Shown here: in pieces, positions 1 through 64,000 of the stretch
Layout of the letters: each line of letters opens with the position of its first letter
How positions within the stretch are numbered: the stretch's first letter is position 1
Assembly: GCA_030148985.1 (NCBI GenBank)
Contig: JASBSJ010000003.1
Coordinates: 1 to 64,000 of the forward strand
DNA length: 64,000 nt
From: Sphingopyxis sp.
GTDB lineage: Bacteria; Pseudomonadota; Alphaproteobacteria; Sphingomonadales; Sphingomonadaceae
Direction of reading: 5' to 3'
Made by a program: the position numbers and the translations under genes
Notes under the pieces: model-generated
Database searches by the model: none
Told to the model about the DNA's origin: nothing
What the model saw: only the letters and a program-made list of their open reading frames with translations

Positions 1-168
1 GGCAAGCTGCTCAACGCGACGATGAACCGCCATGCCGAGGCGAACGCGATTCCCTATGTCGGGATCGAGATGCGGCAGGATCTGGCTGGCGATACGGCGG
101 GGCAGGCGCTGTTCGCCGCGCGGCTCGCGCGCATGTGCAGGAAAGTGGCATTGAATCTGGCAAGATAG
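1..168 (+). CDS. C-terminal fragment, probable N-formylglutamate amidohydrolase family protein (5' end outside window)
   Basis: Open frame from base 1 to TAG at 166-168: GKLLNATMNRHAEANAIPYVGIEMRQDLAGD...; HAxxNxxPYVxIExRQDL resembles the family C-terminus. Confidence 0.6.
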   Translation, partial: GKLLNATMNRHAEANAIPYVGIEMRQDLAGDTAGQALFAARLARMCRKVALNLAR

Positions 169-227
169 GCGTGTAGAGGCGCTTCTATCCATTCAATTTT
201 GAAATAATATTATCAGGAATTTATAAA

Positions 228-2087
228 ATGCCTTCTTATCGTTCGCGCACCACGACCCACGGCCGCAACATGGCGGGCGCGCGCGGCCTGTGGCGCGCGA
301 CGGGGATGAAGGACAGCGATTTCGGCAAGCCGATCATCGCGGTGGTCAACAGCTTCACCCAGTTCGTGCCCGGCCACGTCCACCTGAAGGACCTCGGCCA
401 GATGGTTGCGCGCGAGATCGAGGCCGCGGGCGGCGTCGCCAAGGAATTCAACACGATCGCGGTCGATGACGGCATCGCGATGGGGCATGACGGCATGCTC
501 TATTCGCTGCCCAGCCGCGACCTGATCGCCGACAGCGTCGAATATATGGTCAACGCGCATTGCGCCGACGCGATGGTGTGCATCTCCAACTGCGACAAGA
601 TCACCCCGGGAATGCTGATGGCGGCGCTGCGCATCAACATTCCGGTCGTGTTCGTTTCGGGCGGGCCGATGGAGGCCGGCAAGGTGATCCTGAAGGGCAA
701 GGAGGTCGCGCTCGACCTGGTCGACGCGATGGTCGCCGCGGCGGACGAGAAATACAGCGACGAGGAGGTCGCGGCGGTCGAACGTTCGGCCTGTCCGACC
801 TGCGGCAGCTGCTCGGGCATGTTCACCGCCAATTCGATGAACTGCCTGACCGAGGCGCTGGGGCTGTCGCTGCCGGGCAATGGCTCGACGCTCGCGACGC
901 ACGCCGACCGCAAGGGATTGTTCCTGCGCGCGGGCCGCATCGTCGTCGAGATGTGCCGCCGCCATTATGAGGAAGGCGACGACAGCGTCCTGCCGCGCCA
1001 CATCGCGACCTTCGAGGCGTTCGAGAATGCGATGAGCCTCGACATCGCGATGGGCGGATCGACCAACACCGTGCTCCACCTGCTCGCCGCCGCGCACGAA
1101 GCCGGCGTCGATTTCACCATGACCGACATCGACCGGCTGTCGCGCCGCGTGCCGTGCCTGTCGAAGGTCGCACCGGCGAAGAGCGACGTGCATATGGAGG
1201 ATGTCCACCGCGCGGGCGGGATCATGGCGATCCTTGGCGAACTCGAGCGCGCGGGGCTGCTCCACGCGCACCTGCCGACGGTGCACAGCGCGACGCTCGG
1301 CGATGCGCTCAACAAATGGGATATATCGCGCACCAACGACCCCGAGGTGCAGAAATTCTTTCTCGCGGCGCCGGGCGGCGTGCCGACGCAGACCGCGTTC
1401 AGCCAGGATCGGCGCTGGGACAGCCTCGACCTCGATCGCGAGGCGGGGGTGATCCGGTCGGCCGACCATGCGTTCAGCAAGGATGGCGGACTGGCGGTGC
1501 TGAGCGGCAATATCGCGCTCGACGGCTGTATCGTGAAGACGGCGGGCGTCGATGAAAGCATCCTGAAATTCAGCGGCCCGGCCAAGGTGTTCGAGAGCCA
1601 GGACGCCGCCGTTGCGGGCATATTGACCGGGCAGGTCGAGGCGGGCGACGTTGTCGTCATCCGTTACGAAGGGCCGAAGGGCGGCCCGGGGATGCAGGAA
1701 ATGCTCTATCCGACCAGCTACCTCAAGTCGAAGGGACTGGGCGCTGCCTGCGCGCTGATCACCGACGGGCGCTTTTCGGGCGGCACGTCGGGGCTATCGA
1801 TCGGCCATGTCTCGCCCGAGGCCGCCGAGGGTGGCACGATCGGGCTGGTCGAAAATGGCGACCTTATCAACATCGACATTCCGGCGCGCACGATCACGCT
1901 CGCCGTGGCCGAGAGCGCGCTCGCCGAACGCCGCGCCGCGATGGAGGCAAAGGGCGATGCCGCCTGGCAACCCGCCAAACCGCGGCCGCGCAAGGTTTCG
2001 GTAGCACTTCAGGCCTATGCCGCGATGACGACGAGCGCGGCGCGCGGCGCGGTGCGCGACCTGTCGCAGCTGAAGGGCAAGGGATGA
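228..2087 (+). CDS. ilvD: Dihydroxy-acid dehydratase
   Basis: 619 aa; [89 protein letters not shown] motifs. Confidence 0.98.
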
Positions 2088-2449
2088 TTCGCAAACGCGG
2101 CGCGGCACTGGTTGTGGCGATGTTGCTGGCCGCGTGCGGCGGCGCGTCGGACGACGAGGCGGCGGACGCGGGCAAGGAGCGGATCGAATGCGCGCTGGAA
2201 GGCACTGACGCCTTTGCGCGCAACTGCACGGTCGAGGAAATGAGCGGTGCGGACGGCGCGGTTCTGGTCGTCGGGCGCAGCGACGTCGGGTACCGGCGCT
2301 TGCAGATCACGACCGACGGCCGCGGCGTCATATCGGCCGATGGCGCCGAGCCCGCGAAGGTGACGATCGTCGGCGACAAGCTGATCGAGGTCGCGATCGG
2401 CAGCGATCGGTACCGCCTGCCGGCGAACACTGGCGGCGCGACCGAATAG
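2084..2449 (+). CDS. Hypothetical lipoprotein
   Basis: 121 aa, lipobox-like [12 protein letters not shown] overlap with ilvD stop. Confidence 0.75.
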
Positions 2450-2450
2450 C

Positions 2451-2528
2451 CGTCGTCCCCGCGAAGGCGGGGACCGCAGTCGGCCTTGCGCTGCGCCTCC
2501 AGCGGCCCCCGCCTTCGCGGGGGCGACG
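2451..2528. repeat. REP-like doublet (family A, copy 1)
   Basis: CGTCGTCCCCGCGAAGGCGGGGACC ... GGCCCCCGCCTTCGCGGGGGCGACG; both arms palindromic and inverted relative to each other. Confidence 0.8.
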
Positions 2529-2599
2529 ATATTCCGATACCGAACCGTGTAACGGCCTGCTTGGTTCTCACTGGCGTCGAAACACGCTACGTCCGCATC

Positions 2600-3949
2600 A
2601 TGTCCGTTCCCGCCGACGCGCCCATCCTGACCGCTGACGCCATGCGCGCGGCCGAGGCCGAATGCGTCGCCGCAGGCACATCGCTCGGCCAGTTGATGGA
2701 GCGCGCGGGTGCGGCGGTGGCCGATACCGCGTGGCGCATGGCGGCGGGCGCACCGATTCTGATCCTGTGCGGACCCGGCAACAACGGCGGTGACGGCTAT
2801 GTCGCGGCAAGGCGGCTGACCGAGCTGGGCGCAACGGTGCGTGTCGCGGCGCTGGCGGATCCGGCGACCGATCTTGCGCGGGCTGCGCGGGGCGCGTGGA
2901 GGGGGCCAGTCGAAGCGATCGACGCCGCATTGGCATCCGCGCCGCTGATCGTCGATGCGCTGTTCGGGGTCGGCCTGTCGCGACCGATTGCGGACGATCT
3001 GGCGACCGTGCTGCAACGGCTGAACGGTCGCGTGCTCGCGGTCGATGTGCCGAGCGGGGTCGACAGCGATTGCGCGGCGAGCTGGATGCCACCCCGGACT
3101 GCCGATGTCACCTTGGCGCTCGGCGCGCTGAAACCCGCCCATGTGCTATTGCCGACGGCGCCGTCGTGCGGGCGCGTGCTGCTCGCGCCGATCGGCATTT
3201 CGGCGGACAGGACGATGCGGACGTTGCCGCGGATCCGGCCGCAGGCGCCCGCAGCTGCCGCGCACAAATTCACCCGCGGGATGGTGCTCGTCTTTGCCGG
3301 GCCGATGCGCGGCGCCGCCGAGCTGGCCGCTGCTGCCGCGCTGCGTGCGGGAGCGGGCTATGTCGTGCTTGACGGCAGCGAATCGGCGCCGTTCTCGGCG
3401 GTCATCGTCGAGGGCGACGAGAAATTCGGCGAGCGGCTCGATGATCCGCGCGTCGGTGCGGTCGTGATCGGACCGGGCTTTCCGGCGGGCGAGGAATTGC
3501 TGTTCGACGTCGAGGCGGCGCTCGATTCGGGTAAGCCGCTGGTGCTCGACGCCGCCGCGATCGACGCCGCACTCCCCCGCCTGTCCGAAACGCCGCGTAA
3601 AGCGATCCTGACCCCGCACGAGGGCGAATTCGCGCGCGCCTTTCCGCAAGCGTACGGCAGCAAGATCGACCGCGCCAAAGCCGCCGCCGCGCGGACGCAG
3701 GCGGTTGTCGTCTACAAAGGCGCCGATACGATCATCGCCGCCCCCGACGGCCGCGTCGCGGCAGCATGGCCGGGAAACCCCTGGCTGGCGACGGCAGGGA
3801 CGGGCGACGTGCTGGCTGGGGCGTGCGGGGCGATGCTGGCACGGGGCGGCGATGCTTTCGACGCCGCGGTTGCCGCGGTGGGCTGGCATATCGCGCAAGC
3901 CGCGCGTATAGGCCCCGGCCTTGTTGCCGACGATCTGGTCAGGAATTGA
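2600..3949 (+). CDS. Bifunctional ADP-dependent NAD(P)H-hydrate dehydratase / NAD(P)H-hydrate epimerase
   Basis: MSVPADAPILTADAMRAAEAE..., GPGNNGGDGYVAARRL (epimerase) and LTPHEGEFARAF...GNPWLATAGTGDVLAG (dehydratase). Confidence 0.93.
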   Translation: MSVPADAPILTADAMRAAEAECVAAGTSLGQLMERAGAAVADTAWRMAAGAPILILCGPGNNGGDGYVAARRLTELGATVRVAALADPATDLARAARGAWRGPVEAIDAALASAPLIVDALFGVGLSRPIADDLATVLQRLNGRVLAVDVPSGVDSDCAASWMPPRTADVTLALGALKPAHVLLPTAPSCGRVLLAPIGISADRTMRTLPRIRPQAPAAAAHKFTRGMVLVFAGPMRGAAELAAAAALRAGAGYVVLDGSESAPFSAVIVEGDEKFGERLDDPRVGAVVIGPGFPAGEELLFDVEAALDSGKPLVLDAAAIDAALPRLSETPRKAILTPHEGEFARAFPQAYGSKIDRAKAAAARTQAVVVYKGADTIIAAPDGRVAAAWPGNPWLATAGTGDVLAGACGAMLARGGDAFDAAVAAVGWHIAQAARIGPGLVADDLVRN

Positions 3950-3955
3950 GCCGCT

Positions 3956-5155
3956 ATGTCTGATGCTGCGCTGATCGAGCGCATTGCCGCGCGCGGCGAT
4001 GGCGTGACCGGCGACGGCCGCCATGTGGCGGGCGGCGTGCCGGGCGACCGCGTGCGCGACGACGGCATCCTCATTCCGGGCCCGAACCGTGCCGAGCCCC
4101 CGTGCCGCCATTTCGGCAAATGCGGCGGCTGCCAGTTGCAGCATGTCGCCGAACCGGCGCTCGCTGATTTCGTGCGCGACCGCGTTGTCGGCGGGCTGGA
4201 AGGGCAGGAGGTGCCCTTCGCCGAGGTTCTGCCCGCGCTGCTGTCGCCCTCGCAGAGCCGCCGCCGTGCGGCGCTGACCGCGCTTCGCACCGGCAAGCAG
4301 GTCGCGATCGGGTTCAACGCCGCGCAGAGCAACCAGATCGTCGATATGCGGATGTGTCCGCTGCTTGCTCCCGAACTGTTCGCGCTGGTCGCGCCAGTGC
4401 GCGACCTGCTCGTGATGATCGCGCAGCCGCGGCGCCCGGTGAAGGTCAAGCTGCAACTGCTCGACCAAGGCGTCGAACTGATATTGGAGGGCGTGAAGGC
4501 CGAGGGGCTCGATGCGGCCATGGCGCTGCAGGATTTCGCCGGTGCCAACAATCTCGCGCGCTTCGCCATCGATCAGGGCGATGGGCTGGAAATCCTTTGG
4601 CAGCCCGATCCGCCGACGATGCGCTTTGGCGGCATCGCGGTCGAAGTGCCGCCCTTTGCCTTTCTGCAGCCGACGGCGGCGGGGCAGGCGGCGCTCGTCG
4701 ATGCCGTCGCTAGGGCCATCGGCGATGTGCCCGCGGTGGCCGACCTGTTCGCAGGTGTGGGCACCTTTGCCCTGTCGGTGCAGGCGGGGCGCAAAGTCTA
4801 TGCCGCCGAGGGGGCGCGCGATGCGATCGCGGCGCTGGCGGGGGCTGCCAACCGCGCCCGCGCGCTCATCGCGACCGAGCACCGCGACCTGTTCCGCCGC
4901 CCGCTGGTGCCCGCCGAACTCAATCGTTTCGGTGCGATCATCCTCGATCCGCCGCGTGCAGGTGCCGAGGAGCAGGTGAAGCAGCTGGCGGCCTCAACGG
5001 TGCCGGTGATCGCCTATGTCAGCTGCAATCCCGCGAGCTTTGCGCGCGATGCGAAGATGCTTGTCGAGGGCGGGTATCAGCTCGATTGGGTGCAGCCCGT
5101 CGGCCAGTTCCGCTGGTCGACCCATGTCGAACTGGCCGCGCGGTTCAGCCGCTGA
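3956..5155 (+). CDS. Class I SAM-dependent RNA methyltransferase (TrmA/RlmD family 23S rRNA (uracil-5-) methyltransferase)
   Basis: CRHFGKCGGCQLQHV Fe-S motif; DLFAGVGTFALS; ILDPPRAGAEEQ; YVSCNPASFARD. Confidence 0.92.
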   Translation: MSDAALIERIAARGDGVTGDGRHVAGGVPGDRVRDDGILIPGPNRAEPPCRHFGKCGGCQLQHVAEPALADFVRDRVVGGLEGQEVPFAEVLPALLSPSQSRRRAALTALRTGKQVAIGFNAAQSNQIVDMRMCPLLAPELFALVAPVRDLLVMIAQPRRPVKVKLQLLDQGVELILEGVKAEGLDAAMALQDFAGANNLARFAIDQGDGLEILWQPDPPTMRFGGIAVEVPPFAFLQPTAAGQAALVDAVARAIGDVPAVADLFAGVGTFALSVQAGRKVYAAEGARDAIAALAGAANRARALIATEHRDLFRRPLVPAELNRFGAIILDPPRAGAEEQVKQLAASTVPVIAYVSCNPASFARDAKMLVEGGYQLDWVQPVGQFRWSTHVELAARFSR

Positions 5156-5590
5156 TCAGTACAGCACAAAGCCCATGAAGGCGTGGATGCAGAGCGCGAG
5201 CAGCGCGACGCTGGCCAGCGCGAACACGATGAAACGCCACATCACGCGGTTGACCGTAACCTGGATCAGACTGTGCACGATGCGGAGCGCGACATAGGCC
5301 CAGGCGATCTGCGCGTTCAGCCCGCCGCCCATGCCCCCGACAGCCAGCGCGATGGCAACAGCGTAGAATACAGTCGGCTGTTCCATCAGATGATTGTAAT
5401 TATGCGCTTTCCACTGCACCTGCGGCGGCAGGAGGCTTTCCAGATTCTGCCCCGTCCCGCCAACGAGATTGGCCGTGTCGATCTTGGCGCGGCGCATGGC
5501 GGGCAGCCGCGTCGCATACATCCACACCCACATCACCATCGACCACAGCGCGAGCGCCGCGACCGGTCCCAATATTGCGTTCGTATCCAT
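5156..5590 (-). CDS. MAPEG family membrane protein (copy 1)
   Basis: MDTNAILGPVAALALWSMVMWVWMYATRLPAMRRA...WKAHNYNHLMEQPTVFYAVAIAL. Confidence 0.87.
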   Translation of the reverse strand: MDTNAILGPVAALALWSMVMWVWMYATRLPAMRRAKIDTANLVGGTGQNLESLLPPQVQWKAHNYNHLMEQPTVFYAVAIALAVGGMGGGLNAQIAWAYVALRIVHSLIQVTVNRVMWRFIVFALASVALLALCIHAFMGFVLY

Positions 5591-5600
5591 GTTATTCCCT

Positions 5601-6032
5601 TCAGCCCAAGGTGGCGATGACGGCGAGAATCGATAGCGCGAACAGGCAGAAAGTTGCCATCGCAAAGATCGCGAAGCGCACCGGGATGCGGTTGACTGTC
5701 GCTTGCCACAGGCTGTGGACGATACGCAGCACGACATAGGCCCAGGCAAGGCCGCGCGTCAGGTCGGTGTCCCCGCCCGACAGGTGCAGGAAGATCAGTA
5801 CCGCGTAAAAGATCGTCGGCTGTTCGCACAGATGCGTGTAATTGTGCGATTTCCAGTTGGTTTCCGGCGGCAGGACATTTTCCAGATCGGCGCCGCGCCC
5901 GCCCGGCGGGGCGACCTTGATGTCGACGCCGGCCTTGGCCATCGCCGAAAAGCGGGTCACCGCGACCCAGCCGAGCATGATGATCGTCCAGAGCGCCAGG
6001 ACGGCACCGGGTGCAAGCAAATTATCCGACAT
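5601..6032 (-). CDS. MAPEG family membrane protein (copy 2)
   Basis: 143 aa; NWKSHNYTHLCEQPTIFYAVLIFLHLSG; paralogous to the adjacent gene. Confidence 0.87.
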   Translation of the reverse strand: MSDNLLAPGAVLALWTIIMLGWVAVTRFSAMAKAGVDIKVAPPGGRGADLENVLPPETNWKSHNYTHLCEQPTIFYAVLIFLHLSGGDTDLTRGLAWAYVVLRIVHSLWQATVNRIPVRFAIFAMATFCLFALSILAVIATLG

Positions 6033-6124
6033 GGCATTCCCCCTCCTTGCTTTGCCGCGATGCTAGGCACCGCGCGGCAATATGCAAGCCCGCCGCAAGG
6101 CATGGGCGCCTGTCGATGTCGGCT

Positions 6125-7504
6125 CTAGACCTGCCCCAGTTCGGCGAGGAAATCGTCGGCCCAGCCGAGCACATCGGCGTCGCGGACGACCGCGTTAAGC
6201 TTTTCCCAGCGCGCCTTGCGTTCGGCGAGCGGCATATTCATCGCGGTCCAGATCGCGCGCGCGACCTCGCCGCCGTCGTGCGGGTTGACGAGCAGGGCGT
6301 CGGTGAGTTGTTCGGCGGCGCCCGCGAAGCGCGAGAGGACGAGGACGCCGGGGTCCTCTGGGTCTTGCGCCGCGACATATTCCTTGGCGACAAGGTTCAT
6401 CCCGTCGCGCAAGGGGGTGACCAGCCCGACCTTCGCGGCGCGATAGAAGCCGAACAGCTCGGCGCGGCCGAAGCCGCGGTTGACGTATCGGATCGGGACA
6501 AGATCGACGTCCGAATGCGCGCCGTTGAACTGGCCGGTCTTCTGCTCCAGCGTCGCGCGGATCTGCTGATAGGTCAGCACATCCTCGCGCGACGGCGGCG
6601 CGATCTGAACGAAGAGCAGCTTGTTGACCATGTCCTCCTGGCTCGCGAACAGGCGGTCGAGCGCGTCGATCCGCTCGGGCAGCCCCTTGCTGTAATCAAG
6701 CCGATCGACCCCGATAGCGATCGTGCGCTTGCGCGCGCTGCTGCAAAGCCGCTGCTGCGAGCGCTGCGCCACCTCGGTCCTGCCCAGCGCCATGAATTCG
6801 GCATGGTCGATCCCGATCGGAAAAGCGCGCGCGACGACTTCGTGGCCGTCAATGCGGACGACACCGCTGTCCTCGTCGACCTCGGCGCCCAGTTCCTTGC
6901 GGCAATAATGAAGGAAGCTTTCGAGCCACTCGCGCGATTGGAAGCCGATGACGTCATAATGGAGCATCGCGCGCACCAGCCGTTCGTGGTGCGGCAGCGA
7001 GACGAGCAGGCGGGTCGGCGGCCAGGGGATGTGGAGGAACAGGCCAATGCGGTTGCGCACACCGTGCGCGCGCAGCCGCTCGCCCAGCGGCAGGAAATGA
7101 TAGTCCTGGACCCAGACAATATCGTCTTGCTCGACCAGCGGGACGAGGCTTTTCGCGAACTGCTCGTTGACGCGCTCATAGCCCCGACCGAACTCATTTT
7201 CATATTCGGCCAGGTCGATGCGATAGTGGAACAGCGGCCACAGTGTGCGGTTGGCATAACCATTATAATATTCCTCGACATCGTGCGGTTCGAGGTCGAC
7301 CGTCGCGGTGGTGAAGCCGTCCGCGCGTTCCATCCGCAACTGGCCGGTGAACTGCTCGACCTCGTTGCCCGACCAGCCGAACCAGATGCCGCCGCGCTGG
7401 TGGAGCGCCGCGCTCATCGCGACCGCGAGTCCACCCTGTGCGCCCGCGGCGCCGCGCCCCTTGGCAACCGACACGCGGTTCGAGACGACGATCAGCCGGC
7501 TCAT
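6125..7504 (-). CDS. otsA: Alpha,alpha-trehalose-phosphate synthase (GT20)
   Basis: MSRLIVVSNRVSVAKGRG..., VWVQDYHFLPLG, IGLFLHIPWPP, RLDYSKGLPERI, NLVAKEYVAAQDPEDPGVLVLSRFAGAAEQL. Confidence 0.97.
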   Translation of the reverse strand: MSRLIVVSNRVSVAKGRGAAGAQGGLAVAMSAALHQRGGIWFGWSGNEVEQFTGQLRMERADGFTTATVDLEPHDVEEYYNGYANRTLWPLFHYRIDLAEYENEFGRGYERVNEQFAKSLVPLVEQDDIVWVQDYHFLPLGERLRAHGVRNRIGLFLHIPWPPTRLLVSLPHHERLVRAMLHYDVIGFQSREWLESFLHYCRKELGAEVDEDSGVVRIDGHEVVARAFPIGIDHAEFMALGRTEVAQRSQQRLCSSARKRTIAIGVDRLDYSKGLPERIDALDRLFASQEDMVNKLLFVQIAPPSREDVLTYQQIRATLEQKTGQFNGAHSDVDLVPIRYVNRGFGRAELFGFYRAAKVGLVTPLRDGMNLVAKEYVAAQDPEDPGVLVLSRFAGAAEQLTDALLVNPHDGGEVARAIWTAMNMPLAERKARWEKLNAVVRDADVLGWADDFLAELGQV

Positions 7505-9294
7505 CGCACCGTGTCCCAGCCGCGCGAGAGCAGGCCCGCGCAATGGATAATGCCGACGAGCGAATAGGTCTGCGGGAAATTGCCCCACAGCTCGCCCGTC
7601 TCGAAATCGAGATCCTCGGACAGCAACCCTGAGGGGGTGCGATGCGCGAGCATCTTTTCGAACAATTCCCGCGCCTCTTCCGAGCGGCCGCACAGGTGCA
7701 GCGCCTCGATCAGCCAGAAGGTGCAGAAATTGAAGGCGGTTTCGGGTAGGCCGAAATCATCTTCACTGTCATAGCGCAGCATATGCTCTCCGCGGCGCAG
7801 CGCCTTTTCGATCGCCGCGAAGGTGGCCTGGAAGCGCGGGTCGTCGGCGCGGATATAGCGTAGCTCGACGAGCTGGAGCAGGCTGGCGTCGAGATGCGCA
7901 TGGCCGAAGGCGGCGCCATAATGGCCCGCCGCCTCGTCCCACGCCTCGCGCTCGATTGTTTCGCGGATCCTGGCGGCGCGGTCGTTCCAGAAAGTCTCGC
8001 GTTCGGGGCGGCCGATGCGCGCGGCGACATTGGCGAGCCGGTCGCACGCCGCCCAGCTCATCACCGCCGAATAGGTGTGGACCTGTTGCCGGGTGCGGAA
8101 TTCCCACAATCCGGCATCGGGCTGGTCGTGCATCCTCCATGCCACTTCGCCGACGCTTTCGAGGCTTTCGAAATCGCGCTCGTCGGCCATGCGGAACAGC
8201 CGCTGGTCAAAGAAACCCTGCACGGTTGGCAGCACGATCTGGCCATAGGCGTCGTGCTGGATCTGCTGATAGGCGGCATTGCCGATCCGCACCGGCCCCA
8301 TGCCGCGATAACCGGCCAGATGCCCGGCGACGCCTTCGTCGAGTTCGGCAACCCCCATCACCGAATAGAGCGGCTGGATCTGCCCACCGGCGGCGCGGTC
8401 GACGATGTTCCGCAGATAGGCGAGATATTTTTCGAGCACGTCGAGCGCGCCGAGACGATTGAGCGCCTGCACGGTGTAATAGGCGTCGCGAATCCAGCAA
8501 TAGCGATAGTCCCAGTTGCGTTCGCTGTGCGGTGCTTCGGGGATCGAGGTGGTGAGCGCGGCGACAATCGCGCCGGTCTCCTCATGCTGACAGAGCTTGA
8601 GCGTGATCGCGGCGCGGATCACCGCGTCCTGCCAGTCCATCGGCGTCGCCAGACCGCGAACCCAGCCGCGCCAATAGAGCGCGGTTGCCTCTTCCATGCT
8701 GCGCACCGCCTCGCGCACATTGCCGGTAAAGGGCTCGTCGGGGCCGAGGAAGAAATGCAGGTCGGCCTCGACCCGGAAGGCGAGATCTTCCATCACATAG
8801 CCCACCGGCGCATCGGTGGTGAGGCGCAGCGGCTGGTTACCGACAAGGTAGCGGACGTGATTCGTCCCGCGCGTGGTCGGTGCGGCTTCGGCGCCGTGGG
8901 CGCGCATCGGTGCCAGCGTCATGCGAAGGCGCGGGCTGCCGGCGACGGGACGGACAATGCGCGCATAGGCGACCGGCCGGTACATGCGTCCGGACCGTTC
9001 AAAGCGCGGGCAGAAATCGATGACATCGACCGCGCTGCCGTCCCCGGCCTCAAGCCGCGTCACCAGGATCGGCGTGTTGCGGCTGTAGCGCGGGGTCGAC
9101 CGGACCTGCCCTTCGAGCGCGAAGCGCCACACGCCCTGGTCCCGCCGCTCGCCGTTGAGCAGCGCGCAAAAAACCGGGTCGCCATCGACGCGCGGAACGC
9201 AGCCCCAGACCAGCCCGGCCGCGTCGTCGATCAACGCGCTGACCTGGCAATTGCCGACCGGCCACAGCGAAAGGTCGCTTACAGGTTCAGCCAC
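7501..9294 (-). CDS. Glycoside hydrolase family 15 protein (glucoamylase/trehalase-like)
   Basis: 597 aa; NWDYRYCWIRDAYYTVQALNRLG, EFRTRQQVHTYSAVMSWAACDRL; 4-bp overlap with otsA. Confidence 0.93.
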   Translation of the reverse strand: MAEPVSDLSLWPVGNCQVSALIDDAAGLVWGCVPRVDGDPVFCALLNGERRDQGVWRFALEGQVRSTPRYSRNTPILVTRLEAGDGSAVDVIDFCPRFERSGRMYRPVAYARIVRPVAGSPRLRMTLAPMRAHGAEAAPTTRGTNHVRYLVGNQPLRLTTDAPVGYVMEDLAFRVEADLHFFLGPDEPFTGNVREAVRSMEEATALYWRGWVRGLATPMDWQDAVIRAAITLKLCQHEETGAIVAALTTSIPEAPHSERNWDYRYCWIRDAYYTVQALNRLGALDVLEKYLAYLRNIVDRAAGGQIQPLYSVMGVAELDEGVAGHLAGYRGMGPVRIGNAAYQQIQHDAYGQIVLPTVQGFFDQRLFRMADERDFESLESVGEVAWRMHDQPDAGLWEFRTRQQVHTYSAVMSWAACDRLANVAARIGRPERETFWNDRAARIRETIEREAWDEAAGHYGAAFGHAHLDASLLQLVELRYIRADDPRFQATFAAIEKALRRGEHMLRYDSEDDFGLPETAFNFCTFWLIEALHLCGRSEEARELFEKMLAHRTPSGLLSEDLDFETGELWGNFPQTYSLVGIIHCAGLLSRGWDTVR

Positions 9295-10010
9295 CGGTGC
9301 ACCTCCTCCGGCCCCGAAAGGCGATAGTGGGCGGCCGTCGGGCGCGGATCGCCGACCAATATGCCGTGTCCGCCCGCTGCGACGGCGGCGGTGAAGCCGT
9401 CCTCGTCGGTCACGTCATCGCCGACAAAGATCGGCGTTGTGCCGGCATAGGGCGGCAGGGCCATCAGCCGCTCGACCGCCGCCCCCTTGTTCGCGTGAGG
9501 CGGGCCGAGTTCGACGACCATCTTGCCATGCCGCACTGCAAGGCCATCCTTTGCCGCAATATCATCCATGACCGTCAAGACGGCTGACGCGGCACCGGGT
9601 TCCTGCCGATAGTGAATCGCCACGCCATGCGGCTTCGTTTCGACGAGCAAGCGCGGCCATTGATCGGCGAGTGCGGCGATGGCTGCGGCGGCGCTTTCGG
9701 ACAAGCTCTCGGTCGGTTCGGCGGCAGCATCGAATTCGGCGCCGTGCGAGCCAACGGTCGCGATCGTTGCCCTGCCGAGATGGCCGTGGATGTCGGCAAT
9801 GGCCCGACCGGTGACGAGCGCAAGGCGGCCGTCGAGCCGTCGGGAAAGCCCCTCGAGCCGGTGCGCAAGATCGTCGGCGACATGAATGCCATCCGGCGTC
9901 TCCGCAATCTCGACGAGCGTTCCGTCGAAATCGAGAAACAGCGCGAGCGCCTGCAACGCCGTCCACTCAACGAGCGGTGGCGGAGGAGGAAGGCTGGCCT
10001 CTTTGTGCAT
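9279..10010 (-). CDS. otsB: Trehalose-phosphatase
   Basis: LALFLDFDGTLVEIAETPDGI, NKGAAVERLM, PIFVGDDVTDEDGF HAD motifs. Confidence 0.95.
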   Translation of the reverse strand: MHKEASLPPPPPLVEWTALQALALFLDFDGTLVEIAETPDGIHVADDLAHRLEGLSRRLDGRLALVTGRAIADIHGHLGRATIATVGSHGAEFDAAAEPTESLSESAAAAIAALADQWPRLLVETKPHGVAIHYRQEPGAASAVLTVMDDIAAKDGLAVRHGKMVVELGPPHANKGAAVERLMALPPYAGTTPIFVGDDVTDEDGFTAAVAAGGHGILVGDPRPTAAHYRLSGPEEVHRWLNL

Positions 10011-10023
10011 TGCGGCAAAGGCT

Positions 10024-10056
10024 AGGGGCGGTGACCGCCTCGGTCAACCGCCCCTT
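10024..10056. terminator. GC-rich hairpin between otsB and the decarboxylase gene
   Basis: AGGGGCGGTGACC-GCCTC-GGTCAACCGCCCCT inverted repeat in a short intergenic gap; no strong T-tract on the transcribed strand. Confidence 0.4.
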
Positions 10057-10084
10057 CGGATTTTCACGTTTTTCGGGCGCGTCG

Positions 10085-11278
10085 TCAGAACAGCTTGGTC
10101 ACCGTCGCGCTGCGGCGTTCCTGTTCGACTTCGCCGGTGTAGAGGCTGGTCATCGGTTCGTCGCTGACGACATGGGTTTCGTCGGCGCCGAAGCCGTTGA
10201 ACTTCGTTCGCATCGCGCAGCCATAGGCGCCCAGCATCCCGATCTCGATGAAGTCGCCCGCCTTGATGTCGGCGGGCAGAAAGAAGGGGCCCGCCATATG
10301 GTCGAGGTCGTCGCACGTGGGGCCATAGAAGCTGAACGGCACCAGTTCAGCGCCGCTTTCCGCATCGCGTTGCAGCGACACCGGGAAGCGCCAGCCGACA
10401 TGCGCGGCATCGAACAGCGCGCCGTAAGCGCCGTCGTTGATATACAGCTCCTCGCCGCGGCGCTTTTCGACGCGGACGATCAGCGAACTGTACTCGGCCG
10501 ACAGCGCGCGGCCCGGTTCGCACCAAAGCTCGGCCGAATAGCTGATCGGCAGGCTTTCGAAGCTGCGGTGGATCGTGTCGAAATAGGCATCGAGCGGCGG
10601 CGGCTCCATGCCCGGATAGGAGGACGGAAAGCCGCCCCCGACATCGATGATGTCGACGGTGACCGACGCCGCGACGATCGCCGCGCGGACGCGTTCCATC
10701 GCCTGCGCATAGGCGTGCGGCGTCATCGCCTGGCTGCCGACGTGGAAGCAGATGCCGAGCGCGTCCGCCGCCTGTCGCGTCGCCATCAGCAGCTCGGCAA
10801 CATCCTCGGGCTCGGCGCCGAACTTGGCGGCAAGGCTGAGCTTGCTGTGATCGGACGACACCCGCAGGCGCACGAGCAGGTTCAGATCCTGCGCGCCTTC
10901 GGTCGCGCGGACGATCTTTTCCAGCTCGTCGAGCGTGTCGAGCGAGAAAGTACGCACGCCATGCTTCCAATAGGCTTCGGAAATCGCTTCTTCGGCCTTC
11001 ACCGGATGCATGAAGCAGAGCGTGGCTTCGGGAAGCGTGCGCGCGACGAGGCGCACCTCGGCGATCGAGGCGACGTCATAATGCGTGACACCCGAATCCC
11101 ACAGCACGCGCAGCAGGTCGGCGGACGGATTCGCCTTGACCGCGTACATGGTGGTGCCGGGAAATCGCTCGATGAAGAAACGCGCTGCGCGCCGCGCGGC
11201 GTGCGGGCGGACAAGCGTAACAGGTTCGACCGGCGAAAGTGCCTGAATCAGCCCGTGGGCGCTATGATGCTGGTGCAA
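10085..11278 (-). CDS. Group IV PLP-dependent ornithine/lysine-type decarboxylase (alanine racemase fold)
   Basis: YAVKANPSADLLRVLWDSGVTHYDVAS, FHVGSQ, DVGGGFPSSYPG, CEPGRALSAE, GPTCDDLDHM. Confidence 0.9.
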   Translation of the reverse strand: MHQHHSAHGLIQALSPVEPVTLVRPHAARRAARFFIERFPGTTMYAVKANPSADLLRVLWDSGVTHYDVASIAEVRLVARTLPEATLCFMHPVKAEEAISEAYWKHGVRTFSLDTLDELEKIVRATEGAQDLNLLVRLRVSSDHSKLSLAAKFGAEPEDVAELLMATRQAADALGICFHVGSQAMTPHAYAQAMERVRAAIVAASVTVDIIDVGGGFPSSYPGMEPPPLDAYFDTIHRSFESLPISYSAELWCEPGRALSAEYSSLIVRVEKRRGEELYINDGAYGALFDAAHVGWRFPVSLQRDAESGAELVPFSFYGPTCDDLDHMAGPFFLPADIKAGDFIEIGMLGAYGCAMRTKFNGFGADETHVVSDEPMTSLYTGEVEQERRSATVTKLF

Positions 11279-11519
11279 TGCAAGGGACCCCCAAAGGTAA
11301 AGTTAAACATCCAAGGCTGCCTTGCGGTTATTGGAAGTCCCCCTGGGGCAGCGGGGAGCGCATATATGGCGGGGGGCCCCCCCTGTAAAGACCCTAGGGC
11401 GCAATTTTGTAACGCGGCGGTAACAGTCGGGGTGAAGCGGGGCAGCGGTGCGCCGACGCGAGACAGAAGGCCGCCGCGGCGCTAGAACATGCGTCAAAGA
11501 TCCCGAAAGGACGTGCTCC

Positions 11520-13178
11520 ATGGTCGCCCGCGCCGATGTCAATCACAGCTTTTCCGACGCCGAGCTCGACGAGCTTTGCGCTTTCGGCACCGTCGAATCG
11601 CACAAGGCGGGCGATCTGCTGGTTGCCGAGGGGACAATGGCGCCTGACTGCATCGTCGCCCTGTCGGGGCACACCGACATATTTGCATCGACCGACGATG
11701 GGCCAAAGCGTGTCGGATGGATGGAGCGTGGGCAGTTCGCGGGCGATTTGTCGGTGCTGACCGGCCAGCGCCACCTGTCACGCGTCGAAATGGGAGCCGA
11801 TGGCGAGATTTTGCGCATCGCGTACGCCGATTTTCAGCGGCTGATCGCGGGCAATTCGCATTATTCGGACATTTTTGTGCGCATATTGTCGGCGCGGCGC
11901 GAATTCGGCAACCAACGGGGCTTTGCAGCCACGATCGTGATCGGCGCCGCGCTCGACCGCAGCGTCTATGCGCTGCGCGACCTGCTCGCCAAACATGGCG
12001 TTGCGCATCGCTGGTTCGATCCCGCCGACGGGCCCGTCCCTGCGCATCTGCTCGCCGAGCGCGGCATCAGTGAGGACCAGCTTCCGGTCGTGATTCTTGG
12101 CGCCGCCGATGTGCTCATACAGCCGACCCCCGAACAGCTGGCTGCGACGCTGGGGCTCGACCTGCTCCCCGACGGAGCGACCGCCGACGTGCTGGTGGTG
12201 GGCAGCGGGCCGGGCGGGCTGGCCGCCGCGGTCTATGCCGCGTCCGAAGGATTGACCGTCATCGCGCTCGACGCCCATGCGCCGGGCGGGCAGGCGGGCA
12301 CCTCGTCGAAGATCGAGAATTACCTTGGCTTTCCAACGGGTATTTCGGGCCACGAACTCGCCCGCCGCGCGACGGTGCAGGCGCAGAAATTCGGCGCACG
12401 GATCGCCGCCCCGGTGCGTGCAGCGTCGATCGCGCGCGACGAGGACGCCTATTGCCTCCACCTCGCCGATGGCCGCAAGCTGCGCTCGCGCGCGGTTGTC
12501 GTCGCGTCGGGCGCGCAATATCAGCGGCTGCCGATCGAGGGGATCGAGGCCTATGAGGGGCGCGGCATCTATTATGGCGCGACACCGATGGAGGCGCAGC
12601 TATGCGGCAATGGCGAGGTGACGATCGTCGGTTCGGGCAATTCGGCGGGGCAGGGCGCGATCTATCTCGCGAGCACCGCGAAGAAGGTCCATGTCATTTT
12701 TCGCCGCAAGAGCCTGCGCGAAACCATGTCCGAATATCTGGTCAAGCGGCTGGAAGAGCATCCGAATATCGAGATCATACCATCGACCGACGTTATCGCG
12801 CTGCACGGCGAGGACCGGCTGGCCGGGCTGACCTATCGTTGCCGCGAGACGGGCGCGGAGGGGCATTGCGATTGCGGTTTCCTGTTCCTGTTCCTCGGCG
12901 CGAGCCCGAACACCGGCTGGCTGCCCAAGGAAATGGTATGCGACGATCGGGGCTTCGTGAAAACCGGCGCCGACATTGCGCCGATGGAACTAGTCAAGGC
13001 CGGCTGGTCGCTCGACCGGATGCCGAGCCGCTATGAAACGAGCTGGCCGCGCATCTATGCGATCGGCGATGTGCGCAAGGGGTCGGTCAAGCGCGTCGCC
13101 TCGTCGGTGGGCGAGGGGTCGGTGGTGGTGAGCGACATTCACGCGGCACTGGCGGAGATCACTCCAGCCGCTGTTTAG
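11520..13178 (+). CDS. Cyclic nucleotide-binding domain fused to thioredoxin-reductase-like FAD-dependent oxidoreductase
   Basis: N-terminal cNMP-like domain (VGWMERGQFAGDLSVLTGQ), then VLVVGSGPGGLAAAVYAASEGL, VTIVGSGNSAGQGAIYLA, FLGASPNTGWL, YAIGDVR. Confidence 0.9.
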   Translation: MVARADVNHSFSDAELDELCAFGTVESHKAGDLLVAEGTMAPDCIVALSGHTDIFASTDDGPKRVGWMERGQFAGDLSVLTGQRHLSRVEMGADGEILRIAYADFQRLIAGNSHYSDIFVRILSARREFGNQRGFAATIVIGAALDRSVYALRDLLAKHGVAHRWFDPADGPVPAHLLAERGISEDQLPVVILGAADVLIQPTPEQLAATLGLDLLPDGATADVLVVGSGPGGLAAAVYAASEGLTVIALDAHAPGGQAGTSSKIENYLGFPTGISGHELARRATVQAQKFGARIAAPVRAASIARDEDAYCLHLADGRKLRSRAVVVASGAQYQRLPIEGIEAYEGRGIYYGATPMEAQLCGNGEVTIVGSGNSAGQGAIYLASTAKKVHVIFRRKSLRETMSEYLVKRLEEHPNIEIIPSTDVIALHGEDRLAGLTYRCRETGAEGHCDCGFLFLFLGASPNTGWLPKEMVCDDRGFVKTGADIAPMELVKAGWSLDRMPSRYETSWPRIYAIGDVRKGSVKRVASSVGEGSVVVSDIHAALAEITPAAV

Positions 13179-13179
13179 T

Positions 13180-13207
13180 CGTCATCCCGGCGAAGGCCGG
13201 GATGACG
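13180..13207. repeat. REP-like palindrome (family B) between convergent genes
   Basis: CGTCATCCCGGCGAAGGCCGGGATGACG inverted repeat between convergent CDSs. Confidence 0.7.
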
Positions 13208-13215
13208 GAAACAAA

Positions 13216-14388
13216 TCAACTCAGCCGCGTCTTGAAATCCTCATAGCCAAACTCGCGCACCAGTTTCAGCGCGTCGCTCTCGCTGTCCCACAGCCAGATC
13301 GACGGCAGCGGCACCCCGTTGAAGGTGTTGGTCTTGACCATCGAATAATGCGCCTGGTCGAGAAAGGCGAAGCGCTGGCCGATGCGCGCGCCGCCGGGCA
13401 GACGATAGTCGCCGATGACGTCGCCCGCGAGGCATGACGGGCCACCGAGCCGGGTCACCGCGCCCTCGCTGCCTTCGCCAAGCATCGCCGGACGATAAGG
13501 AGCCTCGATCACGTCGGGCATGTGGCAGGTCGCCGAAATGTCGGTGATGCCGATGCTCATGCCGTTGTTGAACAGGTCGAGCACTTCGCCGACGAGGATG
13601 CCCGCGTCGAGCGCGATCGCTTCGCCGGGTTCGATCATCACGTCGCAATCGGTGGCGGCGCGCACCTGTTTCAGAAAGGCGATGAGGTCATCGACCTGAT
13701 AATCGGCGCGCGTGACATGGTGGCCGCCGCCGAAATTGATCCATTTGAGTTGGCCAAAAAAGGGCCGCAGCATCGGGTGGACGGCGTCCCACGTCCGCGC
13801 GAGCGGCGGGAAATCCTGTTCGCACAGGCTGTGCATATGCACGCCATCGACGCCCTCCATATGTTCGGGGAGCAATTGGGTAATCGGAAAACCGAGGCGG
13901 CTGCACGGCGCCGCGGGGTCGTATTTGGCGACCTCGCCCTCGCTGTGCATCGGGTTGATGCGCAGGCCGACATCGAAGCTTTCGCCCTTGGCGCGCAATT
14001 CGTCGAGCAGCGGGCGGAAACGCGCGATCTGGCCGGGTGAGTTAAAGATCAGGTGGTCGGACAGCGCCGCGATTTCGGGCAGGTCGGCTTCCTTGTAACC
14101 CGCGCAATAGGTCGCGACTTCGCCGCCATATTCGGCGCGGCCGAGTTTGGCCTCATAAAGCCCCGACGCGCAGACGCCGTCGAGATATTCGGCGACCGTC
14201 GGGCCGAGCGACCACATCGAAAAGGCCTTGAGCGCCGCAAGCACGCGCGCGCCCGACGCGTCGCCGATATGGCGCAGCAGCGCCAGATTGGCGCGAACCT
14301 TCGCCGCATCGACGACGAAGGCGGGCGAGGGGACGCGGGTCAGGTCGAAGCGGGCAAAGGCTCCGGGGTCGCCGGCACGGGTTTCCAT
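13216..14388 (-). CDS. nspC: Carboxynorspermidine decarboxylase
   Basis: 390 aa; SPAFVVDAAKVRANLALLRHIG, LRINPMHSEGEVAKYDPAAPCSRLGFP, VHMHSLCEQ, WINFGGGHHVTRADY, EPGEAIALDAG. Confidence 0.93.
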   Translation of the reverse strand: METRAGDPGAFARFDLTRVPSPAFVVDAAKVRANLALLRHIGDASGARVLAALKAFSMWSLGPTVAEYLDGVCASGLYEAKLGRAEYGGEVATYCAGYKEADLPEIAALSDHLIFNSPGQIARFRPLLDELRAKGESFDVGLRINPMHSEGEVAKYDPAAPCSRLGFPITQLLPEHMEGVDGVHMHSLCEQDFPPLARTWDAVHPMLRPFFGQLKWINFGGGHHVTRADYQVDDLIAFLKQVRAATDCDVMIEPGEAIALDAGILVGEVLDLFNNGMSIGITDISATCHMPDVIEAPYRPAMLGEGSEGAVTRLGGPSCLAGDVIGDYRLPGGARIGQRFAFLDQAHYSMVKTNTFNGVPLPSIWLWDSESDALKLVREFGYEDFKTRLS

Positions 14389-14406
14389 GTCGCTATTGGC
14401 TTTCTG

Positions 14407-14757
14407 TCAGACCGCAATCGGGCCCTTGAAGATGAAAAACGCCCCCGCCGCGATCAATCCGAAACCGACGAGATGGTTCACGGTCAGCCGCTCACCGAGC
14501 CAGAAGACCGCGAACCCCGCGAATATGACCAGCGTGATGACTTCCTGCAAGGTCTTGAGTTCGGCGGCGCTGTAAACGCCATAGCCGATGCGGTTCGCCG
14601 GAACCGCAAGGCAATATTCGAAAAAGGCGATGCCCCACGCGATCAGCACCGCGAGCCACATCGGCCGCGACATATCGCCGAGATGCCCATACCAGGCGAA
14701 CGTCATGAAGATGTTCGAGAGGATGAGCAGCCCGATCGGCGCAAGATAGGCGGTCAT
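14407..14757 (-). CDS. DMT/DUF486 family small membrane protein
   Basis: 116 aa; NIFMTFAWYGHL, ALIAWGIAFFEYCLAVPANRIGY. Confidence 0.9.
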   Translation of the reverse strand: MTAYLAPIGLLILSNIFMTFAWYGHLGDMSRPMWLAVLIAWGIAFFEYCLAVPANRIGYGVYSAAELKTLQEVITLVIFAGFAVFWLGERLTVNHLVGFGLIAAGAFFIFKGPIAV

Positions 14758-15851
14758 TTCGTCGCTTTCGTCCCCGTCAAAGGCAGAACGTCACGGAGCA
14801 GCGCGGCGAAGAAATGTCCCGGCTCCTCGACCATCGGCATATGCGCCGAATGTTCGAACCAGACGAGTTTTTTCGTCGGCGCGCTGAGCTTGGCCAGCCA
14901 ATTGGCGGCAGGGACCGAGGGCACCGTATAATCGTGACGCCCGAGCAGGAAGACAACCGGCACCTGCATTGTCGTGACGTCCGAATAGCTGACATCGGCA
15001 AGGCGGGGCCAAAGCGTCGTCACGGAAAAGGCACTGCCTTTCCCCCACGCCTGCCGATCGGCCTCGCTATATTCCGGCGAAAGGCGTGCGGTCTGGAAAT
15101 AATATTTGAGATCGGGCTTGTTATACATCAGCGACCCATAGGGCATCGCATATTTGCGCCACCCGTCGGCCTGTTCGATCGTGAACGGACCCGAATCCGG
15201 GTAGGGCGCGAGCGCGTCGATGGCTCGGACGGCTTCGTCGTTGCCGGCGGCCAGCGCCTTCGCACGCGTCCACGCCATGCCGACCCTTTCGCCGTCGCGG
15301 AAATCGATCTGCTGCCCCACGCCGACATAGGCATGGAGCAGGTCGGGGCGCTTCACCGCGACCGACAGGCCGACGATCGAGCCCCAGCTATGCCCCATCA
15401 GCACGACCTTGCGCTTGCCGTACCGTTTCTTGAGCAGCTCGATCAGTTCGATCGCATCGTCGCGGTAGCGATCGGGCGTCATCGTCGGCGCGAGCGCTTC
15501 GGGATCGTTCAGCGGGTAGGATCGCCCCGCGCCGCGCTGGTCGTACTGGACGACGGTGAAGACATCCTCCCACGGCCGCTGGAACGCCCAGGCAAAGGGC
15601 ATTTCGACCGCGCCGGGGCCGCCGTGGACAAAGATCAGGATCGGATTGTCGCGATCCGACCCGCGGACGTTCGCCACCTGCCGCGCGCCGCCGAGCGTGA
15701 CCTCGAACGTCTCCTGCACGCCGTTCGGCGTGACGATCTTGCCGATGTCGGCGACGATCGCGCGGGCGGGGGCATAGGCGTCGTCGCCCTGGGCGGCGGC
15801 GGGGGCGGAAAGGGCGGCAAGCATCGCCGCGACCAGCATGGAAAATCGCAT
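14754..15851 (-). CDS. Secreted alpha/beta hydrolase (proline iminopeptidase-like)
   Basis: Signal peptide MRFSMLVAAMLAALSAPAAAQ; HGGPG, QYDQRGAGRS, GHSWGS motifs. Confidence 0.88.
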   Translation of the reverse strand: MRFSMLVAAMLAALSAPAAAQGDDAYAPARAIVADIGKIVTPNGVQETFEVTLGGARQVANVRGSDRDNPILIFVHGGPGAVEMPFAWAFQRPWEDVFTVVQYDQRGAGRSYPLNDPEALAPTMTPDRYRDDAIELIELLKKRYGKRKVVLMGHSWGSIVGLSVAVKRPDLLHAYVGVGQQIDFRDGERVGMAWTRAKALAAGNDEAVRAIDALAPYPDSGPFTIEQADGWRKYAMPYGSLMYNKPDLKYYFQTARLSPEYSEADRQAWGKGSAFSVTTLWPRLADVSYSDVTTMQVPVVFLLGRHDYTVPSVPAANWLAKLSAPTKKLVWFEHSAHMPMVEEPGHFFAALLRDVLPLTGTKATK

Positions 15852-15885
15852 TCTACGTCCCTTCACCGCACCGGCCTCCCAATGT

Positions 15886-15963
15886 CGTCATCCCGGCCAA
15901 GGCCGGGATCTCGCCGGTGCTGCAAATCGATAGGGTGAGATCCTGGCCTCTGCCGGGATGACG
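15886..15963. repeat. REP-like inverted repeat (family B)
   Basis: CGTCATCCCGGCCAAGGCCGGGATCTCG...GAGATCCTGGCCTCTGCCGGGATGACG. Confidence 0.7.
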
Positions 15964-15982
15964 AACGGGTGACCGAAAGCGA

Positions 15983-17191
15983 TCAGAAGTCCAGCGGCGC
16001 GTCGAGTTCCTTCACCTGCCACGGCAGGCCATGCTTCATCAGCATGTCCATGAAGGGATCGGGGTCCATCTGTTCCATGTTGAACACGCCGTCGCCGCTC
16101 CACGTGCCCGTGACCATCATCGCCGCGCCGATCATCGCGGGCACGCCGGTGGTGTAGCTCACGGCCTGATTGCCCGTTTCGGCATAGGCGTCCTCATGGT
16201 CGCAGATATTGTAGAGATAGAGCGTCTTTTCCTTGCCGTCCTTGCCAAGTCCGGTCGCGATGACGCCGATGTTGGTCTTGCCTTTCGTCGTCTCGCCCAG
16301 GCTCGACGGTTCGGGGAGCACGGCTTTCAGGAACTGGAGCGGGATGATTTCCTTGCCCTCGTACATCACCGGATCGATGCGCGTCATGCCGACATTCTGG
16401 AGCACCGTGAGGTGCTGGATATAGGCCTCGCCAAAAGTCATCCAGAAGCGGATGCGCTTGATTTCGGGCAGGTGCGTCTTCAGGCTTTCGATCTCCTCAT
16501 GATACATGAGGTACATATTCTTGGGACCAACTTCCTCGAAATCGAACTGCTGCTTCACCGACATCGGCGGGGTTTCGACCCAGTCGCCATTTTCCCAGTG
16601 ACGCGCGACCGCGGTGACTTCGCGGATGTTGATCTCCGGATTGAAGTTGGTCGCGAAATGCTGGCCGTGATCGCCGCCATTGCAGTCGAGGATGTCGAGC
16701 GTATCGATGCGGTCGAAATGATGTTTGCGAAGCCAGGTGGTGAACACGCTCGTCACCCCGGGGTCGAAGCCCGAACCGAGCAGCGCCATCAGCCCGGCGT
16801 CCTTGAAGCGGTCGTGATACGCCCATTGCCAGTGATATTCGAACTTCGCCTCGTCCCGCGGCTCATAATTGGCGGTGTCCATATAATGCGCGCCGGTCGA
16901 CAGGCACGCCTCCATGATCGTCAGATCCTGATAGGGGAGCGCGAGATTGACGACATGCGTCGCGCCGATCGAGCGGATCAGCGCTGCGGTCGCGTCGATA
17001 TGGTCGGCATCGACTTCGGCGGTCTTGATCGTCACGCCGGTGCGTTCCTTCACCGATTCGGCGATCGCATCGCATTTGAACTTGCGGCGGCTGGCCAGCG
17101 TGATGTCGGGAAAGATGTCGGGGTTCATCGCCATCTTGTGCACTGCGACCGAACCGACGCCGCCTGCGCCGATCACCAGAATCTTGCTCAT
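15983..17191 (-). CDS. Saccharopine dehydrogenase family protein, likely carboxynorspermidine/carboxyspermidine synthase
   Basis: MSKILVIGAGGVGSVAVHKMAMNPDIFPDITLASR; ALLGSGFDPGVTSVFTTW; same neighbourhood as nspC. Confidence 0.9.
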   Translation of the reverse strand: MSKILVIGAGGVGSVAVHKMAMNPDIFPDITLASRRKFKCDAIAESVKERTGVTIKTAEVDADHIDATAALIRSIGATHVVNLALPYQDLTIMEACLSTGAHYMDTANYEPRDEAKFEYHWQWAYHDRFKDAGLMALLGSGFDPGVTSVFTTWLRKHHFDRIDTLDILDCNGGDHGQHFATNFNPEINIREVTAVARHWENGDWVETPPMSVKQQFDFEEVGPKNMYLMYHEEIESLKTHLPEIKRIRFWMTFGEAYIQHLTVLQNVGMTRIDPVMYEGKEIIPLQFLKAVLPEPSSLGETTKGKTNIGVIATGLGKDGKEKTLYLYNICDHEDAYAETGNQAVSYTTGVPAMIGAAMMVTGTWSGDGVFNMEQMDPDPFMDMLMKHGLPWQVKELDAPLDF

Positions 17192-17256
17192 CGAAAATCT
17201 CCTGTCGCGGCGCGTTGCCGCCTTGTCTTGTATGCCCGGCCCTATAGGACGAAGCC

Positions 17257-18246
17257 ATGACACAGCAAAGCCCCGAAGCCCTGATCGATCCGAACCGCGC
17301 CCCCACGCTGGCGGGAGTCGAACGCGCGGCGGCTAAAGTCGCTGCTTTGCTTCCTCCCACGCCGCTACTGCCGCTCGACGTCGATGGCCGCACCATCTGG
17401 TGCAAGGCCGAATCGCTCCAGCCCGTCGGCGCGTTCAAGATCCGCGGCGCGTGGCACCGGCTGACCGACCTGACGGCGGAGCAGGCCGCGGCGGGAGTCG
17501 TCGGCGTGTCGAGCGGCAACCATGCGCAAGGTGTGGCCTGGGCGGCAAACCGGCTCGGCATCAAGGCGACGATCGTCATGCCCAGCAATGCCCCGGCGAT
17601 GAAGCTCGCGGCAACGCGGCGGCTCGGCGCCGAGGTCGTGCTTTATGACCGCGTTACCGAATCGCGCGATGCGGTTGCGGCAAAACTGCTCGAAGAACGC
17701 GGCGGCACGCTCGTTCATGCCTATGGCGATCCATGGATCATCGAAGGGCAGGGAAGCGCGGGGATCGAGGCAGCGGCGCAGATGCGCGCGCGCGGGATCG
17801 ACGGCCCCGACCGGATCGTCGCCTGCTGCGGCGGCGGCGGGCTCTCGGCGGGCCTCGCGCTCGCCTGCCCCGACGCCGAGCTGATCGCGGTCGAACCCGA
17901 GGGCTGGGACGATGTGACGCGCAGCCTGGCCGCGGGCGAGATATTGAGCGTCGAGGATCTGGCCTTTCCCACCGAATGCGACGCGCTGCAAACGCCCGAG
18001 ACGCGGCCGATCAACTTTGCGGTACTCCAGGCGCGCGGCGTGCGCGGGGTCGTCGTGACGCGCAACGAAGTGCGCGATGCGATGCGCCTTGCCTTCGAGA
18101 AGCTGCATCTTGTCATCGAACCCGGCGGTGCGGCGGCGCTGGCGGCAGTGCTGGCGGGCAAGGTGACGCCGACCGACGCGACGCTCGTTACCCTGTCGGG
18201 CGGCAATGTCGATCCGCTGAAATTCGCCGAAATCATCAGCGAATAG
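17257..18246 (+). CDS. Threonine/serine dehydratase (PLP-dependent, fold type II)
   Basis: AESLQPVGAFKIRGAWHRL, VSSGNHAQGVAWAA, CCGGGGLSAGLAL, LSGGNVD. Confidence 0.92.
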   Translation: MTQQSPEALIDPNRAPTLAGVERAAAKVAALLPPTPLLPLDVDGRTIWCKAESLQPVGAFKIRGAWHRLTDLTAEQAAAGVVGVSSGNHAQGVAWAANRLGIKATIVMPSNAPAMKLAATRRLGAEVVLYDRVTESRDAVAAKLLEERGGTLVHAYGDPWIIEGQGSAGIEAAAQMRARGIDGPDRIVACCGGGGLSAGLALACPDAELIAVEPEGWDDVTRSLAAGEILSVEDLAFPTECDALQTPETRPINFAVLQARGVRGVVVTRNEVRDAMRLAFEKLHLVIEPGGAAALAAVLAGKVTPTDATLVTLSGGNVDPLKFAEIISE

Positions 18247-18292
18247 GAAACTTCGCGCGCATCGGGCGTTTGCGTGACAAAGGAGAGAGACG

Positions 18293-18727
18293 ATGCACAA
18301 GAGTCTGACGATGGCTGCGGCGGCTGCCGCGATCCTGCTTACCGGCTGCGAAAAGGCCGAGGCACCGGCGCCCGCCGAAACGACCACGACCGAAACGGTG
18401 CCGGTCGAGACGGTTCCGGCCGAGGGAGCCGACGCAACCGCACCGCACCGCTTTGCCAGCTGGACCGGCAAGTGGACCGGCGTCGAGGGCATGTATGCGA
18501 CGATCACGCCTGCGGAACCCGGTCAATACAAGCTGGAAATGCAGTCGGACCTCGACACCAGGGGCACTTATGACGGCGCCGACAGCGAGCATGGGATCCA
18601 ATTTACGCGCGGCGGTGAAGACCTGACTCTGCGCCGTGCCAGCGGCGACGAGACGGGGCTCAAATATCTCGCGGGCAAGACCGAATGCCTGATGGTCAAG
18701 CCGGGCGAGGGCTATTGCCGGGATTAA
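18293..18727 (+). CDS. Hypothetical lipoprotein
   Basis: 144 aa with lipobox AAILLTGCEKAEAPAP. Confidence 0.8.
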   Translation: MHKSLTMAAAAAAILLTGCEKAEAPAPAETTTTETVPVETVPAEGADATAPHRFASWTGKWTGVEGMYATITPAEPGQYKLEMQSDLDTRGTYDGADSEHGIQFTRGGEDLTLRRASGDETGLKYLAGKTECLMVKPGEGYCRD

Positions 18728-18786
18728 AGGCCTACCGATGATCCTCCCCATCGCTTTGCGACAGGAAGGATCATCATTTGTCGCTT

Positions 18787-18815
18787 CTGTCGCCGATTTG
18801 TCATCGAACCGTCGC
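18787..18815 (+). promoter_or_regulatory. Candidate Pho box (three 7-bp repeats at 11-bp period) upstream of btaA
   Basis: CTGTCGC-CGAT-TTGTCAT-CGAA-CCGTCGC, about 64 bp before the btaA ATG; matches PhoB spacing CTGTCAT-N4-CTGTCAT. Confidence 0.55.
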
Positions 18816-18878
18816 GGGAATCGCAACAAAGCGTGCCATGCGCAGCCCCGGAAACATCCGTTCCGGGAGTCGCGTTAC

Positions 18879-20105
18879 ATGGCCAGCCAGCCCAACACAA
18901 AAATCGCCGCCGCGGTCGTCCGCACCGATGCGGAGCAGAAGCAACGCCTGCTCGACCGCGCCTTTGCGCTCGCGTTCAAGGGCCTTGTCTATGCGCAGAT
19001 ATGGGAAGACCCCGTCGTCGATATGGAGGCGCTGGCGATCGAGCCCGGCAACCGCATCGCGACAATCGCGAGCGGCGGCTGCAACGTCTTTTCCTACCTG
19101 ACCGCCGACCCCGCGGAGATCGTCGCGGTCGACCTCAACACTGCGCATGTCGCGCTCAATCATCTCAAGCGCGTCGCGATCGAGCGGCTCCCCGATTATC
19201 TGAGCTTCCGCCGCTTCTTCGCGGATGCCGACAGCGCGGCGAACATCGCCGACTATCGCGCCTTCGTGCGCCCGCACCTCGACGAAACGAGCCGCCGCTA
19301 TTGGGAGGGCCGCGATCTGGTGGGGCGCCGCCGCATCAACGGTTTCGCGCACGGGCTCTACAAGCGCGGCCTGCTCGGCAATTTCATCGGTCTTGCGCAT
19401 CTGGTCGCGCGGATGCACCGCGTCGATCCGCGCCAGTTCCTCGAAGCCCAGAGCATCGAGGAACAGCGCGCGATTTTCGACGCCAAATTCGCTCCCTTCT
19501 TTGACCGCAAGTTCATCCGCTGGGTCACCGACCAGCGCTCGTCGCTCTTCGGCCTCGGCATCCCGCCCGCGCAATATGATGCGCTGGCGGGCGGCAAACC
19601 GATGGCAGATGTGCTGCGCGCGCGGCTCGAAAAGCTGGCGTGCGACTTCCCGCTCAAGGACAATTATTTCGCGTGGCAGGCGTTCGGGCGCGGCTATGGC
19701 AAGGGCGTCACTGTGCCGCTGCCGCCCTATCTGCAGGCGGACAATTATGCCGCGGTCAAGGCGCGCGCCGGGCGGGTGACGATGCTCCACGCGAACATGA
19801 CCGACATGCTCGCCGCCGCCGACGCCGCCAGCTTCGATCGCTATATCTTCCTCGACGCGCAGGACTGGATGAGCGATGCGCAGCTGACTGCGCTGTGGGC
19901 CGAGGTCACGCGCACCGCGCGGTCCGGCGCGCGCGTGCTGTTCCGCACCGCCGCCGAACCGACACTGCTGCCGGGGCGGCTCCCCGCCGACCTGCTGAGC
20001 CGCTGGGAGCATCGCGAGGATGCCTCGCGCGACTATACGCGCCGCGACCGCTCGGCGATCTATGGCGGCGTCCATCTCTATGTACTGAAGGGCGCGGGTG
20101 CATGA
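18879..20105 (+). CDS. btaA: DUF3419 / BtaA-like S-adenosylmethionine:diacylglycerol 3-amino-3-carboxypropyltransferase
   Basis: FKGLVYAQIWEDPVVDMEALAI, IASGGCNVFSYLTADPAEIVAVDLNTAHVALNHLKR; followed by a btaB-like methyltransferase. Confidence 0.85.
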   Translation: MASQPNTKIAAAVVRTDAEQKQRLLDRAFALAFKGLVYAQIWEDPVVDMEALAIEPGNRIATIASGGCNVFSYLTADPAEIVAVDLNTAHVALNHLKRVAIERLPDYLSFRRFFADADSAANIADYRAFVRPHLDETSRRYWEGRDLVGRRRINGFAHGLYKRGLLGNFIGLAHLVARMHRVDPRQFLEAQSIEEQRAIFDAKFAPFFDRKFIRWVTDQRSSLFGLGIPPAQYDALAGGKPMADVLRARLEKLACDFPLKDNYFAWQAFGRGYGKGVTVPLPPYLQADNYAAVKARAGRVTMLHANMTDMLAAADAASFDRYIFLDAQDWMSDAQLTALWAEVTRTARSGARVLFRTAAEPTLLPGRLPADLLSRWEHREDASRDYTRRDRSAIYGGVHLYVLKGAGA

Positions 20106-20743
20106 CGGCGGCGCATGGCGAGTTGATGGACCGCGTCTATCGCACGCAGCGGCACATCTATGACCTGACGCGCAAATATTACCTGCTCGGCCGCGACGGG
20201 CTGATCGCCGAGCTGGCGCCGCCGCGCGGCGGCTCGGTGCTCGAGATCGGCTGCGGCACGGGGCGCAATCTGATTGCGGTCGGCAAGGCGTGGCCGGAGG
20301 CCCAATTGTTCGGCGTCGATATTTCGGACGCGATGCTGGCGACGGCGCGGACGTCGCTCGGCAGGGCGGGCATCGACGCGGTGCTGGCGCGCGGCGATGC
20401 CTGCGATTTCGATCCGCAGGCGCTGTTCGGCCGCGCGACCTTCGACCGGGTGTTCATCAGCTATGCGCTGTCGATGATTCCCGACTGGAAGGCGGCGCTC
20501 GTCCATGCCGCAAGCTGCGTCGCGCCGGGCGGGCGGCTGGAGGTCGTCGATTTCGGGCAGCAGGACCGCCTGCCGCGCGTCTGGCGCCGCACGCTGTTCG
20601 GCTGGCTTGCGCAATTCCACGTCGCCCCGCGCGCCGAGCTGGCGCCGATGATCGCGGGGCTCGCCAAGGAAACGGGCAGCGCGGGGCATTGCCGCAGCCT
20701 CTATCGCGGTTACGCGATCCGCGGCGGCATCGCGCGCGCCTGA
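20102..20743 (+). CDS. btaB: BtaB-like SAM-dependent methyltransferase (betaine lipid headgroup N-methylation)
   Basis: LMDRVYRTQRHIYDLTRKYYLLGRDGLI, VLEIGCGTGRNLI; 4-bp ATGA overlap with btaA. Confidence 0.85.
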   Translation: MTAAHGELMDRVYRTQRHIYDLTRKYYLLGRDGLIAELAPPRGGSVLEIGCGTGRNLIAVGKAWPEAQLFGVDISDAMLATARTSLGRAGIDAVLARGDACDFDPQALFGRATFDRVFISYALSMIPDWKAALVHAASCVAPGGRLEVVDFGQQDRLPRVWRRTLFGWLAQFHVAPRAELAPMIAGLAKETGSAGHCRSLYRGYAIRGGIARA

Positions 20744-20754
20744 AGCCCGCGCGA

Positions 20755-22020
20755 TCAGCGCGCAGGGCGCGTTGCCGTGAAGGCAAAGGCGACATCGACG
20801 CTCGCCGCAATCGCGTCGGTCGCGGCCCATTCGCCCTGACCGACCCCGAACGCCGTGCGGTCGATCCGCGCGGTGCCATTGACGCGCGCGCGGTCACCTT
20901 CGATCCGGAGCGTGAAGCGCAGCGTCGCCGGTTTGCTGGCGCCGCGCAGCGCAAGCGTCCCGCGCGCCTCATAGCGTTCACCGCCCAGGTGCCGGACGTC
21001 GCGCGCGGTGAAGGTTGCGCTGGGGTGCGCGGCGGTGTCGAAGAAATCGCTGCCTTTCAGCGAATCGTCGCGCTGACCGTCGCCGGTGTCGGCCGAGGCG
21101 AGATCGATCGTCACCTTGATGCGCGACCCCGCGAGCTGATCGGGGCTGAATCGGATGTCGGCGCGCCAGCGATCGAAACGCCCCTCGACCGCCTCGCCAT
21201 TCCAGCGCGCGGTGAAGCCCAGGCGCCCGCCCGGCGCCACCGTCCAGTCGGCGAGCGGTTCTGCCGTCTCCTCGGGCTCGGCGGCGGGATCGTTGTCAGG
21301 GGCTTCGTTCGCTTCCGTCTTTTCGACCTCGACCGGCGCGGGAGGTGCGACGGGCGCGGCCTGTGCTGCATTGGACATGACCGATTCGGCGGGCGCGGCC
21401 CGCTCGCGATCGGGGTAGACGCTTGAGCCCACAGCAAAGGCGCCGCCGACGAGCGCCAACGCGATCAAGGCGGCGCCGACGGCCTTGCCGCGCGCCGAGG
21501 GAATCACGCGCTGAAGCTCGGGCTTGCCGAGCAGCCACTGGTGGCGGAGCGCGCCCGCGACGTGCAGCACGAAAAGCCCGATCGCCAGCCACGCCATTAT
21601 CTCGTGGATTTCCTCTGCCGGTTCGTGCCAACCGCGGCCGACGGGGAGGTGCGGCCAGGGCACAATACCGAACAGCAAGGTCGGCACCTGAACCTTCGCC
21701 GTCGATACGAGCAACCAGCCGGTGATCGGGCCAAGGATCATCACCACATAGAACAGGCTATGGACCGTTCCCGCGAGCGCGCGCGTCCACGCCGGGCCGT
21801 CGGACGCGGGCGGGCGCTGCATGAAGAAGCGCGCGGCGAGGCGGGCGAGGCTGAGCAGCAGGATCGCGATGCCGACCGATTTGTGGAGCTGGAACCGCTG
21901 AAACAGCTCGGGACTGTTATTGCCCTCGAGCGCCCAACCGAGCGCGATCTGAAAGGCGAGGAGCAGCGCGATCAGCCAGTGGAGCGTGATCGCCGTATAG
22001 CTATAGCGTTGAACGGCCAT
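20755..22020 (-). CDS. Cytochrome b561 domain fused to YceI-like domain
   Basis: N-term YSYTAITLHWLIALLLAFQIALGW, HKSVGIAILLLSLARL; C-term ADWTVAPGGRLGFTARWNGEAVEGRFDRWRADIRFSPDQL, LKGSDFFDTAAHPSATFTARDV. Confidence 0.92.
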   Translation of the reverse strand: MAVQRYSYTAITLHWLIALLLAFQIALGWALEGNNSPELFQRFQLHKSVGIAILLLSLARLAARFFMQRPPASDGPAWTRALAGTVHSLFYVVMILGPITGWLLVSTAKVQVPTLLFGIVPWPHLPVGRGWHEPAEEIHEIMAWLAIGLFVLHVAGALRHQWLLGKPELQRVIPSARGKAVGAALIALALVGGAFAVGSSVYPDRERAAPAESVMSNAAQAAPVAPPAPVEVEKTEANEAPDNDPAAEPEETAEPLADWTVAPGGRLGFTARWNGEAVEGRFDRWRADIRFSPDQLAGSRIKVTIDLASADTGDGQRDDSLKGSDFFDTAAHPSATFTARDVRHLGGERYEARGTLALRGASKPATLRFTLRIEGDRARVNGTARIDRTAFGVGQGEWAATDAIAASVDVAFAFTATRPAR

Positions 22021-22077
22021 ATAAATCCCTTTGCACCACGTGAACGGGAACCGGCGAGCACATCGTGCCCGTCGGGA

Positions 22078-22767
22078 TCAATCGTCGAAACCGACGAACC
22101 GCACCGCCTCTTCGACGCTTTTGCGGTTCGATACCACCGCATTCGCGGGAAAATCGGCGTCGGGCCAGCCCATCGCGACGCAGATCATGATGACCTGATC
22201 GTCGGGGATGCGCGCATGTTCGCGCACCACCGGGCTTTGCATGATCCCCTGGCTGTTGATGACGCAGCCGAGCCCGCGCGACCAGGCGGCATTGACCAGC
22301 GCGTTGGTGACCGCGCCGCAGTCGAACGGCGCGATGTCGCTGCCCAGCAGCACGCGGTCATAGGTAACGACGATGCTGACCGGCGCGTCGAACTGGCGAA
22401 AGCCGCGCAGTACCCAGTCCTGCCGCGCGTCCTTGTCGTCGCGTTCGATGCCCATCGCACCGAATAGCTGCTTGGCGATCTCCACCTGTCGGCCCCGATG
22501 TTCGTCGGGCACCTTGTCGAACCGGCGAAACTCGCGGCTGTCGGGCGTGCCCGCAAGAATGCCCTCGGTATTGCCGCGACGGATCGCATCGAGCGGCGCG
22601 CCGGTGACGACCGAGAAGTTCCAGCATTGGTTATTGAACGACGACGGCGCGCGCATCGCCAACGCAATGATTTCGGCAATCAGCTCTTTGGGAACAGGCT
22701 TGTCAAGAAAGCCGCGGATCGAGCGGCGTCCGATGACGACCTCGTCGAAACCGAGCGCGTCTGTCAC
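22078..22767 (-). CDS. Nitroreductase family protein
   Basis: 229 aa; [39 protein letters not shown]. Confidence 0.9.
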
Positions 22768-23984
22768 GCCGCCTTCTGGAGCTGCAATTCCAGCCGGTCC
22801 CAGATTTCGACGAGCGCGCTCGTCAGTTCGCGCATCATCGCTTCGTCATGCGCGGGGCCGGGGGTGAAGCGCAGGCGTTCGGTGCCGCGCGGCACGGTCG
22901 GGAAATTGATCGGCTGCACATAGACGCCATATTCGGCGAGCAATATGTCGCTGATCTTCTTGGCGCGCACCGGATCGCCGACCATCAGCGGGACGATATG
23001 CGTCGTCGAATCCATCACCGGCAGCCCGGCGTCGCGGAAACACTGCTTGAGGTATGCGGCCGCCGCCTGCTGCGCCTCGCGCTCGACGCTCGATGCCTTG
23101 AGGTGCCGCACGCTTGCCAGCACCCCAGCGACGAGCACCGGCGACAGGCTGGTCGTGAAGATAAAGCCCGGCGCATAGGAGCGGATCACGTCGATGATAT
23201 TCTTGTCGGCGGCGATATAGCCACCCATCACGCCGAACGCCTTGCCCAGCGTGCCTTCGATGATCGTCACGCGGTCCGCTGCCTCGTCGCGGTCGGTGAT
23301 GCCGCCGCCGCGCGGGCCGTACATGCCGACGGCGTGAACTTCGTCGCAATAGGTAAGCGCGTTATATTTTTCGGCGAGGTCGCAGATCGCATGGATCGGG
23401 GCGACGTCGCCATCCATCGAATAGACGCTTTCGAACGCGATCAGCTTGGCGGCTTCGGGGTCGTCCTCGGCCATCAATTCTTCGAGATGGGCCAGGTCGT
23501 TGTGGCGCCACACGCGCTTTTCGCAGCCCGAGTTGCGGATGCCCGCGATCATCGAGGCGTGGTTCAATTCGTCCGAATAGATGATGCAATTGGGGAGCAG
23601 CTTGCCGAGCGTGCCGAGCGTCGCTTCGTTCGAGATATAGCCCGAGGTGAAGAGCAGCGCGCCTTCCTTGCCGTGCAGGTCGGCCAGCTCGGCCTCAAGG
23701 TCGATGTGATAATGGGTGTTGCCGCCGATGTTGCGCGTCCCGCCCGATCCCGCGCCGACATCGTGCAGCGCCGCTTCCATCGCTTCGACCACCTTGGGGT
23801 GCTGGCCCATCGCGAGATAATCGTTCGAACACCAGACGGTGATCGGCTTCGGCCCATTGTGCCCGGCAAAGCAGCGCGCATTGGGATATGCCCCCTTGTT
23901 GCGCAAAATGTCGATGAAGACGCGGTAGCGCCCTTCTTCGTGCAGCCGGTCGATCGCGCGAGCGAAAATGTCGTTGTAATTCAC
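22764..23984 (-). CDS. hemA: 5-aminolevulinate synthase
   Basis: [71 protein letters not shown]. Confidence 0.97.
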
Positions 23985-24120
23985 GTTTCAGCCCCGCAGT
24001 CAGGTGCCAGTCAAGCTCTGGTCGCCGCACCCCAGGCGGCTGTTAACATGCGGGCCAATAACGCCGGAAGGCGCCAAAGGCCAGTGCGAACGATTCGCAG
24101 TTTTGGGACAAATTGTCCGA

Positions 24121-24927
24121 TCAGATCGTCTCGATCGATCCGATGCCATAGGGTGCGAGCGCAGCAAGCGGCGGCGGCAAACGGTCGTCGCTGCACGTGA
24201 AGACCGCGATGCCGGGCGCCGCTGTTGCGGGCCAGCGCTGCCCTTCGGTCAGATGCGCGATGCGCCGTGCGATGCCCTCCGCGCCGTCGATCAGCGCGAC
24301 GCCGGGGCCGAAACCCGCCTGCAATTCGTCCTTGAGCAACGGGAAATGGGTGCAGGCCAGCACCACGACGTCGATTGCCTCGCCCCCCGGCTGATCGCGA
24401 AGCCCCGCGACCGCGCGCGCAATCACCTCCGGATCGATCGCCTCGCCGCGCAGCTTGGCCTCGGCGCCGGTGACGAGGCCGGGGCTGCCGTGGCGCAGCA
24501 CCGTCTTGCCGCCCGCGAAACGCGCGCTCAGATCGTCGACATAGGGCTGGCGCACCGTCGCCTCGGTGCCGAGCACGCCGATCACGCCGCTTTTCGTCAT
24601 TTCGGCGGCGGGCTTGATCGCGGGGACGGTGCCGACGATCGGCAGGTCGAGCGCGGCGCGGACATGGCCGAGCGCGATCGTCGAGGCGGTGTTGCACGCG
24701 ATGACCGCGAGCCGCGGCTGATACCGCTCGACGAGCCGCCCCAGCAGCGCCGGCACGCGCGCGGCCAGTTCCTCGTCGCTTTTCTTGCCATAGGGCAGGC
24801 CGGCATAGTCGGCGGCGTAGACGATCGGCGCAGTCGGCAACAGCGCGCGCGTCGGGCCAAGCACGGTGAGCCCGCCGAGACCGCTGTCGAAGAAAAGGAT
24901 GGGCGCGTCGGGGGCGGGCGGGTGCAT
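24121..24927 (-). CDS. murI: Glutamate racemase
   Basis: ILFFDSGLGGLTVLGPTRALLP, YAADYAGLPYGKKS, IACNTASTIAL, VLACTHFPLLKDEL. Confidence 0.95.
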   Translation of the reverse strand: MHPPAPDAPILFFDSGLGGLTVLGPTRALLPTAPIVYAADYAGLPYGKKSDEELAARVPALLGRLVERYQPRLAVIACNTASTIALGHVRAALDLPIVGTVPAIKPAAEMTKSGVIGVLGTEATVRQPYVDDLSARFAGGKTVLRHGSPGLVTGAEAKLRGEAIDPEVIARAVAGLRDQPGGEAIDVVVLACTHFPLLKDELQAGFGPGVALIDGAEGIARRIAHLTEGQRWPATAAPGIAVFTCSDDRLPPPLAALAPYGIGSIETI

Positions 24928-24965
24928 GGCGCGGCGTTAGCAGGAGCATAGGCGCGGCTCAACAC

Positions 24966-25055
24966 CGTCGCCCCCGCGCAGGTGGGGGCCGCAATCGGCC
25001 TTTTCCTGCGTCGCTGCGTAAACCGCCGACGGCCCCCGCCTGCGCGGGGGCGACG
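24966..25055. repeat. REP-like doublet (family A, copy 2)
   Basis: CGTCGCCCCCGCGCAGGTGGGGGCC...CGGCCTT...GCGTAA...GGCCCCCGCCTGCGCGGGGGCGACG; same layout as 2451-2528 and 61834-61923. Confidence 0.8.
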
Positions 25056-25147
25056 ATTTTGTCCATTTCGGCAATGGCCCGGCCCGAATCCGTTGATTGC
25101 GCCCGCCAACCCCGCCAAAAGGGAAGGCGAACGAAGCGGGGAGTGTG

Positions 25148-25750
25148 ATGACCATCTATCTGTTGATCGCCGGGGGTTATCTGCTCGGCTCCATTCCCTT
25201 CGGCGTCCTGTTGGCGCGCGCGTTTGGCGCGGGCGATCTGCGGCAGATCGGGTCGGGCAATATCGGCGCGACCAATGTGCTGCGCACCGGACGCAAGGGG
25301 TTGGCGGCGGCGACCCTGCTGCTCGACGGTGCCAAGGGGGCTGCCGCCGTGCTGCTCGCGCGCCACTTCGTCCCCGAACTCGGCGACCATGCTGCGATGA
25401 TCGCGGGCGCCGCGGCGATGATCGGCCATTGTTATCCCGTGTGGCTCAGTTTTCGCGGCGGCAAAGGCGTGGCAACCTTGCTCGGCCTCGCGCTCGCGCT
25501 CGCCTGGCCTATCGGCCTTGTCTTTGCGGCGGTGTGGCTCGGTACGGTGCTGTTGCTCCGCATCTCGTCGCTCGGCGGGATGCTGGGCGCGGTATCGGCG
25601 CCAGTCGCGGCGTTTGCCCTTGGTTACCCCGTCTATGCCGTGGGTCTCGCCGGCCTCGCAGTGATCGTGCTGTGGCGACACCGCGAGAATATCGCCCGGC
25701 TGCGCGCCGGAACCGAACCGCGCGTCGGCGCCGCGAAAGAGCGCGCGTGA
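25148..25750 (+). CDS. plsY: Glycerol-3-phosphate acyltransferase (acyl-phosphate dependent)
   Basis: YLLGSIPFGVLLARAFG, DLRQIGSGNIGATNVLRTG, GHCYPVWLSFRGGKGVAT. Confidence 0.96.
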   Translation: MTIYLLIAGGYLLGSIPFGVLLARAFGAGDLRQIGSGNIGATNVLRTGRKGLAAATLLLDGAKGAAAVLLARHFVPELGDHAAMIAGAAAMIGHCYPVWLSFRGGKGVATLLGLALALAWPIGLVFAAVWLGTVLLLRISSLGGMLGAVSAPVAAFALGYPVYAVGLAGLAVIVLWRHRENIARLRAGTEPRVGAAKERA

Positions 25751-26829
25751 CACACGCCGAGCGGCTGGCGCGGCTGCGGCTGATCCGCACGCCGCACGTC
25801 GGCCCGGTCAGCTGGCACCAGCTGATGCAACGCTTCGGATCGGGCGAGGCGGCGCTCGAAGCGCTGCCCGACCTCGTGCTGCGCGGCGGGGCAGGGAAGG
25901 CGCGGATCGCCCCCGCCGAAATCGCCGAGCGCGAGTTCGAGCGCGTCGCGGCGCTTGGCGCGCGCCATATATTCAGCGACGAAGATGATTATTCGCCCCT
26001 GCTGCGCGAGGTCGAAGGCGCGCCGCCCGTCATCGTCGTGCGCGGCGATACCGCGATGCTGCACCGACCGTGCGTCGCCATCGTCGGAGCGCGCAATGCT
26101 TCGGCCATTGCTTGCCGCTTCGCGCGCCAGCTTGCCGCCGACCTGACGGGGCAGGGCGTGACCGTTGTCAGCGGCCTTGCTCGCGGTGTCGACACCGCGG
26201 CGCATATCGGCGCGCTGGGCGGATCGACGGTGGGCGTCATCGCCAGCGGGATCGACATCGCCTTTCCGCCCGAAAACGCGGCGCTTCAGGAAAAGATCGC
26301 GAGCGATCAGCTGCTGATCGCCGAACAGCCGCCGGGGACCGAACCGCTGGCGCGCCATTTCCCCTCGCGCAACCGGATCATCGCCGGGCTGGCGCACGGC
26401 ACGGTGGTGATCGAGGCGGCGCCGAAATCGGGTTCGCTCATCACCGCCCGCCGCGCTGGCGATTATGGTCGAGAGGTCATGGCAGTGCCCGGCTCACCGC
26501 TCGACCCGCGCGCGCAGGGCTGCAACCTGCTGATCCGCGAAGGCGCGATTCTGATCCAGACGGTCGACGATGTGCTCGAGGCGATCGGCCCGATCGACCG
26601 CCGCATGGTGCGCGAGCCGGGCCGCGCTTTCGTCGCCGCGCCGGTGGCCGAACCCGCCGATGGCGCGCGGCGGGCGCTGGTCGACCTCCTCGGCCCGACG
26701 CCGGTCGCGGTCGACGAACTGGTGCGCCAGTCGGGACAGGATGCCGCGGCGGTTCAGCTCGTCCTGCTCGAACTCGAACTTGCCGGGCGGGTCGAGCGCC
26801 ACGCCGGAGCCAAAATCTCGCTTCTGTGA
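25747..26829 (+). CDS. dprA: DNA processing protein DprA (GTG start)
   Basis: VTVVSGLARGVDTAAHIGAL, VIASGIDIAFPPENAAL, HFPSRNRIIAGLAHGTVVIEAAPKSGSLITARRAGDYGREVMAVPG. Confidence 0.96.
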   Translation: MTHAERLARLRLIRTPHVGPVSWHQLMQRFGSGEAALEALPDLVLRGGAGKARIAPAEIAEREFERVAALGARHIFSDEDDYSPLLREVEGAPPVIVVRGDTAMLHRPCVAIVGARNASAIACRFARQLAADLTGQGVTVVSGLARGVDTAAHIGALGGSTVGVIASGIDIAFPPENAALQEKIASDQLLIAEQPPGTEPLARHFPSRNRIIAGLAHGTVVIEAAPKSGSLITARRAGDYGREVMAVPGSPLDPRAQGCNLLIREGAILIQTVDDVLEAIGPIDRRMVREPGRAFVAAPVAEPADGARRALVDLLGPTPVAVDELVRQSGQDAAAVQLVLLELELAGRVERHAGAKISLL

Positions 26830-26874
26830 GGCGCCGCACAGCGCGTCGCGACCGCCTCGCCTATCCATTCATCG

Positions 26875-26894
26875 CGGTTCAGCCACGGTTCAGC
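26875..26894 (+). promoter_or_regulatory. Direct repeat CGGTTCAGC x2, 11-bp period, upstream of VWA gene
   Basis: CGGTTCAGC-CA-CGGTTCAGC, about 48-67 bp upstream of the likely ATG. Confidence 0.4.
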
Positions 26895-26941
26895 GGTGGA
26901 GCCGCAGGCTGATGATATTCTATCACATGACGGGGAGGTCG

Positions 26942-28507
26942 ATGATGCGAAGCCGGTTCCTGACAAGCGTTACCTTGGTCGCGGTATTGGCAAGCGCGCC
27001 GGCACCCATCCCCCTTGCCATCGCCCAGCAAGCCAGCGAACGCGGACAGAGCTATTGCCGCAACGCGGCGCCGCTGCCGCAGCTTGCGCCCGAAGCGGCG
27101 ACGCATCAGCAATCGGACCCCGGCTACAAGACCGAAGGTCGCGGCGGACGCGACCGCGACGCGATGACGATGGCAAAGCCCGCTCCGCCGCCGCCCCCTC
27201 CGCCTCCGCCGCCCGCTCCGATGGCCCCGCCGTCGCTATCCTATGACAGCGCGGGAACTGCGTCGGAAGTCGTGGTGACCGGATCGCGGGTTTCCGCCGA
27301 TGCCGCGCCGCCCGCCGCGATCTCGTCGGCTGACGCCCGCATCCGGCCTCCGGTCCCGCCGCGCCCCTATCCGCAGCCGCAGCCTCAATCGGGCATCCTG
27401 ACCGCGGGCGAGCATGACGACCTGCTCAATCCCGAGCTTTATGCCGCCTATGTGAACCGCAGCGGCAATCTGGGGCAGGAGGTCCGCGACCTGCCGCGGG
27501 TCGATACGACGCGCGTGGTGACGGTGAAAGTGGCGGACCGCAATGGCCAGCCGATCCCCTTCGCCGACGTGACCGTGACGTGCAGCGACGGCAACAGCAT
27601 CACGATGGCGACGCAGGCCGACGGCAGCGCGGTTTTCTTTCCCGGCCTCGACCGGCTGAGCGAGCGGATCAGCGTGTCCGCGCGGCAAGCCGGGCGTACC
27701 ATCGCCGACGCGCGGCCCATACTCGTTTCCAACGCCGCGGGTGGCCAGCTGGTCGGGCTGACCGCAAACCGCGCCGCGACCAAGGCGACCAAGCTCGACC
27801 TGATGCTTGTCATCGACACCACGGGCAGCATGGGCGACGAAATCCGCTATCTTCAGGCCGAAATGCGCTCGATCATCGGCGCGATCGCGGTGAAGCACCG
27901 CGACCTCGACATCCGCGTCGGCTTCGTCTTCTACCGCGACCTCGGCGACGACTATGTAACGCGCACCATCTCCTTCGACCGCGACATCGGCCGTGTTCAG
28001 GGGTCGCTCGCGCGGCAGGATGCCAATGGCGGCGGCGACTATCCCGAGGCGATGGACCAGGCGCTGATCCGCGCCGTGAGACAGGACTGGCGCGCGGACG
28101 CGGTGAAATCATTGCTGCTGGTTGCCGATGCCCCGCCACACGACGAGCAGTTCGGACGAACGTGGCAAGCCGCCGAGGCGGCGCGCGCCAAACGCATCCA
28201 TATCACTCCGGTCGCCGCGTCGGGGGTTGCCGACAAGGCCGAATATGCGATGCGCGCAATGGCCGCCGCCACCCAGTCGCGCTACCTGTTTCTCACCGAC
28301 GACAGCGGCGTCGGCAACCCGCACGCGCCGCCGGCGATCGACTGCTACCTCGTCACCCGCCTCGACGCGCTCGTCCGCCGCGTGATCGACAGTCAGATCA
28401 GCGGCCGCCGCATCGAGCCCGAGGATCAGGAAATCATCCGCAGCGTCGGTCAATATGACACAGGGAAATGTATCCTGCCTGCCGATTTCAAATGGCAAAA
28501 CGGGTGA
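26942..28507 (+). CDS. Secreted VWA domain-containing protein with proline-rich and TonB-box-like segment
   Basis: Signal peptide MMRSRFLTSVTLVAVLASAPAPIPLAIAQ; (P)n APPPPPPPPPPAP; EVVVTGSRV; MIDAS LDLMLVIDTTGSMGDEI. Confidence 0.9.
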   Translation: MMRSRFLTSVTLVAVLASAPAPIPLAIAQQASERGQSYCRNAAPLPQLAPEAATHQQSDPGYKTEGRGGRDRDAMTMAKPAPPPPPPPPPPAPMAPPSLSYDSAGTASEVVVTGSRVSADAAPPAAISSADARIRPPVPPRPYPQPQPQSGILTAGEHDDLLNPELYAAYVNRSGNLGQEVRDLPRVDTTRVVTVKVADRNGQPIPFADVTVTCSDGNSITMATQADGSAVFFPGLDRLSERISVSARQAGRTIADARPILVSNAAGGQLVGLTANRAATKATKLDLMLVIDTTGSMGDEIRYLQAEMRSIIGAIAVKHRDLDIRVGFVFYRDLGDDYVTRTISFDRDIGRVQGSLARQDANGGGDYPEAMDQALIRAVRQDWRADAVKSLLLVADAPPHDEQFGRTWQAAEAARAKRIHITPVAASGVADKAEYAMRAMAAATQSRYLFLTDDSGVGNPHAPPAIDCYLVTRLDALVRRVIDSQISGRRIEPEDQEIIRSVGQYDTGKCILPADFKWQNG

Positions 28508-28532
28508 CGGCGTGACGCCATACCATTGACAA

Positions 28533-28558
28533 CCCCCTGCATCTGACCGATGCGGGGG
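28533..28558 (+). terminator. Hairpin downstream of VWA gene
   Basis: CCCCCTGCATC-TGACC-GATGCGGGGG near-perfect inverted repeat 3' of the CDS; no strong T-tract. Confidence 0.4.
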
Positions 28559-28635
28559 CCGTGGGTCGCTTCGATTAGCTTCTCTTTCCGGTCCGGGGGG
28601 TCGACTAGCGGGGAGAGGGGTCGGAGGGAGTACCC

Positions 28636-29628
28636 ATGCGAAAACTGCTGTCGGCGATCGCCGCCGCCACTCTGCTTATTCAGCCTGCCATTGCCACTGC
28701 GCGCGAAAAGGAACCCGTCAAGATTTCGGGCCCGTCCAATGCAAAGGGCGTCACGACGGTGGCGATCGGCGCCTTCAACGTCGGCTTCATCTTTGAATCG
28801 ATCGACCAGACCCAAAAAACCGGCGGGTTGATGGGGGCCTTTGGCGGCACGACCAAGGCGAAGAGCGAATTGTTGGGGGTGACGCCCGCAATGATGCAGG
28901 CGATCACCGACGCCGCCTATGCCGATTTCGTGAAACAGCTCGAAGGGCGCGGCTATGCGGTGCAACCGCCGACCAATCTTTTCGGGCATGCCGCGCTCGC
29001 AAAGACCAAAGCGCGCGAAGCGCCGCTCGACATCAATATTGCGCTCGAAAAGGGCAGCAAGGGCAAGGCAACCTACTATAAACCATCGGCGCTGCCGTCG
29101 CAGTTGATGATCCCCGGCGATTTCACCGGATCGGGCATGAGCAGCATGGGGATCAACATGGCCGCGGGCCAGGCGGGCATGGCGCTTGCCAATTACGCCA
29201 AACAGGCGGGAGTTGGCGTGGTCGATGTCGTCTATCTGATCGACTTTTCGGACCAGAAGCGTCCGGGTTTTTTCAGCTTCAAAGGACTGGAGGTCAACAG
29301 CGGCTTGTCGGTCGCCGCCGATTATTCGCGCATGACGCTGATCGCGCCGAACGGCAAGCATATGGTGATCGCCGTGAAGGCGCCCGTCGGGGTCGAGGGC
29401 GATTTCATTGAACGAAGCGACGCATCGACGGGCACCGAAAAGGCCGTCCAGTCGACCGCGAATGTCGCGGGCGGGCTCGCGGCGGCGGCGGGCATCGGCC
29501 TTCCGCGATTTGGCAAGACGCGCAAGTTCCAGTTCGCCGCCAAGCCTGGAAATTATGAGGAGGGTGCCGCCAAGGCCGCCAGCCTGGCGAACGAACTGCT
29601 CACCGGACGGCTGGGGGCGCTGCGCTGA
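28636..29628 (+). CDS. Uncharacterised secreted protein
   Basis: 330 aa; signal peptide MRKLLSAIAAATLLIQPAIATA; no family recognised by eye. Confidence 0.8.
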   Translation: MRKLLSAIAAATLLIQPAIATAREKEPVKISGPSNAKGVTTVAIGAFNVGFIFESIDQTQKTGGLMGAFGGTTKAKSELLGVTPAMMQAITDAAYADFVKQLEGRGYAVQPPTNLFGHAALAKTKAREAPLDINIALEKGSKGKATYYKPSALPSQLMIPGDFTGSGMSSMGINMAAGQAGMALANYAKQAGVGVVDVVYLIDFSDQKRPGFFSFKGLEVNSGLSVAADYSRMTLIAPNGKHMVIAVKAPVGVEGDFIERSDASTGTEKAVQSTANVAGGLAAAAGIGLPRFGKTRKFQFAAKPGNYEEGAAKAASLANELLTGRLGALR

Positions 29629-29721
29629 AATCCCCCCTGCGGGCGCTTTCTAAATTTCCTTGACGGAAGGACGGAGCGCCCGCAACCCTCGCGCCTGATT
29701 TGGCGATGGGGCACATCGATA

Positions 29722-30390
29722 ATGCAACATGATGCGAGCTTGCTCGTCCCCACCTTGCGGCGGGCATGGGATATGGCGGTCGCCATGCCCGGCACTGTTC
29801 TTGTTGGCCTGCTGGCAACCGCGACAGCGGGGGTTGCGTCGGATGTCGCCATTGAGCGGGTGAGCGGCACCGGAAGCGGAATCCTGATCGCCTATGGGAT
29901 CGTCCTTACCTTCATTCAGGTCTGGATCACGCGCGAAGCCTTTGGACGGACAGGGGTCGTCGCGACGATGCCGGTCGCCAACTCGTTGAGCGTCTATTTG
30001 CAGGGCGTGTTGATCGGAATTGGCGTGTTGCTGGGGCTTGTCTTGTTTATATTGCCGGGGCTTTATGTCTTTGCACGCTGGTATCTTGCCGGCGCGCTGC
30101 TTGTGCGCGATGGGGGCGGGCGCCGCGCCGCGATGCAGCGAAGCTGGGATATGCTCGCGGTGCATTGGCCCGCCGCGCTCGGCGTCGGGTTGGTCCTGTT
30201 CGTGCTGTCGGTGGCGCCTTTGGCTATCGAATTCGCAGCTCCGGCTTTGGCGACCGAATATGGTTTCGGCTGGCTGCTCGTGACGAATCTGGTGGCAGCG
30301 ATCGGTATTGTCGGGGGGTATCTTGCGGCAGTGTGCCTGCTCTTGAATATCGAACAGCCCGTTTCGACCTTACAGGAAATTTTCGGTTGA
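29722..30390 (+). CDS. Uncharacterised multi-pass membrane protein
   Basis: 222 aa with several hydrophobic segments (MAVAMPGTVLVGLLATATAGV, GVLIGIGVLLGLVLFILPGLYVFARWYLAGALLV). Confidence 0.78.
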   Translation: MQHDASLLVPTLRRAWDMAVAMPGTVLVGLLATATAGVASDVAIERVSGTGSGILIAYGIVLTFIQVWITREAFGRTGVVATMPVANSLSVYLQGVLIGIGVLLGLVLFILPGLYVFARWYLAGALLVRDGGGRRAAMQRSWDMLAVHWPAALGVGLVLFVLSVAPLAIEFAAPALATEYGFGWLLVTNLVAAIGIVGGYLAAVCLLLNIEQPVSTLQEIFG

Positions 30391-30457
30391 CGCGGGCCCC
30401 GTCGGCGCCACCCTCACGCGTACGTACGTAAGGGACAGCTAGAACTAAAGGTTTTTC

Positions 30458-33010
30458 ATGCAATTGGTAATTGTGGAATCGCCAGCAAAGGCGAAAACGA
30501 TCGAGAAATATCTCGGTCGCGATTTCAAGGTTTTGGCGAGCTATGGCCATGTCCGCGACCTGCCGCCCAAGGACGGGTCGGTCGATCCCGACGACGGCTT
30601 TGCGATGCAGTGGCAGCTCTATCCCGACAAGGCGAAGCGGCTGAAGGAAATTTCGGATGCGGCGAAGGGTGCCGATCGCCTGATCCTCGCGACCGACCCT
30701 GATCGCGAGGGCGAAGCGATCAGCTGGCATGTGCAGGAATTGCTGCGCAGCAAAAAGGCGCTGCCCGCGGTGGTCGATCGCGTGACGTTCAACGCCATCA
30801 CCAAGCAGGCGGTCACCGATGCGATGGCGCACCCGCGCGAGCTCGATAACGACCTGATCGACGCCTATCGCGCGCGCCGCGCGCTCGATTATCTCGTCGG
30901 TTTCACGCTGTCGCCGGTGCTGTGGCGCAAGCTGCCCGGCGCCAAGTCGGCGGGGCGCGTCCAGTCGGTCGCGCTGCGGCTGGTGGTCGAGCGCGAGCGC
31001 GAGATTGAGGCCTTTGTTGCGCAGCAATATTGGTCGGTTACCGGGCTGTTCGAGATGGGCGGCACGCCGTTCAAGGCGCGGCTTTCGCGCTGGAAAGGCG
31101 ACAAGATCGAGCGGTTGACGATCGGCACCGAAGCCGACGCGCGCGCCGCCGAGGCCGATGTGAAGGCGGGCCATTTCACCGTCGATACGGTCGAAACCAA
31201 GCCGCTGACGCGCAACCCGCCGCCGCCCTTCACCACCTCGACCTTGCAGCAGGAAGCCGCGCGCAAGCTTGGCTTTTCGGCCAGCCACACGATGCGGATC
31301 GCGCAGGCGCTCTATGAGGATGGCGCGATCACATACATGCGTACCGACGGCGTCCAGATGGATCACAGCGCGATCAGCGCTGCCCGCAAAGCCATCGCGA
31401 CGCGCTACGACGGCGGCTATGTCCCCGACCAGCCGCGGCAATATCAGACCAAGGCAAAAAATGCGCAGGAAGCGCACGAAGCGATCCGTCCGACCGATTT
31501 TTCGAAGGACAAGGCGGGGAGCGGCGACCATGCGCGGCTCTATGACCTGATCTGGAAGCGCGCGCTGGCAAGCCAGATGGCGTCGGCGCGGCTCGAACGC
31601 ACCAGCGTCGACCTTTCCGACGGCACCGGCAAAACGGTGCTTCGCGCAACGGGGCAGGTGGTGAAATTCCCCGGCTTTCTTGCGCTATATGACGAGGGCC
31701 GCGACGATAGCGCGGACGATGACGATGCGCGCCTGCTGCCCGCGATGGCCAAGGGCGATGCTCCCGCCAAGACCGGCGTCGAGGTCGAAAGCCACGAGAC
31801 GCAGCCGCCGCCGCGCTATTCGGAAGCGAGCCTCGTCAAGAAGATGGAAGAGCTCGGCATCGGGCGCCCGTCGACCTATGCCTCGATCCTGCAGGTGCTC
31901 AAGGACCGCGCCTATGTGACGGTCGAGAAGAACCGCTTCATTCCCGAAGAGAGCGGGCGCTTGCTGACAGCGTTCCTCGAACGCTTCTTCGAACGCTATG
32001 TCGGTTATGATTTCACCGCGGGGCTCGAGGAAGAGCTCGATGACGTGTCGGGCGGCCGCGCGCAGTGGCAGGCAGTGCTCGAACGCTTCTGGCGCGATTT
32101 CAAGCCGCGCACCGGCGAAGTGATGGAGCAGAAGCCGTCGGAAATCACCGCTGAACTCGACATATTCCTCGGCCCCTATCTCTTCCCCGACAAGGGTGAC
32201 GGGAGCGACCCGCGAATCTGCCCCAATTGCGGCACCGGACGGCTGGCGCTGCGCGGCGGCAAATTCGGACCGTTCATCGCGTGCAGCAACTATCCCGACT
32301 GCAAATTCACTCGCAAATTCGCGCAGCCGGGGGGCAGCGACGGCGCCGACACCGGCCCCGAGACGATGGGCACCGATCCCGACAGCGGGCTGGAAGTGAC
32401 GAAGCGCAGCGGGCGCTTCGGCCCCTATATCCAGCTGGGCGATGGCAAGGAGGCGAAGCGCTCGTCGATCCCCAAGGACATTCCGGCGGAAGATTTCGAT
32501 CTCGACTATGCACTGCGGCTCCTGAGCCTGCCACGCGAAATCGGGGTGCATCCCGAAAGCGGCAAGCCGATCATGGCCGGGCTGGGACGCTACGGCCCCT
32601 ATCTGCTCCACGACGGCAAATATGCGAAACTTACGGGCACCGCCGAAATCTTCGACATCGGCATGAACGCCGCGGTCGTCCGCATTGCCGAAGCGGCGAA
32701 TGGCGGGGGGCGCGGGCGGACCAAGGCCGAACCGCTGGGCACCTTCGGCCCGCACCCGACGAGCGGCGGTGAGATGAAGCTGATGGAAGGGCGCTATGGT
32801 CCCTATGTCACCGACGGCACGACCAACGCGACCTTGCCCAAGACCGCCGACCCGGCGACGCTGACGCTCGAAGAGGCAATCGCGCTGATCGACGCGCGCG
32901 CGGCTAAGGGACCGGCCAAGGGCAAGAAGAAAGCCGCGCCGAAGAAGAAGGCGCCTGCGAAGAAGGTCGCCGCGAAAAAGGCTCCGGCAAAGAAGAAGGC
33001 GGAGGAGTAA
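30458..33010 (+). CDS. topA: DNA topoisomerase I
   Basis: MQLVIVESPAKAKTIEKYLGRDFKVLASYGHVRDLP; ITYMRTDGVQMD; zinc-finger CPNCGTGRLALRGGKFGPFIACSNYPDCKFT; Lys/Ala-rich tail. Confidence 0.98.
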   Translation: MQLVIVESPAKAKTIEKYLGRDFKVLASYGHVRDLPPKDGSVDPDDGFAMQWQLYPDKAKRLKEISDAAKGADRLILATDPDREGEAISWHVQELLRSKKALPAVVDRVTFNAITKQAVTDAMAHPRELDNDLIDAYRARRALDYLVGFTLSPVLWRKLPGAKSAGRVQSVALRLVVEREREIEAFVAQQYWSVTGLFEMGGTPFKARLSRWKGDKIERLTIGTEADARAAEADVKAGHFTVDTVETKPLTRNPPPPFTTSTLQQEAARKLGFSASHTMRIAQALYEDGAITYMRTDGVQMDHSAISAARKAIATRYDGGYVPDQPRQYQTKAKNAQEAHEAIRPTDFSKDKAGSGDHARLYDLIWKRALASQMASARLERTSVDLSDGTGKTVLRATGQVVKFPGFLALYDEGRDDSADDDDARLLPAMAKGDAPAKTGVEVESHETQPPPRYSEASLVKKMEELGIGRPSTYASILQVLKDRAYVTVEKNRFIPEESGRLLTAFLERFFERYVGYDFTAGLEEELDDVSGGRAQWQAVLERFWRDFKPRTGEVMEQKPSEITAELDIFLGPYLFPDKGDGSDPRICPNCGTGRLALRGGKFGPFIACSNYPDCKFTRKFAQPGGSDGADTGPETMGTDPDSGLEVTKRSGRFGPYIQLGDGKEAKRSSIPKDIPAEDFDLDYALRLLSLPREIGVHPESGKPIMAGLGRYGPYLLHDGKYAKLTGTAEIFDIGMNAAVVRIAEAANGGGRGRTKAEPLGTFGPHPTSGGEMKLMEGRYGPYVTDGTTNATLPKTADPATLTLEEAIALIDARAAKGPAKGKKKAAPKKKAPAKKVAAKKAPAKKKAEE

Positions 33011-33083
33011 GCGGCAGTCTCAACCCTTCGGGCCGGAGTGATCGGACCGGCAGGAAACGACCGAAAGCCGCCCCCTCTGTCAT

Positions 33084-33156
33084 CGTCATCCAGGACTTTA
33101 TCCGGGATCCATAGCCGCACTGGAGTCGTGGATCCCGGATCAAGTCCGAGATGACG
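33084..33156. repeat. Inverted repeat (GTCATCC...GGATC type)
   Basis: CGTCATCCAGGACTTTATCCGGGATCC...GGATCCCGGATCAAGTCCGAGATGACG. Confidence 0.65.
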
Positions 33157-33318
33157 AACGGCTGGAAACGGCCCCTTGCGGACATTCCAGCGTTGCAACC
33201 TAATTCTTCTACTTTGCGCACTGGAGCTACCATCGATCAGGTCAGACGCGGGCAATTTAGGTCCGGAGTGGCCTCATTGGAATTTCCAGCGAGGCCACTG
33301 CCCCACCTCGGCCTGAAC

Positions 33319-34287
33319 TTATTGGCCGCTCTGTGCGTTCTTGCGGAACTCATATTCGCGGTGCCAGGCATTCAAATCTTCAAGATAGGTCGGGTATGAG
33401 GTCCCGAAAGCAAAGTCCGAATTGTCGCCGTAGAGTATGAGAATGCACTCGAGCGGTTTATCGCCGTCATTGACAATACGATGCTTCACGAATTGCGGGA
33501 TGAAGATGCTCATGCCCTCGGTGATTTCGATTGGACCATCGTCGCTATAGAGCGTGGCCTTGCCCGAAGTGACAACGAACAGGTTCGGCATCTGACCGAA
33601 TTCCATGCGCGGGTCATCGTTCGCCACTTCCTGCGGCCCGATGCTGAAATGCACCACACGAAAGCCCTTCATCATATGCAAGGCGGTCGCCTGCGCTCCA
33701 TGAGTTTGCAATGAGTTGTCGCGCCTAAAGCGTGTTATCTCCGGCTTGCCTTTGGTGAAGAAGTGCGAGAGCGCGATATACATGTCGGCTTGGTCGCCCG
33801 AGGTCGATTTAAATCCATCCATATCATGAGTTTCGACCCCCACGCGGTCGCTACCGAAGCTTTGCATCGCGGCCGTGCCAGCATTGAGCTGGCCCGACGC
33901 GATCTTTTCGAGCACACCGATACTGGCGATTTTGAAATACCAGGTCGGCTCGACGGGCACTCCTCGCTTGAGTGTTACATCGTGCGGACCAAAGCTATGG
34001 TCGGTCAGTCGCCCGCGAGCCGAAGCCCTTTCCTTGTGCTTAACGTCGACACTCCACCATTGCTGACCCAGTTTGATCCCGAATTTCGAATCGATCGCCA
34101 TCGGATCATGTCGGTAGTCAGCGACAAAATCGTGCAGGATTGCCTCTGCCCGCTCCCTGTCCGCTTCGCTAATCGAGGAAACACTTTCAACCTGATTGTT
34201 GTGCTGGGCCATGGCCACTCCCGTGGTTGCCGCTCCAGACATTGTAAATGCAGCAAGTCCCGACAGCATGATCGATTTGACGCGCAT
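33319..34287 (-). CDS. Secreted cupin-domain protein
   Basis: Signal peptide MRVKSIMLSGLAAFTMSGAATTGVAMA; cupin-like LFVVTSGKATLYSDDGPIEITEGMSIFIPQFVKHRIVNDGDKPLECILI. Confidence 0.82.
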   Translation of the reverse strand: MRVKSIMLSGLAAFTMSGAATTGVAMAQHNNQVESVSSISEADRERAEAILHDFVADYRHDPMAIDSKFGIKLGQQWWSVDVKHKERASARGRLTDHSFGPHDVTLKRGVPVEPTWYFKIASIGVLEKIASGQLNAGTAAMQSFGSDRVGVETHDMDGFKSTSGDQADMYIALSHFFTKGKPEITRFRRDNSLQTHGAQATALHMMKGFRVVHFSIGPQEVANDDPRMEFGQMPNLFVVTSGKATLYSDDGPIEITEGMSIFIPQFVKHRIVNDGDKPLECILILYGDNSDFAFGTSYPTYLEDLNAWHREYEFRKNAQSGQ

Positions 34288-34341
34288 TATCGATTCCCTC
34301 CGTATTGGTGATATACGTAGGTAATACACATCCGTCTTATA

Positions 34342-34357
34342 TTAAGCAATCGCTTAA
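34342..34357. promoter_or_regulatory. Candidate TetR operator upstream of cupin gene
   Basis: TTAAGCAATCGCTTAA, perfect dyad TTAAGC-N4-GCTTAA; 12/16 identity to 35019-35034. Confidence 0.55.
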
Positions 34358-34358
34358 T

Positions 34359-35009
34359 TTAAGCGTCAGCCGCCTTTGCCCTAAGAGCGCGAGAAAGCAT
34401 CGCAGCAAGAGTGTCGGTGAATGTGTCGAGATCTGGCGTGCTCATCGGGCGCTCCAGCTTGCCAACAGTGGCTTCACGCATCCGGGTTGCGACGGTGAAA
34501 TGAATCAGCGGGCCGACAATTGTCAGGTGAACGATCTGCGGGTCCCAGCCACGAGCCTCCGTATCCAAAGGAAGTACATTGAGTACACTCTCGGTCAACG
34601 CCATGAAGCTGCGCAAGGTGTCGGCAGTGCCAGGATTGAGCAACCGATCAGGGTCCATCTGTTCACGCAGAATCATCGGCGCGAGATGCGCTTGTGAGGC
34701 GATAGCTCGCGAGAGGATGCGGACGAGTTCGCGCTCAGGATAGGCAGCACTCGAAAGGTCCCCCTCTTTTGCCAACCGCTCCGCCTCGGCCACCGCATCA
34801 GCTAGGATCTCATCATACAACCCGCCCTTTCCCTTGAAGTGGTAGGATACAAGCGCCTGATTGCAGCCAGCCAGGTCGGCAATGTCGCGAACACCCGTGG
34901 CACGATAACCGCGGGTCGCAAAAAGCTCGGCGCCCGCGGCCTTGATCGAGGCTCGGGTGTCGAGTGTGCGTTGCTGAGGCGCGCGGGCCTGGGTCTTGAT
35001 GCTACTCAT
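34359..35009 (-). CDS. TetR/AcrR family transcriptional regulator
   Basis: TRASIKAAGAELFATRGYRATGVRDIADLAGCNQALVSYHFKGKGGLYDEIL N-terminal HTH. Confidence 0.93.
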   Translation of the reverse strand: MSSIKTQARAPQQRTLDTRASIKAAGAELFATRGYRATGVRDIADLAGCNQALVSYHFKGKGGLYDEILADAVAEAERLAKEGDLSSAAYPERELVRILSRAIASQAHLAPMILREQMDPDRLLNPGTADTLRSFMALTESVLNVLPLDTEARGWDPQIVHLTIVGPLIHFTVATRMREATVGKLERPMSTPDLDTFTDTLAAMLSRALRAKAADA

Positions 35010-35018
35010 GCACTCAAG

Positions 35019-35034
35019 TTAAGCGCACGTTTAA
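35019..35034. promoter_or_regulatory. Candidate TetR operator immediately upstream of the tetR-like ATG
   Basis: TTAAGCGCACGTTTAA imperfect dyad, 10 bp upstream of the start codon; matches 34342-34357. Confidence 0.55.
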
Positions 35035-35301
35035 ATTAGATCAAGGCAGTTACGAGTTTCGATGCTTGAGCTCAGCGGTCAAAGCCACTGGATTGAGACA
35101 TCTGCTTTCAATCCCAAAGGCGCTTCACTAATTGGTGCGGGGACCCATCCCGAGAGAGCCGAGCTACTTGTCCAGACCTGTAGCGAGCAGCGGTAGGTAT
35201 TGGTCCAAAACATGACCAGGAACAGTGAATCGCCGGGCGTCCACTCACCACCCCACCTCGGTCGTTGCCGCGGGGCCGTCATCGACCGACCCGGCGGAGG
35301 C

Positions 35302-36273
35302 CTAAAGCCGAACCTTCGCCTCCAGCTCGCGCCGCGCCGCAAGATATTGTTCCTCCAGCTCGGCGACATATTCGGCCACGGGGCGCACCGCGGTGACGGG
35401 GCCGATTCCCTGGCCCGATCCCCAGATGTCCTTCCACGCCTTTGCCTTGGTGTTGCCGCCCGATCCGAAATTCATCGTCTTCAAATCGCCTTCGGGCAGA
35501 TTGTCGGGGTCCATCCCCGCGGCGACGATCGACTGGCGGAGATAATTGCCGTGGACGCCGGTGAACAGGTTCGAATAGACGATGTCGGCGGCGCGACCCT
35601 CGACGATGCCGTTCTTGTAACCCTCGTCGGCATTGGCTTCGGCGGTCGCGATGAAGGCGCTGCCGATATAGGCGAGGTCGGCGCCGCATGCCTGCGCGGC
35701 GAGGATCGAGCGGCCGTGGCCGATCGCGCCCGACAGCGCGACCGGGCCGTCGAACCATTCACGGATTTCCTGCACCAGCGCGAAGGGTGACTGCCGTCCC
35801 GCATGGCCCCCCGCGCCCGCCGCGACGGGGATCAACCCGTCGGCGCCCTTTTCGACCGCCTTGCGCGCGAAACGGTCGTCGATGACGTCGTGCAACGTGA
35901 TCCCGCCCCAGCTGTGCACCGCCTGGTTGAGCTCCTCGCGCGCGCCGAGCGAGGTGATGGTGATCGGAACTTTCCACTTGGCGCAGGTTGCGATGTCCTG
36001 TTCCAGCCGGTCGTTCGATTTGTGGACGATCTGGTTGACCGCATAGGGCGCCGACGGACGATCGGGGTTGTCGCGATCCCACGCCGCCAGTTCCTCGGTG
36101 ATGCGGTGCAGCCACTCGTCGAGCAGCGGCTGCGGCCGCGCGTTCAATGCGGGAAAGCTGCCCACGATGCCCGCCTTGCACTGCGCGATGACCAGGTCCG
36201 GACCCGAAACGATGAACAGCGGCGAGCCGATCACGGGCAGGCGCAGGCGGTCGAAAATGGGGGGAAGGGCCAT
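35302..36273 (-). CDS. Nitronate monooxygenase (2-nitropropane dioxygenase) family protein
   Basis: PPIFDRLRLPVIGSPLFIVSGPDLVIAQCKAGIVGSFPALNAR; GAGGHAGRQSPFALVQEIREWFDGPVALSGAIGHGRSILAAQACGADLAYIGSAFIATAEA. Confidence 0.93.
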   Translation of the reverse strand: MALPPIFDRLRLPVIGSPLFIVSGPDLVIAQCKAGIVGSFPALNARPQPLLDEWLHRITEELAAWDRDNPDRPSAPYAVNQIVHKSNDRLEQDIATCAKWKVPITITSLGAREELNQAVHSWGGITLHDVIDDRFARKAVEKGADGLIPVAAGAGGHAGRQSPFALVQEIREWFDGPVALSGAIGHGRSILAAQACGADLAYIGSAFIATAEANADEGYKNGIVEGRAADIVYSNLFTGVHGNYLRQSIVAAGMDPDNLPEGDLKTMNFGSGGNTKAKAWKDIWGSGQGIGPVTAVRPVAEYVAELEEQYLAARRELEAKVRL

Positions 36274-36368
36274 GAATCACTCTCCGGTTGCGGTTTGAAA
36301 CTGACCTTAACGTAAACGGAAAGCGGTGCAAGAGGCATCGATTTGGCGGGCTTATGGAGTAGTGCTGC

Positions 36369-37664
36369 CTAGTCGCAGGCGCGGTGTAATTTGACTGCCA
36401 GCCAGGCCGAAACAAGGCACATCGCCGCGCTCATCAGCAACTGATCGACCACCCCGACGCCCGCGAGGCCGAGGCCCATGGCGAGCAGCGAGCCGACGAC
36501 CATCGCGCCCGAATTGACGATATTGTTCGCGGCGACGGTGCGCGCGGTCTGGTCCTTGGGCACGGTGGTGGTGAGGAAGGCATAGAGCGGAACAACGAAC
36601 ATGCCGCCGCTGATCGCGATGCCGAGCAGCGCGGCGAGCAGCGGGATGACGTCGGCATGGTTCAGGAAGCCGCCGATGCCGTACATCGCCCCCGACGGGT
36701 CATGCTCCCAGCTGCGGCATACCCAATAGAAGGCGAGGACGAACAGCCCCATGACGATCACGCTCGCGGGGCTGTAGCGCGCCGAAACCTGACCTTTGAG
36801 CAGGCGGTTGACCGCGACCGAGCCGATCGCGATGCCGATCGAGAAAATGGCGAGGAACAGGCTGGCGACGCTTTTGTCGGCGTGAAGGATATTCTTCACC
36901 AGCGGCGGGAACTGGATGAACAGCACCGCGCCGATCGTCCAGAAAAAGCTGATCGACAGGATCGCGAGGAAAAGACGCGGGATGTGCAGCGTCGCGCTGA
37001 CGAGCGTAATCGACGAGCGGATGATGTGCCAGTCGATACCCGTTTCGGCATGTTCGGGCGGCGCGGGCGGCACCTGGCGTCCGGTCCAGTAACCGATCGC
37101 GGCGACGAGGACGACGCCGAGCGCCGCCCATTCGACGTCGATCACCCCGGCCAGGATCGTGCCGGCAAGGATTGCGATATAGGTGCCCGCCTCGACGAGC
37201 CCGGTGCCCGCGAGCACCTCGTCGCTTTTCAGATGCTGCGGCAGGATCGCATATTTGATCGGGCCGAAGAAGGTCGAATGAACCCCCATCGCGAACAGCG
37301 CGAGCATCATCAGCGGGATGGCGATCAGGTGGACCGCATAACCGAGCCAGGCGAGGACCAGTCCGACGGCCCCGACCAGCATGATGAGGATTTCGCAGAA
37401 TTTGACGATGCGGATGATCCGCGCCTTGTCGCGCGTATCGGCGAGCTGTCCCGCCAGCGCCGACAGCAGGAAGAAAGGCAGGATGAAAACGCCGGTCGCG
37501 ACCGCGCTGAACAGCGTTTCCTGTTCCTCGCTGTTGAACACGCCATAAACGACGAACAGCACCATCGCATTCTTGAACAGATTGTCGTTGAACGCGCCGA
37601 GCAGCTGGGTGACGAAAAGGGGCAGGAACCGGCGTTGCTTCAATAGCGCAAAGGAGCCGGTCAT
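36369..37664 (-). CDS. MFS transporter
   Basis: MTGSFALLKQRRFLPLFVTQLLGAFNDNLFKNAMVLFVVYG, SALAGQLADTRDKARIIR; LplT/Aas N-domain-like architecture. Confidence 0.88.
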   Translation of the reverse strand: MTGSFALLKQRRFLPLFVTQLLGAFNDNLFKNAMVLFVVYGVFNSEEQETLFSAVATGVFILPFFLLSALAGQLADTRDKARIIRIVKFCEILIMLVGAVGLVLAWLGYAVHLIAIPLMMLALFAMGVHSTFFGPIKYAILPQHLKSDEVLAGTGLVEAGTYIAILAGTILAGVIDVEWAALGVVLVAAIGYWTGRQVPPAPPEHAETGIDWHIIRSSITLVSATLHIPRLFLAILSISFFWTIGAVLFIQFPPLVKNILHADKSVASLFLAIFSIGIAIGSVAVNRLLKGQVSARYSPASVIVMGLFVLAFYWVCRSWEHDPSGAMYGIGGFLNHADVIPLLAALLGIAISGGMFVVPLYAFLTTTVPKDQTARTVAANNIVNSGAMVVGSLLAMGLGLAGVGVVDQLLMSAAMCLVSAWLAVKLHRACD

Positions 37665-37779
37665 GCGTGGTCCATTCTTTTCAACATCGTCGGTTCGCAC
37701 GCATTTCGCGGGCAACAGCTTGTCGCCGGGGGGGCTTATCGGCTAGGGCGGCGCTGGTCAAAGGTCATTTTGGCCGGCC

Positions 37780-38367
37780 ATGTCGACGGGGATCATGCTG
37801 AGCCTTCCCAACTTATTGACGCTGTCGCGAATCCTGGCGGTTCCCATCCTGCTGTTCTTGTTGTGGCCGGGGGTGAGCGAAGGGTCGCACCAGCCCAAAC
37901 CGATCGATTATGCGCTGGCCTTCGGCCTTTACTGCCTGATGGGCATTACCGATTATTTTGACGGCTATGTGGCACGCGCGCGCGGCACCGTGTCGCGGTT
38001 GGGCATCTTCCTCGACCCGATTGCCGACAAGATCATGATCGCGGCGGTGATCCTGCTGCTCGTCTTCACCCGCGACATCGACGGATGGCACGTCATTGCG
38101 GCGCTGGTCATCCTGCTGCGCGAAATCATCGTGTCGGGGCTGCGCGAATTCCTCGCGACCTTGCAGGTGTCGATGCCAGTGACGCAGCTTGCCAAGTGGA
38201 AGACGGCGTTTCAGCTCGTCGCCTTTGGCGCGCTCATCTTTGCGGGCGCCTTGCCCGCGATGGCGTGGATCAAGACCGTCGGGCTGGTTTCGCTGTGGGG
38301 CGCGGCGGTGCTGACGCTGGTGACCGGCTGGGACTATCTGCGCGTCGGCCTGAAGCATATGGACTGA
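37780..38367 (+). CDS. pgsA: CDP-diacylglycerol--glycerol-3-phosphate 3-phosphatidyltransferase
   Basis: LPNLLTLSRILAVPILLFLLWPG, DYFDGYVARARGTVSRLGIFLDPIADKIMIAA. Confidence 0.95.
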   Translation: MSTGIMLSLPNLLTLSRILAVPILLFLLWPGVSEGSHQPKPIDYALAFGLYCLMGITDYFDGYVARARGTVSRLGIFLDPIADKIMIAAVILLLVFTRDIDGWHVIAALVILLREIIVSGLREFLATLQVSMPVTQLAKWKTAFQLVAFGALIFAGALPAMAWIKTVGLVSLWGAAVLTLVTGWDYLRVGLKHMD

Positions 38368-38621
38368 TGACGCTCGACCTGTCCTATTTCGCCTGGGTGC
38401 GCGAGCGCATGGGGGTGGCGGGTGAGACGGTCGAGCTGCCGCCCGCGGTGACCAATATTGCTATGCTGCTTGGCTGGCTGGCGGCGCGCGACGAACGCGG
38501 CGCGGCGGCCTTTGCCGAACCGCACCGCATCCGCGCCACGATCGACGGGGTGATGATGGGGCCCGATGCCCCGCTGGCGCGCGCGCGACGTCGCGCTGTT
38601 TCCGCCCGTGACAGGCGGATG
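38367..38621 (+). pseudogene. moaD: moaD (molybdopterin synthase small subunit) with apparent +1 frameshift near 38580
   Basis: Frame 1 gives MTLDLSYFAWVRERMGVAGETVELP...IDGVMMGPDAPLA; shifting one base at the GC run gives ARDVALFPPVTGG* with stop overlapping the moaE ATG. Confidence 0.72.
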
Positions 38622-39071
38622 ATCCGCGTTTTCGTCCAGCCGACGCCGATCGAGATCGGCACCGAGTTCGATCTGCACGATGCCGGGGGGCATGGCGCGA
38701 GCGCGAGCTTCATCGGGCGCGTGCGCGGCGACGATGACCTGACCGAGCTGTTCCTGGAGCATCATCCGGTGATGACCGAGGCGGGCCTCGCGGGCCTGGC
38801 GCACGCGGCGGTCGATCGCTGGAAGCTGGGGGCGCTGACCCTGATCCACCGCGTCGGCGCGATAGCGCCGGGCGAGACGATCGTGCTCGTCCTCGCAAGC
38901 AGCCGCCACCGCGCCGAGGCGCTGGCGGCGTGCGAATATCTGATCGACCGGCTGAAGACCGACGTGATGCTGTGGAAACGCGAGACGTTCGCCAACGGCC
39001 GCGTCGCGTGGGTCGAGGCGCGCGAGGGCGACCGGGATCGCGCGGCGCGGTGGGATCAGGGCGTGGATTGA
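38619..39071 (+). CDS. moaE: Molybdopterin synthase catalytic subunit
   Basis: MIRVFVQPTPIEIGTEFDLHDAGGHGASASFIGRVR...LEHHPVMTEAGL, LIHRVGAIAPGETIVLVLASSRHRAEALAACEYLIDRLKTDVMLWKRE. Confidence 0.93.
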   Translation: MIRVFVQPTPIEIGTEFDLHDAGGHGASASFIGRVRGDDDLTELFLEHHPVMTEAGLAGLAHAAVDRWKLGALTLIHRVGAIAPGETIVLVLASSRHRAEALAACEYLIDRLKTDVMLWKRETFANGRVAWVEAREGDRDRAARWDQGVD

Positions 39072-39354
39072 GGAACGGGAGGGCCGTTTCGGGCTGGTGA
39101 GCGGCCGTCGCTGTTCCCGGTCATGCCGGGCCGGGTCCGCGATCCGGCTGGTGCAGGGGCGGCGGAATTCTTTCAAAGTTCAGGAAAGTTCAGCCTGGCG
39201 CGGCGCTCTGATCTGCCGCTCCCGGCAGACCTGCGCGCCCGTCTCCTGCCCGCATCCATATATGGCGCAGCGACTTGCCTTATCCACATATTGAAAGAGC
39301 AGGGATGAAGGCTGGCACAGCCGGATCATGTAGGACAGCGTTTTTTTTGGGGAT

Positions 39355-39380
39355 GTCCGCTTTGGGGGTGGAGAGCGGAC
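39355..39380. repeat. Short inverted repeat GTCCGCT...AGCGGAC
   Basis: ATGTCCGCTTTGGGGGTGGAGAGCGGACGT in a long intergenic gap. Confidence 0.5.
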
Positions 39381-39387
39381 GTTAAAT

Positions 39388-39517
39388 CCTCCCTGTCGCG
39401 TAGCGATGGGGAGGGGGACCGCGCCCGAAGGGCGTGGTGGAGGGGCGGCGACGTCGCGTTATTGCCCCCCCGTCAGCGCTTCGCGCTGCCACCTCCCCAT
39501 GGCTTCGCCACAGAGAG
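39388..39517. repeat. GC-rich intergenic repeat (family C, copy 1)
   Basis: Shares CCGTCAGCGCTTCGCGCTGCCACCTCCCC and AATCCTCCC...GGGGAGGGGGACCGC blocks with 45640-45852. Confidence 0.7.
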
Positions 39518-39558
39518 GATCAACGTCCACTTCTGATCGAATGCCGCTTTCCGAATAT

Positions 39559-39629
39559 TTCGCGCAGAGGCGCAGAGATCGACTAGATGAAGCGTACTCC
39601 CCTCTGCGATCTCTGCGCCTCTGCGCGAA
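39559..39629. repeat. Perfect 23-bp inverted repeat
   Basis: TTCGCGCAGAGGCGCAGAGATCG (39559-39581) and its exact reverse complement CGATCTCTGCGCCTCTGCGCGAA (39607-39629). Confidence 0.8.
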
Positions 39630-39686
39630 TCTCGTCCAGCGCGGGCGTTCGAACAAAAGGGGCTTCCAGTCGAAACCCGACCGCCG

Positions 39687-40592
39687 CTACTGCGCCTGAT
39701 GCTTCCTGAAAATATCGGCAAGCATCTTGAACTCGTCCGCCCGCGGGCTGCCCTTGCGCCACACCAGCGCGATCGTGCGCCAGTCATGGTCCGAATCGAG
39801 CGGGCGCGTGTCGATGTCGGTGTGGTCGAGGATGCCCGCCTCGATCGCCATTTGCGGCAGCATGGTGATGCCAAGGCCGTTGTCGACCATCTGCACGAGC
39901 GTGTGGAGCGAGGTCCCCATCATCCGTGCCCCGGCGCGCAGTTCGGGCCGGTTGCACGCGGCGAGCGCGTGATCCTTCAGGCAATGCCCGTCCTCGAGCA
40001 TCAGCATCTGCGCGGGGTCGATCTGGTCGGCACTGACCATCGCGGGAAGATCTTCGGATTGATCGCCGGGGAACGCAACGAACAGCGCGTCGTCGAACAG
40101 ATTTTCACTTTCAACGTCGCCGCACGCATAGGGGAGCGCGAGCAACACGCAGTCGACGGCGCCGTGGTGGAGTGATTCGCACGCCTGCGCGCTCGGTTCC
40201 TCGCGCAGAAACAGCTTCAGCGACGGGCGTTCCTTGCGCAGCCGCGGGAGGAGATCGGGAAGGAGAAAGGGCGCGATCGTCGGGATGACGCTCATGCGCA
40301 GTTCGCCGACGAGCGGTGCGGCGGCCGCGGCGGCCATGTCGGCAAGCTCCTCGGCCTCGCGCAGCACGCGGTGCGCCTTTTCGACGATCTTGTCGCCGAG
40401 CGCGGTGAAGCGCACGACGCGGCGCGTACGCTCGACGAGTGTTTGCCCCAGCAGCGTCTCAAGCTCGCGGATGCCCGCCGACAGCGTCGATTGGGTGACG
40501 TTGCACGCATCGGCGGCGCGGCCGAAATGGCCATGCTCGTGCAGTGCGACAAGATATTGCATCTGTTTGAGCGAGGGGAGGTAGTTTTGCAT
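39687..40592 (-). CDS. oxyR: LysR-family hydrogen peroxide-inducible regulator (OxyR-like)
   Basis: MQYLVALHEHGHFGRAADACNVTQSTLSAGIRELE HTH; C-X8-C in MLEDGHCLKDHALAACNR as in OxyR. Confidence 0.88.
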   Translation of the reverse strand: MQNYLPSLKQMQYLVALHEHGHFGRAADACNVTQSTLSAGIRELETLLGQTLVERTRRVVRFTALGDKIVEKAHRVLREAEELADMAAAAAAPLVGELRMSVIPTIAPFLLPDLLPRLRKERPSLKLFLREEPSAQACESLHHGAVDCVLLALPYACGDVESENLFDDALFVAFPGDQSEDLPAMVSADQIDPAQMLMLEDGHCLKDHALAACNRPELRAGARMMGTSLHTLVQMVDNGLGITMLPQMAIEAGILDHTDIDTRPLDSDHDWRTIALVWRKGSPRADEFKMLADIFRKHQAQ

Positions 40593-40727
40593 TGATCGGA
40601 TATAGTGATTTGTTGGGCAATTTTGAACAAGTCAGACGATTAAAATTCGCCGCCAAAATGGTCGCATCGCTTGGCGTCGCGGCGCCCGCCGTGATAGCTG
40701 GTCCGATCAATCGGTGCGGAGGGGCAA

Positions 40728-41195
40728 ATGGCGGTTTCGCGTTTCCTGATCGGCGGCGTCGCGAGCGCGCTGCTGCTGACCGGCGGCTTGTTCCTGTGGC
40801 AGGGGCACAGCCAGCTGGCCGAGGAGGCGGTGCTGCCCGATCCGCCGCCCGCCTTGCCCGCGATCCCGGTCGCCGGAGCGAATGCGCCCACTCGCGGCCC
40901 GGCGCCACCCCCCCTCCCCGCCGCGAAGGAGGCGTCGCGCGAGGAACGGCGCTTCAACCGCTTCGACCGCGACCGCAACGACAAGGTCAGCCGCGTCGAG
41001 CTGATGTCGTCGCGCACTGCGGCGTTTCGCAAACTCGACACGGACGGCAATAATTTGCTGACGTTCGAGGAATGGGCGGTGACCACGAGCGAACGGTTCG
41101 CCGGAGCCGATGCCGACAAGTCGGGCGACCTGACGCGGGCGGAATTCGCGACGACCGCGCCGAAGCGCGCAGCGAAGCCGAAATGTCGGTGTTGA
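40728..41195 (+). CDS. Membrane-anchored/secreted EF-hand protein
   Basis: N-terminal hydrophobic segment; three EF-loop motifs DRDRNDKVSRVE, DTDGNNLLTFEE, DADKSGDLTRAE. Confidence 0.85.
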   Translation: MAVSRFLIGGVASALLLTGGLFLWQGHSQLAEEAVLPDPPPALPAIPVAGANAPTRGPAPPPLPAAKEASREERRFNRFDRDRNDKVSRVELMSSRTAAFRKLDTDGNNLLTFEEWAVTTSERFAGADADKSGDLTRAEFATTAPKRAAKPKCRC

Positions 41196-41202
41196 ACCCG
41201 AA

Positions 41203-41380
41203 CCCTCCCCCTTGATGGGGGAGGCAGCGAGACTTGCGAGCTTGCTCGCTAGTCGCAGCGGTGGGAGTGCGCTCTCGGCCTGAAGCAACGGTGCAAGGAC
41301 GCACCGTCACCCCCATCCAACTTCGCCTAATCGCTGCGCGATAAGGCTGCGTATCCTTCCCCCATCAAGGGGGAAGGGGA
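41203..41380. repeat. Intergenic inverted-repeat element
   Basis: Starts CCCTCCCCCTTGATGGGGGAGG and ends CTTCCCCCATCAAGGGGGAAGG, with internal GAGCTTGCTC-type hairpins. Confidence 0.6.
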
Positions 41381-42730
41381 TTAGGCCGCCACGCCCTCGG
41401 CCACTTTCATCCACTCCGCCAGCGCCTTGCCCGCGCGCTGCGTGTAGCCGAGCTTGCGGTCCTTTTTGCGCACCTCGTCGGCGAGCGGTGGGAAAAGGCC
41501 GAAGTTGACGTTCATCGGCTGATAGGATGCCGCATCGGCGCCGCCGGTGATGTGCCCGAGCAGCGCGCCCAGCGCGGTTTCGGGCGGCGGTGGTGGCAGG
41601 GTGCGGCCGCCAAGCTCCGCAGCGGCAAAGCGCGCGGCGACGAGGCCGATCGCGGCGCTTTCGACATAGCCTTCGCAGCCGGTGATCTGCCCGGCGAACC
41701 GAATATGCGGCGCCGATTTCAGGCGAAGCTGGCCGTCGAGCAATTCGGGCGAGCGGATGAAGCTGTTGCGGTGAAGCCCGCCCAGTCGCGCGAACTCGGC
41801 CTTCTCGAGGCCGGGGATGGTGCGGAACAGCTCGACCTGCGCGCCATGTTTGAGCTTGGTCTGAAAGCCGACCATGTTCCACAGCGTGCCCAGCGCATTG
41901 TCCTGCCGCAGCTGGACGACCGCATAGGGCCAGCGCCCGGTGCGCGGATTGTCGAGCCCGACGCCCTTCATCGGACCGAAGCGCAAGGTTTCGACGCCGC
42001 GTTCGGCCATCACCTCGATCGGCATACAGCCCTCAAAATAGGGCGTGTCCTTTTCCCAATCCTTGAACTCGGTTTTTTCGCCGTCGATCAGCCCCTGAAC
42101 GAAGGCATGATATTGGTCCTTGTCCATCGGGCAGTTGATATAATCCTTGCCGTCGCCGATCGGCCCGACCTTGTCCCAGCGGCTCGCCATCCAGGCAATG
42201 TCCATGTCGATGCTGTCGCGGTAGACGATGGGGGCGATGGCGTCGAAAAAGGCGAGCGCGTCCTTGCCGGTCGCGGCGCCGATGCTGTCGGCGAGGCTCG
42301 CGGCGGTGAGCGGGCCGGTCGCGACGATCGTCAGCCCCTCGCTCGGCAGCGTGTCGATGCGTTCGCGAACGATGTTAACATTGGGGTGATTTTCGAGCGC
42401 GCGGGTGACACCGCCCGAAAAAAGGTCGCGGTCGACCGCAAGCGCCGAGCCCGCGGGCACCTTGGTTGCATCGGCCTCGCGTATGATGATCGAGCCCAGT
42501 GTGCGCATTTCGCGGTGGAGCAGGCCGACGGCGTTGCTTTCGCCATCGTCGCTGCGAAAGCTGTTCGAGCAGACCATCTCGGCGAGCGTGTCGCCCTGAT
42601 GCGCCGGTGTCATATCGCCGCCGCCGCGCATTTCGGAAAGCCGCACGCGATGGCCCGCCTCGGCAAGCTGCCACGCCGCTTCGGACCCCGCGAGGCCGCC
42701 GCCGATGATATGCACGTCGTATTCCGCCAT
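41381..42730 (-). CDS. trmFO: Methylenetetrahydrofolate--tRNA-(uracil-5-)-methyltransferase
   Basis: [69 protein letters not shown]. Confidence 0.97.
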
Positions 42731-42805
42731 TTACCCTGTCCGTTGACTTGCGACCAATATGCCGCGCACTAGGCGGGTTGGCGGCAAGATGCAAAGGGGA
42801 GCGCG

Positions 42806-43477
42806 ATGGGCAAGGGGCAGCTTTGGGACCGGGCGCGCTGGTTGTGGCTGGCGGCGCTTGTTGGCGGGATCAGCTATTTCGGGGCGGTGGTCCTGCGGCT
42901 CGACGGGCCTGCGATCTGGGCATGGAAGGCATCGGGCGTCGGCCTGCTCGCCGCATGGGCGGCGGCGAACGCGCGCGGCACAGGCGGGTGGATGATCGCC
43001 GTGGCGCTGGCGTTCGGTGCGCTCGGCGACTGGATGCTCGATGCGATCGGAATGATGCAGGGGGCGGCAGCGTTCGCGATCGGGCATGTCATTGCGATTG
43101 TCCTCTATCTTGGCAACCGGCGCGCGGCGATGACCGGATCGCAGACATTGCTCGTCTTTGCGGTGGTCCCGTTCGCGCTGCTCGCGGCGTGGGGCCTCAC
43201 GAAACAGGCCGCGCCGGAGCAGATGACGGCGGCGATGGGGTACACCGCGATCGTCGCGCTGATGGCGGCGACCGCCTGGGCGAGCCGCTTTCCGCGCTAT
43301 CGCACCGGCATCGGAGCGATGCTGTTCCTCGCGAGCGACCTGTTTATCTTCGCGGGCGAAGGCGGAGCGCTGTCGAGGGACGTAACGATGTGGTTCGTCT
43401 GGCCGCTCTATTTCGGTGGACAGGCGCTGATCGCCTGGGGTGTCGTCAGCACGCTGGCGAACGAAAGACGCGCCTGA
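42806..43477 (+). CDS. YhhN family (lysoplasmalogenase-like) membrane protein
   Basis: 223 aa multi-pass; FGALGDWMLD, GHVIAIVLYLGN, GAMLFLASDLFIFAGEGG. Confidence 0.85.
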   Translation: MGKGQLWDRARWLWLAALVGGISYFGAVVLRLDGPAIWAWKASGVGLLAAWAAANARGTGGWMIAVALAFGALGDWMLDAIGMMQGAAAFAIGHVIAIVLYLGNRRAAMTGSQTLLVFAVVPFALLAAWGLTKQAAPEQMTAAMGYTAIVALMAATAWASRFPRYRTGIGAMLFLASDLFIFAGEGGALSRDVTMWFVWPLYFGGQALIAWGVVSTLANERRA

Positions 43478-43939
43478 TCAGGACGGCGGCGCAGCTTCCC
43501 CGGCAAGCAGCGCCTCGATGTCGGGGACCGGCCGGTCGGTCATTTCCTTGACATGCTCGCCGACAATTCGCGCCGCGGTTTGTTTGTGCCAGAGCGGGCG
43601 GAGTTCGCCCATCGTGCGCGCGGGGGCAACGACGACGAGGTTTTCGAATTCGCCGCCCAGCGCCATCGCGTTGATTTTTTCGCTCAGGTCGCGGGCGAAG
43701 CGATCCTCCTCCTGCTGGTGGAAATCGGGTTCCGGCATCGTATCCTGAAAGCTGCCGGCACCCATGGGGCGGCCCGAACGGCCCGCGGCATCGGTCTTGA
43801 TGTCGCTGTCCTTGCGATCCTCGCGCTCGCGGTGCGACGCGATGCGCAGGTCGATCTGCTGCCCGTCGCCCTGATTGCGCAGGAATAAGGCCTTGCGGCC
43901 GTCGGCGACGAGGACGAGCGTGTCGTGGGGGAGGGTCAT
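43478..43939 (-). CDS. Host attachment family protein
   Basis: LVLVADGRKALFLRNQGD, FARDLSEKINAMALGGEFENLVVVAPARTMGELRPLW. Confidence 0.85.
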   Translation of the reverse strand: MTLPHDTLVLVADGRKALFLRNQGDGQQIDLRIASHREREDRKDSDIKTDAAGRSGRPMGAGSFQDTMPEPDFHQQEEDRFARDLSEKINAMALGGEFENLVVVAPARTMGELRPLWHKQTAARIVGEHVKEMTDRPVPDIEALLAGEAAPPS

Positions 43940-44034
43940 GGTCTTCTCCTTCTGATCCACAAGCAACGCATGGGCGGCGGGCGAGTTTCGGCGAGGCGCG
44001 ATTGCGTCGACGGCCGATCACGACAAAAACGATG

Positions 44035-44880
44035 TCAGGCGCCGCTCCACGCCGCGATCGTCGTGCGGTGGAGCAGGCGGTCGTGGCCGTCATAACCGCC
44101 CGTCGCGCGGTGGAGGAACGAGCGATTGTCCCACATCACGAGCATGTCGGGCTCCCACTGGTGCGAATAACGAAATTCCTCGCGCCCCTGCCACTGGATG
44201 AGCTCGTAGAGGAGCGGCCGCGCTTCGGCATCGTCCATCCCCTCGAAGCCGATGATATAGCCGGCGCAGCCGAACAGGCCGAGGCGGCCGGTTTCGGGAT
44301 GCGCGCGCACAAAGGGGTGGAGCTGTGTTTCGAGCGCCTCTTCGTCGGAGCGGATGTCCATGCTGCGCCCCTTGTCGTTCGCGCCATACATGCCCGTCGG
44401 CGCGTAGCCCGCGCGGGCGCTGTGGATCGCCTGCAAACCCTCGACGCGCGCGCGCAGCCCGGCGGGCATTGCGTCGAGCGCGGCGTGCTGGTTGGCAAAT
44501 TCGGTGTTGCCGCCCACCGGAGGAATGGTGATGCCGAACAGGCAGGTGCCCGCGGGCGGGCGCGCCTGAAAGCTCCAGTCGCTGTGCCAGTTTTCGGCGA
44601 AGAGCGGCGCCGTCTCGTCAGCGCGCCGCTTCACCGCGATGATATGCGCGCGGCCCGGAACCGGGCGGATGAAGGGATCGTCGCCGAAGCCGCCGAAATA
44701 GGTGGTAAAGCGTTCCAGATCGTCGTCATTCATCCTCTGGCCCGGAAAGGCGAGGACATGATGGTCGAGCCACGCCGCACGGATGGCGGCGACGGTATCG
44801 GGATCGAGCGGCCGCGTCAGGTCGACGCCGGTGACGCGCGCGCCGCACGCCTGGCCACTGGGGGTGATGGTGAGCGTCAT
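44035..44880 (-). CDS. TauD/TfdA family Fe(II)/2-oxoglutarate dioxygenase
   Basis: ENWHSDWSFQARPPAGTCLFGITIPPVGGNTEFANQHAAL, MLVMWDNRSFLHRATGGYDGHDRLLHRTTI (HxD...H). Confidence 0.94.
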   Translation of the reverse strand: MTLTITPSGQACGARVTGVDLTRPLDPDTVAAIRAAWLDHHVLAFPGQRMNDDDLERFTTYFGGFGDDPFIRPVPGRAHIIAVKRRADETAPLFAENWHSDWSFQARPPAGTCLFGITIPPVGGNTEFANQHAALDAMPAGLRARVEGLQAIHSARAGYAPTGMYGANDKGRSMDIRSDEEALETQLHPFVRAHPETGRLGLFGCAGYIIGFEGMDDAEARPLLYELIQWQGREEFRYSHQWEPDMLVMWDNRSFLHRATGGYDGHDRLLHRTTIAAWSGA

Positions 44881-44978
44881 CGCGCCATGCTGCGCCCGTT
44901 GGCGCGCGCGGTCAATCGCGCTGGACGCAGCCGCCTTTTTTCCGCATCTTCGGTTTTGGTCGCATGGAGGATTGCCCG

Positions 44979-45551
44979 ATGACATTGCTGAAAAAGCTCG
45001 TGATGCCGCTGGGGCTTGCCCTTGGCGTTGGCGTATCTTTCGCGCTGCTTCCCGCGCCGGGTATCGCGGCGCTCCAGCAAGGCGCGAAGGCGCCCGATTT
45101 CACATTGAGCGCCGCGCAGGGCGGCAAGCCGTTCAGCCTGTCCTTGAAACAGGCGCTGAAGAAGGGGCCGGTCGTGCTCTATTTCTTTCCCGCCGCCTTT
45201 ACGCCCGGCTGCACATTGGAGGCGCATCTGTTCGCCGAGGCGAGCGACGATTTCAACCGGCTGGGTGCGCGCGTCGTCGGCGTGACGGCGGGCAATATTG
45301 ATCGCGTCGCCGAATTTTCGCGCTCCGAATGCCGCGACAAATTTGCCGTCGCGGCCGATCCGGGCGCGAAGGTCGCGGCAAAATATGACGCCGTGCTGGC
45401 GCGCCCGGGCAAGGCGCCGATCTCCAGCCGCACATCCTTCGTGATCGCGCCGAACGGCACCATCCTGCTGAGCTACACCGACGCCAAACCGCAGGCGCAT
45501 GTGGAAAAGACGATGGCGGCGGTGCGGGCGTGGAAGGCACGGCGGCGCTAG
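44979..45551 (+). CDS. Exported peroxiredoxin (AhpC/TSA, Bcp-like)
   Basis: Signal-like N-terminus; GAKAPDFTLSAAQGGKPFSL, VVLYFFPAAFTPGCTLEAHLF. Confidence 0.9.
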   Translation: MTLLKKLVMPLGLALGVGVSFALLPAPGIAALQQGAKAPDFTLSAAQGGKPFSLSLKQALKKGPVVLYFFPAAFTPGCTLEAHLFAEASDDFNRLGARVVGVTAGNIDRVAEFSRSECRDKFAVAADPGAKVAAKYDAVLARPGKAPISSRTSFVIAPNGTILLSYTDAKPQAHVEKTMAAVRAWKARRR

Positions 45552-45639
45552 GATTCGGAGGGCGCTGCCACCTCCTCGTCGCTTCGCGATAGGGCGTGGT
45601 TCGTCATGTTCGACAATGGGGCGCTCTCCTCCGTCATCA

Positions 45640-45852
45640 TTAATCCTCCCCATCGCTGCGCGACAGGGAGGAGCGTGGTTTGGAAAGTCCGGAAGCGACC
45701 GATTACGGACATCGAAATCCTCCCCGCTTGCGGGGAGGGGGACCGCCGCCGCCGGCGGTGGTGGCGGGGGCCGTCGGCCTGACGCGCCGCTGAAGGACGC
45801 CACCCCCCTCCGTCAGCGCTTCGCGCTGCCACCTCCCCGCAAGCGGGGAGGA
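45640..45852. repeat. GC-rich intergenic repeat cluster (family C, copy 2)
   Basis: AATCCTCCCCGCTTGCGGGGAGGGGGACCGCCGCC...CCCTCCGTCAGCGCTTCGCGCTGCCACCTCCCCGCAAGCGGGGAGG. Confidence 0.7.
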
Positions 45853-45880
45853 TCGTCTTGTTCCCACCCCCAAAACGGAC

Positions 45881-47104
45881 TCACCGAATCCGCTTTCCGC
45901 CCTTCCACATCATCGTCGCGCGGCCCTGCACGGGCATGCCGTCGAAGGGCGTGTTGCCGGCCCACGCCGCCATCTTCTTGGCATCGACCTGCCACGGCGC
46001 GCCTTCGTCGACGAGGATGAGGTCGGCCTCCATGCCGACGGCTAGGCGCCCGGCTTCGACGCCGAGCAGGCAGGCGGGGGTGGCGGCGAGCATTTCGAAC
46101 AGGCGGCCCGGGCCGATATGACCGTCGCGGACAAGATTGAGGCCCATCGCGAGCAAAGTTTCGGCGCCCGCCATGCCGGGCAGCGCCTCGGCAAAGGGCA
46201 GGCGCTTGTCCTCCGGCCCGCGCGGGTCGTGGCCCGACGACAAGATGTCGACCGTGCCGTCGGCAACCGCGGCAAGGCAGGCGCGGCGGTCGTCCTCGCT
46301 GCGCAGCGGCGGCGACAGGCGCGCAAAGGTGCGGAAATCGCCGATCGCGGTGTGAGAGAGAAAGAGGTGCGCGGGGGTGATGCCGCAGAGCACGGGCAGC
46401 CCCTTCGCCTTGGCGGCGCGGATCAGATCGAGCCCGCGTGCGGTCGTGACCTGGCGAAAATGGACGGGCGCGCCGGTTTCCTCGACCAAAGCAAGGTCGC
46501 GCGCGATCGCCATCGCTTCGGCAACCGATGGCGCCGACGCGAGGCCGAGGCGCGTCGCCATTTCGCCGTCGGTCGCGACCGCGCCGGCGGTGAGCCCTTC
46601 ATCCTCGGCATGGATGATCGTGACAAGGCCGAGCGAGGCGGCATAAGCGAGCACGCGGCGCATTACGCCGCTGTCGGCGATGCGCCCGCGCCCGGTGGCG
46701 ACGGCGCGCGCGCCCGCCGCCTTCATCAGGCCGATTTCGGCGAGCTCGCGGCCTTCGAGACCCTTGGTCGCGGCGGCGAGCGGGTGGACCCAGAGGTCGG
46801 GCTTGCCGCCCTTTGCGGCGCGCTCGACCAGCCCCGCACCGTCGAGCGGGCCATTGTCGGGCATCAGCGCGGCGCGGGTGATGCCGCCGAAGTGAAAGGC
46901 GGGCTTGTCGGTCGCAAAGACGCCGAGGTCGATGATGCCGGGGGCGAGCCACTGGCCCCTGGCATCAACGCTTTCGGCGCCGTCGGGGACGTCGGTCGGG
47001 TCGATCGCGGCGATGCGGCCATCGACCGCGAGTAGACTGCCCGCCCGCGGCGTATCGCCGTCGACCAGCCGAGCATTGACGATGTGGAGCGGTTTCAGTT
47101 CCAT
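45881..47104 (-). CDS. pyrC: Dihydroorotase
   Basis: [100 protein letters not shown]. Confidence 0.94.
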
Positions 47105-48090
47105 CCCGGCACTCCCCGCTGGCGGCGCGTCAAAATGTCGAGGCACGCCATGCGGACCGCGACCCCCATCTCGACCTGTTCGGTGATCGTCGAGCGCGCG
47201 GGATCGTCGGCAATGCTGCTGTCGATCTCCACCCCGCGGTTCATCGGGCCGGGGTGCATGACGATGGCGTCGGGCTTCGCCTTTTCGAGCCGCTGGGGGG
47301 TGAGCCCATAGAGCGTATGATATTCGCGCGCCGAGGGCAGGTATGCGCCGTCCATGCGCTCGTTCTGGAGGCGCAGCATCATCACGACATCGGCGTCTTT
47401 CAACCCCTCGTCCATGTCGGTGAAGGTCGCAACGTGCATCCGCTCCATCGCGGGCGGGGTCAGCGTCGCGGGGGCGACGACGCGCACCTCGTTGCCGAGC
47501 AAGGTCAGCGCCAGGATGTTCGAGCGCGCGACGCGGCTGTGGAGGACGTCGCCGCATATGGCAATGGTCAGCCCCTCGACGCGGCCGAGGCGGCGGCGGA
47601 TCGTGAGGGCATCGAGCAGCGCCTGCGTCGGATGTTCGTGGCGCCCGTCGCCCGCGTTGAGCACGGGACAATCGACCTTGTCGGCGATCAGCTGCACCGC
47701 GCCCGACGATGCGTGGCGGATGACGATGGCGTCGGCGCGCATGGCATTCAGGGTCATCGCCGTGTCGATCAGCGTCTCGCCCTTCTTCACGCTCGACTGC
47801 GCGGCGTGCATGTTGACGACGTCGGCGCCGAGGCGTTTTCCGGCGATCTCGAACGAAAGGAGTGTGCGGGTGGAGTTTTCGAAAAAGGCGTTGATGATGG
47901 TCAGGCCCGCGAGCCGGTCGTCATGCTTCGCCGCGCCGCTGCGATTGAGTTCGACCCATTCTTCGGCCGCGTCCAATATGTAGGAAATCTCCCACGGGGT
48001 GAGCTGGGCGATACCGGTCAGGTGGCGATGGCGAAACGCATCGCCGCCGGGCGGATAGTCGCTGGCGGGTCGGATCGTGGAGCTTGTCAT
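47095..48090 (-). CDS. pyrB: Aspartate carbamoyltransferase
   Basis: [69 protein letters not shown]. Confidence 0.97.
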
Positions 48091-48103
48091 TAAAGCCACG
48101 CCT

Positions 48104-48433
48104 CTAGGCCGGTGCGGCGATTCTCGCAAGCGCCGAGGCGAGCAGAGGTTCCAATATTCCGAACATCCACAGAAGGAGCAGGATGATGTCCAGCCAAAGC
48201 CAGATCAGCATCCACGTCGCAGAGGGCTGTTTGCGCGTCTTGTGGCGGACGAGTCGCGACGCGACGAAGGCTCCGGAGGCTCCGCCGAGAAAGCACCATA
48301 AAAGCAATGTGCCCTCCGAAATTCGGCGAAAGCCCTGCTCGGCGAATTGTTTGTCGAGAACCATCGATACGAAACCGATGAGATTCGCGGCGAGCAGCCA
48401 ATAGATGATATATTGGCCGAGCGACGCGTCCAT
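48104..48433 (-). CDS. DUF1294 domain membrane protein
   Basis: [68 protein letters not shown]. Confidence 0.87.
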
Positions 48434-48891
48434 CAGCGCACCATCGCGTCGATCGCGCCCTGCAATATGAACGCCGCCGCGGCGCTGTCGACGCGCTCGG
48501 CGCGTTTTGCGCGGCTGACGTCGGCGGCGATCATCGCGCGTTCGACCGCCGCGGTCGACCAGCGTTCGTCCCACAGCAGCACGGGCAGGCCGAGCGGCGC
48601 GAGATTACGCGCAAAGGCGCGGGTGCTCTGCGTGCGCGGGCTGTCGCTGCCGTCCATGTTGAGCGGCAGGCCGACGACTAGTCCGACCACCGATTGCGCG
48701 GCGATCAGCGCCTTCAGCGCGTCGAGATCGGCCGAAAATTTCTTGCGCACGATCGTCTTGTCGGGCGAGGCGAAGGACCAGCCCGCATCGCACAGCGCAA
48801 CGCCGATGGTCTTGGTGCCGACGTCGAGGCCCGCGAGGCGGCCGCCGTTCGGGAGCGCGGCGGCGAAGTCGGGGGCGGCAGTGGTGATCAT
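48433..48891 (-). CDS. ruvX: Putative Holliday junction resolvase / pre-16S rRNA nuclease (YqgF)
   Basis: [72 protein letters not shown]. Confidence 0.94.
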
Positions 48892-49334
48892 TGGGCCGTG
48901 TCTGCCCGTTTGACGACGGTGGTCTTCGCGACGACGCGCCACCCGGCCGGGGTGCGATAGAGCAGCAGCTGGTCGACATAGCGGTCGCCGGCAAAATGCA
49001 GTTCATAGGTGATCGCGCTCATCGACGGCGCCGCGTCGTGGCGGTCGAGCACGCGGCCGGTGGCGGTGGGGTCGGGCTCGGCGGCCCAGCTGCCGATCAC
49101 GTCGGCAAAGCGTTGGCAATCGACCGCCGGGCTCTTTTCCGCCGCGAGCGTGCAGAATTGGCCGTCGGGCAGGAAAAGACCCTGCAAGAGCTCGACGCGT
49201 CCGCTGCGCAGCCCGCCCAAATAGGCTTCGAGCGCCTCTTCGGGCGAGGAGGGCGCCGGCGCTGCGGTTGCGGGCGCGGCCGCGAGCAGCGCCGCGAGGC
49301 AGGCAGGTAGCAGGCGCACGGGATCGAGGGACAT
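48888..49334 (-). CDS. Hypothetical secreted protein
   Basis: 148 aa, signal peptide [25 protein letters not shown]2-like appearance; 4-bp overlap with ruvX. Confidence 0.75.
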
Positions 49335-49380
49335 CGCATGAAACTCCGGCTGTTGTGCGCCCGGCCTATCCGTTCGCGCG

Positions 49381-52272
49381 CTATTTCTCCAGCAACGGCT
49401 TGAGATACTGCCCGGTGAAACTGCGCTTTTCCTTCACCACCTGTTCGGGCGTCCCCGCGGCGACGATTTCGCCGCCCTTGACCCCGCCCTCGGGGCCAAG
49501 ATCGAGGATGTAATCCGCGGTCTTGATGACATCGAGGTTGTGCTCGATCACGATCACGCTATTGCCCTGTTCGACCAGTTGCTGCAGCACTTCGAGCAAT
49601 TTGCGCACATCTTCGAAATGCAGCCCCGTGGTCGGTTCGTCGAGGATATAGAGCGTCTGTCCGGTCGATCGCCGCGACAGCTCCTTGGCGAGCTTCACTC
49701 GCTGCGCTTCGCCGCCCGACAAGGTCGTCGCCTGTTGTCCGACCTTGATATAGCCGAGGCCGACGCGGACCAGCATCGCCATCTTGTCGCGGATCGCGGG
49801 CACCGCCTTGAAGAATTCGGCCGCATCCTCGACGGTCATATCGAGTACGTCGGCGATACTCATCCCCTTGAACTTCACTTCGAGGGTTTCGCGGTTGTAG
49901 CGTTTGCCGTGGCACGTCTCGCACGTCACATAGACGTCGGGCAGGAAGTGCATCTCGATCTTGATTAGCCCGTCGCCGGTGCAGGTCTCGCACCGCCCGC
50001 CCTTGACGTTGAAGCTGAAGCGCCCGGGTTTGTAGCCGCGCGCCTGGCTTTCGGGCAGCCCCGCGAACCAGTCGCGGATCACGGTGAAGGCGCCCGTATA
50101 AGTGGCGGGGTTCGACCGCGGGGTGCGGCCGATCGGCGACTGGTCGATGTCGATCACCTTGTCGCAATGCTCGAGGCCTTTCAGGCTGTCGTGCGGCCCC
50201 GCGACTATGCGCGCCCCGTTGAGCACGCGCGCGGCGCTGGCATAGAGCGTGTCGATAATCAGGCTCGACTTGCCTGACCCCGACAGGCCGGTGACGCAGG
50301 TGAAGGTGCCGAGCGGGATCTTTGCGGTGACATTCTGCAAATTGTTCGCGCGCGCGCCCTTGAGCACCAGATCGAAGCCGTTGCCCTTGCGGCGATGCTT
50401 CGGCACCTCGATCCTTTTCGCGCCGGTGAGGTAGGCCGCGGTCAGGCTCTTCTTGCTCGCGAGCACCTGTTTCAGCGTGCCCTCGGCGACGATTTCGCCG
50501 CCGTGAACGCCCGCGCCGGGCCCCATGTCGACGACATAGTCGGCGTGGCGGATCGCGTCCTCGTCATGTTCGACGACGATCACGGTGTTGCCGAGGTCGC
50601 GGAGGCGCTTCAGCGTCGCGAGCAGCCGGTCGTTGTCGCGCTGGTGAAGGCCGATGCTCGGCTCGTCGAGGACATAGAGCACACCCGACAGGCCGCTGCC
50701 GATCTGGCTCGCGAGACGGATGCGCTGGCTCTCGCCGCCGGAAAGCGTGCCCGACGTGCGGTTGAGGTTGAGATAATCGAGCCCGACATTGTTGAGGAAG
50801 CCCAGCCGCTCGTTGATTTCCTTGAGGATCGCCTTGGCAATCTGGCGCTGCTGTTCGTTCAGTTTTTCGTCGAGCGTCGAAAACCATTGGAGCGCGTCGG
50901 CGACCGACCGCTGTGCCGACATGCTGATATTCTCGCCCGCGATCTTCACCGCCAGCGGTTCGGGGCGCAGGCGCGCGCCGTGGCACGTCTCGCACGGCTG
51001 CGCGGTCTGATATTTGCCCAGCTCCTCGCGCATCCACGCGCTTTCGGTCTGAAGCATCCGGCGGTTGAGGTTGCCAATGACCCCCTCGAACGCCTTGTGC
51101 GTCGTATAGCTCCGCCTGCCATCCTTGAAGGTCAGCTCGACGGGCTTGCCGCCGGTGCCATAGAGAATGATCAGCTGCACCTCGCCGGGCAGATCCTGCC
51201 AGGGCGTGTCGAGCGCGAAGCCATAGGCTTTGCCGAGGCTTTCGAGCACCTGCATATAATAGGGCGAGGGCGGGTTCGATTTCGCCCACGGCACCACCGC
51301 GCCTTTTTTGAGGCTGAGCGCATGGTTCGGGACGACGAGCTCGGGATCGAACTCGAGCCGCTCGCCGAGGCCGTCGCACGCGGGGCAGGCGCCCTGCGGC
51401 GCGTTGAAGCTGAACAGCCGGGGTTCGATCTCGGCGATGGTGAAGCCGCTGACCGGGCAGGCGAATTTTTCGGAGAAAATGAGGCGATTCGCCGGGATGC
51501 CCGCGCCCTTCATCGCCCCTCCGCTATCCTCGTCCTCACGGCCCGGCACCACGCCGTCGGCAAGATCGACATAGGCCAGCCCCTCGGCCAGCTTCAGCGC
51601 GGTTTCGAAACTGTCGGCAAGCCGCGTCTCGATGCCTTCGCGCACGACAATGCGGTCGACGACGACCTCGACGTCATGCTTGTATTTCTTGTCGAGCGCC
51701 GGGGCGTCCTCGATCTCGTAAAACTCACCGTCGATGCGGACGCGGGTGAAGCCCTCTTTCTGCCACTGCGCGAGCTCCTTCTTATACTCGCCCTTGCGCC
51801 CGCGCACGACGGGGGCGAGCAGGTAGGCGCGGGTGCCCTCGGGAAGCTGCATCACCCGATCGACCATCTGGCTGACCGTCTGCGCGCTGATCGGCTCGCC
51901 CGTCGCGGGCGAATAGGGGATGCCGACGCGTGCCCAGAGCAGACGCATATAGTCATAGATTTCGGTGACGGTCGCGACCGTCGAGCGCGGATTGCGCGAT
52001 GTCGTTTTCTGCTCGATGCTGATCGCGGGCGACAGCCCGTCGATATGCTCGACATCGGGCTTTTGCATCATTTCGAGGAACTGACGCGCATAGGCCGACA
52101 GCGATTCGACATAGCGCCGCTGCCCCTCGGCATAGATGGTGTCGAAGGCGAGCGACGATTTCCCCGATCCCGAAAGCCCGGTGATGACGATCAGCGCATC
52201 GCGCGGCAGATCGACGTCCACGCCCTTCAGATTATGCTCGCGCGCGCCGCGCACCTTGATGTGGGTCAGCAT
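49381..52272 (-). CDS. uvrA: Excinuclease ABC subunit A
   Basis: 963 aa; [41 protein letters not shown] zinc motifs; second Walker [15 protein letters not shown] signatures LSGGE(S/A)QR. Confidence 0.99.
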
Positions 52273-52482
52273 GGGGAGAATCCGTGCCGGGCGGAATTAT
52301 GGGTGAGACTCATGGGAGGGGTATGTTCCAGATTTGTTCTAAACGCGCAAGGGGGCGCCTGCGGCAAGATAGGGACGCCGGAACAGTGTCGCAATGGAAG
52401 TTGTTTGGCGTTTCGATCCTATACTTTCGTCGCCCTGGCGGCACTCTCCTCACCTCGATGATGCTTCTCCGGGGGGTGGGCA

Positions 52483-53385
52483 ATGCGACAGATCATTTTC
52501 GCGGTTTTTTGCATGGTGGCCCTTTCGGGGTGCGCCGCCGTTCGTGGGTCGCAAGCGACCTCGGCCGCGCTGAAGTCGCCAAGCCCGATCTCGATCCCCG
52601 ATGCCATGAAAGCCTATTCCAGCCCCGACCCGGCATCGCGCGAAAACATGTCCCGGTTCGATTATCGCGAATATGTCATCACGATACGGATGGATGCGAT
52701 CGATCAGGAATATGACTCCTTTACCGATCAGCTGAACGCAGGTCAGCGCGGGGCTGGACTGGGGTTCGATCTCCTGCTGTTGGGGCTGAGCGGCGCCACT
52801 GCACTTGCGAACCCATCGTCAGTCGAAGAACTTGCGGTCGCGACGACCGTTGCAACCGGCGCACGGGCGTCGGTCGATAAGCATGTATTTTTCGATCGGG
52901 CCGTGCCTGCGCTCGTTGCGATCATGGATGCCGAACGCGCGGAAATCAAAACAGCCATCGCCCGCAAGCGCGGGCTGCCGGTCGAACAATATAGCCTCGG
53001 AAGCGCGATTGACGACCTGAATACGCTGCGCCGCGCCGGCAAGATCGAGTCTGCGGTCGGTCGGCTGACCCAGGCGGCCCAAGCCCAGAAAGCGCAGCAG
53101 GAGGCGCTGCTGGCCGACATCAAGGGCGTCTGCGACAATATCACGGCGCGAACGGGGGCGCTGAACCTGCGCTTCAGAAAGCTGGTCCGGGACGATGTCC
53201 CTGCAAAAGAGGCATCGCGCGCGCGCCTTGCGGCGACCGAGCTGGGGCTGAGCTTTGCGGACGACCAGACGGTGGGTTTTGCCGACGTTCGCGACGCATT
53301 CGACGACCAGCTTTGCGACGACAACAAGAAAGAGCAGTTTTTGGACAGCCTGGAGGCGACGATCGCTACGACGGAAGGGACATGA
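52483..53385 (+). CDS. Uncharacterised lipoprotein
   Basis: 300 aa; lipobox VALSGCAAV; no recognised domain. Confidence 0.8.
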   Translation: MRQIIFAVFCMVALSGCAAVRGSQATSAALKSPSPISIPDAMKAYSSPDPASRENMSRFDYREYVITIRMDAIDQEYDSFTDQLNAGQRGAGLGFDLLLLGLSGATALANPSSVEELAVATTVATGARASVDKHVFFDRAVPALVAIMDAERAEIKTAIARKRGLPVEQYSLGSAIDDLNTLRRAGKIESAVGRLTQAAQAQKAQQEALLADIKGVCDNITARTGALNLRFRKLVRDDVPAKEASRARLAATELGLSFADDQTVGFADVRDAFDDQLCDDNKKEQFLDSLEATIATTEGT

Positions 53386-53386
53386 G

Positions 53387-53677
53387 ATGGCCACCAACAA
53401 GCGAAAATATAAAGGCTCTTTAACGCTCGGCAAGTTGGAGATCGCGCTCGAGGCACACGAGCAGCTCTTTGGGGAGGTCACCGCTCTTGAGGCCATCGGC
53501 GAGTATACGGTCGCCACCTATGATGACGAAGATTACCCCGCCGAAGCGTCGCTGGCGCTGTTGCCGATGATCGGCGATTCTGCGCCGCCGACCCCCGATG
53601 GCGCGACGCATTTGTTCGACGGCGAGGCACTTGCGCTTGGCCAGAAGATGAAGATTTCGGCGTTTCGTACGATGTAA
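53387..53677 (+). CDS. Uncharacterised small protein, probably cotranscribed with the preceding lipoprotein gene
   Basis: 96 aa MATNKRKYKGSLTLGKLEIALEAHEQ...; starts 2 nt after the upstream stop. Confidence 0.7.
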   Translation: MATNKRKYKGSLTLGKLEIALEAHEQLFGEVTALEAIGEYTVATYDDEDYPAEASLALLPMIGDSAPPTPDGATHLFDGEALALGQKMKISAFRTM

Positions 53678-53767
53678 AATGGCGAACACTGTTGGGATCG
53701 GGCATAGTGCGCGACCGACGAAGAGCAGGGGGCAGGCCGATTCCGGACGTCGTTTCGATTACCCTTT

Positions 53768-55312
53768 TCAGGTTCGGGCGGCCGTTCGCCTTGTTCCCAT
53801 TGCCATCACGCCGAGCGACACCGCAGCGCCGATAATGATAAAAAGCGCGGGAAAGCCGCCGAGGACCGACATCATGCGGATGCCGTCGATCCCCGCCGCG
53901 GCGACCAGAATGGTCGCGACGAGCCCGACGGTGATCCCCCACGCCAGTTTGACCGCGAGCGGCGCTTCGGGGCTTTCGGGTGAAATGCCGTGCGTCGAGA
54001 GCGCGCTCATCGCCGACACATTGCTGTCGGCCGCGGTTACATAGGAGATGAAGATCGCGCCGATCAGCAGCACGAGCACGGGCAGGCCGCCGCCAAGTTC
54101 GCTGAACAGGCGATAGAGGAGCGGATCGGGACCGGCGCTGGTCAAAATGGCGTACAGGCTGCCGCCCGATTGCTGGTCGAGGGTGATCGTCGTCCCGGCG
54201 ATGACGATCATCCACGCCGCGCCGAACAGCGCGGGCAGCAGCAGGTTGACGAGGATGAAGGCGCGGACGCTGTAACCGACCGCGAGGCGGCCGAGGAACA
54301 GCGCGGTGACCGGCGCCCAGGCGAACCAGTTCGCCCAGTTGAAGATTGTCCATTGTTGGTGCCAGTCGCGATCAACGTCGATGCCGAGGCTGCGCGGCAG
54401 GAAGGTCGCGGCATAGTCGGCGGCGCCCGACACGCCGAGTCCCGGAAGGCGCGCGGCGGGACCGGCGACGACGACGAACAGCAGCACGGCAAGGAACAAC
54501 CAGATGTTGAGGAGCGAAAGGCGCGCGATGCCGCGCTGAAGGCCAAGCGCTGCTGATACGACGAAAGTGGCGACGATCGCCGCGGCGATACCCCAGCGCA
54601 GCGGTGCGCCGCCCGCGAAGCTCCACAGGCCCTCGATTCCGCCCGCGAGCGCCAGCACGCCCGCGCCGAGCGAAGCGGCCATGCCGGCGACGAGCGCGAA
54701 CAGACAGACGATGTCGATCGCGGTGCCTGCGGCTCCATGCGCGCGCTGTCCGATGAGCGGCACGAAAAGCGACGAAAGGCTGAAGGGTTCGCGGCGGTCG
54801 TAATAGACGAGCGCGAAGGCAAGGCCCGCGACGGTGTAAATGGCATAGGGCGTCAGCGTCCAGTGAAGGAACATTGTCGACATGGCAAAGGTCGCAGCGG
54901 CGTCGCTGCCCGGCTCAAGCCCCAGCATCGCGGGCGGATCGTTGAGGTGGAACAGCGGCTCGGCTGCGCCCCAGAACAGGATGCCGGTGGCGATCGTCGT
55001 GCAGAGCGTGACGGCAAACCAGCGCCAGCGCGTCAGGATGGGCTCCGCCTTTGCCCCGCCGATGATCCGGCCGCCGAGTGGTGACAAGGCGGCCAGCAGG
55101 AGCAACGTGAGAAAGCCGATGCCCGCCCACGCGAAAAGCGGGGAAAAGTGGCGCAGGATCCAGTCGTTGATCGCCGTTTCGGCCGCTACGACCGCCGCGC
55201 CTTGCCAGAGGCTCAGCACGACCGCGGCGAGCAGAACCGCCAGCGGGGCGAAAAAGACGGGGCGATTGAGGGGATATTTCGTCGGGGCTGGCAAATGCGG
55301 GTCCGATCGCAC
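53768..55312 (-). CDS. BCCT family (betaine/carnitine/choline) transporter
   Basis: 514 aa; WGAAEPLFHLNDPP, MFLHWTLTPYAIYTVAGLAFALVYYDRR, NWANWFAWAPVTALFLGRLAVGYSVRAFI. Confidence 0.9.
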   Translation of the reverse strand: MRSDPHLPAPTKYPLNRPVFFAPLAVLLAAVVLSLWQGAAVVAAETAINDWILRHFSPLFAWAGIGFLTLLLLAALSPLGGRIIGGAKAEPILTRWRWFAVTLCTTIATGILFWGAAEPLFHLNDPPAMLGLEPGSDAAATFAMSTMFLHWTLTPYAIYTVAGLAFALVYYDRREPFSLSSLFVPLIGQRAHGAAGTAIDIVCLFALVAGMAASLGAGVLALAGGIEGLWSFAGGAPLRWGIAAAIVATFVVSAALGLQRGIARLSLLNIWLFLAVLLFVVVAGPAARLPGLGVSGAADYAATFLPRSLGIDVDRDWHQQWTIFNWANWFAWAPVTALFLGRLAVGYSVRAFILVNLLLPALFGAAWMIVIAGTTITLDQQSGGSLYAILTSAGPDPLLYRLFSELGGGLPVLVLLIGAIFISYVTAADSNVSAMSALSTHGISPESPEAPLAVKLAWGITVGLVATILVAAAGIDGIRMMSVLGGFPALFIIIGAAVSLGVMAMGTRRTAART

Positions 55313-55420
55313 ATGAGAGGACGTCCAGCATGGCGATTGGTCGGCGGGAGGTCAAATTGCGGGCGGAACGCGCCGCGATATGGCGCGTTGGAACGAGGCG
55401 TGGATCGCAGGAGAAGTTCG

Positions 55421-55822
55421 ATGACCAGAACGATAATGAGTGCTTCGATCGCTTTGATGCTGCTGGCCGGCGGTCAGGCCGCCGCACAGCAGACCCCCGA
55501 CGCGCCGCCAGCGGCCGAAAAGAAATTGCCCGACGGTACGACGCCCGAAGAGCGGTCGAACACCGCGCGCCTCAACGCCGAACAGGCGGCGCGGGCGAGG
55601 ACCGACAACACCATCTATACGCAGGAAGTTTCCGCGGCGGCGCAGCAGGTTGCGCACGATCAGCAGGTCTTTGTCGATGAAACCGCCGCTTATGAGGCTG
55701 AAAAGGCGCGCGTCGCCGCGATGTCGGCCGAAGAGCGGATGAAGTGGGAAGCCGATGTGGCCGCGTGCAAGGCGGGGGACGCGACGCGCTGCGCTGCCCC
55801 GGTCAAGGCGCCTCCGCGCTAG
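55421..55822 (+). CDS. Hypothetical secreted protein
   Basis: Signal peptide MTRTIMSASIALMLLAGGQAAAQQ; Ala/Glu-rich helical body. Confidence 0.75.
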   Translation: MTRTIMSASIALMLLAGGQAAAQQTPDAPPAAEKKLPDGTTPEERSNTARLNAEQAARARTDNTIYTQEVSAAAQQVAHDQQVFVDETAAYEAEKARVAAMSAEERMKWEADVAACKAGDATRCAAPVKAPPR

Positions 55823-56255
55823 GCGTCAGCATCTCCACCGACGGAATCGCTCGGTCCTCCTGCGGGGGGACATTCGTCGGCACCGCATCGAGCGGTTCCA
55901 TCTCCATGTAGCGGGAGCGCGGTTCGTTGTCGGGGAAGCGTCCGCCGTATCGGTAACTATCGTCGATGTCGTCGGCCGCCACCTCCGATTCGACGGAACC
56001 CAATGCGCGGAAAGCGCCATCCATCCGATCCCGGCGCTCGGCGCGCAGCTGCGCGGCGACGCCGTAGCTGTCGGGACAGCCGACGCATGGATCGTCACCG
56101 ATCGACGGGGTTGCGGCGGCATCAGGGTTGGCACTCAAGCGCGAGTAGGCTGCTGGTTCGGACGAACCGCCGCTCAGCCGTTGCCCCGCAACCATTTCGC
56201 CGAGCAGCGCGCCGCAGATAGTTCCAGCAAGCACCAGCAACAACAGGCGAAGCAC
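55803..56255 (-). CDS. Hypothetical protein with N-terminal hydrophobic segment (likely GTG start)
   Basis: VLRLLLLVLAGTICGALLGEMVAGQRLSGG...; start choice uncertain, overlaps the 3' end of the opposite-strand gene. Confidence 0.5.
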   Translation of the reverse strand: MLRLLLLVLAGTICGALLGEMVAGQRLSGGSSEPAAYSRLSANPDAAATPSIGDDPCVGCPDSYGVAAQLRAERRDRMDGAFRALGSVESEVAADDIDDSYRYGGRFPDNEPRSRYMEMEPLDAVPTNVPPQEDRAIPSVEMLTPSAEAP

Positions 56256-56301
56256 AATGACCTCTACCCTGCGAGTCTCGGAGTAAGAATATTTCCTCAC
56301 A

Positions 56302-56330
56302 ATGACCAAAACTGGTCATATTTCGGTCAT
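56302..56330. promoter_or_regulatory. Candidate operator: inverted plus direct GGTCAT repeats
   Basis: ATGACC-AAAACT-GGTCAT-ATTTC-GGTCAT: one inverted and two direct half-sites, direct copies 11 bp apart. Confidence 0.4.
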
Positions 56331-56551
56331 TATGCAAGGTTTCTGTCACGAAATTACCGGACGGTCGGCCATTCGTCGACCAACGGATGCCTTTCGTCGG
56401 TCTGATCGACGCGCCGTCGGAACCCGTCGAACCCTGCGTGATCGCGCGCAGCGGATGGGGCATTCAGAAGCTGCGGGATGCGGAGGGCTTCGGTCTCCCC
56501 GGTCCGGGTCCTTCGTATCCCGCATCCGATCCCCTGTGAGAGGACTCCCCC

Positions 56552-56908
56552 ATGGCGAACCTTACTTTCATCCTGCTGGCGGCGCCGATGGCGTTGACCG
56601 GTCTTTCCGTTCCTGCGTCCGCAAGCGAAAACGATGGCGAGCGTCGTACCGCAATCGTCAAATATGGCGATCTGAACCTTTCGACTGCGAAAGGGCGCGA
56701 GGCGTTGTCGTCGCGCGTCAAATTTGCCGTGCGTCAGGTGTGCGGCAGCCGGCCGCATTACCGGCAAACGCTTGCCGAGCGGGCGCCCGCAATTCAGTGC
56801 GAAAAATCGGCGATGGCCGATGCGGACGTGAAACTTGCCGCACTTTTCAACGGCGATGGCGCCCGCTTTGCCGATGCCGGCCGGCTGGTCATCGCTGCCG
56901 CTCCCTGA
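56552..56908 (+). CDS. UrcA family protein
   Basis: Signal peptide; RTAIVKYGDLNLSTAKGREALSSRVKFAVRQVCG pattern. Confidence 0.85.
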   Translation: MANLTFILLAAPMALTGLSVPASASENDGERRTAIVKYGDLNLSTAKGREALSSRVKFAVRQVCGSRPHYRQTLAERAPAIQCEKSAMADADVKLAALFNGDGARFADAGRLVIAAAP

Positions 56909-56970
56909 TCGCAGTCCCTTGCGATCATTCGGTGAGGCGGTCATGCCCCTGCGGCATGGCCGCCTTGTCG

Positions 56971-57702
56971 TCAGGCGTGCATGATCGCCTTTACATCGTG
57001 CAGATAAGTGCGGCCAATGCGGTGCACGCCGCCTTCGCCCAGGTCAACGCTCCAGGCGCCGTCGCCATGATGTTTGAGCCCGACGATGCCGTCGCGCCGG
57101 ATCATCTTCGACCGGTGGATGCGCATGAACTGGTCGGGGTTCATCCGCGCTTCCAAGGATTTGATCGTCTGATGGATCAGCCAGCTGCGCGCGCCGACAT
57201 GAAGGCGCATATAGTCGCGCTCCGCCTCGATCAGATCGACCTGTGCCGCGTCGATCCGCAGCATCTCGCCGCGGTTCTGGACCCAGAATTCGGTGATCCA
57301 CTTGCTTTTCTGCGCCGGTGACCGTTCGGTCGCCCGCCATTCGCGCACGCGGGCCAGCGCGCGCGCCAGCCGGTCGGGCGAGACGGGTTTCAGCAGATAA
57401 TCGACCGCCGCGACCTCGAACGCCGCGACCGCATAGCGATCGAACGCGGTGACAAAAACGATCGCGGGCGGGTTGTCGAGCTGCTCGATCGCCGCGGCAA
57501 CCTCCAGCCCGTTGAGATCGGGCATGGCGATGTCGCAGAGCAGCAGGTCGGGCGCGAGCGCATCGACCATGCGCAGCGCCGAGGCGCCGTCGCTCGCCGT
57601 GCCGACGAGCGAAATGCCGTCTTGTTGTCCAGCAAGGATCTGAAGCCGCTCGATCGCCAGCGGTTCGTCGTCGACGATCAATGTGCGCAATGTCTGAAGC
57701 AT
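56971..57702 (-). CDS. LytTR family response regulator
   Basis: LRTLIVDDEPLAIERLQ receiver; C-terminal LytTR-like DLIEAERDYMRLHVGARSWLIHQTIKSLEARMNPDQFMRIHRSKMI. Confidence 0.93.
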   Translation of the reverse strand: MLQTLRTLIVDDEPLAIERLQILAGQQDGISLVGTASDGASALRMVDALAPDLLLCDIAMPDLNGLEVAAAIEQLDNPPAIVFVTAFDRYAVAAFEVAAVDYLLKPVSPDRLARALARVREWRATERSPAQKSKWITEFWVQNRGEMLRIDAAQVDLIEAERDYMRLHVGARSWLIHQTIKSLEARMNPDQFMRIHRSKMIRRDGIVGLKHHGDGAWSVDLGEGGVHRIGRTYLHDVKAIMHA

Positions 57703-58874
57703 CAGCAAGCCTCCCGTGCCAGCGGCAGCCATAGCGATACGACAAAGCCGCCATTATCCGATTTGCCCCATTCGCACCCGGCCGCGGGACCATAGCGGGT
57801 CAGCAGCCGCTCGCGGACATTGCCGAGGCCAAGGCCGGTTCCCGATGCGGGCGCCGGCGCCTTGGGATCGACGTCGTTCTCGATCCGCAATACCAGCAGC
57901 CCATATTCGGCGCTGGCTTGCAGGCGGATCGCGATCCGTCCCTTGCTGGGCGACACGCCATATTTGATCGCATTTTCGATGATCGGTTGCAGGATCAGCA
58001 CCGGCACGCATGCATGTTTGAGTTCGTCGGGCATCGATACCTCGACCTGCAACCGGTCGGGAAAACGCGCCTGTTCGATGTCGAGGTAAAGCTGCTGGAG
58101 CGCGATTTCCTCGTCGAGGCTGACGAGCTGTTCGGGATCGACCGCGAGGCTCGACCGCAGGAAGGACGACAGGTTCATGATCATCGTCTCTGCTTCGCTT
58201 TTCGACCCCTTGAGTACGAGGGTCGAGAGCGAGTTCAGCGTGTTGAACAGGAAATGCGGATTGACCTGATAATGGAGCGCGCGCAGCTGCGCATTCTTGG
58301 CCTCCATGCGGAAATGATTGGCGCGGCGTTCGACCGCGCGCATCTCGTTCGCATAGCCGAAGGCTACGTAGAGCGCGGCCCAGACGGCGAAGAAGAAATA
58401 CCAGCGGATCGAGCTGTCGAGGATCAGCACCATTTCCCAGGCGACGGGGAATTTCGACTGCACCTCTTCGATGATTTTGGCCGTATCGGGGGCGGGGAAC
58501 CAATAGAAGAAGACGAACAGGTTGATGCTGGCGTAAACCATGACGAGCGGGACGGCGGCGCCCAGCGCGGCGCCGAGGCGCGCGCCGAAACTGCGCGGCT
58601 GTGCGCGCTGGAGCAGCTGATAGAGCACGAAGGTGCACAAGATGCCCGCGACGACAACGATCGCGCGGCGTCCGGCAAAGGCCCATTGCTCGCTCGCGCC
58701 GGTCAGCATCGCGAGGCCGGTGGTGATGAGAAAATAGATCAGCCACATGGCGAGGATCGACCCGATCGCGACGCGCGGGTTCACGCGTGCATCGGACGCG
58801 CGCCAGTCGGGCGCCGCCGCGAGCATTTTGGCGCGCTGATCGCGCAGCGCGTCTTTACGGATGTTTGCGTTCAT
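57702..58874 (-). CDS. LytS/YehU-type sensor histidine kinase
   Basis: LRALHYQVNPHFLFNTLNSLSTLVL, VPVLILQPIIENAIKYGVSP, GTGLGLGNVRERLL. Confidence 0.94.
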   Translation of the reverse strand: MNANIRKDALRDQRAKMLAAAPDWRASDARVNPRVAIGSILAMWLIYFLITTGLAMLTGASEQWAFAGRRAIVVVAGILCTFVLYQLLQRAQPRSFGARLGAALGAAVPLVMVYASINLFVFFYWFPAPDTAKIIEEVQSKFPVAWEMVLILDSSIRWYFFFAVWAALYVAFGYANEMRAVERRANHFRMEAKNAQLRALHYQVNPHFLFNTLNSLSTLVLKGSKSEAETMIMNLSSFLRSSLAVDPEQLVSLDEEIALQQLYLDIEQARFPDRLQVEVSMPDELKHACVPVLILQPIIENAIKYGVSPSKGRIAIRLQASAEYGLLVLRIENDVDPKAPAPASGTGLGLGNVRERLLTRYGPAAGCEWGKSDNGGFVVSLWLPLAREAC

Positions 58875-58975
58875 TACCGCGGCTTTTAGCGCCAAAGCTC
58901 AGGCAATGACCAGCGCGCAGCGGGACGCCAGTCGAAGCCGCCCGCGCCTTGGTCGAAAGCCGCGGGGGGCGCCGA

Positions 58976-61753
58976 CTAGCCCAGACGCGCGAGCGCGGCG
59001 GTCAGGCGGTCGGCCTCGGCTTCCTTTGCGGCATGGTCGGCGCGTGCCTTTTCAACGGCTTCGGGCTTGGCGCGCTCGACGAAGGAGGGGTTATTCAAGC
59101 GTCCGGCGAGGCCATCGCGCTCTTTTGTCGCCGCGGCGAGCGCTTTGGTCAGCCGCTCGCGCTCGGCGGCGATGTCGCTCACGCCTTCGAGCGGGACGGT
59201 GATTGTCTCGCCCTCGACGACCAGTTGCGCCGATGCGCCCGCGGGGGCGGGGTCGAAGCTGATGGTTTCCAGGCGCGCGAGGCGGTCGAGCTGTGCGGCC
59301 AGCTTGTCGGCGCGATCCTTGAGCGCCGCCGGGAAATGCGCGGTCAGGCGCGCGCCGGGGGGCAGGCCGAGTTCGGCCTTGGCAGTGCGCAATTCGCTGA
59401 CGAGCTTGATCAGCCAATCGATGTCGGCGCTGGCCTCCGCATCACGCGCAGCGTTCGGCGCCGGCCATTTGGCGGTGATCAGCGGATAGTCGGCGCGATC
59501 GCCGAGCCCGGTCCACAGCTCTTCGGTGATGAAGGGCATGAAGGGGTGGAGCATGACGAGGATCTGGTCGAGCACCCATCCGGCGACGGTCTTCGTCTCG
59601 TCGTCAATCGCGCCTCTCTCGACTTCGCTCGAGACAGGCTTGATCAGCTCGAGATACCAGTCGCAGAAGCGATCCCACGCGAAGCTGTAGATCGCGTTGG
59701 CGGCATCGTCGAAGCGATATGCGGCAAAGGCCGCTTCCATCGTGGCGACGGTGTCGGCGACCTCGCCGATGATCCAGCGATTGACAGGCAGCGTCGCGGC
59801 GGGCGCTGCAAGGCTGGTCGAGGCCGAAATGCCATTGGCTTCGCAGAAGCGCGCGGCGTTCCACAGCTTCGTCGCGAAATTGCGATAGCCCGCGAGGCGC
59901 GCGTCATCCATCTTGATGTCGCGGCCCTGGCTCTCCATCGCCGACATGAAAAAGCGCAGCGCGTCGGCGCCATATTGATCGATCAGGCCGAGCGGGTCGA
60001 CGACATTGCCCTTCGACTTCGACATTTTCTGTCCGTCGGGCGCGCGGACGAGGCCGTGGAGATAGAGCGTTTTCCACGGCACCTCACCCATGAACTCCAT
60101 CCCCTGCATCGCCATGCGCGCATCCCAGAAGAACAGGATGTCGAAGCCCGAGATGAGGACGTCGTTGGGGTAGTGGCGCTTGAGCAGCTCGGTGTCTTCG
60201 GGCCAGCCGAGCGTCGCGAAGGGCCAGAGGGCCGAGGAGAACCAGGTGTCGAGGACGTCGGGGTCGCGGGTCAGGGTAACGCCTGCGCCCGCTTGGGCCT
60301 GAGCTTCCTCTTCGGTTTCGGCGACGAAGATCCGGCCGTCTTCGGCATACCACGCCGGAATGCGGTGGCCCCACCACAGCTGGCGCGAGACGCACCAAGG
60401 CTGGATATTTTCCATCCAGTTGAAGAAGGTCTTTTCCCACGTTTTGGGGACGATGTTGATGCGCCCGTCGCGCACCGCCTGGATCGGCGGCTGCGCGAGT
60501 GTTTTTGCGTCGACATACCATTGGTCGGTCAGCATCGGCTCGATCACCACGCCGCCGCGGTCGCCGAAGGGCTGCATGATCAGCTTGTCCTCGACCTTGA
60601 CCATCAGCCCTTCGGCGTCGATGTCGGCGATGACGCGCTTTCGCGCCTCGTGCCGGTCGAGCCCGCGATATTCCTCGGGAACCAGGTTCAGCGCGTCGAT
60701 TTCGGCCGGGGTCGCGGGGGCGCCCTTGGCGATTTCGATCGCGCGCGCGGATGCCTCGGCATAGCTCGGCCCGTCGGCGCGCATCGCGGCAACTTCGTCC
60801 ATCAGGCGGTACATCGGAATGCCGTTGCGCTGCGCGACGCCATAGTCATTCTCGTCGTGCGCGCCGGTGATCTTGACCGCGCCCGACCCGAAATCGGGGT
60901 CGGGATAGTCGTCGGTGATGATCGGGATCAGGCGGCGATGGTCCTTGGGCCCGACCGGAATCTCGCAAAATTTGCCGACGATCGGCCGATAGCGTTCGTC
61001 ATCGGGATGCACCGCGACGGCGCCGTCGCCCAGCATCGTTTCGGGGCGCGTCGTGGCGATCGAAATATAGTCGCGCTCTTCCTCGACCACCACATTGCCG
61101 TCGGCGTCGCGTTCGACATAGGTATAGGTTTCGCCGCCCGCGAGCGGATATTTGAAATGCCACATATGCCCCGGCACTTCGCGCGATTCGACCTCCAGGT
61201 CGGAGATCGCCGTCTTGAGCGCAGGATCCCAGTTCACCAGGCGCTTGTCGCGGTAGATCAGGCCCTTTTTGTGGAGATCGACGAACACCTTGATCACCGC
61301 CTTGGTGAAATGCGGGTCCATCGTGAACTGCTCGCGGCTCCAGTCCATCGAGCAGCCGAGGCGGCGGAGCTGGCGGGTGATCTGGCCGCCGCTTTCGGCT
61401 TTCCATTCCCACACCTTGTCGACGAACTCTTCGCGTGAGAAATCGGTGCGCTTTTGCTGGCGTTCATTGAGCTGGCGTTCGACGACCATCTGCGTCGCGA
61501 TGCCGGCATGGTCGGTGCCGACGACCCACAGCGCATCCTTGCCGCGCAGCCGCTCGTACCGGATCAGCACATCCTGCAACGTGTTGTCGAGCGCATGGCC
61601 GATGTGCAGCGCGCCGGTGACGTTCGGCGGCGGGTTGACGATCGTGAAGGGGGTTGCGTCGGGGCGCGCGGGGCGGAACAGCCCGCGGCTTTCCCATTCG
61701 CGGGCCCATTTCGCTTCAATGGCGGCGGGATCGAAGGTTTTTTCCATCGGCAT
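58976..61753 (-). CDS. valS: Valyl-tRNA synthetase
   Basis: 925 aa; [21 protein letters not shown] (HIGH), [26 protein letters not shown] (KMSKS). Confidence 0.98.
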
Positions 61754-61833
61754 AGCGGGGCGCCTTTGCCAGCCATGGTGCGGCGCGGCAAGGGGGGATC
61801 GGTTCGGCGCTTCGTTATGCTGGGCGCGAATAT

Positions 61834-61923
61834 CGTCGCCCCCGCGAAGGCGGGGGCCGCTGGCGGCCTTGCCCAGCGGCGTTGCGTAAGCCTCCAGTGG
61901 CCCCCGCCTTCGCGGGGGCGACG
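61834..61923. repeat. REP-like doublet (family A, copy 3)
   Basis: CGTCGCCCCCGCGAAGGCGGGGGCC...CGGCCTT...GCGTAA...GGCCCCCGCCTTCGCGGGGGCGACG-type arrangement. Confidence 0.8.
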
Positions 61924-61931
61924 TGCGAGGG

Positions 61932-63998
61932 CTATTTCTTCAAATAGCTATCCAGCCAATTGAACACCGTCTGGTGCCACTGGACGCTGTTCGCGCCCTT
62001 CATCACCCAATGGTTCTCGTCGGGAAAGACGAGCAGTTGCGACGGGACGCCGCGGCGCTGGAGCGCGGTGAAGGCGGCGAGGCCCTGGCTGTAGGGGATG
62101 CGGAAATCCTTTTCGCCGGTGATGACCAGCATCGGCGTTTTCCACTTGGCGACATGATTGACCGGGTTCCACTTTTCGGGGTCGGTGCGTTCCCACCAGG
62201 GGCCGCCATGATCCCATTCGTCGAACCACAGCTCCTCGGTCTCGAACGCCATCGCGCGGAGATCAAATACGCCGTCGTGCTGGACGAGGCATTTGAAGCC
62301 GTCGGTCCACTGGCCGGCGATCCAGTTCATCATATAGCCGCCATAGGAGGCGCCGAGCGCGCAGGCATTGGTGACGTCGAGTTGCGCATCCTGCCGGCCC
62401 GCGGCGGCGAGGCCGAGCTTCAGATCTTCGAGCGGCTTGCCGCCCCAATCCTGGTTGATGCTGTCGGTGAAGGCCTGCCCGTAACCTGTCGAGCCGTGAA
62501 AATCGACGGTGACGACGCCATAACCCTGCTGCGCGAACAGGCGCGGGTTCCAGCGCGTCGACCAGCTGTTGCCAAAGCTGCCCTGCGGCCCGCCATGGAC
62601 GATGAAGGCGACCGGAAGCTTTTCCGTGCTGTTCGCGGGTTTGAGGATCATGCCCCACACCGGGTCGCCATTCGCGCCCGCAAAGCGGATTTTTTCAAGC
62701 TTCACCGGATCGAACTCGGCGAGGCGATCGGCGTTGACGTTGGTGAGCTGACGGACCTTGCCTCTGGCATCGCGCATGAACAGGTCGGTCGGCGCGAGCG
62801 CGCTGTTGCGCGAATAGAGCAATGCCCCACCGGGGAGTGGGGTGACGTCGCCGATATTGCCCTCCAGCGCTTCGGACGAGGCCTTCAGCCGCTCGACCTT
62901 GCCCGTCGCGACATCGACGCGGAACATGGGGTGTTCGAGCGTGTCCTGCGCGGTGACATAGAGCGATTTGCCGTCGGTCGCCCAGGCGATCGAGCCGACC
63001 GAGCGATCCCACGCATCGGTGAGTTTCCGCATCTCGCCGCTTTCGAGGTTGCGCAGCATCAGCACCAGCCGGTCGGATTCATAACCCGGCCGCGCCATCG
63101 CCGCGTAGGCAAGCCATTTGCCGTCGGGCGATGGCGTCGGCAGCGTGTCGGTCGCCTGATTGTCCGCGGTCAGGTTGACCGGCATCATCCGGCTGTCGAC
63201 GAGCCAGCGATAGATGTCGAGGTTGGTCGATGTCGGCTCGTGACGGTCGGCCTTGCGCAGCGTGAAAAAGACGGTGCGGCTGTCGGCGCCCCACGCGAGT
63301 TCCTCGCCGCCGCCAAAGGGCTTGGACGGCGTGTCGCCGATCAGCCCGGCGTCGGCGGGGCGCCCGGCGGTCGCCTTGCCGCCTTCGAGGTTGAAGACGA
63401 ACGGGCGGCTGTAGGTGCCCGGCGTTTCCCATTCGTCCCAGTGGCGAACGAAGCCGACGCCGTCCTTGTAAAGCCGCCCGCTGCCGGGGCCGACGAGCGC
63501 GCCCTTGTCCTTTGCCTCACAGCCGAAGTCGGTGCATTCCTTGGGGATGTCGCCCCAGGCGAGCAGCTTTGTGGCGTCGGGAGAGACTTTGAAGCCCGCA
63601 ACGTCGGCCTTTGTGTCGGTGACCTGCGTTCCGACGCCGCCGACCTTGGGGTCGATGCGCCACACCTCGCTTTTGCCCGAAGCGTTCGAAAGGAAATAGA
63701 GAATGCCGTCCTTGTCGAAAGCGGGAGAGGTTTCATTTTTTCCGGCGGTGTCGGCAATCGAGATCGGCAGCGCGTCTTTGGCATGGCGGTCGACGAGCCA
63801 GAGCCCGGTCGAGCGCTTGTAGGTCTCGGCTTCGGTCTCGGTCATCTGAAAGACGACCCAGCGCCCGTCGGGCGACGCCGCCGGCACGGCGACGCGCTTC
63901 AGCGTCGCCAGATCGACCTCGGTCATCGGGCGGGCAAGGGCGGGGGAGGACAGGGCGGCGGTGAGCGCAAGCGCGCTGGTGAGGAGAAGGTTTCGCAT
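61932..63998 (-). CDS. S9 family peptidase (acylaminoacyl-peptidase/prolyl oligopeptidase-like), exported
   Basis: Signal peptide [22 protein letters not shown]; beta-propeller N-part; [28 protein letters not shown] catalytic Ser motif. Confidence 0.94.
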
Positions 63999-64000
63999 GA

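Follow-up and report, generated by a model that had tools for sequence, protein, structure and literature searches.

The locus described here raises the question of what to make of a single open reading frame that joins moaD to moaE in a Sphingopyxis genome: a fused gene, a gene read through recoding, or a damaged or misread copy of an ordinary pair. Adenylation of MoaD and the transfer of sulfur both depend on a C-terminal glycine that is free (PMC3227635). The window, by which we mean the whole 64,000-nt stretch of DNA that was analysed, lies on contig C80 of a draft genome (86 contigs, 2.94 Mb, 73% complete) that appears to be metagenome-assembled or otherwise unfinished.

Organization of the moaD-moaE locus

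The features of the locus are as follows.

37780-38367, + strand: pgsA-like gene for a CDP-diacylglycerol--glycerol-3-phosphate 3-phosphatidyltransferase (ORF list; TIGR00560, 138 bits, above the cut-off; PF01066)
38367-38576, + strand: 5' part of moaD, in frame, codons 1-70 (homology to genus relatives)
38577-38587, + strand: alternating run GCGCGCGCGCG, the frameshift site (DNA alignment to the relatives G066, G060 and G002)
38587-38622, + strand: 3' tail of moaD, DVALFPPVTGG and TGA, intact but out of frame (comparison with G066)
38619-39071, + strand: moaE, intact (PF02391, 98.2 bits; PRK10678, 119 bits; 93% identity to G066)

The pgsA-like gene adjoins moaD on its 5' side, and its stop codon overlaps the moaD ATG. 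According to the ORF list and the translation, positions 38367-39071 (+ strand) form one open frame in the sequence as given, consisting of MoaD (residues 1 to ~72), RARRRAVSARDRR and then MoaE, whose ATG lies within the fused frame at 38619. An earlier sequence-only reading had described this joined frame, and also a normal MoaD C-terminus in another frame with a stop overlapping the moaE start. Both descriptions are correct: the canonical tail DVALFPPVTGG is encoded out of frame, and its TGA (38620-38622) overlaps the moaE ATG as ATGA. The fused frame lacks VTGG and reads RARRRAVSARDRRM at the junction, confirming the further claim that the frameshift removes the Gly-Gly end of MoaD.

The MoaE domain scores far above the curated PF02391 cut-off of 23.4 bits but falls below the cut-off of the PRK10678 model, and its identity to G066 extends across query residues 65-232 of the fused protein. 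Its named relatives are Sphingopyxis. The 5' part of moaD is ∼57-87% identical to genus relatives over roughly codons 1-77; compared with G066, codons 1-70 carry 14 silent nucleotide differences and 8 replaced codons. The fused frame matches the MoaD model TIGR01682 weakly (26.8 bits, residues 5-71; cut-off 66.15), whereas the intact MoaD of G002 passes it with 67.4 bits. Since both moaD and moaE are strong homologues, the fused frame is not a chance open frame.

Two intergenic inverted repeats are located 3' of moaE, one at 39386-39520 with 32-nt arms (84% complementary) and one at 39559-39629 with 23-nt arms (100% complementary). Stretches resembling the former are found at other places in G066. 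Elsewhere in the window, two ∼90-nt stretches (24964-25055 and 61834-61923) each match one common set of G066 sites at 86-95% identity, and they look like copies of a dispersed intergenic repeat.

Size and age of the frameshift

The closest relative, G066 (93% identical in the MoaE region), was used as the reference. It carries an intact 85-codon moaD reading MRLDLSYFAWVRERMG...GPDAPLARARDVALFPPVTGG*, and DNA alignment places the run GCGCGCGCGCG of the window, G(CG)5, opposite the run GCGCGCGCGCGCG, G(CG)6. The distance from the moaD start to the moaE start is 252 nt in the window versus 254 nt in relatives with an 85-codon moaD. Judged from this comparison, the lesion at 38577-38587 consists of a single CG dinucleotide (2 nt) that is missing relative to G066. 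The sequence-only reading was thus right to place a frameshift in the GC dinucleotide run but not in its size, which it took to be 1 nt. Neither the spacing of the two gene starts nor the G066 alignment allows a model with one inserted base; leaving out one base brings back the frame in an arithmetical sense only, and the resulting MoaD would be one residue short.

The 36-nt tail after the run differs from G066 at one position, which is silent in the canonical frame. Because the tail still encodes DVALFPPVTGG with this one silent change, the lesion appears to be recent or artefactual, with no sign of age.

moaD and moaE in other Sphingopyxis genomes

In all the relatives inspected, moaD is separate from moaE and ends in (V/I/L)ALFPPVTGG or similar, and its usual length is 83-85 codons; none has a fused moaD-moaE gene. 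A search of 80 genus genomes likewise gave no continuous match to the fused protein in any other genome. A fused frame shared by close relatives had been named as the observation that would favour a true fusion, and its absence from these genomes excludes a conserved fusion. Of 69 distinct moaD tails, 66 have a TGA that overlaps the start of moaE (ATGA or GTGA). For 58 of the 69 relatives, the shifted frame stays open over the 48 nt before moaE and continues into it. With moaD overlapping moaE and the shifted frame mostly open, a 2-base loss in moaD therefore joins the two genes automatically. The apparent fusion is accordingly a by-product of gene overlap and does not speak for selection. At this position, most relatives have a shorter alternating run than the window.

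Neither moaD nor moaE was detected in five genus genomes (G015, G017, G022, G103 and G096), and the same five also yielded neither moaC nor a match to PF00174. The distribution suggests that losses of moaC, PF00174, moaD and moaE usually go together and that loss of moaD by itself is out of pattern. Such a loss, in a genome that keeps the rest, is in keeping with an error or with a mutation of very recent date.

A molybdoenzyme-like protein with a MoCoBD_1 domain (PF02738, ∼770 aa) is present in these five genomes (in G015 at L206:187-2484). No moaC was found in them, nor moaA or moeA where searched; the protein either obtains the cofactor from another source or works without it.

Moco genes in the draft genome

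In the genome under study, moaA, moaC and moeA are open, as is an Oxidored_molyb (PF00174) molybdoenzyme gene. The search for a second moaD, which the sequence-only reading had proposed, found none in this 73%-complete draft, of which about a quarter may be missing. PF02597 gave only a 13-bit match, and a MoaD profile recovered only the two pieces of the moaD at 38367, plus matches at E 0.37 and 0.83. With the CG unit gone, the sole moaD found ends up without its C-terminal Gly-Gly and continues into moaE.

Frameshifts elsewhere in the genome

About 119 kb could be aligned between this genome and G066. The sole other clear case in this genome is a 1-nt deletion relative to G066 at L124:7477, which breaks another coding frame; a candidate at L126:1472 was set aside, as it looked to lie upstream of a start codon. 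G066, a single-contig and supposedly complete assembly, has itself lost one CG unit in lptF/lptG, which frameshifts the gene. The same gene is intact in the genome under study at L122:12105-12116, where the G066 run is one unit shorter. The LptF/LptG family is normally essential, and for this reason the break in G066 is probably an assembly error; if so, such CG-unit errors reach deposited genomes. Of the alternating CG runs of at least 8 nt that align between the two genomes, 148 of 153 are without an indel, and wherever the window aligns to relatives, no other clear coding frameshift was seen. CG runs are thus mostly stable, and the assembly is not generally error-rich. A literature search on dinucleotide indel errors found no matching paper.

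Origin and consequences of the frameshift

The locus is almost certainly an ordinary overlapping Sphingopyxis moaD-moaE pair whose moaD has had a (CG)6 run shortened by one CG unit. It represents neither a novel type of gene nor a novel fusion, and as evidence of recoding it is poor. The unit would have been lost either through a consensus or assembly error or through a genuine, very recent mutation by replication slippage, the two main options of the sequence-only reading, which both stand. By judgement and not by computation, we lean on balance towards an error, in which case moaD is intact in the organism itself and a CG unit is missing only from the deposited sequence. The genome is a draft, the tail is intact and the pathway genes are otherwise open; the normally essential LptF/LptG gene of G066 shows a similar CG-unit loss, and the deletion at L124:7477 is another coding lesion in the ∼119 kb compared. 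Against it, the window shows few further frameshifts where it can be aligned, and most CG runs agree with G066. A genuine recent slippage mutation that inactivated moaD, leaving a Moco-minus strain or one whose cofactor is made elsewhere, is by the same uncomputed judgement quite possible. Dinucleotide runs are prone to slippage, and the lesion lies in such a run; moreover, some other genus members lack moaD and moaE, and for them the pathway is therefore dispensable. The open state of the remaining pathway and of the molybdoenzyme gene and the lack of decay in the tail are harder to reconcile with a mutation.

Recoding, in which the ribosome or RNA polymerase would slip on the CG run and so restore MoaD, perhaps as a phase-variable switch, had also been suggested and is very unlikely. 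The lesion coincides with a slippage-prone repeat, and the tail has been kept, but relatives encode moaD in a plain frame, most of them lack so long a run here, and CG alternation is not known as a slippery motif. That the run acts in this lineage as a real on/off contingency locus, switching MoaD and with it Moco synthesis, is even less credible. Equally improbable is a functional MoaD-MoaE fusion of the mycobacterial MoaX or Deinococcus DR2607 kind. The frame is continuous, as such a fusion would require, but no Gly-Gly is left in it, whereas MoaX needs both glycines for catalysis and Gly81 for cleavage (PMC4326299); none of the relatives carries a fused gene, and most have an open shifted frame in any case. 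Short of a biochemical surprise, the comparison with relatives already refutes such a fusion.

The frame as given should yield no active MoaD because it lacks the C-terminal Gly-Gly motif. Were the loss of the CG unit real, no thiocarboxylated MoaD would be formed, Moco synthesis would halt at cPMP and MoaE would have extra, useless residues at its N-terminus, although MoaE might work if made from its own ATG; the case would be a simple recent loss of Moco synthesis. The main value of the result lies in clean annotation: MoaX-like fusion would be the wrong label for the fused ORF. The similar loss in lptF/lptG of the single-contig G066 suggests checking the CG runs of these genomes before any gene is declared broken or fused.

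Comparison with known systems

The closest match is the separate moaD and moaE of Sphingopyxis (TIGR01682/PF02597 and PF02391), with the same genes, the same order and an intact MoaE. Most of MoaD and the VTGG tail are present in the window as in these genes, but the window copy is one CG unit short, so that its Gly-Gly end is out of frame. In MoaX of Mycobacterium tuberculosis, a natural fusion, MoaD and MoaE share one reading frame, as in the window; MoaX keeps Gly81-Gly82 and is cut after Gly82 (PMC4326299), whereas the window frame has no Gly-Gly at the MoaD/MoaE junction. DR2607, the MoaD-MoaE fusion of Deinococcus radiodurans, likewise holds both domains in one polypeptide and is cleaved by DRJAMM to leave a C-terminal Gly (PMC8832034); unlike DR2607, the window frame encodes no Gly-Gly end.
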